Shown: positions 1 through 41,748 of the stretch, in pieces | Layout: each line of letters starts with the position of its first letter | Position numbering within the stretch: position 1 is the first letter of the stretch | From: Akkermansia muciniphila | GTDB taxonomy: Bacteria; Verrucomicrobiota; Verrucomicrobiia; Limisphaerales; JADLHS01 | Length of the DNA: 41,748 nt | Direction of reading: 5' to 3' | NCBI GenBank assembly: GCA_945882065.1 | Contig: CAMCWI010000007.1 | Location: 1 to 41,748, forward strand | Translations under genes and position numbers: made by a program | Notes under the pieces: generated by a model | The model's input: only the letters and a program-made list of their open reading frames with translations | What the model was told of the DNA's origin: nothing | Database searches by the model: none

Positions 1-501
1 AGGTCGCGCTCCTTCTTTGCATTCTTGGTGGAGGGCGGTGCGGCGATCAGCGTGGCGTCTACCAAAGTCCCTTCACGCAGCAACAAGCCACGCGCGGTCA
101 GGTCGGCATTGATGGCGGTGAAGAAGCCTTTGCACAGATCGTGCGTTTCAAGCAACCGGCGGAATTTCAACAGCGTGGTGGCGTCGGGCACGCCTTCGGC
201 ACTCAAGTCAATGCGGGCAAACTCGCGCAGGGCCTAGCTGTCGTAGAGCGCGTCTTCGAGAGCTTCGTCGGCCAGGCCATACCATTGCTGGAGGAAATAC
301 ACCCGCAGCATCCGCTCCAACCCGACGGGTGAACGTCCGCGTTCGCCTTTGGGATAGAACGGTTCGGTGACCGCCAGTAGTTGCGTCCAAGGAATGACTT
401 CCTCCAATGCGCCCGAGGAACTTCTCTCGGCGGGTGATCTTCTTCTTATCGGCAAACTCGGCTTGAGAAAAACTCGCCTGGTGGGTCTCAGGCCTCCAAT
501 T
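1..501 (-). pseudogene. IS5-family transposase remnant (N-terminal part, doubly broken, runs off the left edge)
   Basis: Reading leftwards on the minus strand, the conceptual protein shows the N-terminal DUF772-type region of IS5 transposases, with the blocks PFYPKGERGRSPVGLERML and YFLQQWYGLADEALEDALYDS followed by a continuation containing PDATTLLKFRRLLE. Two lesions break it. At about 404-409 the frame carrying QAEFADKKKITRREKFLG must shift to the frame carrying EEVIPWTQLL; removing one T would restore a conserved-looking FLGRMEEVIPW. At 234-236 an amber codon replaces what is normally Gln in YDSQALR (CAG to TAG). After the amber the frame stays open to base 1, so the catalytic half lies outside the window. 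No terminal inverted repeat could be identified. The element is almost certainly inactive. Confidence 0.8.
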
Positions 502-616
502 TTACGAAACCAACCCACCACCACGTCTCCTTGTAAATTCAAAACCAGAAAATTAAATCAGTGTTTTCTTAGCAGGGAGATGGTTTCAAGTCCTCATTCA
601 TCGTCAAGTTTGCGAA

Positions 617-644
617 GGTTACAATTCGGTGAGAATTCTGTGAC
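617..644. promoter_or_regulatory. Three-unit 11-bp direct repeat, Pho-box-like
   Basis: Hexamers GGTTAC (617-622), GGTGAG (628-633) and TGTGAC (639-644) recur exactly every 11 bp. The first two are each followed by the same spacer, AATTC. On the minus strand the units read GTCACA, CTCACC and GTAACC. The 11-bp period with a TCA/TAA core resembles PhoB-type Pho boxes. The regulator is inferred, not seen. Confidence 0.4.
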
Positions 645-683
645 CTTCAGCAGTCGTCCCACATGGATGCAACCGAGCGTGGC

Positions 684-700
684 TGTTACCGAATCGTAAC
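684..700 (+). promoter_or_regulatory. Two-unit 11-bp repeat, Pho-box-like, upstream of the gene at 836
   Basis: TGTTAC (684-689) and CGTAAC (695-700) are spaced by 11 bp, about 136 bp before the ATG at 836. The pair is also a partial inverted repeat, so a dimeric repressor site is an alternative reading. Confidence 0.35.
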
Positions 701-835
701 ATTGCCGACCTTTGTTGTTCACACGCCTCGTTTAAAACAGTGGCTCAAGATAGGCAGTTGTCGCTGCCTTAACGCAAAAAAGCGTTCCAAACGCTGTTTG
801 CATTGATCCAGAAACCCGAAAAAACGTAGAAACTC

Positions 836-2428
836 ATGAAAAAAAATCGAACCATTATGCAGATCGCTGCAGCCGGATTGCTCTCGGCTTCAGCAGCGAA
901 AGCTGCCTTGGTCACCATAACCGGTGACATTACGAACAATACCGCGGTGACGTGGTATGCAACCAATGAATATCTCCTTAACACGATGGTGTATGTGCAG
1001 ACGAACGCGGTGCTGGTGATCGAACCCGGCACAGTGATCAAAGGCGGAACGAACGCTTCTGTGACAGGTCGTGCCGGTCTGGCCAACATCGTCTCCGGTC
1101 TGTGGGTCACACGCGGTGGCCAGCTTTACGCCACGGGTACGGTCGTCAACCCGATCATCTTCACGATGGAAGGCGACGACGTGAACAACCCGAACGACAT
1201 TCCCCCGACAGTCACCGGCAAATGGGGTGGCGTCGTCATCATGGGCAATGCCCAGATCAACTCCGCTCAATACTCTGTCGGACAGGCGGCCTCGCCCAAG
1301 TTCGACGTGTATGAAGGCGTCGCGACAGTTCCGAACCCCGAAGTGGAACACATCTTCGGCGGCACGAACGACCTCGACAGCTCCGGTGCGTTGCGCTACG
1401 TCTCGATCCGCCATTCGGGTAACACCTTTGCTCCGGCCAAGGAACTCAATGGTTTGACGATGGGCGGCGTGGGCAGCGGCACAGACATCTCCTACGTTGA
1501 AGTCATGGCCAGCTCGGATGACGGCTTCGAATGGTGGGGCGGCACAGTCAACACCCATCACTTGATCGGTGCGTTCAATGAAGACGACGACTTCGACACC
1601 GACCAGGGCTATCGCGGCACGAACCAGTTCTGGTTTGCGATCAAGCCGACGTGGCAGGGTTCAAGCGACAGCCGCGGCATCGAGTCCGACGGCGATCTCA
1701 ACCAAGGCATCGTGGGTGATGCGCTTCCGTTCAGCCAATGGGCCGCGTATAACGTGACCCTCATCGGTCGCGGCAAGACGAACACGTTGTTCGGCGGCGG
1801 CAGCGGCTGGAACGCCCGCGACGAAGCAGCTCCCAACGTGATCAACTCCGTCATCGCTGAGTTCAACAACGGTTTGTTGCTCGACACCGACGGCTTGTAT
1901 CACTGGACCAACACGCTGTTCGCCAATGCGCTGAACAACGTCTGGGACAACACCACCGCTGGCAACGCCAACGGCCTCACATTCATCAACGACATCGCCC
2001 GTGGTAACAACGTCGGTGCGGCCGTCCTCGGCGGAATCAGCTACACCAACGACTTGGCTGCTCTTGATCCTCGTCCTCAAGCAGGTAGTCCGGCTCTCAC
2101 CAACGTCCTCGCTGGTGCGCCTACGGCCACCTCTTATCGCGGCGCGTTCAAGCCGAACGATAGCTGGGCGGATTGCTGGTCCGGTTTGTCCACGGAAGGT
2201 TACCTCGAGGTATCCGTTCCTGAACTGACCATCCAACAAGTCGGCGGCAACGTCGAAATCACATGGCTCGGCTTGCCGGGCAAAACATATCAGCTCGAAT
2301 CCACCACGTCTCTCAATGCTCCTGTCGTTTGGGGTAATGAAGGCGCAGCACTGGTTGGAGCGGGTGATTTCACCACCGTCAGCGTTCCTGCTGCTGGAAA
2401 CAAATACTTCCGGGTGAGTCGGAACTAA
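836..2428 (+). CDS. Secreted beta-helix-like protein with verrucomicrobial C-terminal module
   Basis: This 530-residue protein starts with a Sec signal peptide (about residues 1-23, ending ASAAKA before ALVTITGD). The following region has the pattern VLVIEPGTVIKGG, GLWVTRGGQLYATGT, PIIFT, GKWGGVVIMGNA, which recurs in secreted right-handed beta-helix-like proteins of Bacteroidota and Verrucomicrobiota. I know no assigned enzyme activity for it. The last 70 residues (TWLGLPGKTYQLESTTSL to NKYFRVSRN) form a small beta-sandwich-like module that also ends other secreted proteins in this window (9125-12289 and 35543-37618). A strong terminator follows at 2450, so it is probably monocistronic. Pho-box-like repeats upstream suggest phosphate-linked control, but that is inference. 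A second, truncated copy of its 3' end lies at 5698-5853. Confidence 0.75.
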   Translation: MKKNRTIMQIAAAGLLSASAAKAALVTITGDITNNTAVTWYATNEYLLNTMVYVQTNAVLVIEPGTVIKGGTNASVTGRAGLANIVSGLWVTRGGQLYATGTVVNPIIFTMEGDDVNNPNDIPPTVTGKWGGVVIMGNAQINSAQYSVGQAASPKFDVYEGVATVPNPEVEHIFGGTNDLDSSGALRYVSIRHSGNTFAPAKELNGLTMGGVGSGTDISYVEVMASSDDGFEWWGGTVNTHHLIGAFNEDDDFDTDQGYRGTNQFWFAIKPTWQGSSDSRGIESDGDLNQGIVGDALPFSQWAAYNVTLIGRGKTNTLFGGGSGWNARDEAAPNVINSVIAEFNNGLLLDTDGLYHWTNTLFANALNNVWDNTTAGNANGLTFINDIARGNNVGAAVLGGISYTNDLAALDPRPQAGSPALTNVLAGAPTATSYRGAFKPNDSWADCWSGLSTEGYLEVSVPELTIQQVGGNVEITWLGLPGKTYQLESTTSLNAPVVWGNEGAALVGAGDFTTVSVPAAGNKYFRVSRN

Positions 2429-2449
2429 GTTCACTTGGACCTAACAGAG

Positions 2450-2485
2450 GCGGGGGAATCGGCAACGATTCCCCCGCTTTCTTTT
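2450..2485 (+). terminator. Rho-independent terminator of the gene at 836
   Basis: There is a perfect 12-bp stem (GCGGGGGAATCG with CGATTCCCCCGC), a GCAA tetraloop and a following T-rich run (TTTCTTTT). The same stem and loop recur at 5874. Confidence 0.9.
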
Positions 2486-2602
2486 CCATTCAGATGGTCA
2501 ACGATTCTGGCTGATGGTTTTGCTTGATGCCGTTGAATTTGGACCAATCGGGATTTTACAACGATAGCCACGATCTGATTTAATCCGGGCGAACCATCAG
2601 CG

Positions 2603-5600
2603 ATGAAAACACATAACGGCAAAGAGAAACTCCCTCATTTTTTCCTGATCTTATTATTCTTCTTCTTTTCCGGGATCACGGGACTTACTTATCAAATTCT
2701 TTGGGTGCGGATGATTGAAAAAGTCATCGGTGGAGCACCGTTTGCGATTTCAATCGTGCTCGCCGTGTTCATGGGCGGTTTGGGCTTGGGCAGTTATCTC
2801 GCGTCGCGATGGGTGGATCGTGCGCCGTCGCCAAATCGGTTGGTCAAAGCTTACGGCTGGCTGGAGATTGGAATTGGCGTCTTCGCTCTCATTATTCCAG
2901 TGTTATTGAAATCCATGGATGGACTTTATGCCTGGGTGTATTCACAGCACCAAGGCGACTGGCTGGTTTTCAACTCCATCACCTGTGTGTTCTGCGGCTT
3001 GGTGTTGATTGTGCCAACCGTGTTCATGGGCGCGACCTTGCCATTGCTTTGCCGATACAGCATCACATCTCTCCATCTTGTCGGTACGCGAACAGGGTTG
3101 TTGTATGGGATCAATACTTTTGGCGCGGCTGCCGGCGCTTTTCTTACGGGGATGATTTGGCTTCCAAAATACGGCATGACAGGAACGCTCTGGCTCGCTG
3201 TCGCCATCAACGGGTGCATTGGGCTGGCGTGTCTTTTGCCCTCGCTTTCAAAACCCGCGCGCGCGTCAAATTTGCCGGGCACTTCCAAGCCGACCCAAAA
3301 AATTCTCCCGGCTCACCCCCAGCCGATGGCTTCCACGCCAAACCTTTATGTGTTCCTGATGATCGTCATGGTTTCGGGCTTTTGTTCCATGGCCTATGAA
3401 GTCATCTGGACGAAACTGCTCAGCCTGATCGTTGGGCCAACCACTTATTCATTCACCGTTGTTCTCGTCACATTCATCACCGGCCTTGCGATTGGCAGCG
3501 TGATCTTTGGCCGGATCGCCGACAAGGTTTCCCGACCTGAGTGGGTTCTGTTGCTGATGCAGATTGTTGCGGCGATCAGCGTATTGCTTTGCAGTCACTT
3601 TCTTGGGGGCAGCCAGTTCTTTTTTGCTAAACTGCTGTTCACGTATCGGGATTCCTTCGTAATGCAGCAGGCAATGAAGGGCATGGCGTTGTTCGCCGTG
3701 ATGTTGATTCCGACGATGTGTTTGGGCGCCGCGTTTCCGCTGGTCGCGAGACTGATCACATCTTCAACGGCAACCATCGGAAGATCGCTAGGCATTGGCT
3801 ATCTCGTGAACACTGTGGGCTGTGTTGCAGGTTCGATTGCCGCCGGTTTTTTAATCATCCCGTTTGTTGGAAAGGAAAAAGGATTGGCGATTGTCGTCGC
3901 GGTGCAATTGCTGTCAGCACTCATTGGAATTGCCTGTTGTGTTTCCCTGCCCCGTCGTCACCGGTGGAGTCTCGCGGCTCTTGTTTTCGCGGGCTTGCTT
4001 GCCTGCTTGGTGATGCCGCGCTGGAATCACCTGCACCTTTCCAGCAGCAAGTATCACCGGCTTGATCAATTCGTTGTTCCCATCCTTCGACATGGTTGGT
4101 GGGAGGCGGCACTTCGAGGAAGTCGCATCCTTGATCAAGTCGAGATGCACACCAAACAGGAGTTGCTCTACTACGGCGAAGGCGTAGGCGGATTCACCAC
4201 CGTGCTGAAATCTCCAGATGTCTATGGAAACAATGTCATTTCAATGGCAAACAGTGGCAAGTTCGACGCCTCAAACGGCGTGGATATGAAAACCCAGGTG
4301 TTGCTGGCGCAAGTGCCCATGCTATTTCATCCCAACCCTGAATTCGTGATGGTGGTGGGACTGGCCAGCGGAATTACAGGAGCAGAAGTGCTCCATTACC
4401 CCACAGTCAAACGTCTCGACATTCTCGAAATCGGAGATCAAGTCCTGGCAGGCAGCAGTTTCTTCACGAATGAAAATAACCGCGTGATCGAAGATCCTAG
4501 AACCGATCTGATCCTTCAAGATGGACGTGCCCATCTGACTCTGACGGATCGCACCTACGATGTCGTGATCGCCGAGCCATCGAATCCCTGGATGGCTGGA
4601 ATGTCGTCCTTGTTCACGGAAGAGTTTTTCCGAACAGTCAAAGGCAGGCTTCGTCCCGGCGGCATTTATGTGCAGTTCATCCACACTTACGAAATTGATT
4701 GGGAATCGTTCACACTTGTGACACGCACCTTTGAAAAGGTCTTTCCGGGAGCAAAAATGATGGCGACGCATCCGGGCCAGACTGGTGCGGATTTTTTGCT
4801 TGTCGGTTTTGCAGACAATACCGTCGGTCTTAATGTCGGAGTAGCTCGTCAGAAAACTGAATCGCTTCGCAAGGCGCACAATTTTCGCCTGACCGATCCG
4901 GCCTTGCTCTATCGCCTCATCGTAACTGAAAATCTGCCCAAGCTTTCAGTCTCTGGGCCGCTGAACACAGATGATCGCCCAATCCTGGAGTTTTCTTCTC
5001 AGCTCGCGCTCTATCGCAACGACGCATCCATATCTCAACGTCTCCAGTCTCAACGAGAAATCTCAGTTCCAACTCAGCGTCTCGTGGACACAATGCGCAA
5101 CGATGTGGATCAACAACTTTCCTATGCGGAGTTCGCCCTGTCGTTGCAGACACCATTCGCTGACATGGTCAGTTTGAACCGAGCGACCGATGCACAAAGA
5201 CAGCGTTATCAGGCCTTGCTTGATGACTATTGCAGGAAATACCCGATAGATAGCGCATTGATGGCAGACGACGCGCTGGCAGCCGCATGGCAACGACAGG
5301 CGGCGACGATCGAATCCAGAATCAAGCCGACAGATGCCGACGCACGGGCGTACATAGCCGACCTCCACTATCACAGCGGTAACAAGGAAAAGGCTTTTTC
5401 GGAATTCAATGCAGTGCTTGCCATGTCTCGTGAGAACATTCGCGCACTGAATGGCCTAGGAATTCTGCACGGTGAAAGAAAAAATTTCCAGGAGGCCATT
5501 CGTTGCTTTGAAAAAGCGCTACAATTGAATCCGAGCCAATTCGAAGCCCATTTGAACATGGGCATCACCTATCTGAACTTCGGGGACAAATTCCGCGCAA

Positions 5601-5683
5601 AGACCAGCTTTGTGAAGGCTTTGAAACTCGATTCCACCTCCGCACTGGCCCGCAAAGGACTGGAACTCAGCTCGAAACCTTAG
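2603..5683 (+). CDS. Fused membrane protein with spermidine-synthase-like domain and C-terminal TPRs
   Basis: The product is 1026 residues. The N-terminal half is polytopic, with two similar blocks each starting with a SGITGLTYQILWVRM / SGFCSMAYEVIWTKL motif at about residues 23 and 255, as in bacterial fused MFS/spermidine synthase proteins. Residues about 570-770 form a Rossmann methyltransferase-like spermine/spermidine synthase domain: VVGLASGITGAEVL for the nucleotide-binding loop, LDILEIGD, LQDGRAHL, and VIAEPSNPWMAGMSSLFTEEFF in place of the polyamine synthase catalytic loop. Residues about 915-1020 carry three TPR-like repeats (YIADLHYHSGNKEKAF, LNGLGILHGERKNFQEAI, LNMGITYLNFGDKFRAKTSF). 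Such proteins are common, but their substrate is unclear and true polyamine synthesis is not implied. The start is ATG with no good Shine-Dalgarno. The gene lies between two copies of one 3' gene end plus terminator. Confidence 0.8.
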   Translation: MKTHNGKEKLPHFFLILLFFFFSGITGLTYQILWVRMIEKVIGGAPFAISIVLAVFMGGLGLGSYLASRWVDRAPSPNRLVKAYGWLEIGIGVFALIIPVLLKSMDGLYAWVYSQHQGDWLVFNSITCVFCGLVLIVPTVFMGATLPLLCRYSITSLHLVGTRTGLLYGINTFGAAAGAFLTGMIWLPKYGMTGTLWLAVAINGCIGLACLLPSLSKPARASNLPGTSKPTQKILPAHPQPMASTPNLYVFLMIVMVSGFCSMAYEVIWTKLLSLIVGPTTYSFTVVLVTFITGLAIGSVIFGRIADKVSRPEWVLLLMQIVAAISVLLCSHFLGGSQFFFAKLLFTYRDSFVMQQAMKGMALFAVMLIPTMCLGAAFPLVARLITSSTATIGRSLGIGYLVNTVGCVAGSIAAGFLIIPFVGKEKGLAIVVAVQLLSALIGIACCVSLPRRHRWSLAALVFAGLLACLVMPRWNHLHLSSSKYHRLDQFVVPILRHGWWEAALRGSRILDQVEMHTKQELLYYGEGVGGFTTVLKSPDVYGNNVISMANSGKFDASNGVDMKTQVLLAQVPMLFHPNPEFVMVVGLASGITGAEVLHYPTVKRLDILEIGDQVLAGSSFFTNENNRVIEDPRTDLILQDGRAHLTLTDRTYDVVIAEPSNPWMAGMSSLFTEEFFRTVKGRLRPGGIYVQFIHTYEIDWESFTLVTRTFEKVFPGAKMMATHPGQTGADFLLVGFADNTVGLNVGVARQKTESLRKAHNFRLTDPALLYRLIVTENLPKLSVSGPLNTDDRPILEFSSQLALYRNDASISQRLQSQREISVPTQRLVDTMRNDVDQQLSYAEFALSLQTPFADMVSLNRATDAQRQRYQALLDDYCRKYPIDSALMADDALAAAWQRQAATIESRIKPTDADARAYIADLHYHSGNKEKAFSEFNAVLAMSRENIRALNGLGILHGERKNFQEAIRCFEKALQLNPSQFEAHLNMGITYLNFGDKFRAKTSFVKALKLDSTSALARKGLELSSKP

Positions 5684-5697
5684 CCGCCTGCTATTCG

Positions 5698-5853
5698 ATG
5701 ACCGGTTACAGCTCCCAGTTGGAATCCACCACGTTGCTCAACGCCACAGTCGTTTGGGGTAATGAAGGCGCGGCGCAAGTCGGCACAGGCGGCAACATCA
5801 CTGTGAGTGTTCCGGCTACGGGAGAGAAATTCTTCCGCGTGAACCAATACTAA
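5698..5853 (+). pseudogene. Orphan 3' end of a paralogue of the secreted protein at 836
   Basis: The 51 codons from ATG 5698 to TAA 5851-5853 encode SSQLESTTLLNATVVWGNEG followed by a tail ending EKFFRVNQY, closely matching the last residues of the protein at 836-2428. Similarity continues past the stop codon into CTAACAGA and the same terminator hairpin. No signal peptide or helix domain precedes it, so this is a remnant and not a working gene. Upstream of about 5690 the similarity stops at the end of the spermidine-synthase-like gene, which marks the recombination junction. Confidence 0.75.
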
Positions 5854-5873
5854 GTCGGTAGTTACTAACAGAA

Positions 5874-5908
5874 GCGGGGGAATCGGCAACGATTCCCCCG
5901 CTTACTTT
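5874..5908 (+). terminator. Duplicate of the 2450 terminator
   Basis: The 12-bp stem (5874-5885 and 5890-5901) and GCAA loop are identical to those at 2450, but the T tract is weaker (TTACTTTG). It now probably ends transcripts of the gene at 2603. Confidence 0.75.
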
Positions 5909-5971
5909 GATTCATCCCTCGGCAGCCACACGACGGATGAAACGGGAAGCCGGATGTTTATTATTTTATTG

Positions 5972-6739
5972 TTAATAACCAAAGAGTTTCTGGCGGGCGA
6001 GCGGAGACATGGTTTCCAGATCGAGTAGCGTCAGATAATCAATCGTCTTGAATTGCCGATCCAGAGCGGGAGGACCGCAGATTGTTGCGCCAAGACTCAG
6101 ATAGGCGCGGAGGAGTTTTGGGATTTTGACCGGCTCGGCGGATAGCTGGGTCAGTGGGCAATCATGCGACGCCAGAGGACGTGTGCGCCAGGCGATCGGT
6201 GCGAGATGTTTCCGACACATGTCGGCGTAAGCCGATGCACCGACAGCGGGGTCCTGCGTGGTCATTGAACTGCAACCGATGAGATAGCGCGCGCTGCGTT
6301 GCCTCGCAAAATCAATCACGCCCTTCCACAAAAGACCTAGGACGACGAGATTCCGATGTTGTGGATGAACGCAGGCACGACCGAGTTCGATCATCTCGGA
6401 GCGATACGGTTCAAAAACTTCAAACTCGAATTCCTGCGCCGAGTAATAACCGAGCGTCACGGCAGTGTTGCCTGTCTGCATCCGATAAGTGCCGACGATC
6501 GTGGCCGAGGGCATATGTTCGACCAGTAGATGTTCGCAAACAGAATCAAACGCGTCTTCATCACGACCTGTGGCATAGGATTTTTCGAGACCCTCGTTCA
6601 GTTCGAGGTTAAAGATTTGAAAACGTAATTCTTGCGCGGCGTGAACCTCATCAAGGCTCTTCGCAAGACGCGTCGTGTATTGCAGGGTTGAATTGACCAC
6701 CAACCGCACCGGTTCGAGCGTGTCTGTGTTTAATTTCAC
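5972..6739 (-). CDS. GNAT-type N-acyltransferase of the OlsB / ornithine lipid family
   Basis: This 255-residue protein has the Acetyltransf_5/OlsB pattern. AQELRFQIFNLELNEG is followed by a DEDAFDSVCEHLLVE block, ATIVGTYRM, MIELGRACVHPQHRNLVVLGLLW as the acyl-donor binding core, RYLIGCSSM, and PKLLRAYLSLGATICGPPALD near the end. OlsB enzymes transfer a 3-hydroxyacyl group from acyl carrier protein to the amino group of ornithine, the first step to phosphorus-free ornithine lipids; related family members act on glycine or are hemolysin-like. The start is GTG at 6737-6739. It is transcribed divergently from the glycosyltransferase-PHP gene at 6915. A PlsC-like acyltransferase, the type needed for the second step (OlsA), occurs at 33789 but is not linked. 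Substrate specificity cannot be read from the sequence. Confidence 0.8.
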   Translation of the reverse strand: MKLNTDTLEPVRLVVNSTLQYTTRLAKSLDEVHAAQELRFQIFNLELNEGLEKSYATGRDEDAFDSVCEHLLVEHMPSATIVGTYRMQTGNTAVTLGYYSAQEFEFEVFEPYRSEMIELGRACVHPQHRNLVVLGLLWKGVIDFARQRSARYLIGCSSMTTQDPAVGASAYADMCRKHLAPIAWRTRPLASHDCPLTQLSAEPVKIPKLLRAYLSLGATICGPPALDRQFKTIDYLTLLDLETMSPLARQKLFGY

Positions 6740-6762
6740 ACGCGTAGTATTGCATGCTCTTG

Positions 6763-6806
6763 TGTCAACGCCGTGACGGGCGGGTCACTTTCTTGAATTT
6801 TGTGAC
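6763..6806. promoter_or_regulatory. Cluster of GTGAC/GTCAC half-sites between divergent lipid genes
   Basis: TGTCAA (6763), GTGAC (6773), GTCAC (6784) and TGTGAC (6801) crowd into 44 bp. The 6773 and 6784 sites form an inverted repeat with an 11-bp offset. The half-sites match those upstream of 12289 and 12506, but the phasing is imperfect, so this is a tentative shared operator. Confidence 0.25.
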
Positions 6807-6914
6807 GAGCCGAATCTAACACGACGGCAACAGCCGGGATGGATTTGTTTTCGATTAGTCACTTGCTCGCCACGAATCCGTAACGTCGTCTCCCAATGTT
6901 GTTCACCACAACGC

Positions 6915-8975
6915 GTGAAAAAAATACTCATTCTTACCGCCGGGTTCGGGGACGGCCACAACGCCGCTGCACGCAATGTGCAGGAAGCGTTGGAGCAAAC
7001 TTCGCCGGAAGTGGAAGTCACCGTCGCCGATCTCTACGAACGCAGCTATAAAAAGCTCAACTCCATCGCCAAGAAAGCCTACCTCGGCGCGGTGCGTTAC
7101 GCCCCACAACTCTGGGCGGGATTCTTCAAGCTCGCGGATCGCTCGCCGTGGCTGACGGACGGTCGCGGTCTCGCAGGTTTGCAGAAAAATCTCGCGCAAC
7201 TCATCGAGGAGACACAGCCCGATTGCGTCGTCAGCACCTATCCAGCATACGGGCAATTGATCGAGTCTCTGTATCGCGATCACTGCGAACGCCCCTTCCG
7301 TTTCGTCACCATCATCACGGATGCGCGTGCAGTGAACTCCCTTTGGTATCGGGCCGGGAGCGACCGCTTCGTGGTCTGTGACGAAGAGACGGCGGAAATC
7401 TTGAGGGAGAATGGCGTCGAGAAAAACTCGATTGCCGCACTCGGCTTCCCGGTCAGTCCGATGTTCGCCGTGCCTCAGAAGGATTTACCCAAACGACCGT
7501 CGCTCGGCACGCCACTGCGTGTGCTTTATGCCATCAACACCGGCAAAAAGAAATGTGGCAAGGCCATTGACCGCTTGCTGGAAATCCCCAACGTCGAACT
7601 CACCGTCTCAGTAGGGCGTTATTCCGACCTTAAAGAAAAACTCGCACGGCGGGCGCAGGAGAATGATGGACGACTGCATCTGCTCGGCTGGACAAACCAG
7701 ATGCCGCAACTCCTCATGCGCAGCCACGTTGTCATCGGCAAGGCAGGTGGCGCATCTGTGCAGGAAGCCATCGCGGCAAAGTGCCCGATGATCATCAATC
7801 AAGTCATCCCCGGCCAGGAGGAGGGCAACGCCAACATCATCCTCGACTCGAACATCGGCGCAGTGGCCGACGGCGATAAGGAAGTCGCCAGTTGGGTGGA
7901 ACGCCTCGCCGAAGATGGCGGCGAACTCTGGACACAGTGGCGCAATCAGTTGGAAAAAGTAAGCCGTCCGGACGCCACGAGTCGAATCGCCCAGCTCGTG
8001 CTGGATGAATGTGATGTCGCCAACAAAGTATCGCGCCCAGAAAAATTCCCCGCACTCCCCACGACTATCAACGGCGGCAGAACCTTTATTCCGGAACAAT
8101 CCGGGATACTTACGATGGCCATGCGCGCTCAGATCGCTCGCAACAAGACCGGCTCGCTGCTCTGCGACTTCCATGTCCACACGAATTATTCCGACGGCAG
8201 ATTGACCGTATCTGAAGTTGTGGACTTCTACGGTGTGCGGGGTTTCGATTGCATCTGCATCACGGATCACTGGACGGATACACGCCGGTTGATCGGAAAG
8301 CTGGCAAGGCTGACACCTTTGACGTTGAGCTACGACCAGATCGAGGAATACTTTGAAGTGATCGCGCGCGAAGCGAAGCGCGCGTGGCGTCGGTACGGAA
8401 TGTTGGTGATGACAGGACTAGAATTCAACAAAGACGGCCCGACAAAAAAATCTTCCGCACACCTGCTGGGAATCGACCTCGAAATGCCCATCAGCCCGCG
8501 CTTGGATCTGCTGGAGACGATTACCCGCATCCATTCGCAAGGTGGACTGGCCGTGGCAGCGCATCCGCACCTGATGAAATCTGAGTTCGCAAAGGAGACG
8601 CTATACCTCTGGGAAAACCAGGAAAAGTTCGCCCCGGTGATTGACGCTTGGGAGATTGCGAACCGGAATAATCTCTTCACGCCAGTTAGCCAGCGTCGGC
8701 TGCCGTTTCTGGCAAACAGTGATTTCCACAAACCCAAACATATCTACTCGTGGAAAACGCTGTTGAACTGCGAAAAGAACGCAGACGCAATCAAAGAGTG
8801 CATCCGACGCAACGAGAACGTTTCCATCACGCTCTATCGCGGTGAAGAAGCCCCGGCGGCTACGGATATTCCCGCGAGTATCCAAAGGCAACCCGGTCTG
8901 CCGCTCGGGGTGGATACGGCGGCGCGGCAGTTGACAGAGACTGGCGCGGACGAAAGGCTTGTGTTACGCGGCTGA
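6915..8975 (+). CDS. MGDG-synthase-like glycosyltransferase fused to a PHP phosphoesterase domain
   Basis: The 686-residue product has two parts. Residues 1 to about 370 match the MGDG synthase / processive diacylglycerol glycosyltransferase type: ILTAGFGDGHNAAARNVQEAL at the N-terminus, DCVVSTYPAYGQLIESLY, FVTIITDARAVNSLWY, and the GT28 nucleotide-sugar site VIGKAGGASVQEAIAAKCPM with a following PGQEEGNA. Residues about 415-640 are a PHP domain with apparently complete metal ligands: DFHVHTNYSDG (near residue 420), CITDHW, TGLEFN, AAHPH (near 550) and NSDFHKP (near 603). PHP domains hydrolyse phosphoesters, for example in histidinol phosphatase and nucleoside bisphosphate phosphatases. The start is GTG at 6915; no Shine-Dalgarno is visible. 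No stop or frame change separates the halves, so the fusion is real in this sequence. The divergent OlsB-like neighbour supports a role in lipids, but the PHP substrate is unknown. Confidence 0.8.
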   Translation: MKKILILTAGFGDGHNAAARNVQEALEQTSPEVEVTVADLYERSYKKLNSIAKKAYLGAVRYAPQLWAGFFKLADRSPWLTDGRGLAGLQKNLAQLIEETQPDCVVSTYPAYGQLIESLYRDHCERPFRFVTIITDARAVNSLWYRAGSDRFVVCDEETAEILRENGVEKNSIAALGFPVSPMFAVPQKDLPKRPSLGTPLRVLYAINTGKKKCGKAIDRLLEIPNVELTVSVGRYSDLKEKLARRAQENDGRLHLLGWTNQMPQLLMRSHVVIGKAGGASVQEAIAAKCPMIINQVIPGQEEGNANIILDSNIGAVADGDKEVASWVERLAEDGGELWTQWRNQLEKVSRPDATSRIAQLVLDECDVANKVSRPEKFPALPTTINGGRTFIPEQSGILTMAMRAQIARNKTGSLLCDFHVHTNYSDGRLTVSEVVDFYGVRGFDCICITDHWTDTRRLIGKLARLTPLTLSYDQIEEYFEVIAREAKRAWRRYGMLVMTGLEFNKDGPTKKSSAHLLGIDLEMPISPRLDLLETITRIHSQGGLAVAAHPHLMKSEFAKETLYLWENQEKFAPVIDAWEIANRNNLFTPVSQRRLPFLANSDFHKPKHIYSWKTLLNCEKNADAIKECIRRNENVSITLYRGEEAPAATDIPASIQRQPGLPLGVDTAARQLTETGADERLVLRG

Positions 8976-9124
8976 CCCAATGACCGATTGATAGTGCTGC
9001 CGTATCTGACTTGGGACTTGGCGGCGGATCGCTCAATCCCGCAAAACAAGGCATCCAACTCTGCGCAATCCAACAGATGGCACCGTGGGGTCGCCACGAT
9101 GCCATCCACGATCAGGCCAGAGCG

Positions 9125-12100
9125 TTACTTTCGCAGCCGGTAGAACCGATAATCATTCGTCATCGGCACCGTCACCGCGAGTTGACCGTTGGTTAACACC
9201 ACGCTTTGTGTCGCGTATGTCCAACTTGCTGGATTCCCTACAGTAGACGTTTCTTCGAGCCGAAATCCAGTTGCTTCAACGGTCCAGCGAAGCAATGCAT
9301 TGCTGCCAGAGCGAGTAAGCGTTAAGCCGGGCACTGTCATGATACCTGGCGAACCGATTTCACCGGCGGCGTTGACGGCGACAAATGCTCCGTTGATTCC
9401 AACCGCGCTTAACGTTGTGACATTCGTGTTGTTGCGTCCCGCCGCGTTGTCAAATGTTGCGTATGGCCCCGTCGGCGAGGCTCCGAACGAAACGCTGGCC
9501 ATGAGAACGTTGTTGCTGCTGTAGATGTTCACCGCATCTCCGCCAGTCCCCAAGCCGACGCCCGAACCCGTGTAGTTGCCGATCTGCAGTCCGGCTGGCG
9601 GCGTTGCGCCAAACCAATTCGACCGGAAAACCGTTTGGGCATTAACTTGGTTTGTGAATTCGATGAATATCACAGATTCGCCCGGAGCGATGTTGGTGAT
9701 CCCGTTGAGTGCCACTGCTCCTGCTGGCGATTGCGAGCTGTCGTCCATCTTCCAACTTGTGATGTCTATCGGTGTCGCCCCCGTATTCGATAGCTCGAAC
9801 CAATCTCCACCAACTGGACTATTTCCACTGGACCAAGGAGCGATTTCTGAGATGACGATCTTACCGCCTGTGCCGGGGGAGCCGATCTCATTCGTGCTGT
9901 TCACGGCAACAAAGGCGCTGTGAACATCGACCGAGCTGAGTTGCAAGATGGTGGCGTCATTGAGTCCGAATGAATTGTCAAAAGTTCCAAGCGGCGTGAT
10001 GGTTGGCGAACTCCCAAAAGCAACGCTGGCGCGAAGCTTTCCTGTGCTGTCAAACAGATTGACCTGATCGCCGCCCGTGCTCAGACCACCAGCTCCGGTG
10101 TAACTGCCGATCTGGAGGCCAGCAGGGGGATTCACCCCGAACCAGTTTGAAAGGAACAGTGGTGATTTGGTGGCCAGTGCCGCGGTATCTATGAAAACTA
10201 CCGCTTCGCCGGGAGCGATGTTGGTTACGCCAAGCAAGGGTCCTGCTGAAGCAAACGATTTGCTGTCGTCGTCAATTTTCCAGCCCGTGATATCAATCGA
10301 GTTCGCCGAGGTGTTGATGACTTCGAACCAGTCGGCGGCCACGGGGCTGTTGCCGCTGGACCACGGCGTCACTTCGGAAATGATCAGCCCGCCGATGCTG
10401 CCGGGGGAGCCGATTTCGTTGTAGTCGTTGACGGCGATAAACGCGCCATAAACGCGAGGCACGCTCAGGCGGGTGAGGTTCGAGTTTGTTCCATTGATGC
10501 CTGCCGCATTGTCGAAGGTCGCAAATCGAGGTCCCGGTGATGCTGCGCCAAAAACCACGCGCGCCTGAATAGTGCCGTTGGTGTCGAAGAGGCAAACACC
10601 ATCACCGCCTGTACCCAAACCGATTCCTGAGCCCGTGTAGCTTCCGACCTGGAGGTTGGTTGGTGAGTTCGCCCCAAACCATGTGTTCAAGAACGTCGCC
10701 TTGGTCGCGGTGAGATTAGCGGTCTCGATGAAAATAACCGATTCACCCGGAGCGATGTTGGTGACACCGTTTAAAGCTACGGCTGAGCCCAGTGTGGCTG
10801 AACTATCGTCCATCTTCCAGCCTGTAAGGTTTAATGTATTGGTACTAGTATTGGAGACTTCAAACCAGTCCCCGCCGATCGGGCTATTGCCGCTCGACCA
10901 TGGGGCAACTTCTGAAACGATCAAGCCGTTGACTGAACTCGCTGGCGTTTCATTGACCACATCGGTCACCGCGAGTGTGAAGGTGTTCGTAGCATCCGGC
11001 GCGGTGCCGACTGTGACGTCGTCCACGTTGATGGTGACCGTGTAGTTAGTTTTGGTTTCAAAATCGAGTACTGTGCCCGGCTTGATTTGAAGAGCCGTGC
11101 CGGTGATCTGAAAGGACGCAGCGTCCGGGCCGCTTACGGTGAGAAGATTTGTCCCCAAACCTTCATCCACGACAAAGAGATCAGCGACTTTGATCGCGGC
11201 AGCAGTGCTAGTGTTTTCCGCGATAGAATTGACCGTATTGGTGAGGAGCAAGGCCGTGGGTGGTTGATTCGGCAGTGCTGAAGGCGCATAAACCCAAAGT
11301 TCAGGATAATCAATGTTGCCGCCGCCGTTTTCATTCACCACGTAGAGAATGCCATTAGTATCCATCGTGAGACCTTCATGCTGCTGGTCGGGCGCGGTGA
11401 TGGTGCTGCCGAAATCGGCGACGATTTGCAGCGTGCTGTGGATATTGCCCGAACGATCCACATTCAGGACTCGCGCGTTTTCCTGACTGATCAAGATGAG
11501 GTGGCTAGCTTGGGGTTGGTTGGTCAAACCGGGGATGTTTGACAAAGCAAACACGTCAGCCAGATCAGTTACGCCGAGCAAAGCCGGATCGAACAAATTG
11601 GTGGAGTTTTCCGCTGTGGGCGAACCGTTACTCGCGGTTCCGGCGCTGAAATCAACGGCGGTCTGGAAAACACCGATCGGAGTGACTTCCTTGACGCAGA
11701 TGAATTCGCCAGTCAGTGGATCATACGACATTCCCTCAGTGCCTGTGTTGGGCGAAAATGTGCCGATATCCACGGTCTGGGCATTGGCCCGCGATAGCAC
11801 CGTGCCAGCGGCATACGTGAACTTGACGAGCTGTCTGTCACGTTCTTCGCTGAAAACAAACTGGCCACCACCGATATAGGCGATGCCTTCGGTGTCATAG
11901 AAATCCGTGCCCTGCGGACTGCTGCCCAAGGCAAGCGTCATAGTATCAATCAACGCACCCGTCTTGGATACCTGAGTGACCGAGCGACCACCGTCACCAA
12001 CGATGAACAAAGTGTCCGTATCCCAGTTATAGGCCACGCCGGAGGCTTCTTGACACAAAAGATTAGTGCTGTTCGGAGGCGTCGTGCGCGTCGGTTCGGG

Positions 12101-12289
12101 CAAACTGTAGCGGCCGATCCGGACGTATGTGGACAAATCCACGTTGGTGATCGCAGACGCGTTTGCGCTTCCCAAGATCAGGCCCGCGATGATCGCAGAG
12201 TAAAATTGGATTGCGGAAAAAATTCCTCGAGCTTGGCGACTGTTGTAACTAGTTTGTTTGTTCGCATTCATTTGTTTGTTGGTATTCAT
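9125..12289 (-). CDS. Large secreted protein: SdiA-regulated/phytase-like propeller, cadherin-like domain, three lamin-tail domains
   Basis: This protein has 1054 residues. The N-terminus carries a signal peptide (hydrophobic segment near 28-42, ANASA cleavage region), though ATG codons in a MNTNKQMNANKQ repeat make the exact start uncertain. Residues about 75-345 look like the SdiA-regulated / esterase-like phytase propeller (EASGVAYNWDTDTLFIVGDGG, DTEGIAYIGGGQFVFSEERD, HEGLTMDTNGILYVVNENGGG). A cadherin-like segment follows (IAENTSTAA, GPDAASFQI). Three lamin-tail domains start near residues 456, 634 and 809, each opening with a SEVAPWSSGNSP-like block and containing GWKxDDxS and NIAPGExVxFI. 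The last 60 residues are the shared verrucomicrobial C-terminal module. Lamin-tail domains often accompany extracellular nucleases or phosphatases, so a role in extracellular phosphate release is possible but unproven. Pho-box-like repeats lie 52 bp upstream. Confidence 0.75.
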   Translation of the reverse strand: MNTNKQMNANKQTSYNSRQARGIFSAIQFYSAIIAGLILGSANASAITNVDLSTYVRIGRYSLPEPTRTTPPNSTNLLCQEASGVAYNWDTDTLFIVGDGGRSVTQVSKTGALIDTMTLALGSSPQGTDFYDTEGIAYIGGGQFVFSEERDRQLVKFTYAAGTVLSRANAQTVDIGTFSPNTGTEGMSYDPLTGEFICVKEVTPIGVFQTAVDFSAGTASNGSPTAENSTNLFDPALLGVTDLADVFALSNIPGLTNQPQASHLILISQENARVLNVDRSGNIHSTLQIVADFGSTITAPDQQHEGLTMDTNGILYVVNENGGGNIDYPELWVYAPSALPNQPPTALLLTNTVNSIAENTSTAAAIKVADLFVVDEGLGTNLLTVSGPDAASFQITGTALQIKPGTVLDFETKTNYTVTINVDDVTVGTAPDATNTFTLAVTDVVNETPASSVNGLIVSEVAPWSSGNSPIGGDWFEVSNTSTNTLNLTGWKMDDSSATLGSAVALNGVTNIAPGESVIFIETANLTATKATFLNTWFGANSPTNLQVGSYTGSGIGLGTGGDGVCLFDTNGTIQARVVFGAASPGPRFATFDNAAGINGTNSNLTRLSVPRVYGAFIAVNDYNEIGSPGSIGGLIISEVTPWSSGNSPVAADWFEVINTSANSIDITGWKIDDDSKSFASAGPLLGVTNIAPGEAVVFIDTAALATKSPLFLSNWFGVNPPAGLQIGSYTGAGGLSTGGDQVNLFDSTGKLRASVAFGSSPTITPLGTFDNSFGLNDATILQLSSVDVHSAFVAVNSTNEIGSPGTGGKIVISEIAPWSSGNSPVGGDWFELSNTGATPIDITSWKMDDSSQSPAGAVALNGITNIAPGESVIFIEFTNQVNAQTVFRSNWFGATPPAGLQIGNYTGSGVGLGTGGDAVNIYSSNNVLMASVSFGASPTGPYATFDNAAGRNNTNVTTLSAVGINGAFVAVNAAGEIGSPGIMTVPGLTLTRSGSNALLRWTVEATGFRLEETSTVGNPASWTYATQSVVLTNGQLAVTVPMTNDYRFYRLRK

Positions 12290-12340
12290 GTTGATGATTT
12301 ATTCGACTCGGAGATTCCACCGAAGTTGCAATTCAGTTGG

Positions 12341-12367
12341 GTGACGGCGATGTGACAAACGCGTTAC
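12341..12367 (-). promoter_or_regulatory. Three-unit Pho-box-like repeat facing the gene at 12289
   Basis: GTGAC (12341), GTGAC (12352) and GTTAC (12363) are spaced exactly 11 bp apart. On the minus strand, the direction of the downstream gene, they read GTAAC, GTCAC, GTCAC. The array ends 52 bp before the ATG of the propeller/lamin-tail protein. Confidence 0.45.
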
Positions 12368-12400
12368 TTCAGTTTTATTTCGCACACACGTAATTTGCGT

Positions 12401-12417
12401 TGTCACCATATTGTCAC
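12401..12417 (+). promoter_or_regulatory. Two-unit Pho-box-like repeat facing the gene at 12506
   Basis: TGTCAC occurs at 12401-12406 and again at 12412-12417, an exact hexamer repeat with the 11-bp period and TGTCA core of the enterobacterial Pho box. A weaker third unit (CTTCAT) follows at 12423. The array is about 90 bp upstream of the ATG. Confidence 0.5.
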
Positions 12418-12505
12418 GTGCGCTTCATCAAAACGAAACGCGGCATCCCCACACTGTCTGAGTTCTTAAAAAACAAAAACAACAACGTCGTATTCCTAAA
12501 TCAAA

Positions 12506-13303
12506 ATGAAATCCTGCAAACACATCATTGGAGCGGCAGCAGTCCTGGCCGCTAGTCTCGTCACCACCCAGGCTCAGACCATCAGTCTCTGGAATTTTAA
12601 TTCAATCACGCCTGACGCGCTTACCACCACTGGCACCCTGACACCGAGCATCGGGTCTGGTGCTGTCTCCTTGGTCGGCGGAGCCGCGTCTACATTCGCT
12701 ACAGGAAGCCCCGGCGATCCAGCCTCGGTCAGCACTGACAACTCAGGCATGAATCTTTCCACTTGGGCAGCGCAAGGAACGGGCAATGAAACACGCGGTT
12801 TGCAGGTAGCCGTCAGCACTGTCGGGTTTGCCAATGTCAGCGTGTCTCTTGATTTCCGTGAATCGGGAACCGTCAGTCGTTTCTGGCAATTGCAAGCCTC
12901 CTCTGACGGTGTCTCGTTTAATAATGTGAGCGGTGGAATCGCGTCATTTGGCGCGGTCAACAATAACACCAGCACATCTTTCTCGAGCACGGGTCTCTAT
13001 GCCAACACTTCCTCCAGCGGATCTCAGTCGTTTGTGCAATCAGTCAATTATCTCTTCGTTTCCGGCAGCGTCTACGAGAACAACGCGAATTTTGCATTCC
13101 GTTGGTTGGCAGCCTTTGATCCTGCCGCTGGTGGTAATTACGTGAGCTCCTTCGCTGGCACTACCGCCGCCTATTCCACCAGCGGGACAGCCCGCTTCGA
13201 TATGGTAACGGTGGCGAGTGTTCCCGAACCGACCTCTTTGACACTCGGCTTACTTGGAATGGGAGCAATGATTTTCCGGAAGCGTTTGGTTGCGCTCCGG
13301 TAA
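12506..13303 (+). CDS. PEP-CTERM sorted secreted protein
   Basis: The 265-residue protein has a signal peptide (MKSCKHIIGAAAVLAAS with cleavage after TTQAQ) and a typical C-terminal PEP-CTERM tail: VPEPTS, a hydrophobic stretch LTLGLLGMGAMIF, then basic RKR. PEP-CTERM proteins are cleaved and anchored or exported by an exosortase, which is not encoded in this window. The body is rich in Ser, Thr, Asn and Gly and looks like a beta-sandwich with no recognised active site (SLWNFNS, SVSLDFRESGTVSRFWQLQAS). A strong terminator follows, so it stands alone. The double TGTCAC site upstream suggests shared control with the divergent large secreted protein. Function is unknown. Confidence 0.85.
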   Translation: MKSCKHIIGAAAVLAASLVTTQAQTISLWNFNSITPDALTTTGTLTPSIGSGAVSLVGGAASTFATGSPGDPASVSTDNSGMNLSTWAAQGTGNETRGLQVAVSTVGFANVSVSLDFRESGTVSRFWQLQASSDGVSFNNVSGGIASFGAVNNNTSTSFSSTGLYANTSSSGSQSFVQSVNYLFVSGSVYENNANFAFRWLAAFDPAAGGNYVSSFAGTTAAYSTSGTARFDMVTVASVPEPTSLTLGLLGMGAMIFRKRLVALR

Positions 13304-13346
13304 CAGACAGGTGTGTCTGACTGGTTGGTTGATTGGGTTGAATACG

Positions 13347-13380
13347 AACGCGCCGGTGAAAGCCGGCGCGTTTAACTTTT
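13347..13380 (+). terminator. Rho-independent terminator after the PEP-CTERM gene
   Basis: A 10-bp stem (AACGCGCCGG with CCGGCGCGTT), a TGAAAG loop and a trailing TAACTTTT. The remaining DNA to 13593 holds no gene that I can support. Confidence 0.85.
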
Positions 13381-13593
13381 GTGGCGCGAAGGAATCCTAA
13401 CGGATGGGATTAAAGTCGGTTGAGTCTTACAATAAACTACAAACTACAGTGTGAAGGTAGCGCGCGTCAGTCCTCTGCCCGCCGTCGTGGTAAATCTGAA
13501 CGCGTCCGTTTGCAATCAACGCCCGGCGCGCACGGAATGACGCGCCCTAACCATTCAGCAAGATTATCAATTACACCCAAACCGTCCTGCAAA

Positions 13594-13998
13594 TCAACTC
13601 GCGACGGAATCACCAAGCGGATTGGACGCAGCTTCAGCGGCAGACTTGAGAGATGCACTTGAAACGGCGGCAGTGGGCTTTGTCGGACGGTTCATTCTTT
13701 TCGCTGGCTTTGAAGTCGCGGCTGCGCTGGCCTTGGCAGGTTGAGCCTTCTTCTTCATTTTCTTCAGATGCTTGGCGAGCGTAGCCAGATTATTCTTCGC
13801 AAGCTTGGCGAGCTTGGCCGAACGTTTGGCTTTTTTGCGAGCCAGCTTCGACGCTTTCTTGGCGTTCTTGAATTTCACCTTGGCCGCATGTGACTGCTTT
13901 TGATCCGCAGTCGCGACCCGTTCACAGATTGTCACCTTGGACTCCGCCAGACGGAGAGCTTTGGCGGCTTCAGGATTTGTTTCGTGCTTAGTTTTCAT
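13594..13998 (-). CDS. Lysine/alanine-rich histone H1-like protein
   Basis: From ATG 13996-13998 the product is 134 residues, starting MKTKHETNPEAAKALRLAES. The centre, roughly residues 45-105, is a dense run of Lys, Ala, Arg and Leu (KNAKKASKLARKKAKRSAKL and similar), and the C-terminus contains PAKASAAATSKPAKR-type linker sequence. This composition is that of bacterial histone H1-like proteins, which bind DNA or other polyanions. A GTG-like upstream extension exists in frame but reads unlike protein and is rejected; GGTGGT just before the ATG is a plausible ribosome site. It is divergent from the PhoX-like gene and sits at the edge of the polyphosphate block, so polyphosphate binding, as for AlgP of Pseudomonas, is a possible alternative to nucleoid packing. 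Confidence 0.7.
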   Translation of the reverse strand: MKTKHETNPEAAKALRLAESKVTICERVATADQKQSHAAKVKFKNAKKASKLARKKAKRSAKLAKLAKNNLATLAKHLKKMKKKAQPAKASAAATSKPAKRMNRPTKPTAAVSSASLKSAAEAASNPLGDSVAS

Positions 13999-14101
13999 AC
14001 CACCAGATTCCAACCAAGTCACAGCGAGATGCAAGTCCCATATTGTTACAAATGGAGGTCGAGACATCGCTGTATTTCATCGCATTCTGGCGATGCAAAA
14101 T

Positions 14102-14129
14102 TGTAACGCCGCCGCCCTTCGGATGTCAC
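14102..14129 (+). promoter_or_regulatory. Weak Pho-box-like pair upstream of the PhoX-like gene
   Basis: TGTAAC (14102-14107) and TGTCAC (14124-14129) are 22 bp apart, two 11-bp steps, with no recognisable middle unit. They lie 79-106 bp before the ATG at 14208. Weak on its own; noted because of the same pattern at other loci here. Confidence 0.25.
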
Positions 14130-14207
14130 CATCGCCTCCTATTGTCGCCACGCGCCTCAATCAAGAGGCGGATAGAGAACAAAAACAAACATCGCAATCG
14201 AACATCT

Positions 14208-15788
14208 ATGAAAACAAACATCATCAATACTCGAAGCACCGGTGCTATGGCTCGGCATCTTGGTCTTGCAGCCGTATTCAGTGCCGCACTCGCAGCCAGC
14301 GCGCAGCAATACACTCAAGTCAAACCCTACGTCGTGTCGGTCTCGACGGATTATGTCATCCAACCCTTGTTCAGTGTGGGCGATCAAGTACCCAACACCA
14401 GCGACACCAGCCGCACGTATCAGATGGTCGGCATCCCCGATGGTCTTGGTGCTTACAAGACCGAGTGCGGCGACACCGTGCTGTTCATGAATCACGAACT
14501 TCCCCGCAGCGTTGTCTCCCAACCCAACGTGGGCGAGACGCCGTTGCGCGGCGCGTTCGTCTCCCGCTTCATTCTCGACCAACAAGCCCGTGTCCGTTCC
14601 GGTGAGGTGGCTTACGACTCGGTTCACGACGAGGAAACCGGCATCGTTCATCCGCTGGCCACGACGAATAATGCAGCACCGGCCTTCGCGCGCTTCTGCT
14701 CTGGCTCGTTCTCACATCTTGAATCCGGATTGGATCGCTCAATGTTTTTCACGGGCGAAGAATCTGGCGGCGCAGATACATTTGACGGCAAGGGCGGTCT
14801 GGCAGCAGTGGTGTTTGATCGCGAACTTCACACGCTTCCCAAGCTCGGACGTTTCCCTTGGGAGAATTCCCTCGTGCGTCCAGTTGTCGCAGGTTACACC
14901 GTGATCATGTGCATGGAAGACGGGCCGACCACGCCGGACAACCAGCTCTACATGTATGTCGGGGCGAAGGACAAAACTCCAAGCGCAAGCGTCCTCAGCC
15001 GAAACGGCCTCGATACCGGCAAACTCTACGCATTCGTCGCTGACGCTGGTTATCCCACGAACGAGATCGGCTACACCAACGGCAGCATCACTGGCAACTG
15101 GGTGGAAGTGCCGGACGCAGACCTGTTGACAGACGCACAACTCGAAGCCGCCACCGACGCGACCGGCGCGTTTGGTTTCATTCGTATTGAAGACGGTGCT
15201 TGGAGCAAGAAAGACAAAAACAAATTCTACTTCGTCACCACTGGCAACGGCGCGGGCAACCGTCTCGGTCGCGGCTACGAGGTGAACTTCAATAAACAAA
15301 ACATCCTCGGACAAACAACGATCAGCATGATCTACAACGCGGACGAAGTGAACGCCGCTGGCGGAGACATCGCTTTTGCCGCCGACAACATGGATACGAG
15401 CAAAGACTTCATCATGATCAATGAGGATGGTCATTCTGACAGCCGCCCCAAGTATGCCGCCCGGGGTCGCGAAGGCAGCATCTGGCGTTTGGACCTCAAG
15501 AACAACTTCGCCGCCAAACGCGTCGCGGAGTTGAATCCGCCCGGCACTGAGATCGCATCGGGTCAAACACAGCCGCCTGCCGTGCCCGTTCCTGGCACTT
15601 GGGAAACCAGCGGCATCATAGACGCGTCGGACTTCTTTGGTCGCAATTCATGGCTGACGGTCGTCCAAGCGCACAGCCCCACACTCGCTCCAGTTCCCGG
15701 CACGGTTGAAGACGGCCAGCTCGTACTGATGTTGCCGAGCAAGGCACGCATCGGCGGCGGCAGAGATGACCGCGACGATAAAGACTGA
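14208..15788 (+). CDS. Secreted PhoX-type (DUF839) alkaline phosphatase-like protein
   Basis: The product is 526 residues from ATG 14208. I chose this start because it gives a signal peptide (positive MKTNIINTR, hydrophobic LGLAAVFSAALAASAQ) directly before the mature part; in-frame codons further upstream read like non-coding DNA. The body shows DUF839/PhoX features: GIPDGLGAY, VLFMNHELPRS, ARFCSGSFS, MFFTGEESGG, GRFPWENS, CMEDGPTTPDNQLYMYVGAK, FIRIEDGAWSKKDKNKFYFV, MINEDGHSDSR and GSIWRLDL. PhoX enzymes are Ca/Fe-dependent phosphomonoesterases induced by phosphate starvation. The acidic and Glu/Asp motifs fit metal binding, but the exact catalytic set was not aligned. The tail is acidic and basic (RDDRDDKD). 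It is followed by a strong terminator and then the receiver-ppk operon. Confidence 0.75.
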   Translation: MKTNIINTRSTGAMARHLGLAAVFSAALAASAQQYTQVKPYVVSVSTDYVIQPLFSVGDQVPNTSDTSRTYQMVGIPDGLGAYKTECGDTVLFMNHELPRSVVSQPNVGETPLRGAFVSRFILDQQARVRSGEVAYDSVHDEETGIVHPLATTNNAAPAFARFCSGSFSHLESGLDRSMFFTGEESGGADTFDGKGGLAAVVFDRELHTLPKLGRFPWENSLVRPVVAGYTVIMCMEDGPTTPDNQLYMYVGAKDKTPSASVLSRNGLDTGKLYAFVADAGYPTNEIGYTNGSITGNWVEVPDADLLTDAQLEAATDATGAFGFIRIEDGAWSKKDKNKFYFVTTGNGAGNRLGRGYEVNFNKQNILGQTTISMIYNADEVNAAGGDIAFAADNMDTSKDFIMINEDGHSDSRPKYAARGREGSIWRLDLKNNFAAKRVAELNPPGTEIASGQTQPPAVPVPGTWETSGIIDASDFFGRNSWLTVVQAHSPTLAPVPGTVEDGQLVLMLPSKARIGGGRDDRDDKD

Positions 15789-15815
15789 TTAGATTCTCCC
15801 CAGTAATCCCCTCAA

Positions 15816-15858
15816 GGGCGGCCTCAATCCTGACGTGAGGCCGCCCCTTCTTTTTTTG
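15816..15858 (+). terminator. Rho-independent terminator after the PhoX-like gene
   Basis: An 11-bp perfect stem (GGGCGGCCTCA with TGAGGCCGCCC), a 9-base loop and the T tract CTTCTTTTTTT. Confidence 0.9.
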
Positions 15859-15952
15859 CCAGCGAGTCGTACCCATCCACTGCCACACAAACGTCGCTTT
15901 GTTTTCACCTCAACGTCGTTGTCACCTTGCGCCAAAGCCACCAGCATAACGC

Positions 15953-16333
15953 ATGTCAAAATGTATTTTGGTGGTGGACGACGAGTTGGAATTCATCGAG
16001 CTGCTTCAATACCGGTTGCAAGATTGCGATTACAAGATCGTGACCGCCACGAACAGCACCGATGCGTTGAACCAAGCGTGGGAACATTCGCCCGATGTCA
16101 TCCTGACCGATCTTCTGCTTCCAGACCTTGATGGCCTGACGCTCTGCGAAATACTTCAGCGGCAGGAATCCACGCGCAAGATACCGATCATCATGATCAC
16201 AGCACTGGGAACGGATGTGACTCGCTACTCAGCGCAGGTCGCAGGCGCGGTCGAATTCTTCACCAAGCCCCTGGACTTTGAGCGATTGAAGAAAACCATC
16301 CACTCGCTTCTGGAAACCACGGCGCGGTTGTAA
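15953..16333 (+). CDS. Stand-alone CheY-like response regulator receiver protein
   Basis: This 126-residue single receiver domain has the full active-site set: D9 and D10 in LVVDDE, phospho-acceptor D53 in VILTDLLLPDLDGLT, T83 in MITALG and K105 in FFTKPLD. There is no output domain, so it would act by protein contact, as CheY or a phosphorelay intermediate does. No histidine kinase is encoded nearby. It lies 64 bp upstream of polyphosphate kinase on the same strand, with SixA (a phosphohistidine phosphatase able to act on phosphorelay Hpt domains in E. coli) two genes downstream, so a phosphorelay-polyphosphate link is possible. The ATG is preceded by no strong Shine-Dalgarno. Confidence 0.9.
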   Translation: MSKCILVVDDELEFIELLQYRLQDCDYKIVTATNSTDALNQAWEHSPDVILTDLLLPDLDGLTLCEILQRQESTRKIPIIMITALGTDVTRYSAQVAGAVEFFTKPLDFERLKKTIHSLLETTARL

Positions 16334-16397
16334 CAGGAATGTTGCTTTCAGATTCCAGTTGTAACGCTCACAATCGTACCGGTAGTTTTTATTGGTC

Positions 16398-18551
16398 GTG
16401 AATACATCGGAATTTAAGCCGGAACACTTCATCAATCGCGAGTTAAGCTGGCTGGAATTTAACCAGCGCGTGCTCGACGAAGCGTTGGATGAATCCAACC
16501 CCTTGCTCGAACGACTCAAGTTTTTCACCATCGTCAGCTCGAACCTCGATGAGTTCTTCGAGGTGCGCGTCGCAGGATTGAAACAGGAGATCGAGAGCGG
16601 CCAGGCGGAGCGCAGTCTCGATGGGCTTACATCTTCTGAAACCTTGCGCGCCGTCATCCGCCGCGTACGCCGCATGGTTTCCGATCAATACGCCTGTTGG
16701 AGGAGCGACCTGGAGCCCGCACTCGCTGGAAATCGCATCCGCATCCTTCCGATCAAGGAACTCACCAAGAGCGATCTCACATGGCTGGAGGTCTTTTACT
16801 GGCAACAAGTCCGTCCCGTACTCACGCCGCTTGCACTTGATCCCGCGCATCCGTTCCCGCAACTGCTCAACAAATCTCTCAATCTCATCGTGCGTCTGGA
16901 GATGAAGAAGAACGGCGAACAACACAAACACATGGCCGTGGTACAATTGCCCGCCATCCTGCCGCGCCTCGTCCAATTGCCCCGCCGCGATGGTCGCCGC
17001 GATTACGTCTATCTCGGCCAATTGATCGGCCATTTCCTCGCAGATATTTTTCCGGGAACAACCATCCTCGGCTGGTGGCCGTTCCGCGTCACGCGCAACA
17101 GCGAGTTGTATATTGATGAAGAGGAAGAGAACAATCTGCTCAAAGCCGTCGAGGCAGAATTACACAACCGGCGACGCGGCGATGCCGTGCGCTTGGAGAT
17201 TGACCGGCAATGTCCCGCAAAAATCTACGATGTGCTCCTCAAGACACTGCGGCTGACTGCGGATGATCTTTACCTGATTGACGGACCGCTGAACGTCACC
17301 CGGCTTCTGGCACTCTATAAGGGCGATCATTCACCCGAACTTCGCGACGCGTCATTCGTCGCACCTGTTGCCAAAACATTACGCGGCCGTGAGAACATTT
17401 TTGCCGCCATCCGCGAGGGCGACATCCTGCTGCATCATCCCTACGAACATTTCGACAGCGTCGTGGGATTTCTCGAAGAATCCGCGCGCGACCGCGACGT
17501 GCTGGCCATCAAGATGACGTTGTATCGCACCGGCGGCGATGAACGCATCGTCGGCGCATTGATGGACGCGGTGAAGAATGGGAAACAGGTCACGGTAGTG
17601 GTGGAACTTCGTGCACGATTCGATGAAGCGAACAACATCCAGTGGGCGCGGCGGCTTGAAGAGAATGGCGTCCACGTCGTTTACGGACTCGTCGGTTACA
17701 AGATTCACGCAAAGGCGACTCTGGTTGTCCGTCGCGAGCGCGAACATATCCGCCGTTACGTTCATCTCGCCACCGGCAATTACAACGCTACCACGGCGCG
17801 ACTTTACACCGACCTCGGTCTGCTCACTTGCCGCCCCGATTTCGGCGAAGACATCACCAATCTTTTCAACCTGCTCACCGGCATCTGCCAGTTTCAAGGA
17901 ATGAAGAAGCTCGTGATCGCGCCGTTTGATCTGCACCGGCGATTGCTGGAAATGATCGAGCGCGAAACCACTAACGCACGACACGGTCTCCCGGCGCGCA
18001 TCATCGCCAAGATCAATTCACTTGCCGATCAGACACTCATCGAAGCTCTTTATCGCGCATCACAAGCGGGTGTGAAGATCGAACTCATCGTTCGCGGCGT
18101 TTGCTGCCTGCGTCCGGGATTGCGCAGCGTCAGCGAAAACATCACCGTGCGAAGCATTGTGGATCGCTTCCTAGAACACCCTCGCATTTATTATTTTGAG
18201 AACGGCTGCGTGCCGGAAGTTTTCATCGGCAGCGCAGACTGGTTGCCGAGAAATCTTTTCCGCCGCATCGAAACCGTGTTCCCCATCATGGACGGCATCG
18301 TTCGCGAGCGTGTCATTGGAGAAATCCTTGCGACCACACTCGCTGACAATTTGAAGGCGCGGATGCTCTTTGCCGATGGCAGCTATCACCGCGCACCACG
18401 CACCGCCAATGACGAACCACGTCGCAGCCAGACGGAGTTCATTCAACTGGCCACGACCGACAATCTTGCGGCGGGCAAGAGTCCAAAACCCCGCACAAAA
18501 TATCCCCGGGTAAAACTCAAGACATCGCCGTTCACGTTGTCCAAGGATTAG
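16398..18551 (+). CDS. ppk1: Polyphosphate kinase 1
   Basis: PPK1 polymerises the terminal phosphate of ATP into polyphosphate, reversibly. The protein is about 717 residues, the usual family length. It opens with the N-domain signature HFINRELSWLEFNQRVLDEA and SNLDEFFEVRVAG; later come DPAHPFPQLLNKS, LLHHPYEHFDSVVGFLEESA, IKMTLYRTGG, GYKIHAKATL with the autophosphorylated His (about 437) and LIVRGVCCLRPG, then RFLEHPRIYYFENG with the second conserved His (about 594). GTG at 16398 is preferred, giving MNTSEFKPEHF; TTG at 16392 in the same frame is an alternative. The 58-64 bp before it contain TGTAAC and TGTTGC 11 bp apart (16329 and 16340), a weak Pho-box-like pair. It is followed after 3 bp by sixA, so the two are probably cotranscribed. 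Confidence 0.97.
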   Translation: MNTSEFKPEHFINRELSWLEFNQRVLDEALDESNPLLERLKFFTIVSSNLDEFFEVRVAGLKQEIESGQAERSLDGLTSSETLRAVIRRVRRMVSDQYACWRSDLEPALAGNRIRILPIKELTKSDLTWLEVFYWQQVRPVLTPLALDPAHPFPQLLNKSLNLIVRLEMKKNGEQHKHMAVVQLPAILPRLVQLPRRDGRRDYVYLGQLIGHFLADIFPGTTILGWWPFRVTRNSELYIDEEEENNLLKAVEAELHNRRRGDAVRLEIDRQCPAKIYDVLLKTLRLTADDLYLIDGPLNVTRLLALYKGDHSPELRDASFVAPVAKTLRGRENIFAAIREGDILLHHPYEHFDSVVGFLEESARDRDVLAIKMTLYRTGGDERIVGALMDAVKNGKQVTVVVELRARFDEANNIQWARRLEENGVHVVYGLVGYKIHAKATLVVRREREHIRRYVHLATGNYNATTARLYTDLGLLTCRPDFGEDITNLFNLLTGICQFQGMKKLVIAPFDLHRRLLEMIERETTNARHGLPARIIAKINSLADQTLIEALYRASQAGVKIELIVRGVCCLRPGLRSVSENITVRSIVDRFLEHPRIYYFENGCVPEVFIGSADWLPRNLFRRIETVFPIMDGIVRERVIGEILATTLADNLKARMLFADGSYHRAPRTANDEPRRSQTEFIQLATTDNLAAGKSPKPRTKYPRVKLKTSPFTLSKD

Positions 18552-18554
18552 CCC

Positions 18555-19070
18555 ATGAATCTTTTCATCCTACGTCACGGCATCGCTGTTGAACGTGATC
18601 CAAAAAGTTTCCCCGATGATTCCAAGCGCCCGCTCACATTGAAGGGCGAAGACCGCATCCGACTTGTTTGCGATGCGATTCAAGGGCTTGATGTGACGTT
18701 CGATCAGATTTTATTCAGTCCGTTTCTTCGCGCCAGACAGACGGCAGACATCATCGCCTCTGGACTGAACTTGAGAAACATCCTCAGCTTCCGGGATGAA
18801 TTGAAACCCGGCGGAGATTTCAAGGCCATCGTACGCCAGATCAACTTGCTGCGCCCCGCCCCGGAAAATGTTTTGCTCGTCGGCCACGAACCCGACCTAA
18901 GCCATCTCATCTCTCAATTGATCTCCGGGCACGGCGAAGCATTTATTGATCTGAAAAAGGGCGGCTTCGCCAAACTGGAAATCACAGAGCGTCTCCGCCC
19001 AGCCCGCTGTGCCACGCTCAACTGGTTGCTGACTCCAAAACAAATGGCACTAATGGTTGCATCGCGTTAG
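18555..19070 (+). CDS. sixA: SixA-type phosphohistidine phosphatase (histidine phosphatase family)
   Basis: This 171-residue protein starts with the phosphoglycerate-mutase-like signature LFILRHGIA and continues with RPLTLKGEDRI, ILFSPFLRARQTADII and VLLVGHEPDLSHLI, which supply the catalytic RHG histidine, the Arg pocket and the second His. SixA in E. coli dephosphorylates histidine phosphotransfer domains and the nitrogen phosphotransferase protein. Members of this branch are often found next to polyphosphate and phosphate genes. It begins 3 bp after ppk1 and precedes the DUF47 gene by 64 bp, so it belongs to the same operon. Confidence 0.85.
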   Translation: MNLFILRHGIAVERDPKSFPDDSKRPLTLKGEDRIRLVCDAIQGLDVTFDQILFSPFLRARQTADIIASGLNLRNILSFRDELKPGGDFKAIVRQINLLRPAPENVLLVGHEPDLSHLISQLISGHGEAFIDLKKGGFAKLEITERLRPARCATLNWLLTPKQMALMVASR

Positions 19071-19134
19071 CGACTGCTGGCGCACTGGAGTTTTTGTTGG
19101 ACTTTCTCCGCTGCGTTGGCGATTCCTGTCGCAC

Positions 19135-19764
19135 ATGTTTTCCCTACAAAAACTTTTCGGCAAAGGTGACAAGTTCAACGAACTACTCGCAGCAGCAGCT
19201 CAGGAGGCTCACGAAAGCGTCCGTCTCGTCATTCAATTGATGCAGTCGCCACGCGATACCAAAAAGTTCGACGACCTCGTACTCGCGCGCCGCAAGGAAA
19301 AGAAAATCTCCGAACAAATCAGCGAGGAACTCGTCCAGACCTTCGTCACGGGGCTTGAGCGTGAGGATATTGAAGACCTTGCCCGTGGTCTTTACAAAAT
19401 CCCCAAGAGCGCGGAGAAACTTGCCGAACGTTTCATGATGGCTGGTAAACATATTGAGGGGATTGATTTCTCCAAACAGGCCGAGATGATGGAGAAAGCC
19501 ACCGACGCCGTTCATGCGATGGTCAAGCAACTGGATTCTCTCGACGATCTGGAAAAAATCAAAGCCCTCAACGACAAACTCCAATACGTCGAGGGCGAGG
19601 CCGATAAGGTTATGAACGATCTGCTCCGCGATCTTTACAGCGGTAAATATGACGCCCTCCGCGCCATCGTCCTGCGCGACATCTACGAACTGATGGAAAA
19701 GGTCATTGATCGTTCCCGCGATGTCGGCAATGTGATGATGCACATCGTTCTCAAAAATTCCTAA
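19135..19764 (+). CDS. DUF47 / PhoU-like regulator of the PiT transporter
   Basis: The product is 209 residues from ATG 19135 (MFSLQKLFGKGDKFNELL); a TTG at 19057 inside sixA would only add a non-family leader. The sequence is almost entirely helical with long charged heptad-like segments, typical of PhoU-like DUF47 proteins (AAAQEAHESVRLVIQLM, RRKEKKISEQISEELVQTFV, TGLEREDIEDLARGLYKI, LQYVEGEADKVMNDLLRDLY). DUF47 proteins are nearly always encoded just before a PiT phosphate permease and are thought to gate or tune it. Here the spacing to the PiT gene is 7 bp, so translation is probably coupled. Confidence 0.9.
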   Translation: MFSLQKLFGKGDKFNELLAAAAQEAHESVRLVIQLMQSPRDTKKFDDLVLARRKEKKISEQISEELVQTFVTGLEREDIEDLARGLYKIPKSAEKLAERFMMAGKHIEGIDFSKQAEMMEKATDAVHAMVKQLDSLDDLEKIKALNDKLQYVEGEADKVMNDLLRDLYSGKYDALRAIVLRDIYELMEKVIDRSRDVGNVMMHIVLKNS

Positions 19765-19771
19765 CCCACCG

Positions 19772-21382
19772 ATGACCCTCATACTGATTGTCATCTTCGT
19801 GGCCCTGGTGTTTGAATACATCAACGGCTTTCATGATACGGCCAACTCCATCGCCACAGTTGTTTCAACGAAAGTTCTCTCCCCTCGCCAGGCGATAATT
19901 CTTGCTGCCTTCACCAACCTGCTTGGTGCCATGTGGGGCACTGCCGTCGCCAAGACAATCGCCTCCGGATTGGTGGACGCGCAATTTGTCACCTCACAGG
20001 TCATTGTCTGCGCGCTGCTCGGAGCGATTGTCTGGAATCTACTGACGTGGTGGTTCGGGTTGCCGTCCAGTTCGTCACACGCATTGGTGGGCGGACTTTG
20101 CGGGGCATGTCTTGCCGCCGCCAACAGTTGGGGTGTCATTATCTGGAGCGTGCCCGGCAAAGATCATTGGTGGGAAGGCAAAGGCATCCTCTGGAAAGTC
20201 GTTGTGCCCATGATCACTTCCCCCATCGCCGGTCTCACCATCGGCTTCTTGGTAATGGGCCTCCTATATTTCCTCCTGCGCAACTGGCGACCCATGAAAG
20301 TCAACCGCGTCTTCGGCAAACTCCAACTCTTCAGCGCCGCCTATATGGGATTCAGCCACGGCACGAACGACGCCCAGAAAACAATGGGCATCATCTTCCT
20401 CGCACTAGTCGCTGGGACTGTCAGCGGCACATTTGATTCCCCCAGCGGCTCGTTGAGCTTCTTCTCCTCGCCAGAACACGTAGGCAGCGTGCCATCCGCG
20501 TATGTGGAACTCGGACGGCTGGATCAACAGGCGGGCAACTTTTCCGCCGCTGCGAAACACTTCGAGAAAGCTTCCGCCAGCGACAAGACTGGAAAATACT
20601 TTTACGCTCAAGCCTTGGAAAAAGGTGAAGGCGTGAAAGCTGATCCGAAACGCGCGGCCAAACTACTCAAGGAACTTGCGGACGCAAAATTCGACGCCAC
20701 ATCCATCAAACCCGGCGCACCCGTTGCCAGAAAGTTTAAAGACATCCCCGAAGCTCCCGAAGCGGCGGCGGCATGGTTGAAGGAACGCGTGGACAAAGGC
20801 AATGCCGACAGCATGGTCGCGCTCGGTGTCGCCTATCTCAAAGGTCAGGGCGTAGCCAAAGACGAGACCACCGCGCGCCAGTTGTTTGAACGCGCCGTGA
20901 AATTGAATCACCCCGCCGCCTGCTACAACCTCGGCTTGATGCACCTCAATGGCAACGGCGTCACCAAAGACGAGAAACAAGCCGCAGCCGATTTCAAACA
21001 GTGCATCCAAAAGGAAGCCATCCCGATCTGGATCAAGATTGCGTGCGCCCTGACCATGTGCGCTGGCACCGCTGCTGGCGGTTGGCGCATCATCAAAACC
21101 CTCGGCCACAAAATGGTGAAGCTCCATCCCGTCCATGGATTCGCCGCCGAAGCCACCGGCGCAACGGTGTTGATGACTGCCGCACATTTCGGAATGCCCG
21201 TGTCCACCACGCACGCCATCACCACTTCCATCATGGGCGTTGGCTGCGCCAAAGGATTAAACGCACTCAAGATGAACGTCGTCAAACGCATCCTATGGGC
21301 GTGGGTGTTGACCATTCCCGCAAGCGGCATCGTTGCCTACGGCCTAGTGCGCTTATGCAAATCCTGCGGTTGGATGGGGTGA
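19772..21382 (+). CDS. PiT-family inorganic phosphate transporter with an inserted Sel1/TPR-like repeat domain
   Basis: PiT permeases move phosphate with H+ or Na+. The N-terminal half shows LVFEYINGFHDTANSIATVV, WWFGLPSSSSHALVGGL and GFSHGTNDAQKTMGIIFLAL; the C-terminal half shows IACALTMCAGTAAGGWRIIK, HPVHGFAAEATGA and the second signature HFGMPVSTTHAITTSIMGVG. Between them, at about residues 212-414, about 200 soluble residues replace what is normally a short loop. This insert contains helical repeats with Sel1 character: YVELGRLDQQAGNFSAAAKH, YAQALEKGEGVKADPKRAAK, ALGVAYLKGQGVAKDETTAR and NLGLMHLNGNGVTKDEKQAA. The frame is open throughout at 536 residues, against roughly 330-420 for usual bacterial PiT. 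It ends 26 bp before the convergent pyrophosphatase. The insert is probably cytoplasmic and could bind a partner such as DUF47; that is inference. Confidence 0.93.
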   Translation: MTLILIVIFVALVFEYINGFHDTANSIATVVSTKVLSPRQAIILAAFTNLLGAMWGTAVAKTIASGLVDAQFVTSQVIVCALLGAIVWNLLTWWFGLPSSSSHALVGGLCGACLAAANSWGVIIWSVPGKDHWWEGKGILWKVVVPMITSPIAGLTIGFLVMGLLYFLLRNWRPMKVNRVFGKLQLFSAAYMGFSHGTNDAQKTMGIIFLALVAGTVSGTFDSPSGSLSFFSSPEHVGSVPSAYVELGRLDQQAGNFSAAAKHFEKASASDKTGKYFYAQALEKGEGVKADPKRAAKLLKELADAKFDATSIKPGAPVARKFKDIPEAPEAAAAWLKERVDKGNADSMVALGVAYLKGQGVAKDETTARQLFERAVKLNHPAACYNLGLMHLNGNGVTKDEKQAAADFKQCIQKEAIPIWIKIACALTMCAGTAAGGWRIIKTLGHKMVKLHPVHGFAAEATGATVLMTAAHFGMPVSTTHAITTSIMGVGCAKGLNALKMNVVKRILWAWVLTIPASGIVAYGLVRLCKSCGWMG

Positions 21383-21408
21383 TAAAACAACAGAGGCTCG
21401 TTGCGCCT

Positions 21409-23067
21409 TCACCCCTCCGCGCGCATCCGCTTGAGGCAATGCGTCAGATACGGCAGGAGTTGTTTCTTGCGCGACACGACTTCGCGTAGCTCGAAGATGC
21501 CCGGTTCGAGCTTGGGATAATCTATCTGCGAAACAAAGTTTTCGTCGCCTGCCACAAGGAGCAGTGAGTTCTGCGTCGTCACATCCGTCACCAGCAGCGC
21601 GGAGAACTGATACTTGCCGCGATCACAATACTTCGCCAACGCCTCAAGCAATTCATCTTTGCGCTTCCAGAATTGATCGAACCCGATCTCCTCGATCTGC
21701 GCCACGCTGAATGTTTCGCGTCCCTCGGTGTATTCTTTGCAATCCGTGGTGATGGCTTTGGGCGCAGTCTTGAGTGTGAGCAATGAGCCGGAGGCAAAAA
21801 GTTTTTCCGTGAACTCGCGCGCGTTCACTTCGGCGATCTTCTCCAACTTCTTCAAAATCTCCGCGTCGCGCGCGGTTGTCGTCGGCGAACTCAGATTCAA
21901 CGTGTCGGAAACCAGTCCCGCCAACAGCAGACCCGCGATGGGCTTGGGCAATTCCACGTCATGCCGGAAGAAACAATCCGCCACAATCGTGCTCGTGGAG
22001 CCGACGGGTTCGTTGCGGAAGAGAATCGGCTGATGCGTTGTTAGCGCGCCGATGCGGTGGTGGTCAATGATCTCGATGATCTCGACTTCATCCGCGCCCT
22101 GCACGGCTTGCGAGAGTTCGTTGTGATCCACGAGGATGAGTTTGCGCGTGACGGTCTTGAGAAAGTCAGTCTTGGAAAGAATGCCCACGGTCTGACCTTC
22201 CTGATCCAGCACAGGAAAAATCTGATGGCCGGAACTCGTCGCTTCTTCACGCACGGCGGCGAGTGGCGCGTGTTCCCGGAAGCAGACAAACTCCTCGTTC
22301 AAGACGTGACGCACCGCCACGGCAGCGCGGCAGAGTGAGGCAGTCGTCGCGGTGTCATGCGGCGACATGATAAGACTCACGTTCTTTTTCTTCGCGGCAT
22401 CAAGGGTCTTGGCTTCAACCGTCAACCCACCGGTCACCACCAATGCGCGAACACCTTCGCGGATCGCCAGATTTTGAATATCCCAGCGGTCGCCAACTAC
22501 GATGATGAGCTTCTCTCGATCAAACGTATCCAGCCGTTGCGCGAAGGATTCGAGACTCATCGCACCGATCATCAGCGTGAGGTCTTCTTCGTCATCGGGC
22601 TTTTGCGCGACGATGATTTCGCCGTTCAACGTCCGCGCCAGATTCGTGAGCGACGACAACACGCGCCGCGAATCCACGAGCCGGTTTGCCGTTGGGAAAA
22701 GAAATTTGCTGAGTTTGAAAAGCGAGAGCAGTCCGCAGCAACGTCTGCTCGCGTCCAGCACGGGCATGATGCGGATGCCTCGCTCATCCATCAGACCGAG
22801 CGCGTCCGCTGCCGTCGCATCCGGCGTCACGCTCATGATGCGCGTCTGCATCACGTCACGCACCTTGGGCGAAACGTCGGCAACGAACTTCGGTGCTGGC
22901 ACGCCAAACGTGTTCAGGACGAAATCAATCCGGTCGTTCGTATCACCACAGCGCGCGGCCACGGCTTCGGGCATGCCGGTGCGGCGTTTGAATTCTGCGT
23001 AGCCGACAGCGGAACAGATGGCGTCCGTGTCAGGATTTCGATGGCCGATAACCAGGATTTCACTCAT
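21409..23067 (-). CDS. ppaC: Family II (DHH) inorganic pyrophosphatase with CBS and DRTGG domains
   Basis: The product is 552 residues from ATG 23065-23067 (MSEILVIGHRNPDTDAICSA); a longer in-frame reading upstream lacks family similarity. Residues 1-65 carry the metal-binding GHRNPDTDA motif. Two CBS halves (about 66-125 with VTPDATAADALGLMDERGIRIMPV-type sequence, and about 250-310 with FPVLDQEGQTVGILSKTDFL) flank a DRTGG-like module. The catalytic DHH part follows: LILVDHNELSQ, IEIIDHHRIG, NEPVGSTSTIVADCF, LLAGLVSDTLNLSSPT. The C-terminal DHHA2 domain ends with ELREVVSRKKQLLPYL. The enzyme cleaves pyrophosphate to two phosphates and is usually controlled by adenine nucleotides through the CBS domains. 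It is convergent with the PiT gene, so phosphate uptake, polyphosphate and pyrophosphate genes sit together. Confidence 0.93.
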   Translation of the reverse strand: MSEILVIGHRNPDTDAICSAVGYAEFKRRTGMPEAVAARCGDTNDRIDFVLNTFGVPAPKFVADVSPKVRDVMQTRIMSVTPDATAADALGLMDERGIRIMPVLDASRRCCGLLSLFKLSKFLFPTANRLVDSRRVLSSLTNLARTLNGEIIVAQKPDDEEDLTLMIGAMSLESFAQRLDTFDREKLIIVVGDRWDIQNLAIREGVRALVVTGGLTVEAKTLDAAKKKNVSLIMSPHDTATTASLCRAAVAVRHVLNEEFVCFREHAPLAAVREEATSSGHQIFPVLDQEGQTVGILSKTDFLKTVTRKLILVDHNELSQAVQGADEVEIIEIIDHHRIGALTTHQPILFRNEPVGSTSTIVADCFFRHDVELPKPIAGLLLAGLVSDTLNLSSPTTTARDAEILKKLEKIAEVNAREFTEKLFASGSLLTLKTAPKAITTDCKEYTEGRETFSVAQIEEIGFDQFWKRKDELLEALAKYCDRGKYQFSALLVTDVTTQNSLLLVAGDENFVSQIDYPKLEPGIFELREVVSRKKQLLPYLTHCLKRMRAEG

Positions 23068-23257
23068 GCAAAGGACGTGCAGCTTAGGGACGCCGCGCAG
23101 GAGCGGCAAGGAAAACGGAAACCGCACCGCGTTCGCGGCGCACTGCTCCCGACACACGGGTGAGATTAAAACCGGGTGAAGCTACCGGTTCGTTTTCGTC
23201 GTCTTTCTCGTCGTCGTCCGCGAATTTGCAGTCGTTTCCGACGGGAACGAGGGGTGC

Positions 23258-23310
23258 GCGGCACTTTCAGTCACACCCGAACAAAAGGGGTGTGACTGGA
23301 AGTGCCGCTC
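23258..23310. repeat. Palindrome made of an IS end and an inverted near-copy of it
   Basis: Positions 23258-23278 read GCGGCACTTTCAGTCACACC plus a final C, which is the reverse complement of the IS left end at 23288-23308 with one mismatch; 9 bases separate the arms. The inner arm is the left terminus of the IS at 23288. The outer arm may be the right-hand tip of a lost second IS copy or part of a target palindrome. Confidence 0.8.
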
Positions 23311-23383
23311 AAGAAAAGGTGGTTGGGGGGATTTTTCAGGTTCCTATGAAATAGGCCTGGATCCTTGGAGGGGTTTTGTATAT

Positions 23384-23680
23384 TTGAAGTGGTTCATGAA
23401 CGATGAACACAAACAAGTAACGGGGAACAAAGTTTCCTTGGAACAACGGATGGCTAGAAGACCGCGCGTTTTAGCGCGGTTTCATTCGATAGCGGACATG
23501 ATGGATCAAGCGGTGGCGGCTGGCTGCACGGCCGATGAGGCCGAAGATCGAGCCATCGAACAAGTCCGGCAACTGGGTGGAGAACTGCTGGGGGATTGGG
23601 CGCAGGAACAACAGTCCGGCAGTCTGGCGCGGGCGCGCGAGCAACATCCCCAGTCCATCAAGCACATTAAAAAAAAGTAA
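23384..23680 (+). CDS. ISKra4-family transposase, upstream frame (OrfA)
   Basis: This frame gives 98 residues from TTG 23384, or 94 from ATG 23396; GGAGG at 23367-23371 is 12 bases before the TTG and favours it slightly. The product is helical and charged (VSLEQRMARRPRVLARFHSI, DEAEDRAIEQVRQLGGELLG) and ends KHIKKK at a TAA just after the slippery sequence. It resembles the N-terminal region of single-frame ISKra4 transposases, so it probably serves mainly as the leader of the fused OrfAB protein of about 433-437 residues. Confidence 0.75.
   Translation: MKWFMNDEHKQVTGNKVSLEQRMARRPRVLARFHSIADMMDQAVAAGCTADEAEDRAIEQVRQLGGELLGDWAQEQQSGSLARAREQHPQSIKHIKKK
23671..23677 (+). promoter_or_regulatory. 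Programmed -1 frameshift site A AAA AAG
   Basis: The heptamer A AAA AAG lies in the OrfA frame (codons AAA 23672-23674, AAG 23675-23677), directly before the TAA stop. A -1 slip continues into GTA AGC TGG and the open second frame. A 6-bp stem (23692-23697 with 23706-23711, one G-T pair) follows 14 bases later and may stimulate slippage. Confidence 0.7.
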
Positions 23681-24696
23681 GCTGGCTGACGACCTTCGGG
23701 CCGGTGGAGGTGATCGAACAGTTGTTGCGCATCAAACGCGGCGGCGCGGAACTGCGTCCCTTCTGTCGGGAAGCACAGGTCAAACATCGCGGCTATTCGC
23801 TGCGGCTGCAACGTGTGCTGACGGATTTCGGCTCGGAAGTTTCTTTCGGAGCGGCGGTGAGCCGGGTGCGGGAACATTACGCCGTGGAAGTTCCGGTGGA
23901 AGCGGTACGTCAACACACCCTGCGCCACGGCAAAGCCATCACCACACTTGCCACGGCAGATGCGGCCCAGCCCGCCGCGCAGATCATCACCCAGATGGAC
24001 GGGAGCATGATCCCGGTCATGCAACCGGGCAGCGGAGCGGATGCGCGAAAGGGGCGCAGTTTGTTCTGGCGGGAAGTGCGTCTGTGTTGTGCGCGCCAGC
24101 ACGGGCAGACCACGGCGCAGTATGGAGCGACACTCGGCAGTGCAGAAACGGCGTCCTGGTTATGGCGAGCCACCGCGCAATCCGCCGGACTGGGAGACCA
24201 GACCCGCGTGCATGGCGTGGGCGATGGCGCACCGTGGATCGTGGACAAGTTCCAAGAAAACTTTGGCGCGCAAGGCGGCTACCTGCTGGACTTCTACCAC
24301 GTCAGCCAATACCTGGCCGCCGCGGCCGAGGTCATCAAGCCGAAGAACCCTAAAGGTTGGCGACAACGCCAGCAAGGACGCCTGTTGGAAAACAAAGTGA
24401 CGGCAGTGTTGCGCGCGTTGGAATCTCATCGGGAATCCGGAACTGCCGAGAACCAACCCGTCAACGCCGCCTATCAATACCTGCACAAACGGCGGGAACA
24501 TCTGGACTACGCCGGAGCGCGGCGAGCCAATCTGCCCATCGGATCAGGAGAAATCGAAAGCGGTCATCGTCACGTCATCCAACAACGCCTCAAACTGGCG
24601 GGTGCTTGGTGGAAGGAAACCCACGCCCAAGCCATGCTCAACCTGCGCGTCGCTCGCTCCAATAACCTCTGGAACTCCTACTGGTCAAAAAACTGA
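23677..24696 (+). CDS. ISKra4-family transposase, catalytic frame (OrfB, made as an OrfAB fusion)
   Basis: The frame is open from 23671 and would encode 339 residues after the slip (VSWLTTFGPVEVIEQLLRI onwards); GTG 23704 could give a separate start. It has the DDE features of ISKra4 transposases: QIITQMDGSMIPVM with the first Asp, GVGDGAPWIVDKF with the second, DFYHVSQYLAAAAE, and LPIGSGEIESGHRHVIQQRL with the Glu, then the conserved tail LKLAGAWWKETHAQAMLNLR. There is no internal stop, so the element may still move. Confidence 0.88.
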   Translation, partial: VSWLTTFGPVEVIEQLLRIKRGGAELRPFCREAQVKHRGYSLRLQRVLTDFGSEVSFGAAVSRVREHYAVEVPVEAVRQHTLRHGKAITTLATADAAQPAAQIITQMDGSMIPVMQPGSGADARKGRSLFWREVRLCCARQHGQTTAQYGATLGSAETASWLWRATAQSAGLGDQTRVHGVGDGAPWIVDKFQENFGAQGGYLLDFYHVSQYLAAAAEVIKPKNPKGWRQRQQGRLLENKVTAVLRALESHRESGTAENQPVNAAYQYLHKRREHLDYAGARRANLPIGSGEIESGHRHVIQQRLKLAGAWWKETHAQAMLNLRVARSNNLWNSYWSKN

Positions 24697-24717
24697 GCGG
24701 CACTTCCAGTCACACCC
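24695..24717 (-). repeat. Right terminal inverted repeat of the ISKra4-family element
   Basis: Perfect 23-bp reverse complement of 23288-23310. It overlaps the TGA stop of the transposase by two bases. Confidence 0.9.
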
Positions 24718-24785
24718 AAGCTTGCCTGTCCGGTTGCGTTTGCCTACCGTTCGGGGCGATTTACAACCTGATTAACATCTGAATT

Positions 24786-25685
24786 ATGAGCGTATTGATT
24801 GTTGGTTCGACGGCACTGGATTCCATCAAAACTCCGACGCAGGAAAACCCTAGGCTGCTTGGCGGCTCGGCGAGCCATGCGGCGGTGGCGGCAAGCTTCT
24901 TTGGGCCGGTGAAAATGGTTGGCGTTGTTGGTGAAGATTTCCCGAAGAAGTATGTGCAGCTTTACAAGAAGCACGGCATTGACCTCGCGGGGTTGCAGAT
25001 CAAGCCGGGCAAGACGTTTCATTGGTCGGGTGAATACGAAGTGAACATGAACAATCGCCGCACGCTGCTCACGGAGCTGGGCGTGTTCGAGACGTTCTCG
25101 CCGGAGTTGCCCAAGGCGTATCAATCATCACCGTTTGTGTTGCTGGCCAACATCGCGCCGGCACTTCAGGAGCACGTATTGAATCAGATGAAGCGTCCGA
25201 AGTTTGTCGTCGCGGACACGATGGATTTGTGGCTCAACATCGCGCTCGCGGATTTGGTGAAGTTGATCAAGCGCGTGGATGGCTTTGTATTGAACGACAG
25301 CGAGGCGCATCAGTTGACCGGGGAAGACAATGTTTTCACCGCGCTGAAGAAGATTCACAAGATGGGGCCGAAATACGTCATCATCAAAAAAGGTTCGCAC
25401 GGCTCGATTCTCTCCAGCCCGAAAGGTTTCTTCATCTGTCCGGCGTATCCGCTGCAATCAGTGGTTGATCCCACTGGCGCGGGCGATTCGTTCGTCGGCG
25501 GCATGATGGGTTATCTGGCGAGCGCGAAGGGTTCGATTGATGCAAACATCCGTCGCGCGATGATCCACGGCAGCGTGGTGGCGTCGTTCTGCTGTGAAGG
25601 GTTTGGCGTGAATCGCACCACGAAGGCCACGCGCGCCCATGTGAATCAGCGCGTGAAAGAGTTGGAGCAGATGACGAAATTTTAA
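24786..25685 (+). CDS. PfkB-family carbohydrate/nucleoside kinase
   Basis: This 299-residue ribokinase-fold kinase starts SVLIVGSTALDSIKTP and has the N-terminal GGSASHAAVAASFFG motif, GVVGEDFP, NDSEAHQLTGE, VIIKKGSHGS and the catalytic anion-hole signature VVDPTGAGDSFVGGMMGYLA with the base Asp. PfkB enzymes phosphorylate sugars, adenosine or related substrates with ATP. The protein has no further motif that fixes the substrate. It begins 69 bp after the IS. The next gene is 40 bp downstream on the same strand and may be cotranscribed. Confidence 0.88.
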   Translation: MSVLIVGSTALDSIKTPTQENPRLLGGSASHAAVAASFFGPVKMVGVVGEDFPKKYVQLYKKHGIDLAGLQIKPGKTFHWSGEYEVNMNNRRTLLTELGVFETFSPELPKAYQSSPFVLLANIAPALQEHVLNQMKRPKFVVADTMDLWLNIALADLVKLIKRVDGFVLNDSEAHQLTGEDNVFTALKKIHKMGPKYVIIKKGSHGSILSSPKGFFICPAYPLQSVVDPTGAGDSFVGGMMGYLASAKGSIDANIRRAMIHGSVVASFCCEGFGVNRTTKATRAHVNQRVKELEQMTKF

Positions 25686-25724
25686 GCCCGTTGCGTTGTC
25701 GCTGCTGTCACATACATTGACTCC

Positions 25725-26417
25725 ATGAATCTGCCTGATGAAGTGCCCGTGATGACGTTGCCGAATGCGACGTTGTTTCCGCAGGCGTTATTGCCGCTCT
25801 ACATCTTTGAGACGCGCTACCGGCAGATGTTGGCCGATGCACTGCATGGCAACCGCATGTTGTCCGTGGCGATGCGGAAACCAAATTCCGCCCGCGACAC
25901 ACCGGCGGAAATCGCAGGCGTGGGTTTGATCCGCGTGTCCGTGGCGCACAAAGACAACACGTCGCACCTGATCTTGCAGGGACTCACGCGCGTGAGGCTG
26001 GGCAAGGTGGTGAAGTATCGCCCGTATCGAGTGCAGCAGATCGAGCCGTTGCCGACGCCGCCGAGCAACGTGTTGAAGACTGATGCGTTGCTGGTGACTG
26101 TGCGTGAATTGCTCAAGGAACGTGTGCAACTTGGGATGCCGTTTCCGTTTCCATTCGTATCACAAGCCAAACCCGGCACGCCGGGACAGCCGCCTCCGGC
26201 GTTCTCGCCCAAAGAGGTGATCGGTTATCTCGATTCCATTTCTGATCCCGAACAGGCGGCGGACTTGGTCTCGTGCGCTGTGTTGGCGGGTGCGGAGGAT
26301 CGCCAGACGATTCTTGAAACACTCGATGTGGAAGCGCGCTTGCGTCGGCTCGCGCAATTTTTATTGCGGGACATCCAGACGCATCCAAAGCGGAAAAAGC
26401 GGAGTGGGCTGGGATGA
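25725..26417 (+). CDS. Lon N-terminal (substrate-binding) domain protein
   Basis: The 230-residue protein has only the LON N-domain, with no ATPase or protease part. It opens with PVMTLPNATLFPQALLPLYI and FETRYRQMLADAL, the usual start of the domain (PUA-like fold), followed by VGLIRV and LILQGLTRVRLGKVV. The second half is helical (ALLVTVRELLKERVQL; ADLVSCAVLAG). Stand-alone LON-domain proteins are widespread and their role is unclear; a chaperone-like or adaptor role is often proposed. The C-terminus is basic (HPKRKKRS). Confidence 0.85.
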   Translation: MNLPDEVPVMTLPNATLFPQALLPLYIFETRYRQMLADALHGNRMLSVAMRKPNSARDTPAEIAGVGLIRVSVAHKDNTSHLILQGLTRVRLGKVVKYRPYRVQQIEPLPTPPSNVLKTDALLVTVRELLKERVQLGMPFPFPFVSQAKPGTPGQPPPAFSPKEVIGYLDSISDPEQAADLVSCAVLAGAEDRQTILETLDVEARLRRLAQFLLRDIQTHPKRKKRSGLG

Positions 26418-26445
26418 GAATTCCCCGCATAATCCCGTTAACCCA

Positions 26446-26468
26446 CCCCTAACACCTCCGAGGAGGGG
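26446..26468. repeat. Small C/G-rich palindromic intergenic repeat
   Basis: CCCCT (26446-26450) pairs with AGGGG (26464-26468), and an inner CCTCC pairs with GGAGG. It follows the text TTAACCCACC, typical of dispersed intergenic palindromes in this group. It has no T tract, so a terminator function is doubtful. Confidence 0.4.
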
Positions 26469-26499
26469 CTGAATATTGCGCGAACGGGATGGCGGCGAT

Positions 26500-26698
26500 T
26501 CATTCCTTGGCATCAATCTGACAATACGTCGTCACTGCCATTCCGAGGCCGAAGCCTTTCTGCCGCGTCACCGCCTGATGCACGAGCGACGTCTGCACCT
26601 TGATTCTTGACGCGCGGCGACCTTGCGGATGATTCTCGTGGCCGTCCAAAGTTTCATCAGTTCCAAACCGACAGAACCAAACTGAAACAGAGCAAGCC
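26500..26698 (-). other. Open minus-strand stretch of doubtful coding value
   Basis: The minus strand is free of stops down to TCA 26500 and would read LDGHENHPQGRRASRIKVQT and onwards to YCQIDAKE. It overlaps the start of the broken BNR gene and I recognise no family. It could be the end of a decayed gene or chance. Confidence 0.2.
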
Positions 26699-27866
26699 AT
26701 GAGCAAAATACGATTACTGGTAGGCACAAAGAAGGGCGCATTCATCCTCACGGCGGATGGTACGCGCCAGAACTAGGAGATCACCGGGCCGCATTTCGCA
26801 GGCTGGGAAATATATCATCTCAAAGTTTCGCCCCTTGATCCGAATCACATTTTCGCCTCGCAGACGGGCAGTTGGTTCGGCCAGATCATCCAACGCTCCG
26901 ATGACGGCGGTAAAACATGGAATCCGCCCGGCACAAAGCTTGAAGACATCATGGGCGCGGACGGTTTCCCCAAAGGCAAGAGCAACGACTTCACTTACGA
27001 GGGTGAAGTGGGCACGCACAAATCTTACGACGGCTCACAGCATCCGTGGGAGTTCAAACGCATCTGGCACATCGAGCCGTCGCTCACGGATCCTGACACG
27101 GCGTTCGCGGGTGCGGAGGATGCGGCGTTGTTCAAGACGACGGATGGCGGCAAGACGTGGAAGGAACTTTCCAATTTGCGCGCAGCCAAGGGTCATCTGT
27201 GGCAACCCGGCGCGGGCGGCATGGGCCTTCACACAATCATCATTGATCCGAAGAACGCCCAGCGCATCTGCATCGTAATCTCGGTGGCGGGCGCGTTCCG
27301 CACGGACGACGGCGGCAAAACGTGGAAGCCGATCAATCGCGGATTGAAGTCGCAATACGAGCTGCCCGATCCCGATGCGGACGTGGGGCATTGCGTGCAT
27401 CGCATCGCGTTGCATCGCATCGCGGCCTGACGTGCCCTACATGCAGAAGCATTGGGACATCATGCGCAGCGACAACGCAGGCGACCAATGGAGCGAAGTG
27501 AGCGGGAATCTGCCGACAGATTTCAGTTTCCCGATTGATGTCCACGCGCACGAGCCGGAAACGATTTACGTCGTGCCGATCGCGAGCGATTCGTTGCACT
27601 ACCCGCCGGACGGGAAGTTGCGCGTGTATCGCAGCAAGACGGGCGGCAACGAATGGGAAGCGCTCACGAAAGGTCTGCCGCAAAAAGATTGTTACGTGAA
27701 CGTGCTGCGCGATGCGATGGCCGTGGATCAACTCGATCCGTGTGGCGTCTATTTCGGGACGACAGGCGGCTAGGTCTATTGCTCGCCAGATGGCGGAAGT
27801 TCGTGGAATACCATCACGCACAATCTGCCGGGCGTGTTGTCGGTGGAAGTGCAGACGCTCAAATGA
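26699..27866 (+). pseudogene. Broken BNR/sialidase-like repeat protein (WD40/YVTN/BNR type)
   Basis: The conceptual protein of about 388 residues starts MSKIRLLVGTKKGAFILTAD and carries repeated BNR/Asp-box motifs ([59 protein letters not shown]), as in beta-propeller glycosidase-like proteins. Three lesions break it. An amber codon at 26774-26776 replaces a probable Trp ([13 protein letters not shown]). A one-base insertion near 27412-27420, inside a CATCGCATCGCG microrepeat, shifts the frame before [14 protein letters not shown]. An amber at 27771-27773 replaces a probable Gln (GTTGG*VYCSPDGG). The last part ends VLSVEVQTLK at TGA 27864-27866. A MoaD/ThiS gene follows 90 bp downstream. Confidence 0.85.
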
Positions 27867-27956
27867 ACTCCGATGGCTGGATTGGTGGATGGTTGGATTA
27901 CTGGGAAAGCGTTCGCGCGCCGGTCATTCATCCATCAATCCATTAATCCAATCTCC

Positions 27957-28253
27957 ATGATCCGCGTCGTGCTGCCATTTCCTCTACGGAATCTCGCTCG
28001 CGTGGACGGCGGGGTGGAGCTGGAAATCTCCAGCCCCGTCACCGTGCGCGCAGTTTTGGATGCGCTCGAAGCGAAACATCCCGTGTTGCTCGGCACGATC
28101 CGCGATCACGGCACGCTAAAGCGGCGTCCGTTCATCCGCTTCTTCGCGTGTAAGGAAGATTTTTCACTCGGGTTGCCGGAGACTTTATTGCCAGACGAAG
28201 TTGTCAGCGGTGTAGAACCATTCCTGATAGTCGGCGCAATGGCGGGTGGTTAA
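27957..28253 (+). CDS. MoaD/ThiS-family ubiquitin-like sulfur carrier protein
   Basis: From ATG 27957 the product is 98 residues: [20 protein letters not shown], then a ubiquitin-like core ([20 protein letters not shown]) and the C-terminus [10 protein letters not shown]. The Gly-Gly end is the site that is adenylated and thiocarboxylated in MoaD and ThiS. No MoaE, ThiG, MoeB-type activating enzyme or cofactor gene is adjacent, so its pathway is open. An in-frame extension upstream starts in an AT-rich leader and is not used here. The upstream BNR gene of the probable same unit is broken, but this gene looks intact. Confidence 0.8.
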
Positions 28254-28522
28254 TCTGGGTGCGATTTTGAAAAGGTCTGGCGCAGATGAAAACGGTGGCG
28301 GAGGCAGCGGGGAAGAATTAGTCCAAATTCCGAAGTGGATTTGCCCGCTGAACGAAGCATGGCCGTCCCCTGCCACAGCAACTTGGCATACGGTGCATCT
28401 AGAATTGTTGCGGCTTTGATTCGCGTGTGTTGCTGCGCCCGAGGGCGGGCGCACTCCGGGAAGGCATCCTGCAATGCCACGCTCTTTCAATTCCGGAGTT
28501 ATCTGGATCAGCCTTTTGCCGC
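28254..28522. other. Intergenic stretch, possibly a dispersed repeat
   Basis: No gene is supported. The minus strand (28250-28480) can be read as RAQQHTRIKAATILDAPYAK and LLWQGTAMLRSA. This text looks to me like a translated dispersed repeat of this bacterial group rather than a protein, a recollection I cannot check here. Confidence 0.25.
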
Positions 28523-30097
28523 TCACTTGACCTTCAACGTCACGTTGCGCCGATCGAGGGTGCTGCCTTCTTCGAGGGCGATGGCAGCGAGGGCGATGCT
28601 GTAGTCCGCCAGCGCGCGGATTTCTGCCGAACGTGCGGCGGTAAGTTTGCTTTGAAGATCAAGGACGATGAAGCTGGTGCTCTTGCCCTTATCGAGTTTC
28701 ATCTGCTCGGCTTTGAGCGCGTCTTCAGCGTAGAGAGCAGCTTGTCGCGTGGCCTCAGTGCGTTCGAGGCTGGTGCGTCCAGCAGCGACGGCATTCTCGA
28801 TCCTGATCAACGCCCGCTGCTCGGTCTGTTTGTAGCCCAATGCCTGTTGCTCGCGAGTCGTCTTGGCAATTCTGTAATTGTTTCGCGCCACCGTGTTGCC
28901 GAGCGGGATGCTCATCTCCACTCCGTAGGAGTAATAGGGATAGTCCGTGCGGCGAACTTGTGTGAACGCGGAACTGAACTCACGCCCTGCTCCAGCGTAT
29001 CCGGCATCACCCACGATGTCCAACGACGGGAGCTTCTGGTTGCGGGCGAGCTTTACGTTTTGATCCTGATTTTCCAATTCGATCCGGGCAATGATCAAGT
29101 CGGGTCGGGAGACTTCACCTTTGCGCCAGCTTTTACTGAGATCAAATTTTTGAGGCACGGCTTTCAACGTTTCTGTCGGCTGAATGGTCGCGTCAATCCA
29201 CTCGCTGTATTCGTCACTCAACAGATTTTTCAGGTCGCGATGTGCCGAGTCGCGTCTTGCGCGGGCGTCAAGGAGGTTGGCGCGGCTGGCTGCGGCTTGG
29301 GACTCCGCCTGCTTCTCGTCGAGCGGCGCGAGTGCGCCAAGTTCCACGCGGCGGCGATTATCCGCCACGAGTTGCTCCGCGAGTTGAAGGGCTTTTTCCT
29401 GAACCTTCACGTTTTCTTCCGCGAAGATGAAGTTGTAATAGGCCGACTCGACTTGTGTGATGGTGTCCATGATTTGTTGGCGCAGAAACATCTCGGAGGT
29501 CTTCAATCTGTTCTTGCTGATGTAAATGTTCAGGCGTGTCCCATCTATCCAGAAATCTTTCAGCAATGGTTGGCGCACCTGGAAGAATCCGGCGTCAGCA
29601 CTCGCTTCATCGAACGGATTGCGCGTCGAGAGAGTGGAATAGTTTGTTGTCACATACTCGAACGGGCTGCCCGCTACCGGGTACAACGTGTTGGTGACCG
29701 GCGGCAGAATCGGGCTGGAAAAATCCGTCGTCGTGCCGGGCGATGTGCCGTAACTATCGCTCATGCGCAGGCCGAGGCTGTAATTCATGCCCCACGGCAA
29801 CAGGCCACCGATCGCGCCACGAAAGCTGTCCGTTTCACTCTTAGTTCCGCCGGTGGATTCTTGATTGGCGTGAGTACCGGAGAGCGTGAGGGCAGGTTCG
29901 TAACTTCCGTAGTTGGCGCGCAGGCTGAACCCGGCGAGTTCGGGGTTCAATTGCTCGATCTGAATGTCGAGGTTGTGTTCGAGCGCGATCTTGATGCAAT
30001 CGTCGAGTGACAGCACGCGCACCGGGCCAGATTCGGCGCGAACCACCGCAGCCGAGGTCGCCAGCAAAAGAGTCAGAGCCAAAGTGAAGAGTCTCAT
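28523..30097 (-). CDS. TolC-family outer membrane efflux protein
   Basis: The 524-residue protein has a signal peptide (MRLFTLALTLLLATSAAVVR, cleavage near RAES) followed by the outer-membrane-efflux opening VLSLDDCIKIALEHNLDIQI. Two long helical halves follow, each with the Ala/Glu/Gln-rich pattern of TolC (DTITQVESAYYNFIFAEENV, LAEQLVADNRRRVELGALAP, LDEKQAESQAAASRANLLDA; later KQTEQRALIRIENAVAAGRT and LDKGKSTSFIVLDLQSKLTA), as well as EMSIPLGN. TolC trimers form the outer channel of tripartite pumps. The periplasmic adaptor and the inner-membrane pump are not in the window. Upstream on the same strand are a broken receiver gene and the NAD(P)HX repair gene, 96 bp and more away. Confidence 0.92.
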   Translation of the reverse strand: MRLFTLALTLLLATSAAVVRAESGPVRVLSLDDCIKIALEHNLDIQIEQLNPELAGFSLRANYGSYEPALTLSGTHANQESTGGTKSETDSFRGAIGGLLPWGMNYSLGLRMSDSYGTSPGTTTDFSSPILPPVTNTLYPVAGSPFEYVTTNYSTLSTRNPFDEASADAGFFQVRQPLLKDFWIDGTRLNIYISKNRLKTSEMFLRQQIMDTITQVESAYYNFIFAEENVKVQEKALQLAEQLVADNRRRVELGALAPLDEKQAESQAAASRANLLDARARRDSAHRDLKNLLSDEYSEWIDATIQPTETLKAVPQKFDLSKSWRKGEVSRPDLIIARIELENQDQNVKLARNQKLPSLDIVGDAGYAGAGREFSSAFTQVRRTDYPYYSYGVEMSIPLGNTVARNNYRIAKTTREQQALGYKQTEQRALIRIENAVAAGRTSLERTEATRQAALYAEDALKAEQMKLDKGKSTSFIVLDLQSKLTAARSAEIRALADYSIALAAIALEEGSTLDRRNVTLKVK

Positions 30098-30193
30098 CGT
30101 GACCAGAGTTTGTGTGAGCCGTGAGATTTCGTCAATCAGTCGAAAGTGATGACAAATGAAACTATTCGGCGATCACCTCACCAGCCGCGCGAT

Positions 30194-30561
30194 CTACTCA
30201 AGCAGTTTTTCCACCGCCACAGGTTTGCGAAGCACGGGTGCTTCCACCGTGTTGATGAAGGTTTGAAACCGCTCCTCGTCCGCCACACCCGTCACGAAGA
30301 TGAAGCGTAGCGCCAATGCAGGCTGCGCCCGCTCGACCGTCGCATAAAAAAGTCACCATCGAGTTCGGGTATTTGCAGATCGCAAATGATCACGTCGGTA
30401 TGCTGGCTGAGAACGTGTTTGAGCGCGGGCACGGGATGGTTGAAGACAGCAGACTCGTACCCGTGCAGCTTGAGAATCTCCTGAAAACACCACGACAGCT
30501 CCGGCTTATCGTCCACGATGACGATGTGTCGCGTGCGATGTGTGGGATTGTCAGTATCCAT
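30194..30561 (-). pseudogene. Receiver-domain response regulator with a homopolymer frameshift
   Basis: From ATG 30559-30561 the frame reads a receiver domain: HIVIVDDKPELSWCFQEIL with the acidic pocket, then DVIICDLQIPELDGDFF with the phospho-acceptor Asp. It then meets a run of six A on the plus strand (about 30345-30350). Past it, the correct sequence is in another frame: YATVERAQPALALRFIFVTG and VLRKPVAVEKLLE, with the conserved Thr and Lys, ending at TAG 30194-30196. A seventh A would restore a 122-residue protein. So this is a single-base deletion in the genome or a sequencing error. The gene sits 41 bp after nnr and before tolC on the same strand. Confidence 0.8.
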
Positions 30562-30602
30562 TCGCGAGCGGGCTTGTGGCAAAACCCTACATCGCACGCG
30601 CC

Positions 30603-32045
30603 TCAACTAGCAAGCCCGCCAAACGAAGCCAGGGTAGGGATATTCCCGATGTCCGCAGCGAGGTCTTCGATGGTCCAATTGCGTGTGTTCTTCTGCAACG
30701 TGTCCGCCGCCGCGCCGTGTTGCCAGGCGGCGTAGCGCAACGAGCGCGCCACGTCCGTTTGCATCTGCGGTTGAGCGATGAGTCCGGCGATGAATCCCGC
30801 CAGCACATCGCCGCTGCCGCCCTGCGCAAGGTGCGGATTGCCCGACGGGTTGATGAAAATTTCGCCCGTGCTGCGACCAATGAGGGTTTGGTGTCCCTTG
30901 AGAATCACCCAACAATTGCCGAAGTGTTTTGAGATTTCCCGGACGGCGTGCGGACGATTCTCCTGAATGCGTGGAACAGTCGTCTTCAACAAACGCGCAG
31001 CTTCACCCGGATGCGGCGTGATGATGCGGATGGATTTTTTCGGCGCATGATCCATCGGCAGCCAATCCAGCGCGCTCGCGTCCACGATCATTGGCAGCAC
31101 CGAGTCGCGCCAGAGTTTGCGCGCGGCGATGATGAGTTCTTCCGGTAGATCGCGTGCGGCAAGTCCAGGGCCGATGAGCAGCGCGGAAAAAACCCCAGGG
31201 AAATGCACGTCATGCGACCAGAGGTTGACCATCGCCGATTGCAATTGCATCGCCACCGGATAATAGACCGGCTCATGCGTGAAGAGCGTGACGATACCGG
31301 GATGCGCGCGTTGACTCGCGCGCGTGGCCAGCACCGCCGCGCCATGAAATCCCGTGCTGCCTGCAATGATGGCGAGGTGACCAAAGCTTCCCTTGTGGCT
31401 GGCCACGGGTCGCGTGGGCGGGAAGCCCCGAAAATCTTCCGGTAACGTCCAGTTCAACTCAGCCGAGTGAGGGCATGGGATCAAACCTATATCGGGCGCG
31501 ACTTCGAGTCGCCCCACGAACATGCTGGCAGAGTCGTGCAACAAACCCCGCTTGGGCGCACCGAGGGTCAGCGTCACCTGCGCTTCAATCCCCGCACCGC
31601 GCGTTTGACCCGTATCCGCGTCCAGACCAGAAGGGACATCTACGGCGAGGATGGGAACGCGCGCGGCGTTGACGCGCGAGATGAATTTCACCCATGCTTC
31701 ATTGAGCACGCGGTTCAATCCGATGCCGAACAAGCCGTCCACGATCAGCGCAGGTGTGCGAGACAATGCAGTTTCGAGTGAGGCGAATTGTTCTTCAGGC
31801 GACGTGACATCCAGGAGTTCAACACGGCGATGCGAAAAGAATTCTCGCGCCGCGCGGACATCGTCGCCGTTGTGACCCTTGCCAGCGAGCAAGAGGATGA
31901 AATCGTCAGTGCGAGTAAGTTGGGATGCGCGGCGCGCGACGAGTTGACCGACGCGGCGGATGACATCGGATTGTTTGAGCCCCGCCGCCCACGAAGCATT
32001 TTCCCACTCACGCATCTGTGCGGTCTGGATGACAGGCAACGGCAT
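30603..32045 (-). CDS. nnr: Bifunctional NAD(P)H-hydrate epimerase / ADP- or ATP-dependent dehydratase
   Basis: This 480-residue YjeF-type protein repairs hydrated NADH and NADPH. The N-terminal epimerase domain (about 1-215) has MREWENASWAAGL, LLLAGKGHNGDDVRAARE, LIVDGLFGIGLNR and VDVPSGLDADTG. The C-terminal dehydratase, of ribokinase fold (about 225-470), has HKGSFGHLAIIAGSTGFHGA, LLIGPGLAARD, ITPHPGEAARLL, VILKGHQTLIG and the signature NPHLAQGGSGDVLAGFIAGL with the catalytic Asp. The length and domain order match the usual bacterial fusion. ATG is at 32043-32045. The receiver gene follows after 41 bp. Confidence 0.95.
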   Translation of the reverse strand: MPLPVIQTAQMREWENASWAAGLKQSDVIRRVGQLVARRASQLTRTDDFILLLAGKGHNGDDVRAAREFFSHRRVELLDVTSPEEQFASLETALSRTPALIVDGLFGIGLNRVLNEAWVKFISRVNAARVPILAVDVPSGLDADTGQTRGAGIEAQVTLTLGAPKRGLLHDSASMFVGRLEVAPDIGLIPCPHSAELNWTLPEDFRGFPPTRPVASHKGSFGHLAIIAGSTGFHGAAVLATRASQRAHPGIVTLFTHEPVYYPVAMQLQSAMVNLWSHDVHFPGVFSALLIGPGLAARDLPEELIIAARKLWRDSVLPMIVDASALDWLPMDHAPKKSIRIITPHPGEAARLLKTTVPRIQENRPHAVREISKHFGNCWVILKGHQTLIGRSTGEIFINPSGNPHLAQGGSGDVLAGFIAGLIAQPQMQTDVARSLRYAAWQHGAAADTLQKNTRNWTIEDLAADIGNIPTLASFGGLAS

Positions 32046-32164
32046 GGCGACAGGCTACGCAACCGTGTCTGCGGAGAAAGGAGAATTTGCGTTACGCAGT
32101 CGGATTGGAAACTTAGCTCGCCGGATTGTCCTCGTACTCGCTCTCGTTGGGTTTTTGAGGAGGA

Positions 32165-32196
32165 TTTTTCGTGTCTTTCGTGTCTTTCGTGGTTAA
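32165..32196. repeat. Dispersed intergenic repeat with CGTGTCTTT tandem units
   Basis: The 9-base unit CGTGTCTTT occurs twice in tandem (32170-32187), followed by CGTGGTTAA. Its reverse reading, AACCACGAAAGACACGAAAG and so on, is a repeat I recognise from intergenic DNA of Planctomycetota and Verrucomicrobiota. It lies just upstream of the MTA phosphorylase start and may overlap its promoter. Confidence 0.55.
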
Positions 32197-32205
32197 ACAA
32201 ATCCC

Positions 32206-33069
32206 ATGTCACAACATCGCATCGGCATCATCGGCGGCAGCGGGCTTTACAACATTGAAGGCTTCACCAACCAGAAATGGGTGAAGATCAAAACGCCGTT
32301 CGGTGCGCCCTCGGATGAATTGTTCACCGGCGTGCTCGCCGGACGCGAAGTGGTTTTCCTTCCGCGTCACGCGCGCGGACATCGCATCCTACCGAGCGAG
32401 TTGAACCATCGCGCCAACATCTGGGCCATGAAAAAACTGGGTGTCGCATGGATCATCAGCGTCAGTGCCGTCGGCTCGCTTCAGAAGGAATACAAGCCTT
32501 GCGACATCGTGCTGGTGAATCAATTTTTGGATCGCACCAAACGCGACTTTGAACACACGTTCTTCGGACGCGGTATCGTTGGGCATGTGGCATTCGCGGA
32601 TCCGATCTGCGAAGAGTTGCGGCAGTTGCTCCTGAAATCCGCTCGCGCACAGAAAGCGCGCGTCCACGACGGCGGCACTTATGTGAACATGGAAGGGCCG
32701 CAGTTCAGCACGCGCGCCGAATCCACCACAAACCACAAGCTCGGCTACGACGTCGTCGGCATGACGAATCTCGGTGAGGCCAAGTGTGCCCGCGAAGCGG
32801 AGATCGCTTATGCGACGATGGCGATGATCACGGATTACGATTGTTGGAAGACGGATGAAGCGCATGTGACCGTGGAGATGGTGGTGTCCAATGTGACGCA
32901 GAACGCCGCAACCGCGAAGTCCGTCATCACGCCCGCCATCGCGCAGATTCCCGCCGCGCCAAACTGGCCGTGTCACTCGGCACTCAACAACGCCATCATG
33001 ACCGATCGCAAAGTCTGGCCAAAGAAAACCATCGCCGAATTGAAGCCGATTCTGGCGAAGTATCTGTGA
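32206..33069 (+). CDS. mtnP: S-methyl-5'-thioadenosine phosphorylase
   Basis: This 287-residue enzyme splits methylthioadenosine with inorganic phosphate to adenine and methylthioribose-1-phosphate, in methionine salvage. It starts RIGIIGGSGLYNIEGF and has the phosphate site FLPRHARGHRILPSELNHRA, ISVSAVGSLQKEYKPCDIVL, DQFL-like VNQFLDRTKR, GGTYVNMEGPQFSTRAES and DVVGMTNLGEAKCAREAEI, then the purine-site MITDYDCWK. ATG at 32206 directly opens the family N-terminus. Length is normal. The next gene starts 69 bp downstream. Confidence 0.95.
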   Translation: MSQHRIGIIGGSGLYNIEGFTNQKWVKIKTPFGAPSDELFTGVLAGREVVFLPRHARGHRILPSELNHRANIWAMKKLGVAWIISVSAVGSLQKEYKPCDIVLVNQFLDRTKRDFEHTFFGRGIVGHVAFADPICEELRQLLLKSARAQKARVHDGGTYVNMEGPQFSTRAESTTNHKLGYDVVGMTNLGEAKCAREAEIAYATMAMITDYDCWKTDEAHVTVEMVVSNVTQNAATAKSVITPAIAQIPAAPNWPCHSALNNAIMTDRKVWPKKTIAELKPILAKYL

Positions 33070-33138
33070 ACGTTTTGTGGCTTGGCCACTTTGCGCCTTT
33101 CCATTGAATCTAATTTGAGCTTCCCGCATCATGCGCCC

Positions 33139-33792
33139 ATGAAATGCGTGGTCACCGCCGGGCCGACTTTTGAACTGCTGGATCAAGCGCGTCGGCTCAC
33201 AAACTTTTCCACGGGACGACTCGGCACGGAACTCGCCAACTTCCTCACCGCGCGCGGGCACGATGTCACGTTGCTGCTCGGTGAACAATCCACGCACTGC
33301 GGTGAGCGCAACGCCGCCAACGTTATCCGCTTCGCCACCACGGCGGACTTGTCGGCGAAACTAGAGGCACTCGCACAACAAAACTGCGATGCCGTGTTCC
33401 ACGCAGCAGCGGTGAGTGATTTCATGTTCGGCAAAGTCTGGTCGCGCGCAGCTTCGGGTGAGTTAACCGAGATCAAGTCAGGCAAGTTCTCCACGCGTCA
33501 GGGAAACTTGCTCGCGGAACTCGTTCCCACGCCAAAGATCATTGCATCCCTGCGCGATTGGTTTCCCAAGGCGCAGATCGTCGGCTGGAAATACGAAGTG
33601 GACGGAGATCAAGCGGGAGTGTTGAAGGCTGCTCAAGTTCAGATGCGCGAGTGCCGCACCGATGCGTGTGTGACCAACGGCCCAGCTTACGGACGCAGCT
33701 TTGGACTGCTGACCGCAGACGGGAAGCTCTCTGACTTAGGCGGCAGCGAGGAATTATTCTCCGCGCTGGAGCTGTTGATCCAGAGCCGATGA
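33139..33792 (+). CDS. CoaB-like phosphopantothenoylcysteine synthetase (DFP) domain protein
   Basis: From ATG 33139 the protein is 217 residues. It shows the DFP/CoaB elements CVVTAGPTFELLDQARRLTN, FSTGRLGTELANFLTARGHD, VFHAAAVSDFMFGKV, EIKSGKFS and LLAELVPTPKIIASL, which bind CTP and phosphopantothenate in coenzyme A synthesis. The flavoprotein CoaC decarboxylase domain is absent, so this is a split CoaB or a CoaB-like protein; the partner must lie elsewhere. An upstream in-frame ATG at 33082 is less likely because the domain begins at once at 33139. The stop overlaps the ATG of the next gene (ATGA), which indicates translational coupling. Confidence 0.85.
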   Translation: MKCVVTAGPTFELLDQARRLTNFSTGRLGTELANFLTARGHDVTLLLGEQSTHCGERNAANVIRFATTADLSAKLEALAQQNCDAVFHAAAVSDFMFGKVWSRAASGELTEIKSGKFSTRQGNLLAELVPTPKIIASLRDWFPKAQIVGWKYEVDGDQAGVLKAAQVQMRECRTDACVTNGPAYGRSFGLLTADGKLSDLGGSEELFSALELLIQSR

Positions 33793-34523
33793 AAGCGTTG
33801 CGATTTGGCTTCCGCGCGATCTGGGTCATCGCAGAGCTATTCGGCTTCTTCTGCGATTACGCATGGCGATGGCTCAGGCACGGCGGCGCACTTCCCCAAG
33901 CAGAACGCTCGCGCTGGCTTCAACGCAGCTCACGTCGCACGCTGAAAGTATTCTCTCTTGCTACAACGCACGAAGGCCCGCCACCCGCCGCCGGACTTCT
34001 TGTCTGCAATCACCTCAGCTATCTCGACATCCTTGTGCTCGCGTCGCTCGCGCATGCCGTGTTTGTGGCCAAAAGCGAGGTGCGGAGCTGGCCGGTGTTC
34101 GGATGGTGCGCGAGCCTCGCGGGAACTTTGTTTGTGGTTCGCGCGCGTCGTACCGATGTGTCACGGATGAACGCAGAGATAGAACACACACTCGACGGCG
34201 GCAATGTGCTGGTGTTGTTCCCCGAAGGCACGAGCTGGAATGGCAGCGAGGTATTGCCGTTCAAATCCTCGCTGCTCGAACCCATCGTCGGCTCGAAACA
34301 CCCACTGACAGTCACGCACATCAGCTACTCGCTGGCCGACGGAGATGTGGCGAACGACATCTGTTACTGGGGCGACATGACGTTCCTCCCGCACCTGTTG
34401 AAATTATTGACGAAGAAACAGATCAACGCGCGAGTCTGCTTTGCGCCAGTGTTGAATCCTGCGCTGGATCGGAAGGAGCTCGCCGTGCAACTTCATGCGG
34501 AAGTGGTGCGGTTGAAGAGGTGA
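33789..34523 (+). CDS. PlsC-like 1-acyl-glycerol-3-phosphate / lyso-lipid acyltransferase
   Basis: This 244-residue protein has an N-terminal hydrophobic anchor (FRAIWVIAELFGFFCDYA) and the acyltransferase motifs CNHLSYLDILVL (the NHxxxxD catalytic pair), AKSEVRSWPVFGWCASLAGT, and LVLFPEGTSWNGSEVLPFKS. It transfers an acyl chain to a lysolipid at the inner membrane. Members of this family include PlsC (phosphatidate) and OlsA (ornithine lipid second acylation). The OlsB-like gene at 5972 makes OlsA a formal possibility, but nothing in the sequence decides. Its ATG overlaps the coaB stop by 4 bases. Confidence 0.88.
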   Translation: MKALRFGFRAIWVIAELFGFFCDYAWRWLRHGGALPQAERSRWLQRSSRRTLKVFSLATTHEGPPPAAGLLVCNHLSYLDILVLASLAHAVFVAKSEVRSWPVFGWCASLAGTLFVVRARRTDVSRMNAEIEHTLDGGNVLVLFPEGTSWNGSEVLPFKSSLLEPIVGSKHPLTVTHISYSLADGDVANDICYWGDMTFLPHLLKLLTKKQINARVCFAPVLNPALDRKELAVQLHAEVVRLKR

Positions 34524-34537
34524 ACAGCCAACCACCG

Positions 34538-35389
34538 TCACACCTGCGCGCGGATGCCGTTCAAGTATTTCAAACCTTCGGTCGCGAGTTGTTCGGGAGA
34601 GTCGGCGAGTTGCCGCCAGATGCAACAGAGCCGTGCAATTTCCGGCATGTTCGGATCGAAAGACTCGATGGTGACGCAACCCTGGTAATTCACCGACTTG
34701 AGTGCGCGGAAAAAATCCAGCCACGGCACTTGACCGCGCCCCGGAATACCGCGCTGATTTTCGCACGCGTGAATATAGCCGAGCAACGGGCCGCACGTTT
34801 TCACTGAGCCGACGAAGTCGTCTTCCTCGCGGATCATGTGGAACGAGTCCAGATGGACACGCACGTTGGGTTGACCTACTTCCTTGCAGAACGCGACGGC
34901 ATCCGCAGCGATGTTGATGAAGTGCGACTCGAAACGGTTGACCGGTTCTACGGCGATGTTCAGGCCGGGCGCGACGCGCGCAGCGTATTGGGCGAGTGTA
35001 CGAAAATGTTCCACCGCCCAGTTCCATTCGCTGCTCGTGCGCATCTTGCCGGTGAGATAACCCCACCCAGCGTAGGTCACGCCGCCGTAGCCTTTCGATC
35101 CGCACTCCGCGCTCAGATCAATGAGCCGCCTGGAATAATTCAGCGCAGCGGCTCGAACACTTGATTCCGGCGAGATCGGATTGGCGTGAGCAGGCAGTCC
35201 AATGCCGGTGTAGATTTCGAGTCCAAGATCGGCGGCGCGTCGTTTGACCTTTGCAGCGGGAAAATTATCCGCGTCGAACGGGATGATTTCCAGCGCGTCG
35301 AAGCCGAGTGATTTTGCCTTGTCGAGAAGCGGGAGGTCTTTTTCAACGAACGTTGCGCTGAAGAGAAGTGAGTGGATGCCAAATGTCAT
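34538..35389 (-). CDS. Sugar phosphate isomerase/epimerase (xylose-isomerase-like TIM barrel)
   Basis: The product is 283 residues from ATG 35387-35389 (MTFGIHSLLFSATFVEKDLP); the longer in-frame start reads unlike the family. It resembles D-tagatose/D-psicose 3-epimerases: LGFDALEIIPFDADNFPA, YTGIGLPAHANPISPE, INIAADAVAFCKEVGQPNVR and VHLDSFHMIREEDDF. The metal ligands can be placed as Glu in VEPVNRFE, Asp in HLDSFHM, and Glu in TIESFDPN, with a His in LGYIHACENQRG. Substrate unknown. It is convergent with the PlsC-like gene, 14 bp apart. Confidence 0.85.
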   Translation of the reverse strand: MTFGIHSLLFSATFVEKDLPLLDKAKSLGFDALEIIPFDADNFPAAKVKRRAADLGLEIYTGIGLPAHANPISPESSVRAAALNYSRRLIDLSAECGSKGYGGVTYAGWGYLTGKMRTSSEWNWAVEHFRTLAQYAARVAPGLNIAVEPVNRFESHFINIAADAVAFCKEVGQPNVRVHLDSFHMIREEDDFVGSVKTCGPLLGYIHACENQRGIPGRGQVPWLDFFRALKSVNYQGCVTIESFDPNMPEIARLCCIWRQLADSPEQLATEGLKYLNGIRAQV

Positions 35390-35542
35390 AGGATTGATTT
35401 GTCCTCTCTGAGTAAAGGAACAACGCGAGTCATGCAATCGTAAAACTTAACATCCGAGACGATGATGGCTTGGATGAAACTTTACTTTGCGCGCACCGAT
35501 GTCTCCGTTTTGTCCAGACTCCTGTTGCAATCCAGCAGTTGA

Positions 35543-37618
35543 TCACGGCACGCGGTACACGCGGAAGAAGCGCGTCGCATCGCTGAGGTTTGTGGCGTAG
35601 GTGAAGTTTACTCCTGTGGCGACGAGGTTGTTCGCCAACATGCTCCATGTCGTCAGGTTGGTGGAACTTTCCACGCGATACGGCTGGCCGGGGACAGATT
35701 GCCAGTTGAGCGTCACGGTCAGATTGGTGCGCGTGAAGGAGAGCAGCTTGAACGGCTTGTCGTAGGGATTGTTGAACGTCATCAGCACGGGCAGATGATC
35801 GGACGCAACCTTGCAATCGTTGCTGTTTAAGTTTGGTGGCAGCGGCGTCAACCGGTCGGTGCGGAAGACCCGACTGGTCTTGATGTTCGAATACAGGAGC
35901 GGCCCGGGGAAAATGAAATCAATGCGGCTGCCGGGATTGGCTGTGGTGGTGGAAAAGGTGTTGATGCTGCCGGTGACGGAATTCTTCGGACTGGTCAGGT
36001 TCAAACCGGTGACGGGACTGATGAGTTTTTGGATGGCGAGCGCGTTGGGGTCGTCGTCGTTCATGTCGCCTGTAAGCGTGTAGGGATCGTACGGGTAAAG
36101 GACAAAGAGGTTGGTGGCGAAAAAGTTGGTGATGGCGGTGGCTTCGGCGGCGCGTTTGGCGGAGGCGTCCGCGTAGGTGGTGCCTGCAGTGGATTTCAGA
36201 TGCGTGGTGAAAACATGCAAGGGCCGCGCGAAACCGGGCACGGCGATCTGCGCTTCAAACAGGTCGCGCGTGAAGTTGTCGAGCGCGTTGTTGGCATTGC
36301 TGTAGCCGAAACTGCGAAGATCAATGCCATCAAGCCATTTGTTCGAGCGCGTAATGGAGTAGCGGCTGGCGATGGCGCTGCAAATCGAACCATCCGTACC
36401 GCTGCTGACGGCGAGAAAGTAACCAGGCAGGAACGCGCTGATGAAATTGGTCATCTCGTGGCGCAGATCGAAGGGGATTTCATTGAAGGTGATGATGTCG
36501 GGTTGCAGGTATTGCAACTGTCGCGCGATGGCCTGCACTTGCGCGGCGTTCGTGCTCCAATCCAATGCGCCGTTGCCTTTGACATTGTAAGTCAGCAACG
36601 AAACGCCAGGCATGAACGGCGGCAGCGGCACAACTATCAGCGTGACGGTCTGACTGTTGGTGACGCCGGCGGAGTTGGTGATCACGACGAGATAGTTGCC
36701 GCTTTCATTCGTCGTGACGCTGTTGAGGGTGAGGCTGGAACTGGTGGCGCCGAGGAGGTTCGTGTTGTTGAACTGCCACTGATAGGCGGGCGCAGGATTG
36801 CCGGTGGCGATGACAGAGAAGGTTGCGTTGCCACCCACGGTTGCTGTTTGGCTTTGTGGTTGAGTGAGGATGTTGGGAGCGGCGGGCGGGTTGCTGATGC
36901 CGCCGCTGAAGGAGACGGTCAGGTCATCAATGGCGAGGCCACTGTCAGAACCGGTGTCATCAATATCCGACCAGCGCAACATGAGTTCCTGTCCTGGCAA
37001 CACACTTACGCCAGTCAAAATTACGTTGGCGAAAATCAGCCGGTTCGTCGTTGCATTGCCATCCATAGCGGACGTGACGGCGGAAAGGTTTGGGGAAACA
37101 AAATTCAGGGGAGTGAAATTGCTCCATGTCGCAGCGGAGTGAGTGTTGGTGATGGGAGAGCTGCTGACACCGACGGAAAAGGCAAGTGTCTGGCTTGAGG
37201 CAGTGTTTCCAGTGCGCCATTGCTCGCCGAGGTAGGAGACGGTGATGTTCGTTTGCGTGGAGGCAATGTTATTGGTAAAGCGCACACCAAAGGCAAGGGG
37301 TGTGGCCGTACCTGAAGCTAGCGATCCAAGCGCGCGATCAGCGACGCTGCTGACACCCGCCACGCCATAACTGTGAATACCGCCTGTGGTCGAAGTTCCA
37401 GTATCTGCAAGGTAGTTTGTGCTATCGCCGTTTCCCTTGGAAGAATACCAGCCGAGAAGGGTCGTGTTGTTTGTCCAATTGGCATTGGCAGCACCGAGCA
37501 AATCAAAATTCTGCGTGTAACTGCCGCTGCTCATTTGAATTTGAGCGGGTGTGGGTGATGCGGTCAGGACAGCCAGCAGAATGAGTGCGGGGAAAAGCAG
37601 GGTGTCTCGATTTTTCAT
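35543..37618 (-). CDS. Secreted endonuclease/exonuclease/phosphatase-family protein with Ig-like domain
   Basis: The 691-residue protein starts at ATG 37616-37618, giving a signal peptide (MKNRDTLLFPALILLAVLTA, cleavage near TPAQ). Residues about 25-240 are a beta-rich, Asn/Thr-rich binding region (SYTQNFDLLGAANANW); about 243-326 an Ig-like domain (ILTQPQSQTATVGGNATFSV, NESGNYLVVITNSAG); about 335-625 the EEP catalytic domain with TYNVKGNG, ITFNEIPFDL, TTHLKS, LTGDMNDDDP, SRIDFIFPG and ASDHLPV, i.e. all usual Asn, Glu, His, Asp and Asp-His residues. The rest is the shared C-terminal module (PGQPYRVESSTNLTTW, RFFRVYRVP). It should be an extracellular metal-dependent nuclease or phosphodiesterase and could release phosphate or nucleotides from DNA. 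No Pho-box-like repeat was found upstream. Confidence 0.85.
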   Translation of the reverse strand: MKNRDTLLFPALILLAVLTASPTPAQIQMSSGSYTQNFDLLGAANANWTNNTTLLGWYSSKGNGDSTNYLADTGTSTTGGIHSYGVAGVSSVADRALGSLASGTATPLAFGVRFTNNIASTQTNITVSYLGEQWRTGNTASSQTLAFSVGVSSSPITNTHSAATWSNFTPLNFVSPNLSAVTSAMDGNATTNRLIFANVILTGVSVLPGQELMLRWSDIDDTGSDSGLAIDDLTVSFSGGISNPPAAPNILTQPQSQTATVGGNATFSVIATGNPAPAYQWQFNNTNLLGATSSSLTLNSVTTNESGNYLVVITNSAGVTNSQTVTLIVVPLPPFMPGVSLLTYNVKGNGALDWSTNAAQVQAIARQLQYLQPDIITFNEIPFDLRHEMTNFISAFLPGYFLAVSSGTDGSICSAIASRYSITRSNKWLDGIDLRSFGYSNANNALDNFTRDLFEAQIAVPGFARPLHVFTTHLKSTAGTTYADASAKRAAEATAITNFFATNLFVLYPYDPYTLTGDMNDDDPNALAIQKLISPVTGLNLTSPKNSVTGSINTFSTTTANPGSRIDFIFPGPLLYSNIKTSRVFRTDRLTPLPPNLNSNDCKVASDHLPVLMTFNNPYDKPFKLLSFTRTNLTVTLNWQSVPGQPYRVESSTNLTTWSMLANNLVATGVNFTYATNLSDATRFFRVYRVP

Positions 37619-37756
37619 TGATACAACAGTCCTCAGAAACCTCTCCGAAAACTGTGGGCAAAGAGTATTCGCACAAGGACCCGCACTGCGAAAGTGGTTT
37701 TCCATCGAACAACTGACCGATAATTCCAAGAAGTGAAGGTGGACGGTTGTTCCGAT

Positions 37757-39343
37757 TCAAGCCCGCAAGGCTTTGGGAAGTCTGAATGGCAGATGCGCGG
37801 GATTGACCCGCGTCACAGGTGCGGGTTTGCAAGCACCGCCATTCACGCTGACGCTCAAGGCGACTATCCCGACGAAAAGCGCAAGGTCGTTTTGGAACGA
37901 ACCAAAGACAGCAAAGAAAAAGAGCACCTTGGTCAGGAAATACGCCAGAAGGAATGTGTTTAACTGCCGGTGTTCAGGATCGCCATATCGGTAGTTGTTG
38001 ATGAGCACCTTTGCGGAAGCGAACAGAAACCAGAGAAAACCAATCACGCCAAAAATACCAAGCGGGATGATTAAAGACAGTGGGCCATTGTGGAAATCTA
38101 AAGCGGTCATCGCATTGCTGGCGTCGTCGTCGTTGCCTCGGGACTTATAATCCGAGAAAGCAGAATTCATTTCTGCCTCACGGGGGTCTATTCCGTAGCC
38201 TTTGCCGACGATCAGGTACTGCGGGATTGTGGGAATGACTTCCTCCCACATTCTGATACGCCATTGTGACGAGTGTTCAGCGGAATTTTTTGCTAGGGGG
38301 CTGACTTCAATTGGCAGGAAGCTTAACGAGCGCTGGACTGTAAGCGGCATTTTTTGAACGAACGGAAGGCTGACCACCGCCAACAATATGCCAACTAGCA
38401 GCAGGATTGGGGCAAGGCTGGTACGATGTAACCCCTCGAACAGGAACAGGCAGAAAAATATCATGATGAACATGATCGGGATAGATCGGTATCCACCAGC
38501 CAAACTGATCCACGCAATGGCAAGGAATGCCAGCAGTCGCCACGGTTGGTTGATTCCGAATCCGCCCCTGAACTGCAAGGGCAAAAACCTCCAGCGCTCA
38601 CCCCCACCGAAAAGACCTTTCATGCCGTGACGTGCAAGGATGAAACTTAGCACCCCGGCGGCAGCCATGGTTACTCCGCTCAACCGCATGTTTTCGGTCG
38701 GCCCTCCGCCTGACAGTGCTGCCATATTCTCAACGGGGAACAGGGCAAACAAGAAGTGCAATCCGCCCGGCATCCACGGGGCTAAACTTCCGATAATCAT
38801 GCTGAGCGTGCCGAGAAAATACAGGGCGGCATAGAGCAATGATCGCTCTTTCGGAATTCGATACGCAGTGATGGCAAAATAGCCAGCGATGGCGCAAAAT
38901 AATTGAACGTAACGTTTGCCTCCAATGGATGCCCCGCCAAATGCCGCGATGCCAATGCCGCCTGTAAGTTTTGCCGTCAAAACAATCACAAAGGCCAGGA
39001 ATACCAGCGACCATGTGATGGATGGAACACCAGCAAACACCACATCGCGCTTGAGGATTTGCTGGAGAATAGTCAGCAGAAGACTGATGGCTGTCATTAC
39101 CATCCACAGGTAGGGCGAACCTTGGATGAAGAACAACACCATGCTCATGTTCCAACTCGCGATCAGCAGCAAATGATGCCATTTCAAAAGAATCGGGAGC
39201 AGCGGCAGCGCAGCCACCGTCACCACCACGGCAAAGCTCATGCGATCCATGGGGTTCGCCACCAAGTAGCCAAGATAAATGGCTAATGGCAGACAAAGCC
39301 CGTAGATGATCAACGAGCGGATGATGACTAACGCATTCGTCAT
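37757..39343 (-). CDS. O-antigen-ligase-like polytopic membrane protein
   Basis: The 528-residue protein has about twelve hydrophobic segments, for example SLIIYGLCLPLAIYLGYLVA, SFAVVVTVAALPLLPILL, WMVMTAISLLLTILQQIL and IPIMFIMIFFCLFLFEGL, and a large extracytoplasmic loop after LPFVQKMPLTVQRSLSFLPI containing WRIRMWEEVIPTIPQYLIVG and GYGIDPREAEMN, then HNGPLSLIIPLGIFGVIGFL. This is the Wzy_C/WaaL plan, with the conserved loop ending in an H-N-x-x-L motif. Such proteins join or polymerise polysaccharides at the periplasmic face. No glycosyltransferase or Wzx gene is next to it, so its substrate is unknown. ATG is at 39341-39343. It is upstream of, and on the same strand as, the secreted EEP gene. 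Confidence 0.75.
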   Translation of the reverse strand: MTNALVIIRSLIIYGLCLPLAIYLGYLVANPMDRMSFAVVVTVAALPLLPILLKWHHLLLIASWNMSMVLFFIQGSPYLWMVMTAISLLLTILQQILKRDVVFAGVPSITWSLVFLAFVIVLTAKLTGGIGIAAFGGASIGGKRYVQLFCAIAGYFAITAYRIPKERSLLYAALYFLGTLSMIIGSLAPWMPGGLHFLFALFPVENMAALSGGGPTENMRLSGVTMAAAGVLSFILARHGMKGLFGGGERWRFLPLQFRGGFGINQPWRLLAFLAIAWISLAGGYRSIPIMFIMIFFCLFLFEGLHRTSLAPILLLVGILLAVVSLPFVQKMPLTVQRSLSFLPIEVSPLAKNSAEHSSQWRIRMWEEVIPTIPQYLIVGKGYGIDPREAEMNSAFSDYKSRGNDDDASNAMTALDFHNGPLSLIIPLGIFGVIGFLWFLFASAKVLINNYRYGDPEHRQLNTFLLAYFLTKVLFFFAVFGSFQNDLALFVGIVALSVSVNGGACKPAPVTRVNPAHLPFRLPKALRA

Positions 39344-39808
39344 TCGTCAGTTCTTCTCTTGCCGTCTCCCCCGGAACAAGTCGCAACAAACCTTCAATTC
39401 CGGCTTGAGACAGTTATTCGACACTCGAATGAATTATATGCTCAAAGCATAAGATTCCAACCCACAACATGCCGAAGGTGCAAAAACTTCAACACAATAC
39501 ATGCCATCATCAATCCAGCCTGAAATTAGGGTGATTCATTCCTGTCCAGTGTGTCGTCGCGGGACACCCCCGTACCAAAAACTCTCTCCCGGCATCCCTG
39601 CTACAAGCCCGATGACTCAAGCGCCTCGGCATCAAACCTAAAAGCTGTTCTTGGTGATCGTTCCAGACCAGCAAGGTCATAGACTCACAAATCAGTTTCA
39701 AATGACAGAGCATCCGGCGACACCGGTTGCTCCCCGGCTCCCTGGCGATTGACACCGCGCGCTGTTTTTGCGGAAATGAGGGACGCAATTTATAAAGCCC
39801 AAATCATT
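39344..39808. other. Intergenic region between divergent O-antigen-ligase-like and acs genes
   Basis: These 465 bases hold no gene that I can support. A minus-strand stretch (39510-39788) is open but Arg/His-rich and looks non-coding. TTGACA occurs at 39747-39752, 57 bases before the acs start, without a good -10 at the usual distance. No riboswitch, tRNA or 11-bp-phased repeat was seen. Confidence 0.4.
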
Positions 39809-41748
39809 ATGACGCAACCGGCCAAAATAATTTCCACCGAATCGCTCCAACAAAAAGGCCGCACGTTTCCGCCTTCGCCTGAAACCATAAGGCGCGCTCA
39901 CATCAATGCCACTACTTACGACCGGATGTACGCGCGCTCCGTGAATGAGCCTGACAAGTTCTGGCTGGAACAAGCGAATGAATTGGACTGGTTCAAAAAA
40001 CCAACTGAAGCGTGCAAATACACTTGGGACACGGCGGCGAGGAAGATTGAACACACCTGGTTCGCCGACGGCCAACTCAACTTGAGCGTCAACTGTCTCG
40101 ACCGACATCTCAAGACCGCCACGCGCAACAAGACCGCCATCATCTGGCAGGGTGAGGGCGAGGACGAAGTGCGGCGCGTCACTTACGCGGAGTTGCACAC
40201 GGAGGTTTGCAAGTTCGCCAATGTGCTGAAATCACTCGGCATCAAGAAAGGCGATCGCGTTTCGATCTACATGCCGATGGTCGTCGAAGCCGCCGTGGTG
40301 ATGCTGGCTTGCACGCGCGTCGGGGCGATTCACTCGATTGTGTTCGGCGGGTTCAGCGCGGATTCGCTCGGTGGACGTATCAATGATTCAACGTGCAAGC
40401 TGCTCGTCACCGCCAATGCCGGTGTGCGTGGGGGAAAACCCATTTTGCTGAAAGACATCGCGGATGCCGCGTTGAAAACCACCCCGACGATTGAAAAAGT
40501 CGTCGTGTTCAAGCGCAACGACACGCTATGCAACATGACTGCTGGTCGCGATGTCTGGTATCACGACGTAATGGCGAAGGCGTCGCCGGAGTGCGCGCCG
40601 GAAGTGATGAACGCGGAAGATAATTTGTTCATGCTCTACACGAGCGGCTCGACCGGGAAGCCCAAAGGCGTGGTGCATTCCACTGCGGGCTACTTGCTCC
40701 ACGCGGCGCTCACGACGAAATACATTTTCGATATTCACGACGACGACGTTTATTTCTGCACGGCGGACATCGGCTGGGTGACGGGGCACAGCTATCTCGT
40801 TTACGGCCCGCTCGCAATTGGCGGAACGACAGTGATGTTCGAGGGCATCCCGACTTTTCCTGACGCGGGACGGTTCTGGAAAATTGTCGAGAAGTTCAAG
40901 GTCACCGCGTTTTACACCGCACCCACGGCCATCCGCTCACTCATCCGCCTCGGCGAAGAATGGCCGGGCAAATACGATTTGAGTTCGCTTCGCGTGCTTG
41001 GCTCGGTCGGCGAACCCATCAATCCCGAAGCGTGGCTGTGGTATCACCGCGTCATCGGCAAAGAGCGTTGCCCCATCGTGGATACATGGTGGCAGACGGA
41101 AACCGGAGGCATCTTGATCAGTGCGTTGTCCGGCGCGCATACGTTGAAACCCGGCAGCGCGAGCCGTCCGTTCTTTGGCGTTGAACCAGTGGTGCTCCGC
41201 GACGATGGCAGCGAGTGCGGGCCGAACGAAGGCGGCAAACTGTGCATCAAGAAACCGTGGCCCGGCATGATGCGCACGACGTGGGGCGAGCACGACCGTT
41301 TCATTGACACCTATTTCACGATGTTCAAAAACCTCTACTTCACTGGCGACGGCTGCCGCGTGGATGCGGACGGCGATTACTGGCTGATGGGCCGCGTGGA
41401 CGACGTGGTGAACGTCTCTGGCCATCGCATCGGCACGGCGGAAGTGGAGAGCGCGCTCGTGAGTCACGCGAAGGTTGCCGAGGCGGCCGTCGCACCGATG
41501 CCGCACGAGATCAAAGGTCAAGGACTGTATGCGTTCATCACGCTCAAGGATGGCGTTGAGCCAAGCGATGAATTAAAAAAAGAACTCATCGCGCACGTCC
41601 GCAAGGAAATCGGGCCGATTGCCGCGCCGGATAAAATTCAATTCGCTCCCGGCCTGCCAAAGACGCGCTCTGGAAAAATTATGCGCCGCATCCTTCGCAA
41701 GATCGCCGAGAACCAGACCGAGCAGATCGGCGACGTGTCCACGCTGGC
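39809..41748 (+). CDS. acs: Acetyl-CoA synthetase (AMP-forming), cut by the window end
   Basis: From ATG 39809 the frame is open to the last base, giving 646 residues, only a few short of the usual 650. It makes acetyl-CoA from acetate, ATP and CoA through acetyl-AMP. Motifs: DKFWLEQANELDWF at the N-terminus, GDRVSIYMPMVVEAAVVMLA, VGAIHSIVFGGFSADSLGG, the P-loop-like LYTSGSTGKPKGVVH, TADIGWVTGHSYLVYGPL, YTAPTAIRSLI, VDTWWQTETGG, the hinge YFTGDGCRVDADGDYWLMG and RVDDVVNVSGHRIGTAEVE, and near the end LPKTRSGKIMRRILRKIA with the Lys that is acetylated by Pat-type enzymes. A ribosome site is not obvious. It is divergent from the gene at 39343. Confidence 0.97.
   Translation, partial: MTQPAKIISTESLQQKGRTFPPSPETIRRAHINATTYDRMYARSVNEPDKFWLEQANELDWFKKPTEACKYTWDTAARKIEHTWFADGQLNLSVNCLDRHLKTATRNKTAIIWQGEGEDEVRRVTYAELHTEVCKFANVLKSLGIKKGDRVSIYMPMVVEAAVVMLACTRVGAIHSIVFGGFSADSLGGRINDSTCKLLVTANAGVRGGKPILLKDIADAALKTTPTIEKVVVFKRNDTLCNMTAGRDVWYHDVMAKASPECAPEVMNAEDNLFMLYTSGSTGKPKGVVHSTAGYLLHAALTTKYIFDIHDDDVYFCTADIGWVTGHSYLVYGPLAIGGTTVMFEGIPTFPDAGRFWKIVEKFKVTAFYTAPTAIRSLIRLGEEWPGKYDLSSLRVLGSVGEPINPEAWLWYHRVIGKERCPIVDTWWQTETGGILISALSGAHTLKPGSASRPFFGVEPVVLRDDGSECGPNEGGKLCIKKPWPGMMRTTWGEHDRFIDTYFTMFKNLYFTGDGCRVDADGDYWLMGRVDDVVNVSGHRIGTAEVESALVSHAKVAEAAVAPMPHEIKGQGLYAFITLKDGVEPSDELKKELIAHVRKEIGPIAAPDKIQFAPGLPKTRSGKIMRRILRKIAENQTEQIGDVSTL

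Follow-up and report, generated by a model that had tools for sequence, protein, structure and literature searches.

The window (the whole stretch of 41,748 nucleotides analysed here) encodes a single protein that joins a glycosyltransferase (GT) of the MGDG-synthase/UgtP type to a complete PHP phosphoesterase. We consider it probable (roughly 0.6) that this protein is a bifunctional, phosphate-starvation-induced lipid-remodelling enzyme, in which the PHP domain stands in non-homologously for the phospholipase PlcP and supplies the GT with diacylglycerol. The computed basis of this reading is the fusion itself, the folds of both halves, the conservation of the metal ligands, a repeat common to pstS and to operons that pair PlcP with a GT, the phosphorus-gene neighbourhoods, and the near-absence of PlcP from genomes with the fusion.

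PlcP makes diacylglycerol, and glycosyltransferases of the fusion's type glycosylate diacylglycerol. For the fusion we infer a scheme that extends from PhoB binding, through the PHP substrate, the membrane location, the sugar and the diacylglycerol acceptor, to any channelling between the halves. Under phosphate shortage, a PhoB-type regulator would bind a repeat of 11-bp period upstream of the gene and switch it on. The PHP domain, as a trinuclear metallophosphoesterase acting at the cytoplasmic face of the membrane, would then strip a glycerophospholipid of its phosphate-bearing head group, or phosphatidate of its phosphate, to leave diacylglycerol, to which the GT28-type half would add a hexose from a nucleotide sugar. 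A single protein might in this way both free phosphorus and make the replacement glycolipid, a task that falls elsewhere to PlcP and a glycosyltransferase.

The original prediction of a glycolipid-type GT fused without a break to a complete PHP domain is borne out by Pfam, by structural matches and by the 686-codon open frame, the start of which matches homologues whose alignments begin at residue 1. Domain searches of the two halves return the families in the order described, with MGDG_synth (aa 15-180, E 2.8e-25, 89.8 bits against a Pfam gathering score of 25) and Glyco_tran_28_C (aa 226-294, 22.4 against 22 bits) followed by PHP (aa 418-512, E 1.5e-6, 29 against 26.4 bits), the last of these models spanning only the first portion of the fusion's PHP domain. 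The entire length of aa 411-651 matches Thermotoga maritima TM0559 (2ANU, E 3e-60), the closest solved structure, with which it shares ~43% identity, the fold and the motifs; TM0559 differs in being a stand-alone protein of no known function. The best solved relatives of the GT half are 9WDE, a processive diacylglycerol beta-glucosyltransferase, and Arabidopsis MGD1. UgtP/processive diacylglycerol glucosyltransferase and plant MGD1 share its fold and motifs; they differ in being unfused and of low identity. In the AlphaFold model of the fusion protein (pLDDT 83.5, pTM 0.80), the PHP half superposes on 2ANU with a target TM of 0.91 and the GT half on MGD1 with a target TM of 0.80-0.81. Against the NCBIfam equivalog for diglucosyl diacylglycerol synthase (PRK13609) the GT half scores 154.5 bits, and because this is below the 500-bit cut-off the GT's product cannot be named from that model; the PHP half likewise scores 50.3 bits against the CehA/McbA metallohydrolase model NF038032, below the 80-bit NCBIfam cut-off. 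With both the fold and the full set of metal ligands, assigned by analogy with known PHP enzymes, the second half is a PHP phosphoesterase and not a homologue of the calcineurin-type PlcP, of which it can be at most an analogue.

Table 1. Features of the window and of the comparison loci (positions are those of the window unless a locus is given).
Feature	Position	Strand	Remarks
OlsB-like N-acyltransferase	5972-6739	-	Divergent from fusion; best NCBIfam matches are OlsB models, below cut-offs
Pho-box-like triple direct repeat	6858-6884	+	GTCAC-N6-GCCAC-N6-GTAAC, 11-bp period; starts 57 bp before fusion start codon
GT-PHP fusion gene	6915-8975	+	686 aa, GTG start, uninterrupted frame
Glycosyltransferase half, MGDG-synthase/UgtP type	6915-8024	+	aa 1-370; H15 and GG/E284/QE..N donor-site motifs; from Pfam, NCBIfam, 9WDE, 4WYI, Foldseek to MGD1, conservation
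Interdomain linker	8025-8144	+	aa 371-410; middle with low pLDDT
PHP phosphoesterase half	8145-8867	+	aa 411-651; nine invariant putative metal ligands
SdiA-regulated/phytase-like esterase	9125-12289	-	Three lamin-tail domains; own perfect box upstream
Pho-box-like repeat, 15/15	12341-12367	-	Upstream of the 9125-12289 gene
Polyphosphate kinase 1 (ppk1)	16392-18551	+	
SixA-like histidine phosphatase, PhoU_div (DUF47) protein, PHO4-family phosphate transporter	18555-21382	+	
PlcP-like gene with another glycosyltransferase and a GH1-family gene as neighbours; class-V aminotransferase near contig end	L157 (contig C104): 2423-5581 and 11045-11980		
GT4-PlcP fusion, Akkermansiaceae-like	L149: 1618-3651; L150: 3694-5649; L151: 2677-4791		

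The fusion is carried by dozens of genomes of the class Verrucomicrobiae. Since the 78 relatives found in a genome scan are fused across both halves wherever the contig is long enough, the arrangement is not a chance one. The named records among its carriers point to Limisphaerales/Pedosphaera and Methylacidiphilales within the Verrucomicrobiota, with records of Methylacidiphilum and Methylacidimicrobium among them; names such as Klebsiella or Akkermansia muciniphila on some of the metagenome-assembled genomes look like mislabels. In our surveys for the PHP half, which covered the Verrucomicrobiota, it occurred in 8 genomes of a 288-genome phylum sample, always inside the fusion frame, and in 73 genomes of a 384-genome class sample, where 70 of the 74 matches belonged to frames no shorter than 639 aa. 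The remaining four, in frames of 117, 300, 372 and 498 aa, include some at contig ends or starts. Thus the two halves were not found dispersed in unrelated operons, and no clear stand-alone copy of the PHP half was seen in either sample; plasmids gave three weak matches only (26-28% identity) and viral contigs none. The tree of the GT half is compatible with a single origin of the fusion or several (one clade not rejected, p-AU 0.57).

Nor are the metal ligands of the PHP half lost among relatives. H420, H422, D427, H452, E503, H516, H550, D603 and H605 are identical in all 76 aligned fusion sequences, and the PHP half is more conserved overall than the GT half. On the GT side, E284 is present in all 76 and H15 of the N-terminal GxGH motif in 71, the window's protein having both. 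In one five-member clade (L089, L091, L092, L094, L104) the GT active site is degenerate, with H15 and the GG motif lost, yet all PHP ligands are retained; elsewhere in the five genomes there is also a distant paralogue of the GT. Since its ligands are kept even next to a degenerate GT, the PHP half appears to have a value of its own, without the fused GT.

The original prediction also placed the protein in phosphorus-sparing lipid synthesis. This is supported by its neighbours, by the repeat upstream of it and by the partners of its PHP-less relatives. A phosphate or ornithine-lipid gene lies within the flanks of 12 of 79 fusion loci (693 kb in all), where about one would be expected by chance, an estimate that assumes a handful of such clusters per genome and has no exact background; most of the loci have no recognised phosphorus gene in their flanks. 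The pst genes and phoU lie near the fusion in three arrangements (L055, L062, L086), and phoU at L051. ppk1 is nearby at five loci (L032, L039, L082, L093 and the window), as is OlsB (L052, L064, L090, L093 and the window), in four cases together with OlsA. OlsB functions in the synthesis of phosphorus-free ornithine lipids.

Upstream of the fusion genes, we found three GT[CA]AC half-sites with an 11-bp period, the period of classical Pho boxes, in most cases beginning 45-80 bp ahead of the start codon. Of the 71 fusion upstreams, 43 score at least 12/15, where shuffled sequences would give 0.9 and upstreams behaving like those of other genes at the same loci about 6; the count is partly circular, as the motif was defined on the fusion upstreams themselves. 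The pstS upstreams of fusion genomes provide an independent test: 7 of 30 reach 12 (0.9 expected), and 5 of 30 have two exact half-sites at the 11-bp period (0.06 expected). Of the other periods tried, only 7 gave a case, a single one. The window's own genome has such an exact pair before pstS (L170). The box also precedes pstS in L055 and L062 and OlsB in L064 and L090, and in the window itself the repeat (GTCACTTGCTCGCCACGAATCCGTAAC), between the fusion and the divergent OlsB-like gene, scores 14/15. A candidate box of the kind expected for Pho control in PlcP-Agt type remodelling is therefore present at the level of sequence. Fusion genes of the Methylacidiphilaceae have repeat scores no better than chance, and a search upstream of the fusion with the E. 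coli Pho-box consensus yielded no convincing site. A separate enrichment of TTCAC/GTGAA upstream was dropped as evidence, being due in part to TTATTCACA repeats of one clade. Paired repeats of this type, 11 bp apart, lie at about -50 of the fusion gene in the five members with a degenerate GT; they resemble the DnaA-box consensus, and we take them to be possibly DnaA boxes or a diverged Pho-box variant.

Other families of the same class hold the nearest relatives of the GT that lack a PHP half (~33-42% identity). In Opitutaceae-like genomes (this label and Akkermansiaceae-like below are tentative, guessed from gene content), the PHP-less GT adjoins a calcineurin-type phosphoesterase, and a GT4 glycosyltransferase or a diacylglycerol-kinase-like gene is frequently present as well. 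This phosphoesterase is 46.7% identical to a PlcP-type protein borne on a P. aeruginosa plasmid, where it is followed by a glycosyltransferase and then a gene named CyaB, the order of PA3219-PA3218. PA3219 acts as phospholipase in the PlcP-Agt pathway of P. aeruginosa, and the phosphoesterase-glycosyltransferase pair PA3219/PA3218 belongs to a phosphate-stress glycolipid pathway (PMC8528852). From its gene order we identify the plasmid locus as a copy of PA3219-PA3217, and from similarity we assign the phosphoesterase beside the PHP-less GT to the PlcP family; LpxH, considered as an identity for it, was rejected at 39 bits against a cut-off of 134. Box scores of 12-14 were found before 6 of 9 operons that pair a PHP-less GT with PlcP (L128, L130, L134, L138, L140, L141), compared with 8-10 before GT genes with no PlcP neighbour. 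Akkermansiaceae-like genomes carry PlcP as the C-terminal part of a fusion with a GT4 glycosyltransferase. This parallel, convergent arrangement of glycosyltransferase and phosphoesterase suggests repeated selection for coupling the two steps.

PlcP and the fusion have largely complementary distributions. PlcP was found in 95 of 288 genomes of the phylum sample, among them 43 of the 54 class genomes with a strong PHP-less homologue of the GT, but in only 1 of 57 genomes with the fusion (1 of 8 in the phylum sample and none of 49 further ones). For 1/57 against 43/54 the Fisher p is 4e-19, on the assumption that genomes are independent, which in fact they are not. Because the GT tree places only one or two independent evolutionary contrasts behind the pattern, we regard it as suggestive and not as proof. 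The two are not strictly exclusive, since a PlcP-like gene (39% identity) is present in the window's own genome, on contig C104, the GC content of which gives no sign of contamination. Near the end of the same contig is a class-V aminotransferase, perhaps PhnW-like. PlcP has been reported missing in verrucomicrobial methanotrophs (PMC9239053); these carry the fusion, as the Methylacidiphilum and Methylacidimicrobium records show.

The repeat, the phosphorus-gene neighbours, the pairing of PHP-less GTs with PlcP, the rarity of PlcP alongside the fusion and the GT4-PlcP fusion therefore argue for phosphorus-sparing remodelling, leaving the question of what the PHP domain does within it. The original prediction had offered either the supply of a dephosphorylated lipid or the removal of a phosphate-bearing by-product, of which we favour the supply role over by-product removal. 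That the domain is specifically a lipid-acting phosphoesterase (a phospholipase C or phosphatidate phosphatase), replacing PlcP non-homologously in a one-protein phospholipid-to-glycolipid converter, we put at even odds. To our knowledge it would be the first lipid-acting phosphoesterase in its superfamily, the characterised PHP enzymes that we know of acting on soluble phosphoesters and not on lipids. Were by-product removal its function, the glycolipid would still be phosphorus-free and under Pho control, and the PHP domain would hydrolyse the nucleoside diphosphate released by the GT, driving transfer and recovering phosphate. A fused UDP hydrolase would be equally compatible with Pho regulation, and the PHP proteins with solved structures and names (weak matches) include nucleases and phosphoesterases of soluble substrates. 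However, PHP-less GTs pair with PlcP, a lipid phosphoesterase, and not with a nucleotidase, PlcP is missing from nearly all genomes with the PHP fusion, and because the PHP ligands persist in the GT-degenerate clade the partner's by-product cannot be the sole substrate there; we consider hydrolysis of the by-product unlikely.

Retention of the PHP domain in that clade would suit a phosphatase or nuclease that scavenges phosphate from small soluble phosphoesters in general, is fused to the GT only as both are needed in phosphate starvation and hands nothing over to it, and the distant characterised relatives are indeed soluble-substrate enzymes. A free scavenger, however, needs no fusion, and there is no clear stand-alone PHP copy in the genomes searched, while PlcP has entered a parallel fusion with a glycosyltransferase, so that we find a scavenging role improbable. 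It is also conceivable, though we give it very little credence, that the acceptor of the GT is another lipid or a polyprenyl carrier, with the PHP domain trimming the product's phosphate and the link to phosphorus sparing being regulatory only. MurG and other glycosyltransferases have the same fold, and the score against the diacylglycerol-synthase family (154 against an equivalog cut-off of 500 bits) leaves room for this; but in sequence and in fold the GT matches diacylglycerol glycosyltransferases best (9WDE, MGD1), and the GT's relatives pair with PlcP, a producer of diacylglycerol, and with a diacylglycerol-kinase-like gene.

A converter of phospholipid to glycolipid, our preferred reading, has its closest known counterpart in PlcP-Agt lipid remodelling, described in Sinorhizobium, SAR11, Phaeobacter, P. 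aeruginosa and Methylosinus (PMC4796936, PMC8528852, PMC9239053). The two are alike in combining a glycosyltransferase with a phosphoesterase, in Pho-box control, predicted for the fusion, and in a phosphorus-free lipid context. They differ in that the fusion has PHP instead of calcineurin-type PlcP, a GT of the GT28/MGDG type instead of the GT4-group Agt, and one polypeptide. Nearer in sequence are the Opitutaceae-like GT4-PlcP-GT28 operons (L130, L131), in which the GT28 protein is 38-39% identical to the fusion's GT half and a Pho-box-like repeat lies upstream (13/15 in L130), although the proteins are separate and PlcP takes the place of PHP. The GT4-PlcP fusion shares the order of an N-terminal glycosyltransferase and a C-terminal metallophosphoesterase, whereas both of its halves come from families other than those of the window's fusion. 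Among open-access papers we found no description of a GT-PHP fusion. The logic of remodelling is already known, and the PHP component and the fusion appear to be new.

Genomic and metagenomic surveys of lipid remodelling in response to phosphorus limitation commonly take plcP as their marker. If the fusion does PlcP's job, a large group of Verrucomicrobiota (soil, freshwater and methanotrophic) escapes them, and there is a testable answer to how the PlcP-less verrucomicrobial methanotrophs and many of their relatives could remodel their lipids. The PHP superfamily would also gain a role in membrane lipids.

Three other genes of the window were noted. The esterase at 9125-12289, preceded by the 15/15 repeat, is a candidate phosphate-scavenging enzyme. 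The frame of the PHO4-family transporter (19772-21382, + strand) also contains Sel1 repeats, an unusual combination, and 2603-5683 (+ strand) encodes a 1026-aa MFS/spermidine-synthase-like protein with TPR repeats at its C-terminus.

Follow-up and report, generated by a model that had tools for sequence, protein, structure and literature searches.

Divergent Pho-box arrays between two secreted-protein genes form a probable bidirectional Pho-regulon promoter in a verrucomicrobial phosphate island

The DNA analyzed here, a window of 41,748 nucleotides, contains an intergenic region at 12290-12505, flanked by one gene on the minus strand (9125-12289) and another on the plus strand (12506-13303). 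Both products are characterized in Table 1; for the propeller of the left one, the best solved Foldseek match is E. coli YjiK (3qqz, E 8.8e-14). Two sets of short repeats, spaced by exactly one turn of the helix in each set, are placed back to back within this region. Read on the plus strand, the left array consists of GTGAC (12341-12345), GTGAC (12352-12356) and GTTAC (12363-12367), 51 bp from the left-gene ATG at 12289, and the right array is formed by TGTCAC at 12401-12406 and again at 12412-12417, 88 bp ahead of the right-gene ATG at 12506. A preliminary description of this DNA had drawn attention to these five words and their exact 11-bp steps, which were confirmed to the base. A weak GTAAT at 12390 misses the 11-bp step, being 12 bp away from the following box of the right array. 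All five boxes end in C, not in the T that follows the core A in E. coli. Inspection of promoters by eye shows the left array followed by CTGAATTGC, which resembles phoB promoters, with the right array being weak in this respect; a convincing -10 element at constant spacing was not seen by this means.

Table 1 Pho-type arrays and associated genes of the window.
Feature	Position	Strand	Remarks
Three-box Pho array, GTAAC-N6-GTCAC-N6-GTCAC	12341..12367	-	Reads to left gene; 15.7 bits
Two-box Pho array, TGTCAC-N5-TGTCAC	12401..12417	+	Reads to right gene; 11.1 bits
Left gene, 1054 aa, predicted secreted	9125..12289	-	SdiA-regulated/phytase-like beta-propeller and three lamin-tail domains
Right gene, 265 aa	12506..13303	+	N-terminal signal-like segment (by eye), PEP-CTERM motif
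Further GTNAC-22-GTNAC site	618..644		Model 613-632, 9.4 bits; no target gene named
Pho array upstream of orf836	684..707	+	11.9 bits; resembles porin-pstS and TonB-operon promoters
orf836, 530 aa, predicted secreted, family not recognised	836..2428	+	Homologue adjoins pho-boxed porin in genome G007 (L130)
OlsB-like N-acyltransferase (ornithine lipid synthesis)	5972..6739	-	Best NCBIfam matches OlsB, below cut-off
Pho-like array upstream of OlsB-like gene	6762..6788	-	Weak by model, 7.9 bits
Pho-like array upstream of MGDG synthase	6858..6884	+	9.8 bits; conserved
MGDG-synthase/GT28 glycosyltransferase fused to CehA/McbA-like PHP domain, 686 aa	6915..8975	+	
GTAAC-22-GTCAC upstream of PhoX-like gene	14103..14129	+	Weak; missed by model
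Divergent PhoX-like alkaline phosphatase	14208..15788	+	PF05787 of alignment members, fold

Array orientation rests on the central base N, the one letter at which GTNAC is not palindromic. In 15 sites of related genomes, N is A or C in the direction of the gene in 42 of 45 boxes, a bias that renders the orientation of an array testable, and the claim holds: all five boxes at 12290-12505 follow it. The earlier proposal that each gene has its own correctly oriented array is also in line with scores of a motif model trained on relatives (see below), with the left array reaching 15.7 bits in minus direction vs 3.9 bits in plus direction, and the right array 11.1 bits in plus direction in an unfiltered scan of the window. 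The core is where that proposal needed revision: the 11-bp pitch stands, and the repeated unit is rather GTNAC (GTMAC in gene direction) than TGTCA.

Repeats of this type are rare and placed outside genes. A triple of GTNAC with at most one mismatch occurs at four places in the window vs 0.12 expected, and TGTCAC-N5-TGTCAC with at most one mismatch at two places vs 0.21 expected, a count also reached in 1 of 100 shuffles. The window holds 155 GTNAC words, of which 33 are intergenic. Pairs of these words at a step of 11 were found five times in intergenic and never in coding DNA, and the same numbers apply to a step of 22 (here including the 12341 triple and a hairpin-associated pair at 23270), compared with one intergenic and six coding pairs over the remaining steps between 6 and 23. 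When the 34 intergenic regions were shuffled 2000 times, five pairs were reached at neither step 11 nor step 22. The arrays are hence as improbable by chance as had been suggested, and the motif is not equally frequent in coding DNA, an outcome that had been named as evidence against the Pho-box reading. The pair at 23270 (step 22) was rejected as a Pho box; it belongs to a longer inverted repeat (23255-23310) close to the pyrophosphatase-like gene, and this repeat is probably a hairpin or terminator that mimics a GTNAC pair. Across the 3.86-Mb genome (348 contigs, 89.7% complete; gene borders beyond the listed open reading frames of the window taken from a codon-usage script), exact TGTCAC-N5-TGTCAC is found at a single place, the right array. 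Patterns relaxed to one mismatch are not specific on their own, neither the pair (10 places genome-wide vs 4 in the control) nor the triple (9 vs 6).

The exact triple GTNAC-N6-GTNAC-N6-GTNAC occurs at two places in this genome, none being found in the reversed control. One is the left array; the other is located at C205:6117-6143, 60 bp upstream of a phoB homologue, which lends support to the initial reading of the repeats as Pho boxes. The other 11 genomes of the family harbor nine exact triples, all of them upstream of phoB (8) or pstS (1), and the family total of 11 matches compares with 3 in the reversed control. Order-wide, 81 matches in 46 of 96 genomes stand against 43 control matches in 31 genomes, so that enrichment of the bare pattern beyond the family is no more than about twofold. 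We read 29 loci of relatives, one per genome, from the 45 relative genomes with a match. Among the 20 exact-triple loci read outside the family, nine adjoin phoB, phoU or a porin gene and 11 do not; among the latter are a locus within a called gene (L084) and one (L103) of five near-identical copies in a single genome. These five GTCAC triples (genome G027) resemble a dispersed repeat rather than Pho boxes. In the genome under study, pattern matches on C77 (inside a long open reading frame), C93 and C58 are left without explanation.

The preliminary description had placed the regulator outside the window, and a PhoB homologue is indeed encoded on contig C205. Its best NCBIfam match is TIGR02154 (PhoB) with 257.8 bits, below the cut-off of 296.2, and many response regulator models match the same protein. 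It is identical to E. coli K-12 PhoB at 101 of 230 alignment columns and keeps D53, which we take to be the phosphorylated residue of PhoB. Its recognition helix and wing keep T194, H198, R200, R201, R203 and R219, with T in place of V197; R201, T194, V197 and R219 are given as base contacts of PhoB in a paper on PmrA (PMC3973317). Several relatives carry a kinase-like gene after phoB, as judged by eye. In genome G018, homologues of the OlsB-like, MGDG synthase and phoB genes share one locus, where phoB is preceded by a site of 17.6 bits.

For a graded search we built a sequence-only profile from 15 sites in other genomes, none of them from this genome; the model inherits the choice of pattern, because its training sites were picked by the exact triple. 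Scanning the genome yielded 11 matches at E-values up to 10. The phoB promoter ranks first with 23.1 bits and the left array second, although its genome-wide E-value is only 0.077. A DUF3047-phosphodiesterase operon, a site on C143, porin-pstS and a DUF3450-ExbB-ExbD-TonB operon take the next ranks, and orf836 is eighth. Apart from phoB and the left array, the 11 matches comprise two sites each at the DUF3047-phosphodiesterase operon and at porin-pstS, one each at the TonB operon, orf836 (window 684) and, on C193, a gene for a type I phosphodiesterase, as well as two left without explanation (C143:3079 and C150:3383). The right array is absent from this genome-wide list, for which 150 of 1511 candidates were scored, and appears only in the unfiltered scan of the window. 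The best six matches of that scan (12340, 684, 12401, 6858, 613 and 6772) all fall between genes, in DNA that makes up 12% of the window; the following six consist of four coding matches and two that overlap the end of a gene. In 11 relatives the model found 24 matches, nine of which are training sites. The other 15 include three by phoB, phoU or a porin gene, three at the DUF3450-TonB operon, three at other ExbB/ExbD genes and one at a TonB receptor gene, with a clear phosphate link being absent at the remaining five (L122, L123, L127, L128 and L132).

The window is a phosphate island with several Pho-box promoters, one of which is the region at 12290-12505. The same boxes are found upstream of porin-pstS (C305), the TonB operon, two phosphodiesterase loci, the OlsB-like gene, the MGDG synthase gene and orf836. 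Lack of the motif at other phosphate genes of this genome, which would have spoken against a Pho box, is not what we found, given the arrays before phoB (C205) and porin-pstS (C305). The promoters of orf836 (684-707), porin-pstS (L027 605-655) and the TonB operon (L107) share TGTnAC-N5-GTAAC-AnTGsCGAC, a similarity that extends beyond the boxes. Pho boxes precede the DUF3450-ExbB-ExbD-TonB operon here (C3:16073-16096) and at three loci in two relatives (L126, L135 and L136), which suggests from sequence that TonB-driven uptake may belong to the Pho regulon.

Between the OlsB-like gene and the MGDG synthase gene the divergent design recurs, one array being found at 6762-6788 and the other at 6858-6884. 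Conservation of the MGDG array extends to 10 of 12 copies (this one counted), whose best position, 27-46 bp ahead of the start, retains 7 or more of the 8 outer-box letters. In 1000 shuffles, 0.41 copies did so on average and 4 at most; the conservation count is descriptive, because outer boxes and spacing were chosen after seeing the sequences. Of 57 genomes searched, 11 (this one counted) contain near full-length matches to the MGDG-PHP fusion, one of them with two copies, and the fusion may be a lipid-remodelling enzyme in a single protein. For the PhoX-like protein, the Pfam family PF05787 matches seven of nine members of its alignment and not the window protein itself. The best solved Foldseek matches of its AlphaFold model (mean pLDDT 68.6) are PhoX structures 4a9v (E 1e-16) and 3zwu (E 5e-16) at a query TM of 0.61-0.62. 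Family, through its alignment, and modelled fold thereby mark the protein at 14208-15788 as a predicted PhoX.

Further phosphate genes of the window code for a polyphosphate kinase, a PhoU-like DUF47 protein, a PHO4 transporter and a DHH/DHHA2 pyrophosphatase-like protein. A secreted endonuclease/phosphatase-family protein and, according to Pfam, a histidine phosphatase, which we take to be SixA-like, are also encoded. The DNA upstream of the PPK and Pit genes of the window has no model match better than chance; of the pst, pho and ppk genes named for such a check, pst and pho genes of this genome have arrays, and the ppk gene of the window has none.

We consider it very likely that 12290-12505 is a bidirectional Pho-regulon promoter, where PhoB~P on both arrays switches on both divergent genes. 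As the same sites stand before phosphate genes in this genome and in its relatives, it is therefore an ordinary but well supported phosphate-control region. When phosphate is scarce, a PhoR-type kinase would phosphorylate the PhoB homologue on C205; PhoB~P would then bind the 11-bp-spaced GTMAC boxes head-to-tail, one array per direction, and recruit RNA polymerase to both genes. The YjiK/phytase-like propeller-lamin-tail protein and the PEP-CTERM protein would be made alongside a phosphate transporter, phosphodiesterases and lipid-remodelling enzymes. Low phosphate, PhoB phosphorylation, head-to-tail binding and polymerase recruitment form the standard PhoB chain (PMC10294691, PMC3973317), of which the present data show the DNA side and the presence of the regulator. 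The two products may serve in extracellular phosphoester use. Evidence against the assignment comes from the four nearest homologous loci of the left gene (L043, L044, L046 and L047), none of which has an array upstream, and also from the missing firm -10 element, the weak genome-wide significance of the right pair and the PPK and Pit genes, which have no array. For the PEP-CTERM protein, a search of the 89.7% complete genome for an exosortase (PF09721) found none, and 1 of 14 control genomes matches this family.

How much of this assignment extends to the right gene depends on the weaker array. The left array might be a genuine Pho promoter and the right pair auxiliary or fortuitous, leaving only the left gene under phosphate control, and the pair indeed has just two boxes, scores 11.1 bits, is missing from the genome-wide model list, and lies 88 bp from the start codon with no clear -10 element. 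Its being the only exact copy in 3.86 Mb, its correct orientation, and the porin-pstS promoter, which likewise begins with a two-box pair, argue against this view, which we regard as unlikely. A further point against the main reading is that E. coli has many PhoB sites which are bound but inert, albeit intragenic ones (PMC10294691).

Identity of the regulator is a separate matter. Tandem repeats are common in binding sites of the OmpR/PhoB family, so that another member with the same 11-bp pitch could occupy the boxes in place of PhoB; the many response regulator models that match the C205 protein and a single-domain receiver encoded in the window (15971-16333) could be cited in favor. We hold this to be quite improbable, as across family and order the motif is placed directly upstream of phoB, pstS/porin or phoU, and its further targets are phosphodiesterase and phosphate-island genes. 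Least probable by far, to the point of being hardly credible, are repeats that arose by chance, or an RNA hairpin or terminator, devoid of a regulatory role: the two arrays, being approximate inverted copies of one another, are able to pair in a fold, but 11-bp periodicity and association with phoB speak against it. The hairpin or RNA reading was rejected with a fold z of 0.08, no better than shuffles, and no Rfam match in the window.

The kind of system is already known; new are a box definition specific to this clade, the secreted proteins as targets, and the fusion of lipid enzymes. Like the E. coli pho box, described as direct repeats with TGTCA/TGTAA cores at 11-bp pitch bound by head-to-tail PhoB, e.g., TGTCATAAAGTTGTCACG at phoA (PMC10294691, PMC3333781), the arrays are direct repeats of this pitch. 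Unlike CTGTCAT-N4-CTGTCAT of E. coli, they have C after the core A, GC-richer spacers and often three or more boxes. The GTNAC core is closer to (c/t)GT(n)AC, the PhoB box of Desulfovibrio vulgaris (PMC3333781), than to E. coli CTGTCAT. A tandem core of this type, its position upstream of pst genes and a PhoB orthologue are common to both systems; in D. vulgaris a 6-bp repeat alternates with a 4-bp spacer, whereas here two to five boxes follow an 11-bp pitch and N is mostly A or C. Marine bacteria place PlcP-Agt lipid remodelling genes under Pho boxes (PMC4796936). Here, too, the gene of a glycolipid synthase is preceded by such a box, with the difference that its MGDG-synthase-like domain forms a fusion with a PHP domain and that the neighbouring divergent gene is OlsB-like.

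In the literature covered, mostly titles and beginnings of abstracts, we found no experimental Pho-box definition for this order. GTMAC at 11-bp pitch provides a computationally tested one, directly scannable in uncultured relatives, and low phosphate becomes the likely expression condition for the uncharacterised secreted proteins and the fused glycolipid synthase. More tentatively, and with considerable doubt, the Pho-boxed YjiK-propeller/lamin-tail protein, the PEP-CTERM protein and orf836 might constitute a surface module that scavenges organic phosphate, complemented by an MGDG-PHP fusion that would do the jobs of PlcP and Agt in one polypeptide. If true, families without an established phosphate role would join a phosphate-starvation island. 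In genome G029 (L102), an exact triple is located 38 bp before the gene of a secreted protein similar to lamin-tail and Ig regions of window proteins, which suggests, at the level of sequence, that lamin-tail/Ig-like secreted proteins may be Pho targets in other genomes too.
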